A stretch of 32,831 nt of DNA from a virus. The stretch lies in the IMG/VR virus record IMGVR_UViG_3300045431_000463, positions 1 to 32,831 of that record. One strand, 5' to 3'. A program made the translations under genes and the position numbers. Positions within the stretch are counted from its first letter, which is position 1. Every line of letters begins with the position of its first letter. Below are positions 1 to 32,831 of this stretch, one piece after another. The notes under the pieces were generated by a model. The model worked only from the letters and a program-made list of their open reading frames with translations, was not told the origin of the DNA and did no database searches.

Positions 1-5
1 GTAAT

Positions 6-39
6 GAACAAAAAACCGCCTTTCGGCGGTTTTTTGTTC
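6..39 (-). terminator. Rho-independent terminator of the head gene block
   Basis: A perfect 15-bp inverted repeat (6-20 with 25-39) encloses a 4-base loop. Read leftward, the way the capsid gene is transcribed, the loop is GAAA, a stable GNRA tetraloop, the stem core is ccgcc/ggcgg, and the 3' arm carries a run of six T. It lies 20 bases past the gp23 stop codon. The flanking A/T tracts make it able to act in both directions. Confidence 0.93.
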
Positions 40-58
40 TTCCTGTTCCTATAGAAGA

Positions 59-1243
59 TTAAATGAACGACAGGTTTGCTACAGCAATTTCGCTTAGGTA
101 ATCACCTGCGTTACCCAAAGAACTTGCTGTATTTGTCAGCTCTACATAACCATAACGTGTCATAAAACCAACCACTGGTTCAAAAGTGGCCGGATCTAAT
201 ACCACACCAGAGCTCATTAGAGGTACATATGGGCAATAGAATGCGGCTGCATCGGCCTCACTGCTACCCTTGTAACCAACTAGAACTGGCGTTGCATCGC
301 TAGCATAGCTGTCAACATAAACTTTCATAGCATTGTTTAATGTACCAACAAACTTAGTGTTAGTTGGAGCTTCAAATGTGCCTTCCGTTGTACGAGCAAA
401 TGCCGAAGTTGTTGCGCTTTGTAGCACTGTTAGCGCAGACGGGCTAACAACTGCCCAATTAGCTGCACCTCGGCGTGTGCGTTGAGCTATGAGATTGGCA
501 GCTCGATTGATCATAACTGCTAGAGCAGCATGTTCATCGCCAACGAATGTTGCAGTACCGCTCACAGCCCCTTGGTCATATGTAAATTCAGTTGCTGCTA
601 GAGCACGTAGGCTTCCTAAAATTTCTTGATCAATTTCAGCTGTAATTTCTTGAGCTAATGCTGCCATGATTTCTGCTTCAACGTCAAGACCATGTTGTGA
701 TTGAGCATCTTGTGCTGCTTCGAAAGTCCATCGAGCACTTAATTTACGTGTTTTTGCTTCAACTGTTTGCTTTAAAATCTGGACGTTGATTTTACGACCC
801 GGTAATCCTTCAAAAGCAGCAGTTGAATCTGCCTTGCCTGTGCTCAAGCTACCAGAATAAGCAGTAGCAATTTTGAATGGACTCAATGCCTCATCTCCAG
901 CACTGGTTCCTGTATCAAAAGGAGCACTTGCTGTAACATTGGCTGTTTCAGCATAGCGAACACGTAAAGTGTGAATTTGAGCTACCGGACCAGTCATCGG
1001 CTGAACACCAACAATTTCGTTAGCAATAACGGTTGGCATCACACGCCGAATCACCGGTAAAATCACACGATTTAGAGTAGCAATTTGACCTGCATTAGTG
1101 GTCCCAGCACTTGCAGTTTCTACCAAACTTTTACGAGTATTTTCAAGCATTACACTCATTGAATTACGTCGTGATCCTTGTAAGCCTTCTAACAGGGCAT
1201 CTTTAGTTTCGCCCCACCGGCTTTCTAATAGTTCTTGTGTCAT
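59..1243 (-). CDS. 23: Major capsid protein, T4 gp23-like
   Basis: This protein forms the hexamers of the phage head. It has 394 residues. The stretch around residues 58-95 (RVILPVIRRVMP..., then VGVQPMTGPVAQIHTLRVRYA) matches the hallmark gp23 segment with VQPM. The N-terminus is acidic and helical and contains LxE-type sites for the gp21 protease; LVE at residues 40-42, followed by a Thr/Ala/Gly-rich stretch, is the likeliest maturation site by position relative to VQPM. At 394 residues it is clearly shorter than T4 gp23 (521), so the T4 insertion domain is probably absent or much reduced. A strong ribosome site (AAGGAAAG) precedes the ATG. It is last in the leftward block and is followed by a terminator. 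Confidence 0.95.
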   Translation of the reverse strand: MTQELLESRWGETKDALLEGLQGSRRNSMSVMLENTRKSLVETASAGTTNAGQIATLNRVILPVIRRVMPTVIANEIVGVQPMTGPVAQIHTLRVRYAETANVTASAPFDTGTSAGDEALSPFKIATAYSGSLSTGKADSTAAFEGLPGRKINVQILKQTVEAKTRKLSARWTFEAAQDAQSQHGLDVEAEIMAALAQEITAEIDQEILGSLRALAATEFTYDQGAVSGTATFVGDEHAALAVMINRAANLIAQRTRRGAANWAVVSPSALTVLQSATTSAFARTTEGTFEAPTNTKFVGTLNNAMKVYVDSYASDATPVLVGYKGSSEADAAAFYCPYVPLMSSGVVLDPATFEPVVGFMTRYGYVELTNTASSLGNAGDYLSEIAVANLSFI

Positions 1244-1272
1244 TATTTTCTTTCCTTTAAGGTTAAACTATT

Positions 1273-2376
1273 TTATCTCAACCCCGCCAAACGCTTGAGT
1301 TCAACTACGTTGTTCTCAAGAGTAATTTCTTGGGCCGCTGCTGATTTAGCAGTTTTATCTCCTGTTACTTCTACACGGTTTTCTAAGAGCACTGTTTTTT
1401 CTTCTTTCTTGACACCAGTGTTTAAAACAGCAGGAAGATATTTTTCAAATGCAGTCTTCAATTTTGGAGTCTGCACACTTTCTAGTAGTTCACGCATTAC
1501 CGCTTGCTTCTCTTTTATTAGATTACCAAGTAGTTCATCCATGACGGATTTACGATCTTGATTCTCTTTGATCAGGCGGATTTCGCGTTCCTTTGATTCA
1601 ACTAGCTTTTCGGCTGTGATCTTTACAGATATAGCTTCTGCTAATTGTTTCTCTTGTTGCTCGATTATTTTTCTTAGCTTTTGTAGCTCTTTGCTTTCAT
1701 TGAGATGTGTCAATGAAAACTCGCTAGCAAATGCTTCAAAAATACGACGACCAAACATGTTCTCGCGAGCCTGTTGGATGTCTTCTTTGAGTTGTACCAG
1801 TTCTGCACTTAGTTTATGACTAACTGATTCTTTTACAAGACGAGCACTTTGCTCAATAAATCGACGTTGAATTGATTCTAATTTAGTTTTAGCTCCGGCA
1901 ACTAAACGAACTTTAGTTTCAACAATTGCTTTTTTGTCTTGAGAGAACTCACGAATTTCTTCTGCCAACGCACGAATAATAAATTTTTCTAAACGCTGAT
2001 AATTCTCTTTTTGCAATTTACGGTCTTTGTGTAGTTCTTTAACTTCTTCGGTCAGTTTAGTAACCATGAAATCATTAAAGCGACCAGCACTTTCAATCAT
2101 ATGATTTTTTAATTTCACACGATCTTCAACCATGGCTTGCTTCTCGCCAACAAATTCTTCAATTTCTTTAGCAAGATTCTCAGTTACCATTTTGTCTAGT
2201 GCTTCAACCATTACTGTTTTATCGTGTTCATAACGACCAGCCATTTCCTCACGTACCTCGACACGAATTTGCTCACGAGCTTCATTGAGCTTGATTTCCC
2301 AAGCTTCATTGATAGCTGCACGAGTATCTTCGTTTATAATACCGCTATCTAGCAATGGTTTTAAAGCGTCAAACAT
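1273..2376 (-). CDS. 22: Prohead scaffolding core protein, T4 gp22-like
   Basis: This is the main internal scaffold around which the gp23 shell assembles; in T4 the gp21 protease then degrades it. The 367-residue protein is almost entirely charged and helical, with long runs of Glu, Lys and Arg at coiled-coil spacing, and begins MFDALKPLLDSGII. Repeated blocks of the type LAxEIxEFxxxKxA occur near residues 69-80 and 136-150 and contain protease-type LxE sites. Its place between gp21 and gp23 is the T4 order. T4 gp22 has 269 residues, so this one is longer. AGGAGAAA is correctly placed before the ATG. Confidence 0.92.
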   Translation of the reverse strand: MFDALKPLLDSGIINEDTRAAINEAWEIKLNEAREQIRVEVREEMAGRYEHDKTVMVEALDKMVTENLAKEIEEFVGEKQAMVEDRVKLKNHMIESAGRFNDFMVTKLTEEVKELHKDRKLQKENYQRLEKFIIRALAEEIREFSQDKKAIVETKVRLVAGAKTKLESIQRRFIEQSARLVKESVSHKLSAELVQLKEDIQQARENMFGRRIFEAFASEFSLTHLNESKELQKLRKIIEQQEKQLAEAISVKITAEKLVESKEREIRLIKENQDRKSVMDELLGNLIKEKQAVMRELLESVQTPKLKTAFEKYLPAVLNTGVKKEEKTVLLENRVEVTGDKTAKSAAAQEITLENNVVELKRLAGLR

Positions 2377-2388
2377 TGCGGTTTTCTC

Positions 2389-3024
2389 CTATAGTTTTAA
2401 GTTTCTAATTAAACGAACCATCTCGTCCTTTAGATACTTTTGCACTTTTTGATTTTGATTAGCTTCACTGGCTATTTCAAACACACGATGCCCGTGACGC
2501 AGATTCATCAGTCCTTCATATATGGCTTTAGGATAGGCATGTGGAGCACTGGGTTGTGCTACAATGTCTACTGTGATGATTTCAAATTCACTGACGTGCC
2601 CAGTGGATTCACTAACATTACCGCTACCGCGGCTTGATACACCTAGTTTCACACCACTTTCTAACATGGTTTTAACTAATTGTCCCATTGGCGTTGGTAG
2701 AATCTTTAACTTCCCGTAACCGGTAGGCCCGTCCATCCACATTTGTTCAATCATGTGACTGACACGATCTAGATTTATCTTAAGATCATCGGGATGATCT
2801 ACTTCGCCTAATACACTATACCCACTTTTAATTTGTTCATTGATAGACTCAACAGCCTTGGCTATTTCATTGACAGGGTAAACACGCTGATTAGCATTTT
2901 TTACTCCGCCTTCAATAAACACACCTTTCATATAAAGATTCTTACCTTGACCGTCGGTGCGATCTTCAGTGAAGATTTGAATCTTGGCACGGTCAAAAGT
3001 GAGATCTTCTCTAAGATAACGCAT
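2389..3024 (-). CDS. 21: Prohead core maturation protease, T4 gp21-like
   Basis: This serine protease sits inside the prohead, removes the scaffold and trims gp23 before DNA packaging. The 211 residues match the T4 length (212). The likely catalytic histidine is H77 in GEVDHPDD, and the serine is S130 or S131 in LGVSSRGSG, the two signature segments of this family. The segment SEFEIITVDIVAQPSAPHA (from about residue 144) is also typical. It lies between the gp67-like and gp22 genes with a 12-base spacing. The ribosome site is weak, so translation is probably coupled to the gene upstream. Confidence 0.94.
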   Translation of the reverse strand: MRYLREDLTFDRAKIQIFTEDRTDGQGKNLYMKGVFIEGGVKNANQRVYPVNEIAKAVESINEQIKSGYSVLGEVDHPDDLKINLDRVSHMIEQMWMDGPTGYGKLKILPTPMGQLVKTMLESGVKLGVSSRGSGNVSESTGHVSEFEIITVDIVAQPSAPHAYPKAIYEGLMNLRHGHRVFEIASEANQNQKVQKYLKDEMVRLIRNLKL

Positions 3025-3036
3025 GATGATTTTAAA

Positions 3037-3903
3037 TTACCTATTTAAAACACTTTTCTTTTCTACGCTCATGCTACCATTGGTAGTTTGGCCTTCTTTA
3101 TCATTGGCTTTTTCGTAGCTAGTAACTTTTTTGTTGTACCAATCTTGAGCACCTTTATTACCACCTGGTTGGTTAACATTACGTTTACCTAGCTCGTGCT
3201 CGGTTTGACCTTTAGTATAAGCATTATTGGGTTTAGGTATTGGCTTACCGTCTGGTACTTGTTCTGCTCCACCTTTTACAATGTTAACATTACTACCGCC
3301 CATGTCGTTTTTCATGTCGTCGGTAGTGCTTTTCTTGTTAATAGTGGCAGAACCACCTGCACCAACTTCACCACCTTCAACTTTGTTATTAGGCATAGAC
3401 ACTTTATCTACATATTCACGAACAAAGGTTTCTTTTGGTTCTAAATCTTTTTTGTTCATTTTAGTATCGTTCATATCGGCGTGCTCGGGTTCGTTCATTT
3501 CGTCAGCCATTAATGCATCAAATTCTGCTTTAAGTTCATCTAATGCTGCTTCAAGGTCCATAACACGATCTTCGATGTCGCCACTGGCTTTGTCGTCGAT
3601 ATCGGAATTCATTTCATCGTCCATATCGTCCATTGATGGCTCTGTGTCGTCCATGTCGTCCGTGTCGTCCATGTCGTCCATGTCCAATGAATCCTCATCT
3701 TCGGCCATGCCCTGTTCATCCATTTCAACTTCGTCGACTAAACTTTCCAATTTGTCGTCTAAATTTTCATCATCATCTTCCTCGTCGATAAGATTTTCAT
3801 AAATTTCTCGGCTTTTTTCGACCACGATCTGATGAAAAAGCTCTCGTGCTTTATCTTCTTGCTCATTGATAATAAATTCAATTAGCTGCTCATACTTGTT
3901 CAT
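3037..3903 (-). CDS. 67: Prohead core protein, gp67-like with long extension
   Basis: The N-terminus (KYEQLIEFIINEQEDKARELF, residues 3-23) resembles the start of T4 gp67, a small acidic core protein needed for correct head shape. An Asp/Glu/Met-rich region follows (about residues 40-105, with repeated DDMDD units), then a helical segment (110-140). The C-terminal half is Gly/Asn/Lys-rich and probably disordered. T4 gp67 has only 80 residues, whereas this has 288. The position between gp20 and gp21 supports the call. AGGAGC precedes the ATG. The C-terminal half could be an internal head protein fused to the core protein; that is inference. Confidence 0.75.
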   Translation of the reverse strand: MNKYEQLIEFIINEQEDKARELFHQIVVEKSREIYENLIDEEDDDENLDDKLESLVDEVEMDEQGMAEDEDSLDMDDMDDTDDMDDTEPSMDDMDDEMNSDIDDKASGDIEDRVMDLEAALDELKAEFDALMADEMNEPEHADMNDTKMNKKDLEPKETFVREYVDKVSMPNNKVEGGEVGAGGSATINKKSTTDDMKNDMGGSNVNIVKGGAEQVPDGKPIPKPNNAYTKGQTEHELGKRNVNQPGGNKGAQDWYNKKVTSYEKANDKEGQTTNGSMSVEKKSVLNR

Positions 3904-3945
3904 TAAAAGCTCCTGTAAAATTAAATTAACTACCCGGTTATCAAG

Positions 3946-3953
3946 TATTTACA
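3946..3953 (-). promoter_or_regulatory. Possible late promoter before the gp67-like gene
   Basis: Read leftward this is TGTAAATA, 7 of 8 bases of the T4 late promoter TATAAATA, 43 bases before the gp67-like ATG. It overlaps the end of the palindrome at 3952-3971. In an AT-rich spacer this match is weak evidence alone. Confidence 0.3.
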
Positions 3954-3971
3954 TAATATTATAATATTATG
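3952..3971. repeat. Perfect 20-bp AT-rich palindrome
   Basis: All 20 bases are self-complementary (begins cataatatta, ends taatattatg). It lies in the 99-base spacer between the 75-residue gene and the gp67-like gene. It has no loop and is almost all A/T, so it is more likely a protein-binding or cruciform-type site than a terminator. No role is known. Confidence 0.6.
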
Positions 3972-4002
3972 CTTATAATGGTAGTTTTTTGAAGGATTTT
4001 GA

Positions 4003-4230
4003 TTACAAACCAGATGCTGCAACAGAAGCCGCAGGTTTATACTGTTTTGATAGTACTTCGACTTTCTTTTGTTCTTCGAATTTTTTTAAATCATTCACCA
4101 TACGAAAGCGTTTTATTTTAGCCAAAGTTAACCGACTCTTACGTAGCTCGCCCATTTTTTTAACAGAATTATCGTTTTTCTCGGTGCGATATGGTGCAGG
4201 AATATTTTCAAAAATATCTGTAATAAACAT
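4003..4230 (-). CDS. Small basic protein in the gp68 position
   Basis: This is a 75-residue basic protein whose middle (MGELRKSRLTLAKIKRFRMV, then NDLKKFEEQKKVEVLSKQY) should form an amphipathic charged helix. It lies just after the portal gene (12-base gap) and before the gp67-like gene, where T4 carries the prohead core genes 67 and 68. I recall similar short Arg/Lys-rich proteins at this place in T4-like marine phages but cannot verify the relationship. A prohead core or portal-associated role is inferred from position. There is no ribosome site; an ATAAATA late-promoter-like motif ends six bases before the ATG. Confidence 0.7.
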   Translation of the reverse strand: MFITDIFENIPAPYRTEKNDNSVKKMGELRKSRLTLAKIKRFRMVNDLKKFEEQKKVEVLSKQYKPAASVAASGL

Positions 4231-4235
4231 AACTG

Positions 4236-4243
4236 TATTTATT
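4236..4243 (-). promoter_or_regulatory. Possible late promoter close to the small gp68-position gene
   Basis: Read leftward this is AATAAATA, 7 of 8 bases of TATAAATA. The distance to the ATG at 4230 is so short that a transcript started here would have almost no leader. Confidence 0.3.
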
Positions 4244-5979
4244 CACTGGGCCGGAATTTCTGCTGTTGCAGTACCGGCAGTACTGCTTAGAGGACTGGTT
4301 GTTCCTGATCCAATTGTAGCCACAGTGGCTCCAGTGGTTTCCGTTGGTACTCCCTGGGGAGTGGTTGGAACTTTGCTAACAGCTTCTATGTCATTGGCAA
4401 TGTCTCCAGGAGTAATACCTACACTGCGTAGCCCAATGTTATCAATAACCGAATTTGCAATTTCTCCTTGTTCCTGTAACCACATATCTTGATTTTCGGT
4501 CATTTCCTCTTCAGTGAGGCCTAGATATCGTTTCATTAAGAAACGTTTACTGAAGTACGGAACTTGTTCTAACTGCCCAAATACTCCAATTCTAGCAGCA
4601 TCTATTTCAACCTGTCTATGTTGCGCAAAGTTTTGTGGTTTGTTTAAGTTTAATTCAAAAAGCTGACCATCTATGTTAATGCCACGCCAACGCATGAACA
4701 TTTTAAATTCTTGATCTAGCATGTTAGAAATCATTTTTTGTAAACGAATACAATAGCGATTAAAACGCCATTCCTGTATTAACGCTGTACCCACACGACC
4801 ATCGTTATAAGTTAATGTACCATCTTCGATGCCAGTGGGCAAATAACTACTGGGAATACGTAAACCACGAAATAATTTATTTGTAAAAAATCTTAGGTCC
4901 GTGATTTCGCCTAGGTTTTGACCACCTGCTAGTGTATCAACACTGCTACCGCGTCCTTCAGCAGTCTGTGGAAAAAAATAATCTTCATTGATGCTAATAG
5001 GATTATAGGTAGCATCCATCATGCTAACACCGCCACCAGTCTGTGTGGGTATTCGACGTTGGTTAATTTCGTTTTTAATCTTTTCAACAAAGGCCATGGC
5101 CATATGACTAGGCATGTTACCTACATCAATTTTAAATACTCTACGTTCAGGCGCACGTTGTACCCGATAGATAATAATAGCATCTTCTAGTAACTCTTTC
5201 TGTTTAAATACTTTAAAAATGTTTTCAAGTACACTGTTTCCAAAAGGCCAAAATATGTCTAGGCCTTCAGTTAAACTTAGATGTACTATATGTTTAGCAT
5301 CCACAGCCATTTCATTTTGAGAATGAGTGAACCTACTCGCTCCACTATACGGTGCCATTGGTTGAATATAGCTACCTTGTGGACCACCAACCTGTGGATG
5401 GTTAATGTAAGTATCACTGGTGCTAACAGCAGTAACTGTTAAATTTTTTAAATTAGGTTGTATTTCTTTAATAATATACTGTTCGGGTTCTTTACCTTCA
5501 GCTTCATTAACAATAATTTTAACAACTTTGCTCATTTCAACCCAATACAACTTAAAATTTTCAGGGTCACGTACAAATACTTGATCGCCATACTTTAAGG
5601 TATTTCTTACCATTTTAAATATACGACGATCAAACTCATTTAAAGTTATCCATTGTTGAAGTTGTTCGTTGATTATATTGATTTCACTATCTGTGGGCTT
5701 AGACTTGTAGTTAATTATGAAAGGTAAATCATTGATTTCATTTGGCTGACTACAAAATTCTGCTAGAATATCCAGAGCAGCATTTACTTCTGAGTCCATA
5801 TCCATTTGTTCATATTGATTATAACGATCAACACGATTTGGGTGTCCAATGTAGACTTCAGGAAGATTACTTTGATAATTACGATAAGTTGGTTGTCCTA
5901 GAGTTGAATTTGAATTACCATTGCCAATTGGGCTCATAAGAGCTGGATTTGGTGCTTTAAAATATTTTTTCCAAGACAT
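4243..5979 (-). CDS. 20: Portal vertex protein, T4 gp20-like
   Basis: This protein forms the twelve-subunit ring at one head vertex through which DNA enters, and it starts prohead assembly. It has 578 residues (T4: 524). Family-typical segments include the N-terminal YEQMDMDSEVNAALDILAEF (about 56-75), YGDQVFV (about 129), and the block from FFPQTAEGRGSSVDTLAGGQ through LRFFTNKLFRGLRIP (about 335-385). The last 40 residues are Thr/Pro/Ala-rich and probably flexible. It precedes the core protein genes as in T4. No ribosome site is visible; the gene begins 14 bases after the preceding stop, so translation may be coupled or leaderless. Confidence 0.95.
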   Translation of the reverse strand: MSWKKYFKAPNPALMSPIGNGNSNSTLGQPTYRNYQSNLPEVYIGHPNRVDRYNQYEQMDMDSEVNAALDILAEFCSQPNEINDLPFIINYKSKPTDSEINIINEQLQQWITLNEFDRRIFKMVRNTLKYGDQVFVRDPENFKLYWVEMSKVVKIIVNEAEGKEPEQYIIKEIQPNLKNLTVTAVSTSDTYINHPQVGGPQGSYIQPMAPYSGASRFTHSQNEMAVDAKHIVHLSLTEGLDIFWPFGNSVLENIFKVFKQKELLEDAIIIYRVQRAPERRVFKIDVGNMPSHMAMAFVEKIKNEINQRRIPTQTGGGVSMMDATYNPISINEDYFFPQTAEGRGSSVDTLAGGQNLGEITDLRFFTNKLFRGLRIPSSYLPTGIEDGTLTYNDGRVGTALIQEWRFNRYCIRLQKMISNMLDQEFKMFMRWRGINIDGQLFELNLNKPQNFAQHRQVEIDAARIGVFGQLEQVPYFSKRFLMKRYLGLTEEEMTENQDMWLQEQGEIANSVIDNIGLRSVGITPGDIANDIEAVSKVPTTPQGVPTETTGATVATIGSGTTSPLSSTAGTATAEIPAQ

Positions 5980-5983
5980 AATA

Positions 5984-5991
5984 TATTTATA
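5984..5991 (-). promoter_or_regulatory. Perfect late promoter octamer before the portal gene
   Basis: Read leftward this is exactly TATAAATA, ending five bases before the gp20 ATG and starting just after the tape-measure stop. T4 late transcripts begin about six bases past this octamer, which would place the 5' end at the ATG itself. It is either a leaderless promoter or chance in AT-rich DNA. Confidence 0.4.
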
Positions 5992-5993
5992 GA

Positions 5994-8900
5994 TTAAGTT
6001 GAAATGCTAAGTATTTGTTGCTGAATGGAACGCATTTCATTGAGCACAGACAACATTTCATATTGTTGCCTCATTGATGTTTCTTGAAAATGATACTGAT
6101 CTTGCATGGTACGTGTCAAATCAACAACATTAGTATCCTTGGTCATTGTTGTAGCTGACATCAGGTCACTGACGGTTTTACCCAATTGAGCACTTATTTC
6201 GGCTACTGCTTTTTCCGAACCATTGATTGCAGAATTAGTAATTTCGCTCATGACGTTGCGAAAATCGTCCAAAAAATTCTGTTGATCAATTGAGGATTTT
6301 GCTGTCGGCATACTTACTTGCGAAAGCTCTCTATTCATTGATGCAGTTTTTAACATATTGATAATATTAGTAGTTTCGCTCATGACGTTGCGAAAATCGT
6401 CCAAAAAATTCTGTTGATCAATTGAGGATACTGCTACCGGCATACTTATTTGCAAAAAATCTCTATTCATTAATGCAGTTAACATATTTTCTACATTGCC
6501 AATTTGTGTGTTTCTTGGTATTTCAAGACCAATAATTAAATTACTGAGATTGTTTACAAATCTAGTTAAACTAATAGCAAATTCTTCCAATGTATTTGTA
6601 AATGTCCGACTGAATTGCATGATTGGATCAAACTTGATGCTATCAGCAAATTTTTCTAAGGTATTAGCAAATGTCTGACTATTAACTGAACGCTGCATGT
6701 CATACATGAATGATGTCAGAGAATTACTTGTGCCCCTAAGTAAATCTATGAATGTGTTAGTAGGTACAATAGATCCATCTTTTTCAAAAATTCTAAGTTC
6801 CGGGCCTTGTTCACCAACTATATAAGGGATATTTTTATTAATTGGGCCACCACTGGCACGTTTTTCAGTGTCTTGAAAAAACGCATCATAGATTTTTTCA
6901 CCTATATAATCACCCAATAAATATCCAGCACCACCAGTAATTACTGATCCTATACCTCCACCCAAGAGTGCTCCAACGGATCCAAGTGCGGCTCCGGTTA
7001 CTTTCTTTACCGCTGTTTTGGTAACAGTGCTACCAGCTTCCTTTACCAGTCCTTGGCCCAATTTACTACCAACACCAGCCCCGACAACTCCTCCAACAGT
7101 ACCCCCAACACCGGCTCCGACAACTCCTCCAACAGTACCAGCTGTATCTTTAGTCATTGTTAGGTTTGTTAATTTTTCAAGAATTTTATCAAAATTATTA
7201 AATAAACCTCCAAGTACTTCATTTACTCTTTCTAAAACATTGCTAATAGTACCGCCAACACCTTTAATATCCAAAGAATCGGCTAATTTTTTAAGCCCAT
7301 CGGCAATTGTATTAACATTATCAGTTAATGCTTGAGCAAATTCATGCATAAGTTTTGAAATTTTTTCTTCAACTAATACTCTGAGTTCTTGTGCTCGTTG
7401 TTGAATTGTAACCAAAGCATTGGTCAATGGATCTGTATCGGCTGCTTGTCCACCTTTATCAAGATTAGCCAATGCGGCTTTTACACCATCCTTGGTATAT
7501 TTGGATACAGTTTCCAACATGCCTAGTGATAGTCTCGCTATCTCAGCTAAAACTTGATTATCGGGTCTAGCAAAAGCTGCTGTTGCTAGAGATTCTTGTT
7601 TCTGCAAACCTTGACGTATAGTGTCAGAATTTTCACCCAGATATTCGACTACCTCCTTAACACTGATATTACCAGTTCTAGCACCCTCTGCTAACATTTC
7701 AGCCAGACGTTTTATTTCAGGGCTGATATTAGCAAAAGCTGCCAGTGCAGGTGTAATTATAGTTCCTGTATTGGCTATTTCAACTGCCATCTTACGAGCA
7801 GCTTCGGGGGCGGTTTTAAAGGCCTGGTCAACCTGGTCTCGCTGGGCTTGTCCTAGTTTGTTCAATTGTTGTTGAAAACGAAAATTCAGCAGATCTTGAC
7901 GAGCTGCTTCCATTTTCTTTCTAGCATCTTCGCCGGTGATAGAAGAGATCAAGCGTAAGTTTTGAGCGTATTTTTCAGTTTGAACAGCAACTTCTCTGTC
8001 GCTGGCTTTGAGCGGCCCGGCCAAACCGGCCATTCTACTCATTGTTTCTGCTACTAATCCTGCCTGTTCTTCTACATTGTAACCCAAGGACATCAGTCGA
8101 CGCTGCATTTCTATACCGCCTTGAGCCAATGATTTACTTAATTTACGAGATCCTTCAGTGACACCCAATCCAGCTGATGCTATATTTTGACTATTTTCGC
8201 TCACTACTCGAGAAAATTGTTCCAAAGTAAGTCCACCTTCATGTGCTGTGTTTAACATATCTCCAAGCCCACCAGCAAAAACAGCACCTGCACGATTGAG
8301 TGTATTAAATGATCTGGCATAGGTTTCAATCTGTTGAAAAATTATTTCAACTGCCTGACTTGCTACAGAACCTATTATCCCAATTACACTACCAAATAAT
8401 TTGCCTAATCCTTCCGTCAAAGAGCCTAAAACTTTACCAAATCGCGGGAACATAATACTTACTAAATTACCTATTACACCGCCTAAATTGCCAAACATTT
8501 GTCCTGCAGCTCCAGCGACACCAGTTAAAATTTTTATGCTAGACGAAAACAAATTCGAAAACAATCTAGTATCGCTACTATTTTGAATTAGATTGTTAAT
8601 AATATCTTTAGATGTTCCAATTAAACTATTTGCGAATTGAGTTCCTGTAGATACTAGATTCCGGGCAAAAGTTGCACTGGCACGCTTAGTATATTCCCAA
8701 CCCACAGCCATTTCAAGATCACGTTTTTTAGCATTGAGTAGTCTGCGTTCTTCAGCATTTTCGGTATTACCAATGGCTTTTTGTAAATCATTAAGAGTAG
8801 AAGAAACATCCTTATACTGTAAAGAATTATCTTTAATAATATCCGACAACCTAGCTGCTGCTTCGGAATTATTCTTCAAAGATGATTTAAATTTATCTAG

Positions 8901-9017
8901 ATCTTTGAGTAAGGAACGTAAACGGTCACGATCCGATTGCGAGTCGTTTTGTGTGACATTGCCAGCTATACCTTGCGCAATGCTTTGCGTTAAACGATCA
9001 TAATCAATTTCTGCCAT
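5994..9017 (-). CDS. Tail tape-measure-like protein
   Basis: A tape measure sets tail length by spanning the tail tube lumen. The 1007 residues fit: charged helical N-terminus (1-120), Gly-rich hydrophobic segment (about 160-225), long helical middle, second Gly/Val/Ala-rich hydrophobic segment (about 625-715), and near residue 740 the motif YIVGEQGPELRIFE followed by GSIVPTN, seen in many tape measures. The C-terminal third contains duplicated blocks (NTLEKFADSI/NTLEEFAISL and the segment ending DDFRNVMSE). T4 gp29 has 590 residues. It lies directly before the portal gene, where T4 has the tail sheath and tube genes, and head to head with gp26. No ribosome site precedes the ATG. Confidence 0.82.
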   Translation of the reverse strand: MAEIDYDRLTQSIAQGIAGNVTQNDSQSDRDRLRSLLKDLDKFKSSLKNNSEAAARLSDIIKDNSLQYKDVSSTLNDLQKAIGNTENAEERRLLNAKKRDLEMAVGWEYTKRASATFARNLVSTGTQFANSLIGTSKDIINNLIQNSSDTRLFSNLFSSSIKILTGVAGAAGQMFGNLGGVIGNLVSIMFPRFGKVLGSLTEGLGKLFGSVIGIIGSVASQAVEIIFQQIETYARSFNTLNRAGAVFAGGLGDMLNTAHEGGLTLEQFSRVVSENSQNIASAGLGVTEGSRKLSKSLAQGGIEMQRRLMSLGYNVEEQAGLVAETMSRMAGLAGPLKASDREVAVQTEKYAQNLRLISSITGEDARKKMEAARQDLLNFRFQQQLNKLGQAQRDQVDQAFKTAPEAARKMAVEIANTGTIITPALAAFANISPEIKRLAEMLAEGARTGNISVKEVVEYLGENSDTIRQGLQKQESLATAAFARPDNQVLAEIARLSLGMLETVSKYTKDGVKAALANLDKGGQAADTDPLTNALVTIQQRAQELRVLVEEKISKLMHEFAQALTDNVNTIADGLKKLADSLDIKGVGGTISNVLERVNEVLGGLFNNFDKILEKLTNLTMTKDTAGTVGGVVGAGVGGTVGGVVGAGVGSKLGQGLVKEAGSTVTKTAVKKVTGAALGSVGALLGGGIGSVITGGAGYLLGDYIGEKIYDAFFQDTEKRASGGPINKNIPYIVGEQGPELRIFEKDGSIVPTNTFIDLLRGTSNSLTSFMYDMQRSVNSQTFANTLEKFADSIKFDPIMQFSRTFTNTLEEFAISLTRFVNNLSNLIIGLEIPRNTQIGNVENMLTALMNRDFLQISMPVAVSSIDQQNFLDDFRNVMSETTNIINMLKTASMNRELSQVSMPTAKSSIDQQNFLDDFRNVMSEITNSAINGSEKAVAEISAQLGKTVSDLMSATTMTKDTNVVDLTRTMQDQYHFQETSMRQQYEMLSVLNEMRSIQQQILSIST
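6242..6429. repeat. 132-bp direct duplication inside the tape-measure gene
   Basis: A 56-base segment occurs identically at 6242-6297 and 6374-6429, with similar flanks, giving a 132-base (44-codon) period. It encodes two copies of a block containing SIDQQNFLDDFRNVMSE. Exact DNA identity inside otherwise diverged copies points to recent duplication or gene conversion. Confidence 0.85.
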
Positions 9018-9027
9018 TTTTTTAAAT

Positions 9028-9035
9028 AATAAATA
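9028..9035 (+). promoter_or_regulatory. Possible late promoter for gp26
   Basis: AATAAATA, 7 of 8 bases of the T4 late consensus, ends 37 bases before the gp26 ATG. That distance fits a normal leader. It faces a similar motif on the other strand at 9054-9061. Confidence 0.45.
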
Positions 9036-9053
9036 TCTATCTACATATCAATT

Positions 9054-9061
9054 TATTTATG
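9054..9061 (-). promoter_or_regulatory. Possible late promoter for the head gene block
   Basis: Read leftward this is CATAAATA, 7 of 8 bases of the T4 late consensus, ending 36 bases before the tape-measure ATG. It is the only candidate upstream of the whole leftward head block. Confidence 0.45.
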
Positions 9062-9072
9062 GAAAAATTACC

Positions 9073-9918
9073 ATGGAACAGCTACCTTTTAATCCCTTGA
9101 GTCGTTATTTTCGCCAACCTGTTATCTACTTAAAATTGCCCAGTGATGGGAAATGGTGGTCTCCAGAATCTTTAGATATTCCTGAAAATAGAGAGTTACC
9201 CATTTATCCTATGACTGCACGCGATGAAATCATATTAAAAACTCCAGATGCTCTCATGAATGGTCAAGGTATGGTCGATGTAATACAAAGTTGTATCCCA
9301 AATATCAAAAATGCCTGGTCATGTCCTAGTGTTGATTTAGATGCTATTTTAATTGCTATACGTTTGGCTACTTACGGTAATAATATGGATTTTGAAAGTA
9401 AATGTACTAACTGTGGTACTAAAAATCTACATGGTATCAATCTCAACGAATCGTTGGCTTCTATAAAATGCCCAGATTTTAGTAACCATGCACGGTATAA
9501 AGATCTTAAAATACAATTAAAACCACAAAATTATAAACAAATTAGCGGGGCAGGACAGATTACTTACGAAGAACAACGTATTAATAGCACTTTAATTGAT
9601 CAAAATCTTCCAAATGCAGAAAAAAATAGTATACTTACAGAAAGTATAAAACGTTTAATAGATTTAGGCATTCAGGCCTGTAGCAATAGCACAGAATATA
9701 TAGAAGTAAATGGTCAACAAGTAACGAATCGTGAATTCATTGATCAATTTTATAAAAATGCCGAAGCAGAAGTAATTAAATCACTACAGACCAAAATTAA
9801 AGAAATTGCAGAGCGTAATGTTATGCCACCATTTAGTCTTAAATGTGAAAACTGTCATACTGTTTATGAAGCAGAATTAAACTTTGACTACTCAAGTTTT
9901 TTCGCGCAAGGCTTTTAA
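9073..9918 (+). CDS. 26: Baseplate hub assembly protein, T4 gp26-like
   Basis: In T4, gp26 helps assemble the baseplate hub around the tape measure. The 281-residue protein begins with the family pattern PLSRYFRQPVIYLKLPSDGKWW (residues 8-29), followed by LPIYPMTARDEIILKTPDAL. Two CxxC pairs (C111/C114 and C258/C261) should form a zinc ribbon. It lies head to head with the tape-measure gene. The last codons, Ser-Phe-Phe, lie on a -1 slippery heptamer (9897-9903), so part of the ribosomes probably continue into the next frame and make a fusion of about 354 residues. The ribosome site is modest (ATGGA, about ten bases before the ATG). Confidence 0.87.
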   Translation: MEQLPFNPLSRYFRQPVIYLKLPSDGKWWSPESLDIPENRELPIYPMTARDEIILKTPDALMNGQGMVDVIQSCIPNIKNAWSCPSVDLDAILIAIRLATYGNNMDFESKCTNCGTKNLHGINLNESLASIKCPDFSNHARYKDLKIQLKPQNYKQISGAGQITYEEQRINSTLIDQNLPNAEKNSILTESIKRLIDLGIQACSNSTEYIEVNGQQVTNREFIDQFYKNAEAEVIKSLQTKIKEIAERNVMPPFSLKCENCHTVYEAELNFDYSSFFAQGF

Positions 9919-10136
9919 CCTTCAAAACCGAAGCAGAGATCATAGCATTTTTAAATAACTATGATCAAGAGATAAAAGCCTTTAAAGAAGAACTGCTGCG
10001 TATATGTTGGTTTATGCGGGGAGGAATTACATACAACGAAATCATGCAAATGAGTATAACTGAAAGAGAAATTATTGCTAATATTATTAAAAGCAATTTA
10101 GAAATTACCAAAGAATCTAAAATTCCATTTTTTTAA
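9888..10136 (+). CDS. Frameshift-reached extension of gp26, in the gp51 position
   Basis: This frame is open from 9888 to the TAA at 10134-10136 but has no ATG, GTG or TTG before an internal Met codon deep in the conserved part. Its product, from about FKTEAEIIAFLNNYDQEI, continues with ICWFMRGGITYNEIMQMSI and ends with a short acidic/basic helix and IPFF. It reads as genuine protein and, from memory, resembles small proteins after gp26 in T4-like marine phages; T4 has gene 51, another hub assembly factor, here. The only way in without a rare start codon is a -1 slip at 9897-9903, giving a gp26 fusion. An unusual start codon is the alternative. Confidence 0.72.
   Translation, partial: LLKFFRARLLTFKTEAEIIAFLNNYDQEIKAFKEELLRICWFMRGGITYNEIMQMSITEREIIANIIKSNLEITKESKIPFF
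9897..9903 (+). promoter_or_regulatory. -1 ribosomal frameshift site T TTT TTC
   Basis: In the gp26 frame the bases read T TTT TTC, a perfect X XXY YYZ heptamer. It lies inside the only 28-base window where a slip could work, between the upstream stop of the -1 frame (9885-9887) and the gp26 stop (9916-9918). Seven bases downstream a weak 5-bp stem (9911-9915 with 9930-9934) is possible. No strong pseudoknot is apparent. Confidence 0.65.
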
Positions 10137-10153
10137 GATTTGCTCTGCAAATC
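10137..10153 (+). repeat. Perfect 7-bp hairpin directly after the gp26/gp51 unit
   Basis: GATTTGC pairs with GCAAATC around a TCT loop, starting on the base after the stop codon. Its 5' arm can instead pair over nine bases with 10241-10249, so it may belong to an alternative fold together with the downstream hairpins. Confidence 0.6.
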
Positions 10154-10154
10154 T

Positions 10155-10187
10155 ATTTCTTTCGCTTGCGCTCAGAAATTTTTTTTA
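10155..10187 (+). terminator. Terminator of the gp26/gp51 transcript
   Basis: ATTTCT (10155-10160) pairs with AGAAAT (10174-10179) over an inner part that can form a small CG-closed loop, followed by a run of eight T (10179-10186). Orientation and T-run fit rightward termination. Leftward there is no T-run, so it should not stop the nuclease transcript. Confidence 0.65.
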
Positions 10188-10224
10188 TTTTCTTTAGTTT
10201 AAATATTCATCCAGATAATTCAGT

Positions 10225-10526
10225 CATAATTTGCCCGTTTAGAGCAAATTATGCCTGGTGCATTCATCCGAGTGCATCAGTCACTGATCTGGTAGAGCCG
10301 ATATTATGTCGGGAGGCGGTTGACCTGTACCCCCACGCTCTAGCCTTTGCATGTCAACGGAACCTTCATTGCACCGATCAGCAGCACAAATCAAGCCTAC
10401 GGTTGTATCTTTTTCACAGAGCCGTAATCATTTGAGACCTAAAGTTGGTTTCTATTCTTGCAATGCTCAAGATCCGACGGTAAATTAATACAGTCTCAAT
10501 GAGAGTCGAGCAGCCCCGACCAAACA
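10225..10526 (+). ncRNA. Candidate structured non-coding RNA
   Basis: About 300 bases without a convincing protein, visibly richer in GC than the surrounding genes and full of pairings. Hairpins: 10225-10234/10244-10253 (10 bp); 10255-10265/10270-10280 (11 bp, ATCC loop); 10398-10403/10421-10426; 10434-10439/10447-10452; 10457-10460/10468-10471; 10505-10508/10517-10520. An outer helix 10284-10289/10376-10381 encloses an adjacent helix 10291-10298/10337-10345 (one bulged G). GTTGAC (10319-10324) inside it can pair with GTCAAC (10353-10358) as a pseudoknot. Several stems need G-U pairs that exist only on the + strand, which sets the orientation. The promoter is unclear (TTTAAATA at 10198-10205 is a weak late-type match). 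I recognise no known RNA family. Confidence 0.42.
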
Positions 10527-10546
10527 CTATTGCATGTTAACGGCAC
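10347..10546. repeat. 17-base imperfect direct repeats bounding part of the RNA-like region
   Basis: TTGCATGTcAACGGaAC at 10347-10363 recurs as TTGCATGTtAACGGcAC at 10530-10546 (15 of 17 identical). The second copy overlaps the stop codon of the nuclease gene. The repeat could mark an insertion or deletion boundary, or a shared RNA element. Confidence 0.5.
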
Positions 10547-11043
10547 AAGGCCGCAATTAATTCTTTGTTATTGTTAAGAAATTGTTCTAAATCGAAGATT
10601 TGCCAGACTTGGTGTTGTGATTTATAAGTGAATGAGCTAAGGGTTTGGTCCCAATGAGAATTATATGGTACTGCTATAAATGTGCCTTTTCGATTGAATT
10701 TCATAAACAACATATTAAAATCGCCCTCGTCGGCCACTTCTAACATTTGTTCAATCCATGCATCTAATTGTCGACATGAGCCTGTGAATAATTGATAAAA
10801 TGGAAAATCTGCATAATTTTTTACTTCGACATTCATACGAACAAAACTGGGTCCTGGAACTATGTCGCCTTTGCTGTGCCTAATTTGAGCTTCTGATAAT
10901 GTATCTTTTCTATATGTATTGCGACCACCAATATAAGCACCAGAGTTGGTAACACGAATGAAGCTTTCTCCAAATAAATCAGATAACTTTTTAGCTACAT
11001 CGCGTTCAAAACTACTTCCTTTGTTCTTACTTTTTGATGGCAT
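10537..11043 (-). CDS. PD-(D/E)XK nuclease, Holliday-junction-resolvase-like
   Basis: The 168-residue protein has the order of active-site groups seen in Hjc-type and related phage resolvases: Glu13 in GSSFERDVAKKL, Asp60 in SKGDIVPG, then Glu73-Val-Lys75 in NVEVKNY, the E-x-K core. A downstream Gln/Asp helix (QLDAWIEQ, 92-99) resembles the usual fourth helix. The likely role is cutting branched DNA made during recombination-dependent replication, a job done in T4 by the unrelated gp49. It is last in the leftward block behind gp46 and gp47. The substrate is not shown by the sequence. There is no clear ribosome site or terminator. Confidence 0.75.
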   Translation of the reverse strand: MPSKSKNKGSSFERDVAKKLSDLFGESFIRVTNSGAYIGGRNTYRKDTLSEAQIRHSKGDIVPGPSFVRMNVEVKNYADFPFYQLFTGSCRQLDAWIEQMLEVADEGDFNMLFMKFNRKGTFIAVPYNSHWDQTLSSFTYKSQHQVWQIFDLEQFLNNNKELIAALCR

Positions 11044-11125
11044 TGGTTACTTGTTGATTGTTAAATGTTGAGGTTTTTAAGAAAATGTCATTTATTATTT
11101 GTAATGTTTTGTTCGTCCCAAAATC

Positions 11126-12892
11126 CTATACTTCTACTTCATTGCTGTATGTGGTAAATCCGTTCTGTTTTGTCACACGCAGTATATTACTGACTCTACT
11201 AATTAGCTCGTCTCTGTGACTTACTAACCAAACACTTTTTCGAGTATCTCTACTAAATTTCTTAAGTATGGCCAAACTACTTTCCATGCCCGAAGCATCT
11301 AAACCCGAATCCACTAGTTCGTCAACGAACAGTAAATTCATTCTGTGATACAAACTTTCGTAAACATCTCGAAATGCCCAGCTTAGACTCAGTATTAATC
11401 GATTGCGCTCTCCTCTTGAAAGATTATCAAAATCTAAATCTCTACCTAGTTCAGTGATTTCTACACTTAGATCATTTTTAAACTGTACTTGATGCGGTAA
11501 TCCAATTTTTTCTAAGTAATAACCAAGCCTTGTATTTAAGTAATTTAAGTTTTGATCAATAATTTTTTTCCGAATAAAACTATCTTTATTGGTCAATAAT
11601 TTTATTAAAAACTCTTCGTGTTCACGAATCTGTACCAGCTTGTTTATCTTGTTGTAACTGATTTCTACCAGTGCTGTGTTCCGCATTTCCAAAATTTGTT
11701 CAGCATAAGGATCAGTTTCTGCTAATTTATTAGCAATTTGTTGCTGTAATCCAGCTAAAGTAGCACGATGTTCGATGGCTTCGCTTTCTCTATCATAAAA
11801 CACAGTGGGTCTAATACCTAGCTCACCTAGTTCAACGATCTGAGACTGTAGTCTGGCAAATTCAGATTTTGCTTTACCTATTAGATATTCACTTTCTACA
11901 CGATCCTGTCTGCGTTCTGCCAGTGTTTGAGCTTGTTTATGATCATGTATATCTTGCCCACAGGCATGACATTTATGATTTTCTAGTGCCAGTATTTCAC
12001 GATCCAGTCTGGCTAGAGTTTTATGCTCTCGAGAAATTTCAATTTCGGTTCTACGAATGTCGGCTGTGATTTGAATAATTTGTTGTTGGCGACGACTGTA
12101 GTCGGTTAGTTTTCTGTGTGCTTGAATTTCTGCATCAATATCAATTTGATTTAGCTGATCATAGGCTAACTGTAGTTCTTGTATGTCTGTGGTATGTTTT
12201 TGAATCCATAGTGTTTGTCTACGGCTCAAAGAGGCAATTTGTTCTTCGATTCGTTTATTAGCATCAATTTGTGCACGAATATCGGCTTCGGCTTGTGCAA
12301 TGGCTTCTTTACTGGCTCTTATCCGTTCTTTAAGAGTATCGGCCTTTTCACTAAGTAAAGTAATACCCAATAACTGTTCTATGATTTCACGTTGTTCGTT
12401 GGCACGTAAACTTAAAAAAGGCAAGGTATAGGTATTAAGAGCCACTATATGCTGGAACATGGTATGACTCATGTTCAAAAGTTTTTCAATTGCAGCCTGG
12501 GTTTCCCTACTGTCTCCTTGACTTTCGTCGGTGGCACACTGTTCCTGTCCGCTGACATAGAACTTAAGCATGTTAGGTTTACGACCGCGTTCAATACGAT
12601 AATCAATACCATCTTTTTCTAATTCTACAGTGACCAACATGTTCTTGTCGTTGGTCCGGTTGATTAGATTATCTTTCTTGATATTGGTTAGAGCTTGTCC
12701 ATACAAGGCATAACTAACAATGTTTAGCAAGGCCGATTTGCCTGTGCCATTGCGAGCACCAGCATCATCGCCGCCTAGATCTAGATTTTCTCCTAGAATC
12801 AGTGTAAGATCATTACGATTAAGATTGACACTTTGAGTGACGTTACCTATGCTGAGAAAATTTCGTGCTGTTATTGATTTTATTATGATCAT
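11126..12892 (-). CDS. 46: Recombination endonuclease subunit, T4 gp46 / SbcC / Rad50-like ATPase
   Basis: This is the ATPase partner of gp47; the complex resects double-strand ends for recombination-dependent replication. With the ATG at 12890-12892 it has 588 residues. Visible parts: Walker A GARNGTGKS (about 45-53), long coiled coil, zinc hook CHAC (about 307-310), second coiled coil, ABC signature LSRGERNRL (about 485), Walker B LLFVDELVDSGLD (about 520) and a histidine switch VSHRDEL. The ATG overlaps the gp47 stop by one base (TGATG), indicating translational coupling. An in-frame TTG one codon upstream (12895) is a less likely start. Confidence 0.96.
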   Translation of the reverse strand: MIIIKSITARNFLSIGNVTQSVNLNRNDLTLILGENLDLGGDDAGARNGTGKSALLNIVSYALYGQALTNIKKDNLINRTNDKNMLVTVELEKDGIDYRIERGRKPNMLKFYVSGQEQCATDESQGDSRETQAAIEKLLNMSHTMFQHIVALNTYTLPFLSLRANEQREIIEQLLGITLLSEKADTLKERIRASKEAIAQAEADIRAQIDANKRIEEQIASLSRRQTLWIQKHTTDIQELQLAYDQLNQIDIDAEIQAHRKLTDYSRRQQQIIQITADIRRTEIEISREHKTLARLDREILALENHKCHACGQDIHDHKQAQTLAERRQDRVESEYLIGKAKSEFARLQSQIVELGELGIRPTVFYDRESEAIEHRATLAGLQQQIANKLAETDPYAEQILEMRNTALVEISYNKINKLVQIREHEEFLIKLLTNKDSFIRKKIIDQNLNYLNTRLGYYLEKIGLPHQVQFKNDLSVEITELGRDLDFDNLSRGERNRLILSLSWAFRDVYESLYHRMNLLFVDELVDSGLDASGMESSLAILKKFSRDTRKSVWLVSHRDELISRVSNILRVTKQNGFTTYSNEVEV

Positions 12893-13908
12893 CAAAGAGT
12901 TCGATATATTTCTAATAGTAGGTTAGTATTATATTGGTTACTTTCTATAGCAGTCAATGATGAATTCACGATTTGATCCACGCTTTGGAAAGTTATATTT
13001 CCTAACATAATCTGTGTTTCTAGATCGGCCTGTGTGTTAGGAATCAATTTGATTTCTCTACATCCGTATTCATTCATAAAAGTATCACGCAGGAATCCTG
13101 CTTCTTCGTATGTAATATCAATGTTTAAGTTAATTCTAGCATGAGTATTCTTTTTAAGCATTGTTGCTGGATTATCTAGTACGGTACTGAGATCATACAC
13201 ACGATATACGGGCTGGTCGGGCCATGTATGATATTCAGGATCCTGTCCCCATTCTAAAATCATCAGTCCACGTAGATCATCGCCGGCATCGGCATAGTTG
13301 TGCGGAAAACAATTACCAATATAGGTAATATTTTGCTGTGTTTGTCGTTTATGAAAGTGTCCTGTAAACACATGATCAAACCCTACAAAATGATCATGAC
13401 GTATTTCGCCATAGTCTGGCATGGCAATCATGGCGTTCATTAAATAACCAGGTAGTTCAAAGTGTCCAAAACAATATTTGGCCTTAAGTTGAGGAATACG
13501 TTTATAGTCATTGGCTACTAACCATGGAGCAATAACTACATCGCCTTGTTTAAACCAGTCATTGATTATTTTAACATTTGGAAGATGTCTTGCCCACTCC
13601 ACGGATTGAATATCTCTACGGTCGCGATAATAAAGATCATGATTTCCGGGAATAAAATATACTTGATCAAAATTGGCATTTAGATGTTCTAATGCTCGTA
13701 GACTGTAATTCAGCGTTACGATATTTATACTAGCCCTGTTATTGTGCCAATCGCCCAAGAACATGGCTGTTTCACAGTTGTGTTTACGAGCAGTCTCGGT
13801 GGCCCATTTGATAAATTTCAAACAATCTTCGTTGTGAATTTGGCTGTTGCTTTTGAGACCAAAGTGTATGTCAGTAAAGATAGCAGCACGGCGAAATAAG
13901 TTGATCAT
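12892..13908 (-). CDS. 47: Recombination endonuclease subunit, T4 gp47 / SbcD / Mre11-like nuclease
   Basis: This is the nuclease subunit of the gp46/gp47 complex. The 338 residues (T4: 339) carry all the metallophosphoesterase motifs: D13-x-H15 (FTDIHFG), GDWHNNR with D53 and H55, GNHD (N89, H90, D91), then GHFE and finally GHFHKR. These bind the two metal ions. It overlaps gp46 by one base and follows gp55 with a 46-base gap that contains a sigma70-like promoter. No ribosome site is visible before the ATG. Confidence 0.96.
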   Translation of the reverse strand: MINLFRRAAIFTDIHFGLKSNSQIHNEDCLKFIKWATETARKHNCETAMFLGDWHNNRASINIVTLNYSLRALEHLNANFDQVYFIPGNHDLYYRDRRDIQSVEWARHLPNVKIINDWFKQGDVVIAPWLVANDYKRIPQLKAKYCFGHFELPGYLMNAMIAMPDYGEIRHDHFVGFDHVFTGHFHKRQTQQNITYIGNCFPHNYADAGDDLRGLMILEWGQDPEYHTWPDQPVYRVYDLSTVLDNPATMLKKNTHARINLNIDITYEEAGFLRDTFMNEYGCREIKLIPNTQADLETQIMLGNITFQSVDQIVNSSLTAIESNQYNTNLLLEIYRTL

Positions 13909-13910
13909 AG

Positions 13911-13939
13911 ATTATAGTATAACATGATTTATAGCGCAA
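13911..13939 (-). promoter_or_regulatory. Possible sigma70-type promoter for gp47
   Basis: Read leftward: TTGCGC (13934-13939), 17 bases, TATAAT (13911-13916). The -10 is perfect, the -35 matches 4 of 6. It would start transcription at or next to the gp47 ATG, so the mRNA would be nearly leaderless, which lowers confidence. Confidence 0.35.
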
Positions 13940-13954
13940 GGTCTATAAAAACTG

Positions 13955-14827
13955 CTAGTCATGTTCGCCGTCGTGATGGTGTCCTGTGTTCATGCCCTGC
14001 CGTGTATAACTAGGATTCAATCCATTGATTTCTAAAATATCATCGCGTAAGTTTTGATTACGTTTTTCAATATTGAGCACACGAGTAAATGAATTGGTAA
14101 TGGCTGCTGTGAAGTAAGCGAATGGATTTTGACTTTTACTTTCGTCAAACTGTAAGCCAATTTGGCTTAATTGCAGCAGTGCTTGACTACGCATTTCATC
14201 ATTGTAGGTATAACCTCGCCAGTTACTACGAGTAGCGTAACGCTCACACAGCCTTACAAACATAAACGCTAAAGTTTTTGTCATGGTTCCGTGATCTTTA
14301 CTCCAGCGACCGGTTTCAAGATCTCCTACCCAATGGCTTTTACCTACACAGTAAAATTCGCCCTGTGACGTGATCTTGTAATGTTGAAAAGGTGGAAAAT
14401 TGCATTTTACATGACTGGTTGATTCTATTATTTGAGGTTCGATGTCTTCGTATTCAATGTAGATTTTATCATCATCTTCTGGTTCAATCTTTTTAAACTT
14501 TTTAACAGCTTCATTTAAAATAGGTATATGTTCCCAGGTCATTAATCGAAAAACCACATCTGTGGTTTTAATTTCTGTTGATGAAACTAGAAATTCTTCT
14601 AATTTGCGTTTCTCGCCGCGATTAATAGCTGTTTCTAGAGACAGCTTTGCCAGTCGTTCGTTGCGATTTTCTTTGGCAATTTGAATAGTTTCAGCAGTGA
14701 TTGTGTTCAACTGATGCACTATCAAGTCATAGTCGGCGACGTCTGAATTTAAGTAACTACAATAGGTATTTTTACTACGATGTATTTCTTTGAGTATATC
14801 TTTGTTATTTAGGTAATTACTTTTAAT
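13955..14827 (-). CDS. 55: Late transcription sigma factor, T4 gp55-like, probable ATT start
   Basis: gp55 directs host RNA polymerase to TATAAATA late promoters. The core is recognisable at about residues 200-260 of the long form: SNWRGYTYNDEMRSQALLQL, then FDESKSQNPFAYFTAAITNSF and IEKRNQ, matching the DNA-binding core of T4 gp55. From the first ordinary start (TTG at 14725) the product would lack its N-terminus. The frame stays open upstream and encodes KSNYLNNKDILKEIHRSK, like T4 gp55's N-terminal YVNNKELLQ. AAGGAG at 14836-14841 points to ATT at 14825-14827, giving 290 residues (T4: 185). About 120 residues are inserted between N-terminus and core. The tail is His/Asp-rich (GHHHDGEHD). 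Confidence 0.85.
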   Translation of the reverse strand: MKSNYLNNKDILKEIHRSKNTYCSYLNSDVADYDLIVHQLNTITAETIQIAKENRNERLAKLSLETAINRGEKRKLEEFLVSSTEIKTTDVVFRLMTWEHIPILNEAVKKFKKIEPEDDDKIYIEYEDIEPQIIESTSHVKCNFPPFQHYKITSQGEFYCVGKSHWVGDLETGRWSKDHGTMTKTLAFMFVRLCERYATRSNWRGYTYNDEMRSQALLQLSQIGLQFDESKSQNPFAYFTAAITNSFTRVLNIEKRNQNLRDDILEINGLNPSYTRQGMNTGHHHDGEHD

Positions 14828-14835
14828 TTTATTCT

Positions 14836-14841
14836 CTCCTT
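14836..14841 (-). promoter_or_regulatory. Strong ribosome binding site that sets the gp55 start
   Basis: Read leftward this is AAGGAG, eight bases before an in-frame ATT. It follows the in-frame stop TAA of the upstream sequence and lies about seven bases into the transcript predicted from the promoter at 14855-14882. No ATG, GTG or TTG is nearby in any frame. Confidence 0.75.
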
Positions 14842-14854
14842 ACCCATTATAGGG

Positions 14855-14882
14855 ATTATAATATATTTTTTTCTAAAGTCAA
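14855..14882 (-). promoter_or_regulatory. Sigma70-type promoter for gp55 and the recombination genes
   Basis: Read leftward: TTGACT (14877-14882), 16 bases rich in A, TATAAT (14855-14860). This is near consensus, with transcription expected from about 14848 and a leader of about 20 bases. It would let the host sigma factor make gp55 before late genes are turned on. Confidence 0.8.
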
Positions 14883-14897
14883 CCGGTTTTTATTATC

Positions 14898-14905
14898 TAT
14901 AAATA
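14898..14905 (+). promoter_or_regulatory. Perfect T4-type late promoter for the baseplate operon
   Basis: TATAAATA, identical to the T4 late consensus, ends 27 bases before the GTG of the first rightward gene, which also has AAGGA at a proper distance. It begins 16 bases beyond the -35 box of the gp55 promoter on the opposite strand. Confidence 0.85.
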
Positions 14906-14932
14906 CATTATATTGACTAAGGATTTAAATAA

Positions 14933-15844
14933 GTGTCCCACAAGTACGTCCTGCCATCGGAATCTTCTCTTAATATTGAAGAACAGTATGCTCGTGACAA
15001 AGCAGCTTGGGAAAAAGCTAATCGTGAACGGGAAAATCATCCAACAGCAACTTCGATCAGTTCTTCTTTAGACACTGATCCTGCACAAACCAGATTGGCA
15101 GGTTCTGGTTTGAATCCTGGGGGTGTAGCTAATTATAATTTTTATAATCCTTTTGGTCTAAGTGTACAGTTTGTAAATCAAAATCAGCCTTCGAAATCAA
15201 AAGATTGGAAAGTTCGCATTAGCGTGTCTCCTAATTTACTTTGGTTTAATAGCGGTATTATGCTTCCATTGGCCGATCACCGCGGAGTCATATTCCCATA
15301 TACCCCGGAAATTGTAGTACAACATATTGTAAATTATGCTTCCATTCGTTTAACCCACAGTAACTATCCTTATCAGGCTTATGAAAATAGTGAAATTTCT
15401 CCTATAACAATCACTGGTGATTTTACAGCACAAACCAAACGCGAAGCCGATTATGTGTTAGCATGTATTTATTTCTTTAGATCTGTAACCAAGATGTTTT
15501 TTGGACAAGACACTTATCCAGTTAAAGCTGGCAATCCGCCGCCATTGGTTTATCTCAATGGTTACGGTGAAAAAATTTTTAAAAATACACCCTGTGTGGT
15601 AACACAATTTCAATATACTATGCCCAGCGAGGTTGATTATATAGAAACCACTAGCACAGGCCAGGCCGAGTCGGCAGAGGCCAAGCAATCCTTGGCCTCC
15701 GATAGTATTGGAATTAGTACTAGAATACCCACAGTGACTAAATTATCAGTGACACTGATTCCTGTTTATAGCAAACGCAATATCAGTGAATTTAATTTAG
15801 AAGAATTTGCACTGGGTCGGTTGATTGATAAAGGATTTATTTAA
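14933..15844 (+). CDS. 48: Baseplate tail-tube cap/initiator protein, T4 gp48 or gp54-like
   Basis: These proteins cap the baseplate hub and start tail tube growth. The 303-residue protein has a polar N-terminus (1-75) and a tube-fold-like body with conserved stretches: NPFGLSVQFVN (72-82), SPITITGDFTAQTKREADYV (about 155-174), GNPPPLVYLNGYG, and a C-terminus LIPVYSKRNISEFNLEEFALG ending KGFI, familiar from gp48/gp54 proteins of T4-like marine phages. I cannot decide between gp48 and gp54. It starts with GTG, with AAGGA nine bases before. The next ATG follows its stop directly. Confidence 0.72.
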   Translation: MSHKYVLPSESSLNIEEQYARDKAAWEKANRERENHPTATSISSSLDTDPAQTRLAGSGLNPGGVANYNFYNPFGLSVQFVNQNQPSKSKDWKVRISVSPNLLWFNSGIMLPLADHRGVIFPYTPEIVVQHIVNYASIRLTHSNYPYQAYENSEISPITITGDFTAQTKREADYVLACIYFFRSVTKMFFGQDTYPVKAGNPPPLVYLNGYGEKIFKNTPCVVTQFQYTMPSEVDYIETTSTGQAESAEAKQSLASDSIGISTRIPTVTKLSVTLIPVYSKRNISEFNLEEFALGRLIDKGFI

Positions 15845-16147
15845 ATGGCAAACAAATACGGAAAATTAAGTCCATATTATGATACAGAACAGTTCGGTAC
15901 TTTTTTAGATATTTTAAAACCTAGAATTGTGCCTAAAAACAATTCTGATACACTGTTTCGAATCAATGCTGTGTATCAATTTCGTCCAGACTTATTAGCC
16001 AATGACCTCTACGGTAAAAGCAATCTATGGTGGGTATTTTCAATGCGTAATCCCAATGTATTACAAGATCCTATTTTTGATTTTAAAATAGGTAAAATAA
16101 TTTATATTCCCAATGGGTCTGTGCTTTTTTCGACATTAGGAATTTGA
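15845..16147 (+). CDS. 53: Baseplate wedge protein, T4 gp53-like
   Basis: gp53 locks neighbouring wedges together in the baseplate. The 100-residue protein ends in a LysM-like segment: YQFRPDLLANDLYGKSNLWW (44-63), then VFSMRNPNVLQDPIFDFKIG and KIIYIPN. T4 gp53 has 196 residues, so this is a compact version carrying mainly the LysM-like core. The ATG follows the previous stop with no gap; AAGGA lies within the end of the upstream gene. Confidence 0.82.
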   Translation: MANKYGKLSPYYDTEQFGTFLDILKPRIVPKNNSDTLFRINAVYQFRPDLLANDLYGKSNLWWVFSMRNPNVLQDPIFDFKIGKIIYIPNGSVLFSTLGI

Positions 16148-16148
16148 C

Positions 16149-18380
16149 ATGGCAGTATTTAGATCTGCCTTACAAGAAAAACAGGACGCAGGCAGTCGTG
16201 CGGTGGCACTAGTCGAAGGATTGTTTGCTAATAAATTAAATTCTGAGGAAACTCAAAAATTAATCAATAATAATAGACGTGAAAGTCCAGATGATTTTTT
16301 TAATGAATCTAAAACCGATGCTTTTCGACTAGCTAACGCTGAACCCAGTGGAGAGATACCTCCTGATTATAGTGATATTGGTGTTTTCCCATTTCAAATC
16401 GAGGGCGACGGAGGATCGTTGAACAATCAATCAAAAAATAATCCACTGGACGAATTTGCTAATTATTCATATGGTATTACTCTCAGTTATCTTAATTTAA
16501 CCCGGTATAATGAAATAATTTTAAATGGTATAAATTTTTTAGCCAGAAACGGAGAAGTTTTAATTTCCAGTGGTGGTCGAAACAATCTTTGGGATGGAGT
16601 ACGCAACAAGTATTTTTCCAATGATATGTATTTTGAAAATTTAAAAATGCTTACAATCATTGGATATAATTCTAGAACTAGAGGTAGTAATGTTATTGAA
16701 ATTAATTTTACTATAATTGAGCCCTACAGTATTAAATTTTTAGATAATATTTTGCAAATAGCCAATTCTGAAGGAATTAGAGCATGGGATCAAATGCCTT
16801 TTGTATTAAAAATTGATTTTTTTGCTAATAGCGAAAAGGACGGGCCTCTCAACAATCCTATCATTGAACTTGGAAAATATATTTGTATAAAAATTATTGA
16901 TATTAAAATAAAATTTACCCACAAAGGAACAGAGTATTATTGCGCTGCCATACCAATGAGTCATGTTGCATTGCTGAAAACTGTGGGCACAGTGCCAATT
17001 TCTTTAGAAATAAAAGCCAAAAATATAAAAGAATACTTTGATAGTAAACGTGATTCTGGTAATGTTGGCGTTTCTATACGTGAGTCAGCTACGGGTCCTG
17101 AAAAAGATCGCACAGTAAGTCAGACTGACAGTCTTCCTTCTGCGCTTAATAAATGGCAAAAAAAATTAGTAGCAAAAAATCATCAAAAAGTTGCTGACGA
17201 ATATAATTTCGTTATCGACGACGAAATAGCCGGTGCCAGTCTGGTCTATTCGGGGGGTACTCCAATCAGAAATTTGCAGTCCGACAAAGAGCCAATTAGT
17301 TATGATATCTTGCTTAATAAAATAAATGCTGGATCTAGTATTATAGATGTAATCAATGATATTGTTTATGCTAGTTCATTTTATCAAAATCAATTAAAAA
17401 ATAACAGTAAAACAGTAGATAATGTGCCGATGAAAGCTCACAAAATATTGACTACCATTGAATACAGTCCCAATGAATACGACGAAATTAGAAAACAATA
17501 TAAAAAAATTATTACCTATTATATTAAATCAGTAAAATACTATAATCAAAAAAGTCCTCATGTAAAACGCAGCACCCCGGATTCTGTTGCCAAAGAATAT
17601 AATTATGTGTACACTGGAAAAAATCAGCAGATTTTAGACTTGCAGATTGATTTTAACACCATGTTCTATACTGCTATTTCTGCTATAGAATTAAAAGACG
17701 AAAAGGTAACTGCTCACCAACCTAATAAAGAAAGCAGAGGAGATAGTACTAGGAAAGATAGTTTCAATCCAGGCAAAAGTGATACCATCGATCCAATGAA
17801 AATCAATCCGGTAAATTCACAATCAGCTAATGCCAACCAAAAAAATCTTAATAAGGCAAGTATCGAAGCCGGCGATTTACAAGAATCAATGATGAGTAAC
17901 AGCCGCGGTGACATGATTAATGTAAAATTAAAAATTCACGGTGATCCTGATTTTATCAAACAGGATGAAGTATATTATCCGCCAGGATATGGATCTGGTA
18001 ACAGTATTGTTATGGATGCAGGAGAAATATTTGTTCATTTGTTTTTTAAAACGCCAGAAGATATTGATCAAAAATCGGGTTTGTATGAAGGTATATATAA
18101 TTTTGAAAAAAATAATCAGAATAGTTTTAATGGAAAATATAAAATAATAGCGGTTGAAAACGTATTTGATCGCGGACAATTTATTCAAACCTTAGATATG
18201 ATTAGACTATTTGAGCAAGACAAACAGAGCAGTAGCGAAAATAGTAATAGAGAATCAATGAATACAGACAAAATAGATGAAGAGAGAGACTTTGATATTC
18301 CTGATTCAGGGCCTGCTATAGAGAGGGACTTTGATATTCCTGGGCCCGAGTCTGATATAAACCCATTGGATTATTATTAA
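16149..18380 (+). CDS. Large baseplate hub-associated structural protein
   Basis: This 743-residue protein lies between gp53 and gp5 and is almost certainly a virion protein. Landmarks: a polar N-terminus (1-95); NPLDEFANYSYGITLSYL (about 98-115), typical of proteins in this position in T4-like marine phages; a central beta-rich domain; and a C-terminal domain with GKYKIIAVENVFDRGQFIQT (about 658-680), a pattern of hub and LysM-bearing baseplate proteins. The tail carries a short duplication (ERDFDIP twice) and is acidic. A gp27-like hub role is possible by position next to gp5 but not proven. TAGGAA precedes the ATG. Confidence 0.6.
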   Translation: MAVFRSALQEKQDAGSRAVALVEGLFANKLNSEETQKLINNNRRESPDDFFNESKTDAFRLANAEPSGEIPPDYSDIGVFPFQIEGDGGSLNNQSKNNPLDEFANYSYGITLSYLNLTRYNEIILNGINFLARNGEVLISSGGRNNLWDGVRNKYFSNDMYFENLKMLTIIGYNSRTRGSNVIEINFTIIEPYSIKFLDNILQIANSEGIRAWDQMPFVLKIDFFANSEKDGPLNNPIIELGKYICIKIIDIKIKFTHKGTEYYCAAIPMSHVALLKTVGTVPISLEIKAKNIKEYFDSKRDSGNVGVSIRESATGPEKDRTVSQTDSLPSALNKWQKKLVAKNHQKVADEYNFVIDDEIAGASLVYSGGTPIRNLQSDKEPISYDILLNKINAGSSIIDVINDIVYASSFYQNQLKNNSKTVDNVPMKAHKILTTIEYSPNEYDEIRKQYKKIITYYIKSVKYYNQKSPHVKRSTPDSVAKEYNYVYTGKNQQILDLQIDFNTMFYTAISAIELKDEKVTAHQPNKESRGDSTRKDSFNPGKSDTIDPMKINPVNSQSANANQKNLNKASIEAGDLQESMMSNSRGDMINVKLKIHGDPDFIKQDEVYYPPGYGSGNSIVMDAGEIFVHLFFKTPEDIDQKSGLYEGIYNFEKNNQNSFNGKYKIIAVENVFDRGQFIQTLDMIRLFEQDKQSSSENSNRESMNTDKIDEERDFDIPDSGPAIERDFDIPGPESDINPLDYY

Positions 18381-18459
18381 TCAAATTAATTTGAAATATT
18401 AAATGATACTTTTAAAGAAAATATAAAATTATTCAAACAAAGAAATATAGATTTTTATT

Positions 18460-20706
18460 ATGACAACTAATCAAGACTCAAGAATTAATCGTAGATTACC
18501 GGCACATTTTAGAAAAAACACTAATACTTTCAGATCTGATCCGGGTCCATATATTGGGGTTGTAAAGGATAATATAGATCCTGCTCGTTCAGGAAGATTA
18601 CGTATTTGGATTCCTGATCTTGCCGGCGACGAAGATAATCCAACCAATTGGCGTACAGTATGGTATGCTAGTCCCTATATAGGTACAACCAATCAAAAAG
18701 ATTCTGACGATTGGGCGTCGGGCGAGAACAGGTTTAGCAAAGTACAACATACCTATGGAATGTGGTATCCTGTGCCCGACATAGGAAACTTAGTGCTTTG
18801 TATTTTTGTTGCTGGGGATCCAAATCGAGGATTTTGGTTTGCAGGAATACTCAACCAACTTGGTCATCATATGATACCGGCCATTGGGTCAAGCGACAAA
18901 ATAGACACAGAAAAATTAGACGACAATGAATTACAAGAAGCCATAGAGCCCGGGCAATTTTATCCAGTGGCAGAGTTCAATGAATTTCAAAGTAAAGCAA
19001 AATTAAATTGGAGAGATTTTACCAATGCTAAAAAACCCTTACATGAACCACAGGTTAAAATACTGCTAGAACAGGGGCTGGATAGATATAATCTCACAAA
19101 AAATCGCGGTGTAATAAAAAGTACCAGTCAGAGAGAAACACCAAGCACTACCTTCGGGTTCAGTACCCCGGGGCGCCCGTATAAGCAGGCGTTTCCAACA
19201 TCGGACATGAAATTAGAGAAGCGTAATATCAAGACCAGAATAGGAGGACATACTTTTGTTATGGATGATGGTGATAAAGATAGCACCAGTAATCTGACAA
19301 GATGGCGTAGTGCTGGTGGTCATGAAATTCTCATGGACGATGAAGAAAAAATTCTTTATATAACCAATAGCAACGGCAGTGTATGGATAGAAATGACTAA
19401 TACTGGACATCTAAACATTTATGCTAGTAATAGTATAAATGTTAGGACAAAACAAGATTTCAATCTTCATGTTGATAAAAATGTTAATATTGATGTAGGT
19501 GGTACATTTAATCTCAAAGTCAAAAAAAATATTAATATTCATGGAGACAAAGAACTTATTGCTAGATCCGGGGCTGCTACTACCATATTCGGTTCCGAAA
19601 TCAAAATTGGCTCAGATGGAAATATAAGTACCTACACCCCATCTAATATAAGTTTTTACAGTGAAGCTGAGGTTATTATTCATGGAGAAGAAAAACTTAA
19701 ATTTAACAGCGGAAAAGGTCCCAAGGTCGAAAAACCAAAGGATTTACCAGTCAACAAACTCGACGAAACAGAAAAGGTAAAATTAAAATGGGAAGTTAAA
19801 AAAGGTAATTTAGTCAGTATCTCGCCAATTGTGCCCACTCATGAACCTTGGACACGTCTTAAAGGAGAAAGCAGTTCATCTAGCAATGCACCGCAGGACA
19901 GTGCACCAAAAGATGAAAACAATAATTTCATTGGGGTCAATGATTCTAAAACTTTTTCCAATAAACTAGAAGTACCAATTACTCAAGGTAATGCTCCGGT
20001 TTCACAACCACCCAATGTTGTAACTGATAGTTCAGGAAAACCAATTACCGACGGTTCGGGCAATCCGGTGTTAACCAGAAGTGTGGCTCAAAGCACCGAT
20101 CCGGGTATTGTTGCAGCCAATCAACAAGGACTTACACAGGGTGCTCCGTTGAGTGAATTAAAAAAATCTACCACACCCAATCCAGAATCTGGGATAGGTA
20201 ATCTTACTAAAGAGCAAACACGAGCTTTAATGACACAGATATCTTACAATGAAAGTAGAGGAGATTATACCTTAACCAATCAATACGGTTATATAGGTAG
20301 ATATCAAATGAGCGCTGCTGCACTAGTAGAAACAGGACACATTAGTCGTGCAGCTTTTGAACAATACGGTGGACTCAAAGGCGGAAATAGAGCATTGTCT
20401 GATCCCAATGCTTGGACTGGTAAAGATGGAGTTACAAGCAAAGAAGATTTTTTAAAAAATTCTGCTGTTCAAGAAAAGGCCGCGTTAGATTTGATGAAAA
20501 TAAACTATAACAGAATGATAAGCAATGGAGCTATTAAAAACACCGATGATCCATCCATGGTGGGTGGTATGTTAGCAACTGCTCAATTACTGGGAGCCAA
20601 TGGGGCCAAAAATTGGCGTAACACTGCCAGTGGTAAAGATGCTAACAATGTTACAGGAGCAACTTATTTCAATCGTGGACGTTATGCTATTGATATTCTT
20701 GCCTAG
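18460..20706 (+). CDS. 5: Baseplate hub central spike with C-terminal lytic domain, gp5-like
   Basis: gp5 forms the needle that pierces the outer membrane. The 748-residue protein has an OB-fold N-terminus (about 28-145; YIGVVKDNIDPARSGRLRIW, GDPNRGFWFAGIL), a triple-beta-helix region (about 255-430; GGHEILMDDEEKILYITNSN, then repeated NINIDVGG-like short strands as in VgrG spikes), and a Ser/Pro/Asn linker (about 465-580). A separate domain (about 585-748) has an NESRGDY motif with a candidate catalytic E598 followed by GYIGRYQMS, resembling lytic transglycosylase/muramidase domains. In T4 the lysozyme domain sits between OB-fold and beta-helix, so the order here differs. The ribosome site is weak. 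Confidence 0.88.
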   Translation: MTTNQDSRINRRLPAHFRKNTNTFRSDPGPYIGVVKDNIDPARSGRLRIWIPDLAGDEDNPTNWRTVWYASPYIGTTNQKDSDDWASGENRFSKVQHTYGMWYPVPDIGNLVLCIFVAGDPNRGFWFAGILNQLGHHMIPAIGSSDKIDTEKLDDNELQEAIEPGQFYPVAEFNEFQSKAKLNWRDFTNAKKPLHEPQVKILLEQGLDRYNLTKNRGVIKSTSQRETPSTTFGFSTPGRPYKQAFPTSDMKLEKRNIKTRIGGHTFVMDDGDKDSTSNLTRWRSAGGHEILMDDEEKILYITNSNGSVWIEMTNTGHLNIYASNSINVRTKQDFNLHVDKNVNIDVGGTFNLKVKKNINIHGDKELIARSGAATTIFGSEIKIGSDGNISTYTPSNISFYSEAEVIIHGEEKLKFNSGKGPKVEKPKDLPVNKLDETEKVKLKWEVKKGNLVSISPIVPTHEPWTRLKGESSSSSNAPQDSAPKDENNNFIGVNDSKTFSNKLEVPITQGNAPVSQPPNVVTDSSGKPITDGSGNPVLTRSVAQSTDPGIVAANQQGLTQGAPLSELKKSTTPNPESGIGNLTKEQTRALMTQISYNESRGDYTLTNQYGYIGRYQMSAAALVETGHISRAAFEQYGGLKGGNRALSDPNAWTGKDGVTSKEDFLKNSAVQEKAALDLMKINYNRMISNGAIKNTDDPSMVGGMLATAQLLGANGAKNWRNTASGKDANNVTGATYFNRGRYAIDILA

Positions 20707-20730
20707 ATTAAAAAAGGTTAAATAATAATT

Positions 20731-21102
20731 ATGCCCAATTATCACGGATTTAGTACCTACAATAGAATACGCAAGTTCAAAATCACTGATTTTGAACTGG
20801 CCAAGCAGGATTTATTCAACCATTTTCATATACGCAAGGGCGAAAAATTAATGAATCCCAAATTTGGAACTATAATTTGGAATATTATTTTTGAACCTTT
20901 CACCGACGCTGTCAAAGATGCTATCACTGAAGATGTTAAACTCATAGCTGGATATGATCCACGAATTGGTGTACAAAATATCGTCATCACTGAATTCACC
21001 GATGGAGTTAAAATAGAACTGGTATTAAACTTCATTCCAACCAATCAAATTGATCGTTTAGTTATGCAATTTGATCGTGACATGCAAAAAAATATTACAT
21101 AA
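20731..21102 (+). CDS. 25: Baseplate wedge protein, T4 gp25-like
   Basis: gp25 joins the wedge core and helps nucleate the sheath; despite its lysozyme-like fold it is structural. The 123 residues (T4: 132) contain the family pattern: LFNHFHIRKGEKLMNPKFGT (28-47), IIWNIIFEPF (48-57) and a C-terminal beta pair. It lies between gp5 and gp6, as in many contractile systems. A purine-rich AAAAAAGG about 13 bases before the ATG is a modest ribosome site. Confidence 0.93.
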   Translation: MPNYHGFSTYNRIRKFKITDFELAKQDLFNHFHIRKGEKLMNPKFGTIIWNIIFEPFTDAVKDAITEDVKLIAGYDPRIGVQNIVITEFTDGVKIELVLNFIPTNQIDRLVMQFDRDMQKNIT

Positions 21103-21122
21103 TATCTATAGTTAATACTACC

Positions 21123-21130
21123 AATAAATA
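21123..21130 (+). promoter_or_regulatory. Possible late promoter before gp6
   Basis: AATAAATA, 7 of 8 bases of the late consensus, lies in the 46-base spacer before gp6 and ends 18 bases before its ATG. It could give gp6 and the giant downstream gene their own late transcript. Confidence 0.4.
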
Positions 21131-21148
21131 TTAGAACCGAGAAACATA

Positions 21149-24100
21149 ATGGGAATAATTTCACGTCAAACTGGGTTACTCAGTGCAGAAAACTGGAAGA
21201 AAGTATATCAAACTTTCCGTGAGGCCGACTTCACTGCCTACGATTTTGAAACTTTGCGTAAGACCATGATTGACTATGTCAAGCGTAATTATCCGGAAGA
21301 TTTCAATGATTTTACAGAAAGTTCTGAATTCATTGCCTTAATTGATCTTATAGCATTCTTTGGTCAGAGTTTAGCGTTTAGAGCCGATCTAAATGCTCGT
21401 GAAAATTTTATAGATACCGCTGAACGTAGAGATAGTATTCTTAAACTAGCAAGATTGGTAAGTTATAATCCTAAGCGTAATCAACCTGCCACTGGTTATA
21501 TCAAAATTGATTCTGTATCAACCACTGAATTACTTTATGACAGCGACGGCAACAATTTAAGCACTTTGATTATTAATTGGAATGATGCCGGCAATGAAAA
21601 CTGGTTAGAACAGTTTACGGCTGTTTTAAATGCAGCAATTGTTAGTAGTCAGAGTGTAGGCAAACCCGGTAATCGTAATATTGTGAATGGTATACGCACC
21701 GATGAATACGGTATTAATATTACAAGAAATGTGCTACCTATCTATAGATTTTCTACAAGCATTGACAATCAAGACATGACTTTTGAAATTGTTAGTCCTA
21801 CTAGTACAGGACAAAATTATGTGTACGAAGAAGCTCCAAGTCTTGGTAAAATGTTTAATTTCTTACACATGAATGATGGTCTAGGCAACAGCAGCAAGAA
21901 CACCGGTTATTTTTTATATTTTAAACAAGGCGAACTAAAAACCATTGATTTTAGCATAGATGAAGTGGTAGAAAACAAAGTAATAAACATAGATACAAAC
22001 AATATTAACAACAATGATATCTGGCTTTATAGTTTGGATAGTGCCAATCGTTTAGATCAACTTTGGACCAGTGTTCCGTCAATCAATGGTGTGAATGTCA
22101 TTTATAATAAATCAAATTCTGCAAGAAATTTATATCAGATTAATAGTCGTGTCAATGATCAAATTAGTTTAGTTTTTGGTGATGGAATATTTACAAATTT
22201 ACCCAGTGGACCTTTCAGGCTTTACTACAGAACCAGCAATGGATTAACTTATAAAATTACGCCCGACGAAATGCAAGGTGTAGAAGTGAGTCTAGACTAT
22301 ATCAGTAGATTTGGTAGAGTTGAAACTATCACCATGCGTGCCAGTCTAAGATACACCGTGGCCAATGCCAGTGCAAGAGAATCGTCTGACAGTATAAAAC
22401 AAAGAGCTCCTCAACAATACTATACACAAAATCGTATGGTCACCGGAGAGGATTATAATATACTGCCCTATACTAACTACAACAGTATTCTCAAAGTACA
22501 AGCAGTAAATAGAACCAGTTCTGGGTTAAGTCGTTACCTTGATATTCTTGACACAACCGGAAAATACAGTAGCACTAATATTTTTGGGGCCGACGGTGTA
22601 CTTTACAGAGAATATGTCAAAGACAATGTTGCGTTTACATTTAATAATCAATACGATATACAGGCAGTTATTGCTAATATAGTTGAAACTCAAATTCTAC
22701 GAAGTAAAGAAATGTTGCATCAGTATTATGATATGGTAAAAGCTAAAAAATTATCTGGAATATCATTGCCTGCATCAGCAATGCTTGAAGGCGAAAACTA
22801 CGAAATTCAAACTATAGGAAATACTAATTTTACAAATTTTGGTGCTAGTTCAAACGTTGTAGGTTTGAAATTTGTAGCTGTCGATGTAGGATTCAAAACA
22901 TTTACCCACAATGTGACCAGTCTTATTGTTGAAAATCGATTAATATATGTTTTTAGCGATGTTTTAAACCCTTATAATACTACTTTTAATCTTAAAGTAG
23001 GAGACACGTTAATTTTAGATGTGGCTACCCCAGGGAATCCTTTATGGATTAAGACTGCTCCAACTACCGGTACCGATTCTGCAGTTGGTAACAGTGGTCT
23101 TAGTCATGGTATTATTAATAACAATGGAACTGACAACGGTAGAATATTTTGGAATACTTCTAATATACAAATTGGCATTGGAGGTATCGCCACCTTTTAT
23201 TATATCAGTCAATACAACCCCAGTATGACGGGCATCATAAATATTACAAGTTATGGCAATGGTGAGATTTTAAAAAATATTACTTGGACAGCCAGTACCT
23301 TGGGCGACAGTGCCAGCACCGGATACTTTGATGTGAATAGAAAACCTGTGTCTCCCAAATTGGGCGCTGAAGGTACCAGTTACGAAAACTTTGGTCTTTG
23401 CGAAGCCGGTTCATTGATTAAATTTGTAGCTCCACCAAATTACTATTTTAACAGTATTAATAATCTCGTACCTGGTATACCAGGCTCGGTGGACGACAAA
23501 CTAGAACTATATGCAGCTATTATGCATATAAAGGGCGATGGAACTAACAATTACAAGGGAAATTCCAACATAGGTATTGGGCCTGTTGCACTTAATTTAA
23601 AAATACCGCGTGGCGCAATATTAGACTCAGTGATCCCAAAATTTAAGAATAGTCTGCCTGACTACGTAAAAAAGAAAATGCTAGAAAAAATTACTGAATA
23701 TTCTAGTTTTGGATTGCGATATATTATGGATTCAGAATCACCGATTAATACTAATTTAAAATATGATCCCACTAGCAAGGACTCATTGAGTTGGCCTGGT
23801 TGGGACGTAGTCGAAACAAATCTTGATTATGATCCTTCGATCATCTGTCAATTCTATTATGATAGCAAAGCTGAAAATTACATAATTGAAACTAAACAAT
23901 TGCGATATGTGTTTTACAGTGAACAAGAAACCAATTTTTTTTATGATCCTAGTCTGCAGGTCTATGATAGTTTTAATAATAGTGTAGTAAGAGATCACAT
24001 TAAGATATTAAAAAATAATTCTAAATTAAACGCTTACAATGATACTATCAGTATAGGTCGAGATTTCATATGGCAAGTTTATAAACCTGTGCGGCGCAGT

Positions 24101-25531
24101 GATGGATTCATTGATAACAAAAGTATATATGTGACGTTTGCTGATACCAACGATGACAGTGTTCCTGATAGTCCTTATTTGTTTGAACACATTGTAGAAC
24201 CTTTTATAAATCCTGAAAGCAAATTAATATTTTTTGAACTAATTGAAAGTAGACATGACCAGTTTAAAACATGGAGATTGATTAAAAAAGAAAATATCAT
24301 AACTTCATTTAGAAATATTAGAGATTTACGGCCGGTAATTAACAACTATGATGTTGGCCAACTGTTTTTTACTATGAATACCAAACAGTTTTTTAAAATT
24401 ATTCTCAACACTAGTAGACAAAAAATAATAAGTCCAGCATTGAATACCGATCAACTTGGCAAACGTAGTCAATATAAATTTGAAACTGGTTTACAAAATC
24501 TTTATTTCCAATATAGACACAACAGTCCTAACACTAATCGAGTGGATCCTAATATTAGTAACATTGTAGACATTTATGTATTAACTGCGGCTTATAACAG
24601 TGATTATAGAAGATATATTCAAGATATAACGGGGCGTTTATTTGAACCAACGGCTCCTACCAGCACTGAACTACAGGTTGATTATGTAGGATTAGAAAAA
24701 TTTAAAACTATTAGCGATACCATGATATTCCATAGTGCCACCTTTAAACCATTATTTGGGTCAAAAGCGGAATCTGCAATGCAGGCTGTGTTTAAGGTAG
24801 TAAAAAACCCTAACTTAAATATAAGTGATACTGAGGTAAAAACCAGTGTGGTAAATGCAATAAATGAGTATTTTGCGGCAGAAAATTGGGATTTTGGTGA
24901 AACATTTTATTTTAGCGAACTAGCAGCTTATTTACACAAAGAACTTACTCCTAAAGTGGCCAGTATAATAATTGTTCCGCGCGACCCCGATGTTGATTTT
25001 GGTGCTTTATATCAAATAAATTGTGAACCAAATGAAATTATTATAAGTTCGGCTACAGCCAATGATATAGAAATCATCAGTAGTATTAATATTAATCAAC
25101 TCGGGCAACCCTCGATGAGAAGACAATCACGTCGAGCCGATCCGGGAATGGGTTCGGACAGTGACTTGGAAATGGATTCGAATAGCGACTTGGAAATGAG
25201 TTCGGAGTCGGGTTCGGGTACGGGTTCGGGTATGGGTTCGGGCTCTGGCTCGGGCACGGGTTCGGGTATGGGTAGTGGCTATAGTCCTAGCGGAAATACT
25301 GGTTATTCTAACAATCCAAGCAGTCAATCCGGAGGTTATGGCAGCGGTTCGACTCCGAGCCCGTCGAGCTCAAGCTACCCGAGTTCGAGCAGTAATCCTG
25401 GTTCTGGCGGAGGTTATGGCAGCGGTTCGACCCCGAGCCCGTCGAGCTCAAGCTACCCGAGTTCGGGCAGTAATCCTGGTTCTGGTGGAGGTTATGGCGG
25501 TGGTTCACCTATGAATCCATCTGGCTATTGA
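21149..25531 (+). CDS. 6: Baseplate wedge protein, T4 gp6-like, with inserted domain and Gly/Ser tail
   Basis: gp6 builds the inner iris of the baseplate. It has 1460 residues against 660 in T4. The N-terminal part is typical (NYPEDFNDFTESSEFIALID, about 50-70; RADLNARENFIDTAERRDSI). The conserved C-terminal part includes KPLFGSKAESAMQAVFKVVK and FGALYQINCEPNEI (about 1288-1301). At about 545-703 there is an inserted module: ENYEIQTIGNTNFTNFGASS, then a cupredoxin-like stretch ending FYYISQYNPSMTGIINI. After about residue 1328 a low-complexity tail begins: Asp/Met-rich, then GSGTGSGMGSG units, then two 26-residue repeats. The conserved core ends before the tail, so the tail is an add-on. Confidence 0.92.
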   Translation: MGIISRQTGLLSAENWKKVYQTFREADFTAYDFETLRKTMIDYVKRNYPEDFNDFTESSEFIALIDLIAFFGQSLAFRADLNARENFIDTAERRDSILKLARLVSYNPKRNQPATGYIKIDSVSTTELLYDSDGNNLSTLIINWNDAGNENWLEQFTAVLNAAIVSSQSVGKPGNRNIVNGIRTDEYGINITRNVLPIYRFSTSIDNQDMTFEIVSPTSTGQNYVYEEAPSLGKMFNFLHMNDGLGNSSKNTGYFLYFKQGELKTIDFSIDEVVENKVINIDTNNINNNDIWLYSLDSANRLDQLWTSVPSINGVNVIYNKSNSARNLYQINSRVNDQISLVFGDGIFTNLPSGPFRLYYRTSNGLTYKITPDEMQGVEVSLDYISRFGRVETITMRASLRYTVANASARESSDSIKQRAPQQYYTQNRMVTGEDYNILPYTNYNSILKVQAVNRTSSGLSRYLDILDTTGKYSSTNIFGADGVLYREYVKDNVAFTFNNQYDIQAVIANIVETQILRSKEMLHQYYDMVKAKKLSGISLPASAMLEGENYEIQTIGNTNFTNFGASSNVVGLKFVAVDVGFKTFTHNVTSLIVENRLIYVFSDVLNPYNTTFNLKVGDTLILDVATPGNPLWIKTAPTTGTDSAVGNSGLSHGIINNNGTDNGRIFWNTSNIQIGIGGIATFYYISQYNPSMTGIINITSYGNGEILKNITWTASTLGDSASTGYFDVNRKPVSPKLGAEGTSYENFGLCEAGSLIKFVAPPNYYFNSINNLVPGIPGSVDDKLELYAAIMHIKGDGTNNYKGNSNIGIGPVALNLKIPRGAILDSVIPKFKNSLPDYVKKKMLEKITEYSSFGLRYIMDSESPINTNLKYDPTSKDSLSWPGWDVVETNLDYDPSIICQFYYDSKAENYIIETKQLRYVFYSEQETNFFYDPSLQVYDSFNNSVVRDHIKILKNNSKLNAYNDTISIGRDFIWQVYKPVRRSDGFIDNKSIYVTFADTNDDSVPDSPYLFEHIVEPFINPESKLIFFELIESRHDQFKTWRLIKKENIITSFRNIRDLRPVINNYDVGQLFFTMNTKQFFKIILNTSRQKIISPALNTDQLGKRSQYKFETGLQNLYFQYRHNSPNTNRVDPNISNIVDIYVLTAAYNSDYRRYIQDITGRLFEPTAPTSTELQVDYVGLEKFKTISDTMIFHSATFKPLFGSKAESAMQAVFKVVKNPNLNISDTEVKTSVVNAINEYFAAENWDFGETFYFSELAAYLHKELTPKVASIIIVPRDPDVDFGALYQINCEPNEIIISSATANDIEIISSININQLGQPSMRRQSRRADPGMGSDSDLEMDSNSDLEMSSESGSGTGSGMGSGSGSGTGSGMGSGYSPSGNTGYSNNPSSQSGGYGSGSTPSPSSSSYPSSSSNPGSGGGYGSGSTPSPSSSSYPSSGSNPGSGGGYGGGSPMNPSGY
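25331..25518 (+). repeat. 78-bp tandem repeats encoding the gp6 Gly/Ser/Pro tail
   Basis: Two nearly identical 78-base units (25331-25408 and 25409-25486) and a partial third (from 25487) encode 26-residue repeats of the form GGYGSGSTPSPSSSSYPSS followed by SNPGSG. Upstream (about 25200-25275) lies a 36-base-type GSGTGSGMGSGS repeat. GC content is far above the rest of the gene. Confidence 0.9.
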
Positions 25532-25558
25532 ATGTATAAAGTATAATCGGAATCAACA

Positions 25559-28500
25559 ATGGCTGTAAATCGAAAAACAATTAATTTTCTTCCCGAAATA
25601 TTTAGAACTGATACCAATAAAAAGTTTTTAGGCAGCACCCTTGATCAATTAATCAGCGAACCCGAATTAAAAAAAATTAATGGTTTTGTTGGACGTAAAT
25701 TTAGTCCTTCTTTAAGGTCGGATGTTGGTTTCATTATAGAAAGCACAAAGCAACGTCAAGATTATCAACTTGAACCCACTGTGATAATCAAAGATAGTCA
25801 AGATAATATCGACACGGTTATTTCGTACGCTGATATTATAAACAAATTAAAATTTTATGGTGCAGTTACCAATGATCACAATAGACTATTTAATTCCGAA
25901 TACTATAATTTTGATCCGCACATAGATCTTGATAAATTTGTAAACTATAGTAATTACCATTGGAACAAGTTGGCATTTTTACCAACTATACAAATTAACT
26001 CGTTTAAACCAATTCAAACATCTAACATTGATTTATCTCGAAATGGTAATGTATATACTAGTAATGTATCTCCAAACAGTAATCCGCCGTTGTATCTCGC
26101 CAGGGGTAAAACATATACATTAAGCATTACTCACGCTGTTGGTCAAGGCAATTTATGGTTACAGACCGAACCATCCCTGACAGGGACAGTAATTTACAAT
26201 ACCAATCTGTCGGTAAGAAATATTTTTGGTGTAGCTAACAATGGAGTGTCCGTTGGCAATATAACTATTACAGTTCCCAATGGTCTAATAGATCAATCAG
26301 ATTATCTATCATATCCATTTACTGCTGTTGATCTAGCAGTTACTCAGACATTTACCATTTCAGATAATGCTGCTTATACCACTGGCTATTATCCTGATAA
26401 TAAACTAGTTATCTTTGTAAATTCTACTACGATATCATCAAATTGGGTAGATAGAACCGGCACAATTTTATCCAATGACCAACGTTACGGTGTGTGGTTG
26501 AGTCGTGTGGTCGATGACGGAACTACCATACCTAAAATACAATATACTTTTGTAAGAAATTTATCCGCCAACACTCGCATTAAAATTGACTCGGGTATTA
26601 ATCAAGGGCAAGAATATTTACGAACCGCCAATGGTTTTGTTACTGGTACCAGTATTACTTCTCCATTGAGAAAAATATACTATCAAAATGATCAAACTGA
26701 CATTAGAGGTGAAATATTTTTTGTACCTGATATTAAAGGTATACATGTAATCAATGATATCATTGGTGAATTATCATATACCAGTCCATCGGGGGTAGAA
26801 TTTCTCAATGGCATGAAAATTACGTTTGATAGTTATGTTGAACCCGAGCAATACAAGAATAAATCTTTTTATATTGAAGGCGTAGGAAAAGGAATACGTT
26901 TAATTCCCGAAAATATTATGGAAATAGAATTCCAGCATCAACCTGTGGATTCTGACAATGTAATTTTTGCACCAGAAGATTACATTACAATTAATCGAGC
27001 CAGTAGAGATTTAAATAAGTGGTCAAGAACTAATCGTTGGATCCATAATAGTGTGGTTGAAAGAATCAAGCGGGAATATCCCAATTTGGTTACCAGTGAC
27101 ACCATTGAAAACCTTTTCTTTCCTAGAGCTCGAAGGCCAATCATTGAGTTTGAACCCGACCTTCAATTATTATATCATGGTCGAGGTTTCTATACCACTG
27201 TGAATCATTTTTTCAGTGAAGATATTTTTTTATTGATTGGCGGAAAATTGATTCCAATGGTACAAGCATTTGTTCAAATACAAGGTCTTTCATATTATGA
27301 ACTAAACACCATGCTGCCTGATTATAATATCAGACCGGGTCACACTGTGATTTTTCAGGCCGACGAAAACAACACTATCAGAAAGAAAATTTATAGGTTT
27401 GATTATCAAAATCAAACAGGTGTTACTACATTCAGGGCTACCGTTGTTGGTACAGTCACTGGATATAAGGATTCGCGGCAATTATTAGGACTTGATAGTT
27501 CAAATAATTTAAATGTGACTACATTTGGTACTGATGTTGTAATTGGTGATAGTATATTTTTAAATGATGGCACACTATTAGGCACTGTCATTGATATATT
27601 AAGTGCAAACGTTCTAACTTTAGATCAACCACTCAAGGCGTCAATCAATGGTTTGAATAATCTTAAAGTAAATAATGGTTTAATAGATTTAGTTCAAATT
27701 GACACAGTTAATGCATATCAAAGTGTATTTGTTACAGGTGGTTCTAATTTCAAAGGTATAAATGCTGGTCAAGATTTTTATCTGGATAGATTTTTTAAAA
27801 TTGATCCAGCTACAAATCAAGTTGAAATTATTTATGATTGGGTAAAGACTCAAAATAAAACTATGCCGAATCAAGAGCCATTGTTTGATATTATTTTAGA
27901 TAATGATGCAACGTTTTTAGGAAGTACATCATTCACTATACAAAATGTTTCATTGAGCACTCGTATATTTGATATCGATGGCGTGATATCAACCAATCAA
28001 AATAAAACTTATTCTGAAAGTACTTTTTCTGGTACTAAGATATTTTCTTATGTACATGGTAGCAATACTTCCGATAAAGTACTAGGATTCCCTTTAAGTT
28101 ATAACATAGCAGCAGATTTTGTGGGCGACATTAATTTTATCAATAATTACGATACAGATACTTTTGTTTACAAAACTTTTATCAATGGTAATCAAACTTT
28201 GATAACTGAAAAAATTAACACAGGATTTTTACGTAAAAATACTGGATTTGGTGACACTGATTGTGTTAAATTAAACGTATGGTCCGCAGTTGGACACAAC
28301 GAATCTAAACCTTTAACGGGCACTCGTGTTTCAAACACAGTGAGCACAACAGCCGTAGCCAAACTTTTAGAAAACGAAATTACTGTTATTTACAATGTTT
28401 ACCTTGGTCGTTATCCAACACAGAACGAACTAGATCAAGCCGTATTGACCAATCTCGTAAGCTACAATAATAGTGGAACTTATGCGCTAGCAGTGCTAGA

Positions 28501-31500
28501 AAGTACAATTAAAAATAGTATTGAAGCTAAATCCTATAATCCTTATGATTACGTTTTAGATTATACTAATCAGCTACAACATCGAAGTTATGTTTATGAT
28601 GGGTATACAAGTTATTTTGAATTAGAAACAAAACCTTTCCAAGAATCTTTATTATCTGACGTAGAACCTAAAATAAAAGTTTTTATTAACAATAAGTATG
28701 TGACAACTAGAAGTCCTGGTGCTGTAATTTGGAGATATCAAAAATTTGGTGAAAGACACACCATTGTTATTGATCCAATATATCTTGAAACAGGCGATAG
28801 AATTGATATACTTTTTTCGGGACCCACAGACAGCGGTGCCTATTACCAAATTCCGCAAAATTTAGAATTTAACTACGACAATCAAGATGTGACATATTTA
28901 ACACATGGTCAGATGCGCGGACACTATGAAAGAGTGGCTCAAAATATAAGAGCGCTGTTGGGAGACCCATTAGGAAAAAATAATCTTCATAAATTTGATA
29001 GTAACAATCGTGGGGGCACTATATTACAACACAGCGCGCCACTGACCTATTGTGCGGCATTTTTGGTTGACGAACAAGCTAATTTAATGAGTAGTATTGA
29101 CTACGCTCGTAAAGAATATACACGATTTAAAAATAAATTATTAGAAATAGTAATCAATGACATTGATGCCAGTGTAGATAATGTTCCGGCAACGCTGGAT
29201 AGGACAATAAAGATTATTAACAAAAATAAAAATCCAAACGATTTTGGATTTTATTATAGCGACATGTTGGCTCATGGCCCCATTGGGGATCAATTGATCC
29301 TCACAGTATTAAATCCAGCTATCACTGATTATGACCTATCGACATTAACCAGTCTGACCAATAATTTATTTCGTACCGGTTTGGTATATCTTAATACCAT
29401 ACTACTGTATAACATTAACGATTATATAATTAATAACAACATGATCTTAGTGTTAAAGCCACATGTTAATTTAGCAGTCAATGATAAAATCATAGTGAGA
29501 CTTTACCAAGACACAATAGGTAGTTATATTCCTGAAACACCTACCAAGTTGGGAATGTATCCAAAATATCAACCAGCTATGATTATCGATGATACTCAGG
29601 GTATTGGTGGAGGTTATGTAATACAAGGACATGATGGTAGTCTGACACCTGCATTCAATGACATTCGTGATCATGTATTATTAGAGTTTGAAAAACGAAT
29701 TTATAATAATATTCAAGTTGAATATGATTCTAAAATTTTTAATATACATAGTATAGTTCCAGGATATTTTAGGAAAACTGAATATACTCTTACGGAATAT
29801 AATCAAGTAGTTAATGCAGAATTTTTAAAGTGGATTGGTGTTAACCATCTTAGTTATACCGTCAATGATGAATATGATAAAGATAATTCTTTAACTTTTA
29901 ATTATAGTCGTTCTCGAAATAGTCAAGGCGATAACCTACCGGGACACTGGCGAGGCATCTTTAAATTCTACTACGACACTGATCGTCCTCATACACATCC
30001 ATGGGAGATGTTAGGACACACCATTAAACCACTGTGGTGGGATTCTAAATACAGTTGGACTGAACTTACTAAACGTGCAAATCTTATAAACAGTATATCC
30101 AAAGGAATAGTTGGAGATCCTTCTGTTGATAGCACATCAATGGCTTGTTTCCAGAGACCGGGGTTCGAAAAATTAGTTCCTGTAGATTTAAGTGGTAATA
30201 TCATAAGTCCCAATGATCTGATGGTTACAGAATTTGATTCCACTTCTTTTAATAGAAATTTTGTAATAGGCGATCATGGTCCTTCTGAAACTGCTTGGCG
30301 TCGTAACAGTGAATTTTGTTATGCTTTGATACGTGCAATGGCATTGCTGAAGCCTGCTAGCTTTTTTGCATATAATATTGATCTCTATCGTTACAGGCGA
30401 ATTATCGTTGGTGATTTTGCTCAATTTTCTTATATTTCCGGGCGTCGCCCGGCCATGCGCGAGTTTCAAATCAATGGTGAAATCGTCAATGGCAAAATTA
30501 CAATTGCAGCAGGATATTTAAATTGGATACATGCTTATCTAGTTAATCTTGGCATAGATCCAATTAAAAAGTTAAGAAATATATTGGATCGTACTCAAGT
30601 TAATTTAGTTCACAAACTGGGCGGATTCAGCGACAAAAAATATCTCAACGTGTTTGCTGAACAGTTTGCTCCAACCAGTGTTGCTGAATCTGTGTTGATT
30701 CCAGATGAAAACTTTAATATACATTTACACAAAAGTGTTCCAGTGGACCGTGCTGTGTACAGTGCAGTGATCATTGAACGTAGTAGCGATGGTTTTACTG
30801 TGACAGGTTATGATCAGCGTTATCCGTATTTTACTATTATTCCTAGCGAAACGACAGGAAAAAATTATACCATAGAAGTATTAGATAAACGTGCCACTGT
30901 ATTTACAGAATTCAGGTCTGAAAAAATCATAATTCCTTATAGCTACGAGTTTAGAGATTATCAGCAAGTGGTTGATTTTCTAGTAGGATATCAACGTTAC
31001 TTGGTTGCACAAGGATTTGTATTTGATATCTATGATAAAATATTAGCAGTTGTACGAGATTGGGTACTAAGTGCCAAAGAATTTTTAACTTGGTGTGCAC
31101 AAGGATGGAAAACTGGAAATATTCTTATACTAAGTCCGGTTATAGATCGTATAAACATTCAAACTCAAAAAAACTATGTAGATGAGATAACCAATCAGCT
31201 TTATCAAAGTAGACTGTTGGGGGCCAATTTTAACAACATTAAATCCAATGACTTTACTGTATTGCGCGATGATCAACGTACTACTATTGCAACTGTAAGC
31301 GGGCAGACTATTGCTTTGATAGATGTTAACTTTGTAGAGTTTGAACATGTATTGATTTTTGATAATAAAACCATATTTGGGGACACCATTTACAATCCTG
31401 TTTTAGGCAATAGACAGTATAAAATGCGTCTAACAGGTAGTAAAACTGACAACTGGGACGGTACATTAACACCACTGGGATTCGTTTACACTTCTTCTGC

Positions 31501-32831
31501 TGCCGATATGTGGGTGGTCAACAAAATTTATAGTAAGGGCGATATCGTAATTTACAAAAATAAACTTTACACTGCAATTCAAAAAATTGATCCAACAGAA
31601 ATTTTTAATTTGAATTACTGGAAAGAATTAGATACCATTGTAGAATCCGGTATCGTTCCCAACTTTGCACAATTGGCATCTAGAGGAAAAGACATCTATG
31701 ACGTTGATGCTTTGCCATTGGATGAAGAATTTATCAAATTCAGCAATAGTTTGATAGGATATCGCAGCAGAAGTAATTTAACTGATCTTGGACTTAACGA
31801 AACCAGTCAAATTAAATTTTATCAAGGATATATTAAAGACAAAGGCACCTATAATGCCATAGATGGACTAGTTAGAGGTAACTTTGACAATATAGACAAT
31901 GACATTGAGATTTACGAGGAATGGGGAGCTAGAATAGGTGTGTTTGGGGGAATTGATGCAAATCCAGAAATAACCTTCCCATTGCCCGAGTCGATTATCA
32001 AACGTAACCCAATAATTATTGAATTTTTAGATTTTGGTAAAAAACCAGATTATCAAGAAATTACTGCAATTTATCCCAATCAATTCTATACTAGACCTTA
32101 CGATTATGATAATAAGATTTTTTTAAATCGAAATGAACAAAATATAAATGCTGCTCAAGATAAAAATCGTCTCGTTAAAATTGAAATTTTTGGCGATGGT
32201 ATCATGTGCGGGCAAAAACCCAGTGCGCTAGTGGCATATACAATCAGTGCAGTAGAAAATTTTAACTACAGTGTAAAAATTGTAGGTGCAAGTTCTTACA
32301 TGACGCGTGCCAAAAACGAAAATAATGCACTGATTTTTGATTCAACCACAATAGGTAATAAGCTGGTTTTTGAAATTGGGTCTTTACTGGATAACGAAGA
32401 AATACAGTATGAAATTGTTTCTGCTGATGGCAGCGAAAGGCAATTAAGCGTAAGTTCATTGGTTGATGAACAACTTGATACATTATTCGCTGGTCAACCT
32501 TTTAAAATTGTGGCCACGTCGGCATTGCCAGTCGAACAATTATCAATGGTAATAGAAGTGCCACAGCCCACAGATGCACTTATGACTGATACAGTTTATT
32601 CAAAATTGGTCACAAAAATTGAGGCAACAATTAACAACACTGAAAAACGTATACTAAAATTTTTGATCACTGGTATAGAAATCACTGAAATATTGTATTA
32701 TACTATCGAAGATGCCGGAGATCCTGATGTTCCATTGAGCTCAACCTATGTTGATCTTGGCACTGCCTGTAGTCCTGCCTCACGGTTATTAGACAATAAT
32801 GACGGGTTACCTGTCAACAGTTTGAGCAAAA
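25559..32831 (+). CDS. Giant baseplate/virion structural protein in the gp7 position, right end cut off
   Basis: The frame is open without a stop from the ATG at 25559 to the window edge, at least 2424 codons. It begins AVNRKTINFLPEIFRTDTNK. Conserved-looking segments include NYSNYHWNKLAFLP, RGKTYTLSI, FGVANNGVSVGNI, GTILQHSAP, TPTKLGMYPKYQPAMIIDDT, GHWRGIFKFYYDTDRPHTHP, GDHGPSETAWRR and IKFYQGYIKDKGTYNAI. These match my memory of the giant structural protein that follows gp6 in T4-like marine phages. T4 gene 7 (wedge initiator, 1032 residues) occupies this position, but I cannot show homology. It starts 27 bases after gp6; TATAAAG at 25536-25542 may be promoter-related. Confidence 0.85.
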   Translation, partial: MAVNRKTINFLPEIFRTDTNKKFLGSTLDQLISEPELKKINGFVGRKFSPSLRSDVGFIIESTKQRQDYQLEPTVIIKDSQDNIDTVISYADIINKLKFYGAVTNDHNRLFNSEYYNFDPHIDLDKFVNYSNYHWNKLAFLPTIQINSFKPIQTSNIDLSRNGNVYTSNVSPNSNPPLYLARGKTYTLSITHAVGQGNLWLQTEPSLTGTVIYNTNLSVRNIFGVANNGVSVGNITITVPNGLIDQSDYLSYPFTAVDLAVTQTFTISDNAAYTTGYYPDNKLVIFVNSTTISSNWVDRTGTILSNDQRYGVWLSRVVDDGTTIPKIQYTFVRNLSANTRIKIDSGINQGQEYLRTANGFVTGTSITSPLRKIYYQNDQTDIRGEIFFVPDIKGIHVINDIIGELSYTSPSGVEFLNGMKITFDSYVEPEQYKNKSFYIEGVGKGIRLIPENIMEIEFQHQPVDSDNVIFAPEDYITINRASRDLNKWSRTNRWIHNSVVERIKREYPNLVTSDTIENLFFPRARRPIIEFEPDLQLLYHGRGFYTTVNHFFSEDIFLLIGGKLIPMVQAFVQIQGLSYYELNTMLPDYNIRPGHTVIFQADENNTIRKKIYRFDYQNQTGVTTFRATVVGTVTGYKDSRQLLGLDSSNNLNVTTFGTDVVIGDSIFLNDGTLLGTVIDILSANVLTLDQPLKASINGLNNLKVNNGLIDLVQIDTVNAYQSVFVTGGSNFKGINAGQDFYLDRFFKIDPATNQVEIIYDWVKTQNKTMPNQEPLFDIILDNDATFLGSTSFTIQNVSLSTRIFDIDGVISTNQNKTYSESTFSGTKIFSYVHGSNTSDKVLGFPLSYNIAADFVGDINFINNYDTDTFVYKTFINGNQTLITEKINTGFLRKNTGFGDTDCVKLNVWSAVGHNESKPLTGTRVSNTVSTTAVAKLLENEITVIYNVYLGRYPTQNELDQAVLTNLVSYNNSGTYALAVLESTIKNSIEAKSYNPYDYVLDYTNQLQHRSYVYDGYTSYFELETKPFQESLLSDVEPKIKVFINNKYVTTRSPGAVIWRYQKFGERHTIVIDPIYLETGDRIDILFSGPTDSGAYYQIPQNLEFNYDNQDVTYLTHGQMRGHYERVAQNIRALLGDPLGKNNLHKFDSNNRGGTILQHSAPLTYCAAFLVDEQANLMSSIDYARKEYTRFKNKLLEIVINDIDASVDNVPATLDRTIKIINKNKNPNDFGFYYSDMLAHGPIGDQLILTVLNPAITDYDLSTLTSLTNNLFRTGLVYLNTILLYNINDYIINNNMILVLKPHVNLAVNDKIIVRLYQDTIGSYIPETPTKLGMYPKYQPAMIIDDTQGIGGGYVIQGHDGSLTPAFNDIRDHVLLEFEKRIYNNIQVEYDSKIFNIHSIVPGYFRKTEYTLTEYNQVVNAEFLKWIGVNHLSYTVNDEYDKDNSLTFNYSRSRNSQGDNLPGHWRGIFKFYYDTDRPHTHPWEMLGHTIKPLWWDSKYSWTELTKRANLINSISKGIVGDPSVDSTSMACFQRPGFEKLVPVDLSGNIISPNDLMVTEFDSTSFNRNFVIGDHGPSETAWRRNSEFCYALIRAMALLKPASFFAYNIDLYRYRRIIVGDFAQFSYISGRRPAMREFQINGEIVNGKITIAAGYLNWIHAYLVNLGIDPIKKLRNILDRTQVNLVHKLGGFSDKKYLNVFAEQFAPTSVAESVLIPDENFNIHLHKSVPVDRAVYSAVIIERSSDGFTVTGYDQRYPYFTIIPSETTGKNYTIEVLDKRATVFTEFRSEKIIIPYSYEFRDYQQVVDFLVGYQRYLVAQGFVFDIYDKILAVVRDWVLSAKEFLTWCAQGWKTGNILILSPVIDRINIQTQKNYVDEITNQLYQSRLLGANFNNIKSNDFTVLRDDQRTTIATVSGQTIALIDVNFVEFEHVLIFDNKTIFGDTIYNPVLGNRQYKMRLTGSKTDNWDGTLTPLGFVYTSSAADMWVVNKIYSKGDIVIYKNKLYTAIQKIDPTEIFNLNYWKELDTIVESGIVPNFAQLASRGKDIYDVDALPLDEEFIKFSNSLIGYRSRSNLTDLGLNETSQIKFYQGYIKDKGTYNAIDGLVRGNFDNIDNDIEIYEEWGARIGVFGGIDANPEITFPLPESIIKRNPIIIEFLDFGKKPDYQEITAIYPNQFYTRPYDYDNKIFLNRNEQNINAAQDKNRLVKIEIFGDGIMCGQKPSALVAYTISAVENFNYSVKIVGASSYMTRAKNENNALIFDSTTIGNKLVFEIGSLLDNEEIQYEIVSADGSERQLSVSSLVDEQLDTLFAGQPFKIVATSALPVEQLSMVIEVPQPTDALMTDTVYSKLVTKIEATINNTEKRILKFLITGIEITEILYYTIEDAGDPDVPLSSTYVDLGTACSPASRLLDNNDGLPVNSLSK

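Follow-up and report, generated by a model that had tools for sequence, protein, structure and literature searches.

A gp26-family gene and its overlapping -1 frame as a predicted lambda G/GT-type tail assembly chaperone pair in a virus with T4-type genes

The window (the whole stretch of DNA analysed here, 32,831 nucleotides of the virus record IMGVR_UViG_3300045431_000463) contains a gp26-family gene that is overlapped at its 3' end by a second, protein-like open frame, next to a divergently transcribed candidate tape measure gene. The features of this locus are the following:

5994-9017, minus strand: gene for a 1007-aa protein, probably the tail length tape measure (phrog_5062), the divergent neighbour of gp26.
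9073-9918, plus strand: gp26-family gene (281 aa, ATG start; PF12322, phrog_150), candidate short-form tail assembly chaperone (TAC-N, lambda G-like).
9888-9915, plus strand: 28-base overlap permitting a -1 slip, bounded by the -1 frame stop at 9885 and the 0-frame stop at 9916.
9897-9903, plus strand: slippery heptamer T TTT TTC, in which TTT and TTC are 0-frame codons of gp26.
9916-9918, plus strand: 0-frame stop codon TAA of the short form.
9903-10136, plus strand: extension in the -1 frame, a T-like domain that reaches 77 residues past Phe-Phe and gives a predicted 354-aa long form (TAC-NC, lambda GT-like).

A Pfam search with the gp26-family protein identifies PF12322, T4_baseplate, with a score of 59.9 bits (E 3.7e-16), membership in this family being defined here as a profile match above the curated cut-off of 24.5 bits; the best-matching PHROGs profile is phrog_150, baseplate hub (E 1e-18). 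No second copy of gp26 is found in the window, which is a fragment. The same phage carries genes for a T4-type capsid protein (gp23), protease and portal, for gp46/gp47-like SbcC/SbcD proteins and for a late sigma factor. Downstream of the baseplate genes, positions 25559-32830 are taken up by one open frame that spans at least 2424 codons and is cut off where the window ends. The product of the 5994-9017 gene matches the tail length tape measure profile phrog_5062 (E 2.4e-6), and the gene at the matching position in RaK2 is annotated as similar to tail tape measure protein; a tblastn search of phages with this product yields no match. The adjacency of the locus to a tape measure gene, proposed in the initial annotation, is supported, with the correction that the candidate adjoins gp26 on the opposite strand in the window; the two are collinear in Flavobacterium phage immuto. 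In S-H25 and immuto, gp26 is followed by a small frame and then by a large gene, which in immuto is annotated as tape measure. On the 3' side of the extension, about 400 bases (10137-10536) contain no convincing gene but include GC-rich hairpins (fold z -2.7), and five giant relatives (L016, L017, L018, L021 and L027) have an unannotated gap of 680-840 bases after the extension; an Rfam search gives no match in the window or the relatives.

The -1 frame is open from 9888, immediately after the stop codon TGA at 9885, to the stop codon TAA at 10134-10136. The coordinates confirm what had been noted from the letters alone, namely that this frame is -1 relative to gp26, that a perfect T TTT TTC heptamer lies in phase within the 28-base overlap, and that no usable ATG, GTG or TTG is present, the first such codon being an ATG at 10014, codon 43 of 82. 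The computed product of a slip on T TTT TTC contains Phe276-Phe277-Arg278 and is 354 residues long. In-phase TTTTTTN occurs 16 times in the 10,471 codons of the open reading frames of the window, so that the expectation is about 0.014 per 28-base window, and the chance that the -1 frame remains open is estimated by shuffling at about 4 in 10,000. Because the heptamer is conserved among the relatives, a chance origin is negligible.

The assignment of a frameshift architecture to the locus is based on this conservation. Searches with gp26 identify the in-phase T TTT TTC in every viral contig with a complete junction, and it is likewise present in all 80 cyanophage loci collected with the S-H25 gp26 and in 61 of 61 contigs of the window clade that were found using the extension; the extension-based set is slightly biased, as one of the six peptide patterns includes the junction, whereas the gp26-based sets are free of this bias. 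Of phages that are not of the T4 type, 21 GenBank records were examined, and the heptamer is found in 15 of them, namely Atu_ph07, Phosso, pEa_SNUABM_19, XbC2, GAP32, PA5oct, RaK2, 121Q, Vibrio 2.275.O, SCTP-2, Munch, S-H25, Vibrio K566, AS-yj and Ci1; two more have the variants T TTT TTT (RAS14) and T TTT TTG (RHph_I1_9), and four (immuto, Kuttervirus 241, Vibrio D510 and Cygsa01) differ at the junction. None of these 21 records annotates the locus as a joined gene. Past the heptamer, where this is T TTT TTC, the -1 frame reads FF, nearly always FFR, and then leucine (FFRxxLL), and encodes a domain of 60-80 residues.

Given that more than 150 loci share this arrangement, with identical phase and coding constraint, neither gene decay in the second frame nor a sequencing error at the break has more than a vanishingly small likelihood, even if the copy in the window lacks an early start codon; the relatives already refute such a reading. 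In particular, an error in the T-run, which the initial annotation had named as a potential source of an artefact, is excluded by the same heptamer and frame in relatives with 41-100% protein identity; the contig L001 encodes the same gp26 protein as the window, with DNA over the locus that is not identical.

Several loci depart from the common pattern. In Kuttervirus 241 (L178), Vibrio D510 (L180) and Cygsa01 (L185), an overlapping -1 frame follows ATT TTC or CTT TTC, with no standard heptamer. In immuto (L025:3638-3943), the frame that precedes the annotated tape measure gene is open in the +1 phase, overlaps the end of gp26 by about 80 bases and is possibly expressed by a +1 frameshift. In a 318-kb contig of the window clade (L088:1097-3246), gp26 is present twice in tandem, and both copies have a T TTT TTC in phase and a -1 extension of their own.

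The codon-level evidence comes from 168 collected genes with a Phe-Phe junction, a set that omits the four phages with a differing junction. The codon that precedes TTT ends in T in all 168 genes, the junction pair is TTT TTC in 166 of them, and the pattern NNT TTT TTC is found at none of the 154 other Phe-Phe pairs of the same genes; with the genes grouped into 40 clusters at 60% identity, the log10 P for this, given the amino acids, is about -37. The T-run is exactly six bases long at 167 of the 168 loci and never exceeds seven. A conserved T-run would also be expected if RNA polymerase gained or lost a U on it, producing a mixed mRNA pool, but transcriptional slippage is usually tied to runs longer than 6-7 bases, and a codon-phased heptamer is a requirement of tandem ribosomal slippage. 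Such an origin of the long form is therefore highly unlikely, and tandem -1 slippage of the ribosome, yielding a minor long chaperone, is the most likely mechanism as judged from these sequences.

Comparison of the extensions also reveals coding constraint on the -1 frame, in which the substitutions at codon positions 1, 2 and 3 number 264:233:459 in codons 3-12, 888:494:1500 in codons 13-40 and 1334:647:2663 from codon 41 to the end. This coding-type pattern implies that translation of the frame is already under way ahead of the earliest start codon available in the window, contrary to what is expected of two separate genes, the second of which would be initiated alone, either by coupling, from a start codon that overlaps the stop of gp26, or from a non-standard start. 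Such an arrangement might be suggested by the presence of an ATG that overlaps or adjoins the gp26 stop in Atu_ph07, Phosso, 121Q, XbC2, Vibrio D510 and Cygsa01, and by the annotated internal product 26' in T4 gene 26. However, the first ATG, GTG or TTG in the window is codon 43 of 82, PA5oct lacks any, and the heptamer stays in phase even in the relatives that possess the ATG, so that separate genes appear to be a quite improbable explanation of the locus. Across the relatives, a start codon within 10 codons of the slip site is present in 40 of the 131 distinct extensions (e.g., ATGA in Atu_ph07); hence, of the two features that the initial annotation expected to be shared, the in-phase heptamer is conserved, whereas the absence of a start is so only in part. 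In relatives with an ATG at the stop codon of gp26, e.g., Atu_ph07 and 121Q, separate initiation may yield free extension in addition to the predicted frameshift product. A search for a downstream stimulatory RNA structure detects none that is common to the relatives, among which the fold z ranges from +0.7 to -5.5; the values for three stretches of the window are -2.3, -3.9 and +0.7.

Profile comparison links the locus to two T4 genes. PF12322 matches both T4 gp26 and T4 gp51, covering residues 1-201 of the latter, so that the window gp26 is homologous to both by comparative sequence analysis. From about residue 200 onward, gp51 is homologous to the extensions of cyanophages and of the frameshifting Straboviridae (hhalign 96.9%, E 1.4e-10; phrog_634). 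The extension of the window clade shows a modest likeness to the gp51 C-terminus (hhalign 71.7%, E 3.5e-5) and is hardly alike to the cyanophage extension alone (2.8%); searched on its own, the window extension gives only weak matches in Pfam and PHROGs. The initial annotation regarded the extension as a protein in the position of gp51; it is better described as a probable counterpart of the C-terminal part of gp51 and not of gp51 itself, which consists of a whole gp26 paralogue plus that part. T4, phiAS4 and SJ_PmiM possess two PF12322 genes, gp26 and gp51, with no slip site, and T4 gp26 retains the Phe-Phe pair, encoded by TTC TTT, which is not slippery. In ten records of frameshifting phages, each with one PF12322 gene, neither gp51 nor any other second PF12322 gene is found. 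From its sequence, T4 gp51 reads as a fused long form, in which a gp26 paralogue and the C-terminal part meet where the slip site would lie. By profile comparison, T4 and the window share the gp26 family and probably a C-terminal domain of the same kind; both would combine a short with a long form, and they differ in that the long form of T4 is the product of a separate fused gene.

Taken together, these observations very strongly favour the view that the locus encodes the lambda G/GT-type tail assembly chaperone pair of a T4-like giant phage, whose long form arises when ribosomes shift by -1 on T TTT TTC, as the initial annotation had suggested for the frameshift and the G/GT arrangement; the comparative evidence lends strong support to that proposal. 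Like the locus as read here, lambda G/GT (as well as P2 E/E' and the equivalents in other long-tailed phages) combines a short protein with a rare long form, a -1 slip near the 3' end of the gene and an adjacent tape measure gene; the window differs in the slip sequence T TTT TTC, in the PF12322 protein, which has no fold match to solved structures, and in the opposite orientation of the tape measure candidate. A similar arrangement is described for the contractile-tailed Vandenendeviridae and Andersonviridae, in which a poly-T -1 slip site (GTTTTT) joins TAC-N and TAC-NC and the extension is usually mis-annotated as a separate hypothetical gene (PMC12846349); these are different phage families, and the comparison covers the arrangement of the genes.

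We infer the following course of events, including slippage itself and its efficiency, tape measure binding and tube recruitment. The majority of ribosomes would terminate at the gp26 stop, releasing the 281-aa short form, whereas a minority would slip back by one base at 9897-9903 and translate another 77 codons in the -1 frame, giving the 354-aa long form, whose C-terminal domain is predicted to be helical. If the pair works as lambda G/GT does, the tape measure protein would be coated by numerous short and a few long chaperones, tail-tube subunits would be brought in through the C-terminal domain, and both forms would then depart. In phage CBB, gp26 is annotated as 'structural protein', which fits poorly with a chaperone that departs from the tail.

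The G-T frameshift system has been described as widely conserved 'except T4' (PMC5009743). The initial annotation held T4 gp26/gp51 to be undescribed as chaperones, which is not the case: according to the citations in PMC10885494 and PMC12846349, Vladimirov, Gautam and Davidson (2022, Virology 566:9-15) identified the chaperone genes of T4-like phages and proposed a mechanism other than frameshifting. The PRFect paper (PMC10885494) cites this work for one short and one fused long gene, and PMC12846349 cites it for poly-T slip signals in the TAC-N genes of T4-like phages; going by the latter citation, such sites may already have been recorded for a number of these phages. From the distribution of slip sites and PF12322 genes, T4-type phages appear to have exchanged the frameshift for a gene duplication, with gp26 as the short form and gp51 as a hard-wired long form. 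We lean towards the stronger reading that in T4-related phages (comprising here the giant phages, cyanophages, and the Vibrio K566, Aeromonas AS-yj and Citrobacter Ci1 types) the ancestral route of chaperone production is a -1 frameshift on T TTT TTC and that gene 51 is its replacement by duplication, the frameshift product having been hard-wired at the old slip site. If so, the published attribution of a non-frameshift mechanism to T4-like phages would need revision. Much of the T4 superfamily would then be placed under the lambda/P2 mechanism of chaperone production, with T4 as an exception through gene duplication; this would account for the many cases in which a 'hypothetical protein' following gp26 is small or missing, and suggests a function for the database entries 'baseplate hub' and 'baseplate hub assembly catalyst'.

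The AlphaFold2 models of gp26 (pLDDT 88.3) and of the extension, which is predicted to be helical (mean pLDDT 87.8), give no Foldseek match to the PDB at E <= 0.001, and thus no fold-level link to solved tail chaperones. A PDB sequence search with the gp26 profile yields NAC-alpha at a marginal E of about 0.09, which is taken as chance. The gp26 model resembles many viral baseplate hub models in BFVD. It also shows fold similarity to larger uncharacterised proteins of the giant phages phiRSL1, RP12, Special G and Motura, which, to judge from the models, may be the tail chaperones of those phages.

Follow-up and report, generated by a model that had tools for sequence, protein, structure and literature searches.

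The analysed stretch, here called the window, is the 32,831 nt of IMG/VR record IMGVR_UViG_3300045431_000463, and on its minus strand lies a gene for a late sigma factor homologous to gp55 of phage T4 (Table 1). Membership of the gp55 family is established by sequence homology; beyond the matches given in the table, the protein matches PHROG_234 (E=1e-23), and a Pfam search with it returned no match. The neighbourhood is T4-like, with gp47/gp46-like genes downstream and with baseplate, portal and resolvase genes elsewhere in the window. The N-terminal motif of T4 gp55 (KYNYVNNKELL in 7d7c) is also that of the window protein, whose codons after the ATT encode KSNYLNNKDILKEIH, the T4 counterpart being KYNYVNNKELLQAI; the first-pass annotation had rightly likened the YLNNKDIL of this region to the T4 N-terminus. 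Between the motif and the T4-like sigma domain, proteins of the window family carry about 120 extra residues (window 14290-14665, residues ~55-180) that T4 gp55 lacks.

Table 1. Features of the gp55 locus and its surroundings in the window
Feature	Position	Strand	Evidence or remark
CDS of 290 codons for a gp55-like late sigma factor, ATT start, coordinates inclusive of the stop	13955..14827	-	PHROG_12791, sigma factor for late transcription, E=5.5e-78; T4 gp55 7d7c, E=5e-5
ATT start codon	14825..14827	-	at the homologous codon, 59 other distinct start regions have ATT and 6 contigs ATC, the remaining relatives ATG/GTG/TTG
Shine-Dalgarno AAGGAG, 8 nt before ATT	14836..14841	-	duplex energy -9.2, top among window genes compared
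In-frame stop TAA, overlapping the Shine-Dalgarno	14840..14842	-	sequence
TTG, first conventional start, codon 35 (ATT = 1)	14723..14725	-	without Shine-Dalgarno; as a start not conserved
Predicted -10 TATAAT, leader about 20 nt	14855..14860	-	sequence
Predicted -35 TTGACT, 16 nt spacer	14877..14882	-	sequence
gp47 (SbcD-like), next gene downstream of gp55	12892..13908	-	phrog_100, E=2.3e-59
Divergent virion gene upstream of gp55	14933..15844	+	no co-directional gene upstream for coupling translation to gp55

After the TAA, the gp55 frame reads GGA GAG AAT AAA, then the ATT, and then AAA AGT AAT TAC CTA AAT AAC AAA GAT (KSNYLNNKD). The TAA excludes a longer N-terminus in that frame, and no ATG, GTG or TTG occurs between it and codon 35. 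It had been proposed from the letters of the window that coding extends 34 codons upstream of the first conventional start, that a stop stands directly before it, and that the ATT is the candidate correctly spaced from a strong AAGGAG. These points are borne out, and the call of the gp55 start at ATT is strongly supported by sequence comparison. Variation in codons 2-34 is chiefly in the third position (diversity 0.17/0.17/0.53), by which measure this segment is under constraint at the protein level.

Sigma70-like promoter elements upstream predict a leader of about 20 nt, in agreement with the transcription start and leader expected by the first-pass annotation. Most relatives have an extended -10, TGNTANNAT, about 24 nt 5' of the gp55 start. 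In many of them (e.g. L004, L009, L082, L110) a palindrome like GTTAGTATACGCTAAC lies over the predicted -10 and is possibly an operator. In one subclade (L114, L125, L133, L151, L103) a small hairpin of variable sequence precedes the Shine-Dalgarno (SD) sequence, downstream of where the transcript is predicted to begin, and by virtue of this restriction a conserved leader hairpin was rejected as a general feature. Since the upstream neighbour of gp55 is divergently oriented, no preceding cistron is available for translational coupling or re-initiation.

When gp55 relatives were sought without regard to their start codon, the best 80 had mostly ATG, GTG or TTG at the homologous position, and seven (L001, L003, L008, L015, L020, L033, L037) had ATT. 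A pattern search of IMG/VR with the ATT fixed yielded 78 other contigs, representing 59 distinct start regions, that have ATT at the homologous codon; about 98% of the ATT relatives have GGAG, and most have no in-frame canonical codon upstream. The corresponding search for ATC and ATA found ATC at the homologous codon in 6 contigs of two lineages and no gp55 starting at ATA, the single ATA match (L278) being internal to an ATG-started gene; a pattern search for CTG starts likewise gave none. In the bodies of the gp55 genes isoleucine is encoded by ATT 473 times, ATC 310 times and ATA 250 times, a usage that includes ATA and so sets the start position apart from an ordinary isoleucine codon. 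In four further contigs (L346, L381, L388, L389) an ATT stands in another register, one residue further upstream, where gp55 genes of the MRKVNYLNN type have their ATG. One relative (L117) has a gp55 reading frame of 617 codons, as against about 290, and may be a fusion. The gp55 genes of the cultured relatives PA5oct, Phosso, Atu_ph07, BF, RaK2 and T4 all start with ATG, as do the six gp55 relatives (53-56% identity) recovered from genome assemblies; no ATT start was found in either set. No phage gene starting at AUU is reported in the open-access literature that was searched.

AUU, an exceptionally rare start codon, and sometimes AUC, appears to be the start of gp55 in many uncultured T4-like phages. 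The first-pass annotation had held that an ATG in relatives would point to a sequence error or a unique variant. ATG, GTG or TTG is indeed present in some, but the ATT of dozens of divergent relatives, and the ATC of a few, mean that the ATT of the window is neither.

ATT alternates with ATG, GTG and TTG at one homologous codon. On trees of 207 and 143 gp55 proteins, which are unrooted and make gains and losses indistinguishable, ATT is strongly clustered, yet at least 7 to 8 changes are forced on well-supported branches, and a single clade for the ATT/ATC genes is rejected (AU p = 1.5e-4). The clade of the window gene comprises 21 ATT members and one TTG member, its nearest relative (L098) being 77% identical.

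The noncanonical codon is accompanied by a stronger SD. Duplex energies are -8.2 for ATT and -8.7 for ATC genes versus -5.9 for canonical homologues in the same register (p = 1e-9, with rows treated as independent); in phylogenetically independent pairs the association runs about 5 to 1 in the same direction and is not significant (median p 0.22), the pairs being few. Spacing is nearly fixed (class 6 in 51/61), and AAA occupies positions -3 to -1 in 55 of the 66 ATT/ATC genes. The SD of the window gene is about as strong as that of E. coli infC (-9.3). Computational comparison of these sequences thus shows ATT/ATC to be a conserved and recurrent start position in gp55 with a compensating SD; with no usable canonical start besides, gp55 would on sequence criteria fall in the class of AUU/AUC-start genes that includes infC and pcnB.

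The phenomenon is largely specific to this gene. In a set of 2,356 long open reading frames from the retrieved loci, an ATT/ATC start with an SD and no canonical codon nearby was confined to gp55, apart from two frames (L213, L215) lacking comparative support, while a looser comparative survey of 4.7 Mb of related DNA supported ATT starts for gp55 and one further family only; both surveys demanded a clear SD, and cases with a weak one would escape them. A genome-wide relaxation of start codons was rejected on these grounds. The second family (about 170 residues, PHROG_16202, function not assigned) has ATT in 6 of 80 relatives, nearly all the others having ATG, and its ATT starts follow AAGGGG or AAGGAG (L415 at G024:C1:177706, L444-L447, L486, L513).

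Several readings would dispense with initiation at the AUU, or with a host factor acting on it. Initiation at a canonical TTG or ATG at codon 35 or later, leaving the upstream part untranslated, could draw on the ATG found at codon 35 in 26 of the 64 ATT/ATC rows; however, an ATG is equally common there in rows with a canonical start, codon 35 is ATT, ATA, ATC, TTA or CTT in many others, an SD is absent before every canonical codon 35, and the constrained codons 2-34 match T4 gp55, so that this reading is scarcely credible. Just as little can be said for a canonical start gained through a sequence error or a programmed frameshift from the out-of-frame ATG at 14847-14845 (MGKERIKLK...), because that ATG lies 5' of the SD, where transcription is predicted to begin, just half of the relatives have an ATG in the 35 nt upstream, canonical-type codons there being scattered in position, and the ATT reading is common to the 59 distinct relatives, on whose evidence sequencing error and a unique variant were rejected. 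An upstream gp55 start was rejected along with the downstream start and the frameshift. A decoding change of the phage's own, through either a phage IF3 or a tRNA of initiator type with the anticodon GAU, matched to AUU/AUC, would account for the use of AUU and AUC and not AUA, which is the spectrum of a GAU anticodon. It is nevertheless very improbable, given that ATT starts are confined to gp55 and one other family and that four of the five large ATT contigs encode either no tRNA or just a single tRNA-Arg. In the remaining one (G023, the contig of L110, 338 kb) 40 tRNAs are predicted, among them one Ile(gat), three Met(cat) and one with a CTA anticodon. The tRNA content of these five contigs disfavours a phage initiator tRNA with an isoleucine anticodon, and an IF3 C-domain is absent from 50 ATT contigs, including those of 338 and 360 kb, most of the contigs being fragments. 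The agents would therefore be the IF3 and the initiator tRNA of the host.

A closer competitor accepts the AUU as the true start but takes it to set a constant, low level of gp55, as a static throttle or as near-neutral drift tolerated by a strong SD, with no dynamic regulation by IF3. GTG and TTG, which are also weak starts, recur in gp55; an inefficient AUU start limits translation of E. coli pcnB, to judge from the title of a reference in PMC9410913; and compensation in the SD is expected after any weakening of the start, which may be all that the strong SD reflects. Against this, low output could be had from a weaker SD, and the SD has instead been strengthened, while ATT has been kept through deep divergence, as in the window clade, although one base change would restore ATG. 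On balance this alternative seems rather unlikely. With a codon of the kind that IF3 discriminates against placed behind an SD close to its maximum, control that responds to IF3 would be a better fit than plain low expression, for which a weaker SD would suffice. Retention of AUU or AUC in preference to AUG, with the SD near its maximum, seems to imply selection for sensitivity to fidelity, beyond weak translation alone.

The preferred reading, which we consider fairly likely, is that host IF3 would reject AUU and AUC but the strong SD would keep initiation at a sufficient level, and the output of gp55 would be low and sensitive to fidelity. The gp55 mRNA, transcribed from a promoter of its own and carrying a leader of some 20 nt, would begin to be translated at the AUU, where AAGGAG would pair with 16S rRNA and place the 30S subunit on this codon. 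Most 30S-AUU complexes would be destabilised by IF3 because the pairing of the initiator tRNA with AUU is imperfect. Synthesis of gp55 would be slowed and would track IF3 activity or initiation fidelity, and the late sigma factor, and with it perhaps the timing of late genes, would be limited as noncanonical starts limit and time IF3 itself (infC) and SigR. The first-pass annotation had suggested a translational throttle on the early-to-late switch; this is plausible in light of the strong SD, the restriction of the codon to AUU and AUC, and the gene specificity, and the phage probably does throttle the switch through start-codon fidelity. Control through AUU would not be essential to the lineage, since many relatives have ATG, GTG or TTG.

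Precedents come from bacteria. IF3 represses translation at starts other than AUG, GUG and UUG; infC starts with ATT in E. coli, as the first-pass annotation had stated, and with ATC in Streptomyces, a parallel to the AUC of some gp55 genes (PMC5472188). Like the window gp55, E. coli infC has AUU followed by AAA, a strong SD (GGAGG) and a codon of the IF3-discriminated class, but it is autoregulatory, its product being a fidelity factor, whereas gp55 is a phage sigma factor on which IF3 control is proposed here. Streptomyces sigR encodes a sigma factor kept at a low level by a noncanonical start that is conserved in a lineage, as we infer for gp55; repression of its start by IF3 sets the stoichiometry of sigma to anti-sigma. 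It differs in having GTC rather than ATT, in being bacterial, in its coupling to the anti-sigma gene rsrA and in that repression by IF3 is experimental (PMC5472188). E. coli pcnB, with infC the only AUU gene noted for that organism (PMC9410913), shares the AUU start but has it in the context GAGGTGTACT-ATT-TTT and does not encode a sigma factor. T4 gene 55 itself encodes the homologous protein, with the motif NYVNNKELL, behind a strong SD (-9.1), but starts with ATG.

A broader proposal is that phages have repeatedly evolved an IF3-sensing start (AUU or AUC with a strong SD) for their late sigma factor, by which host fidelity or the ratio of IF3 to ribosomes would time the early-to-late switch, a second family occasionally doing likewise; it is offered tentatively, as having somewhat less than an even chance of being right. 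To our knowledge, IF3-discriminated noncanonical starts are known for just a handful of bacterial genes, and in gp55, a key regulatory gene, a start of this type appears to be conserved and to recur across many phage lineages. Standard gene callers accept only ATG, GTG and TTG, and will place the start of such gp55 genes wrongly. Such a start suggests that phage development can be coupled to the fidelity of translation initiation, and the change from AUU to AUG amounts to a one-codon switch that bears on why a phage would restrain its late sigma factor.
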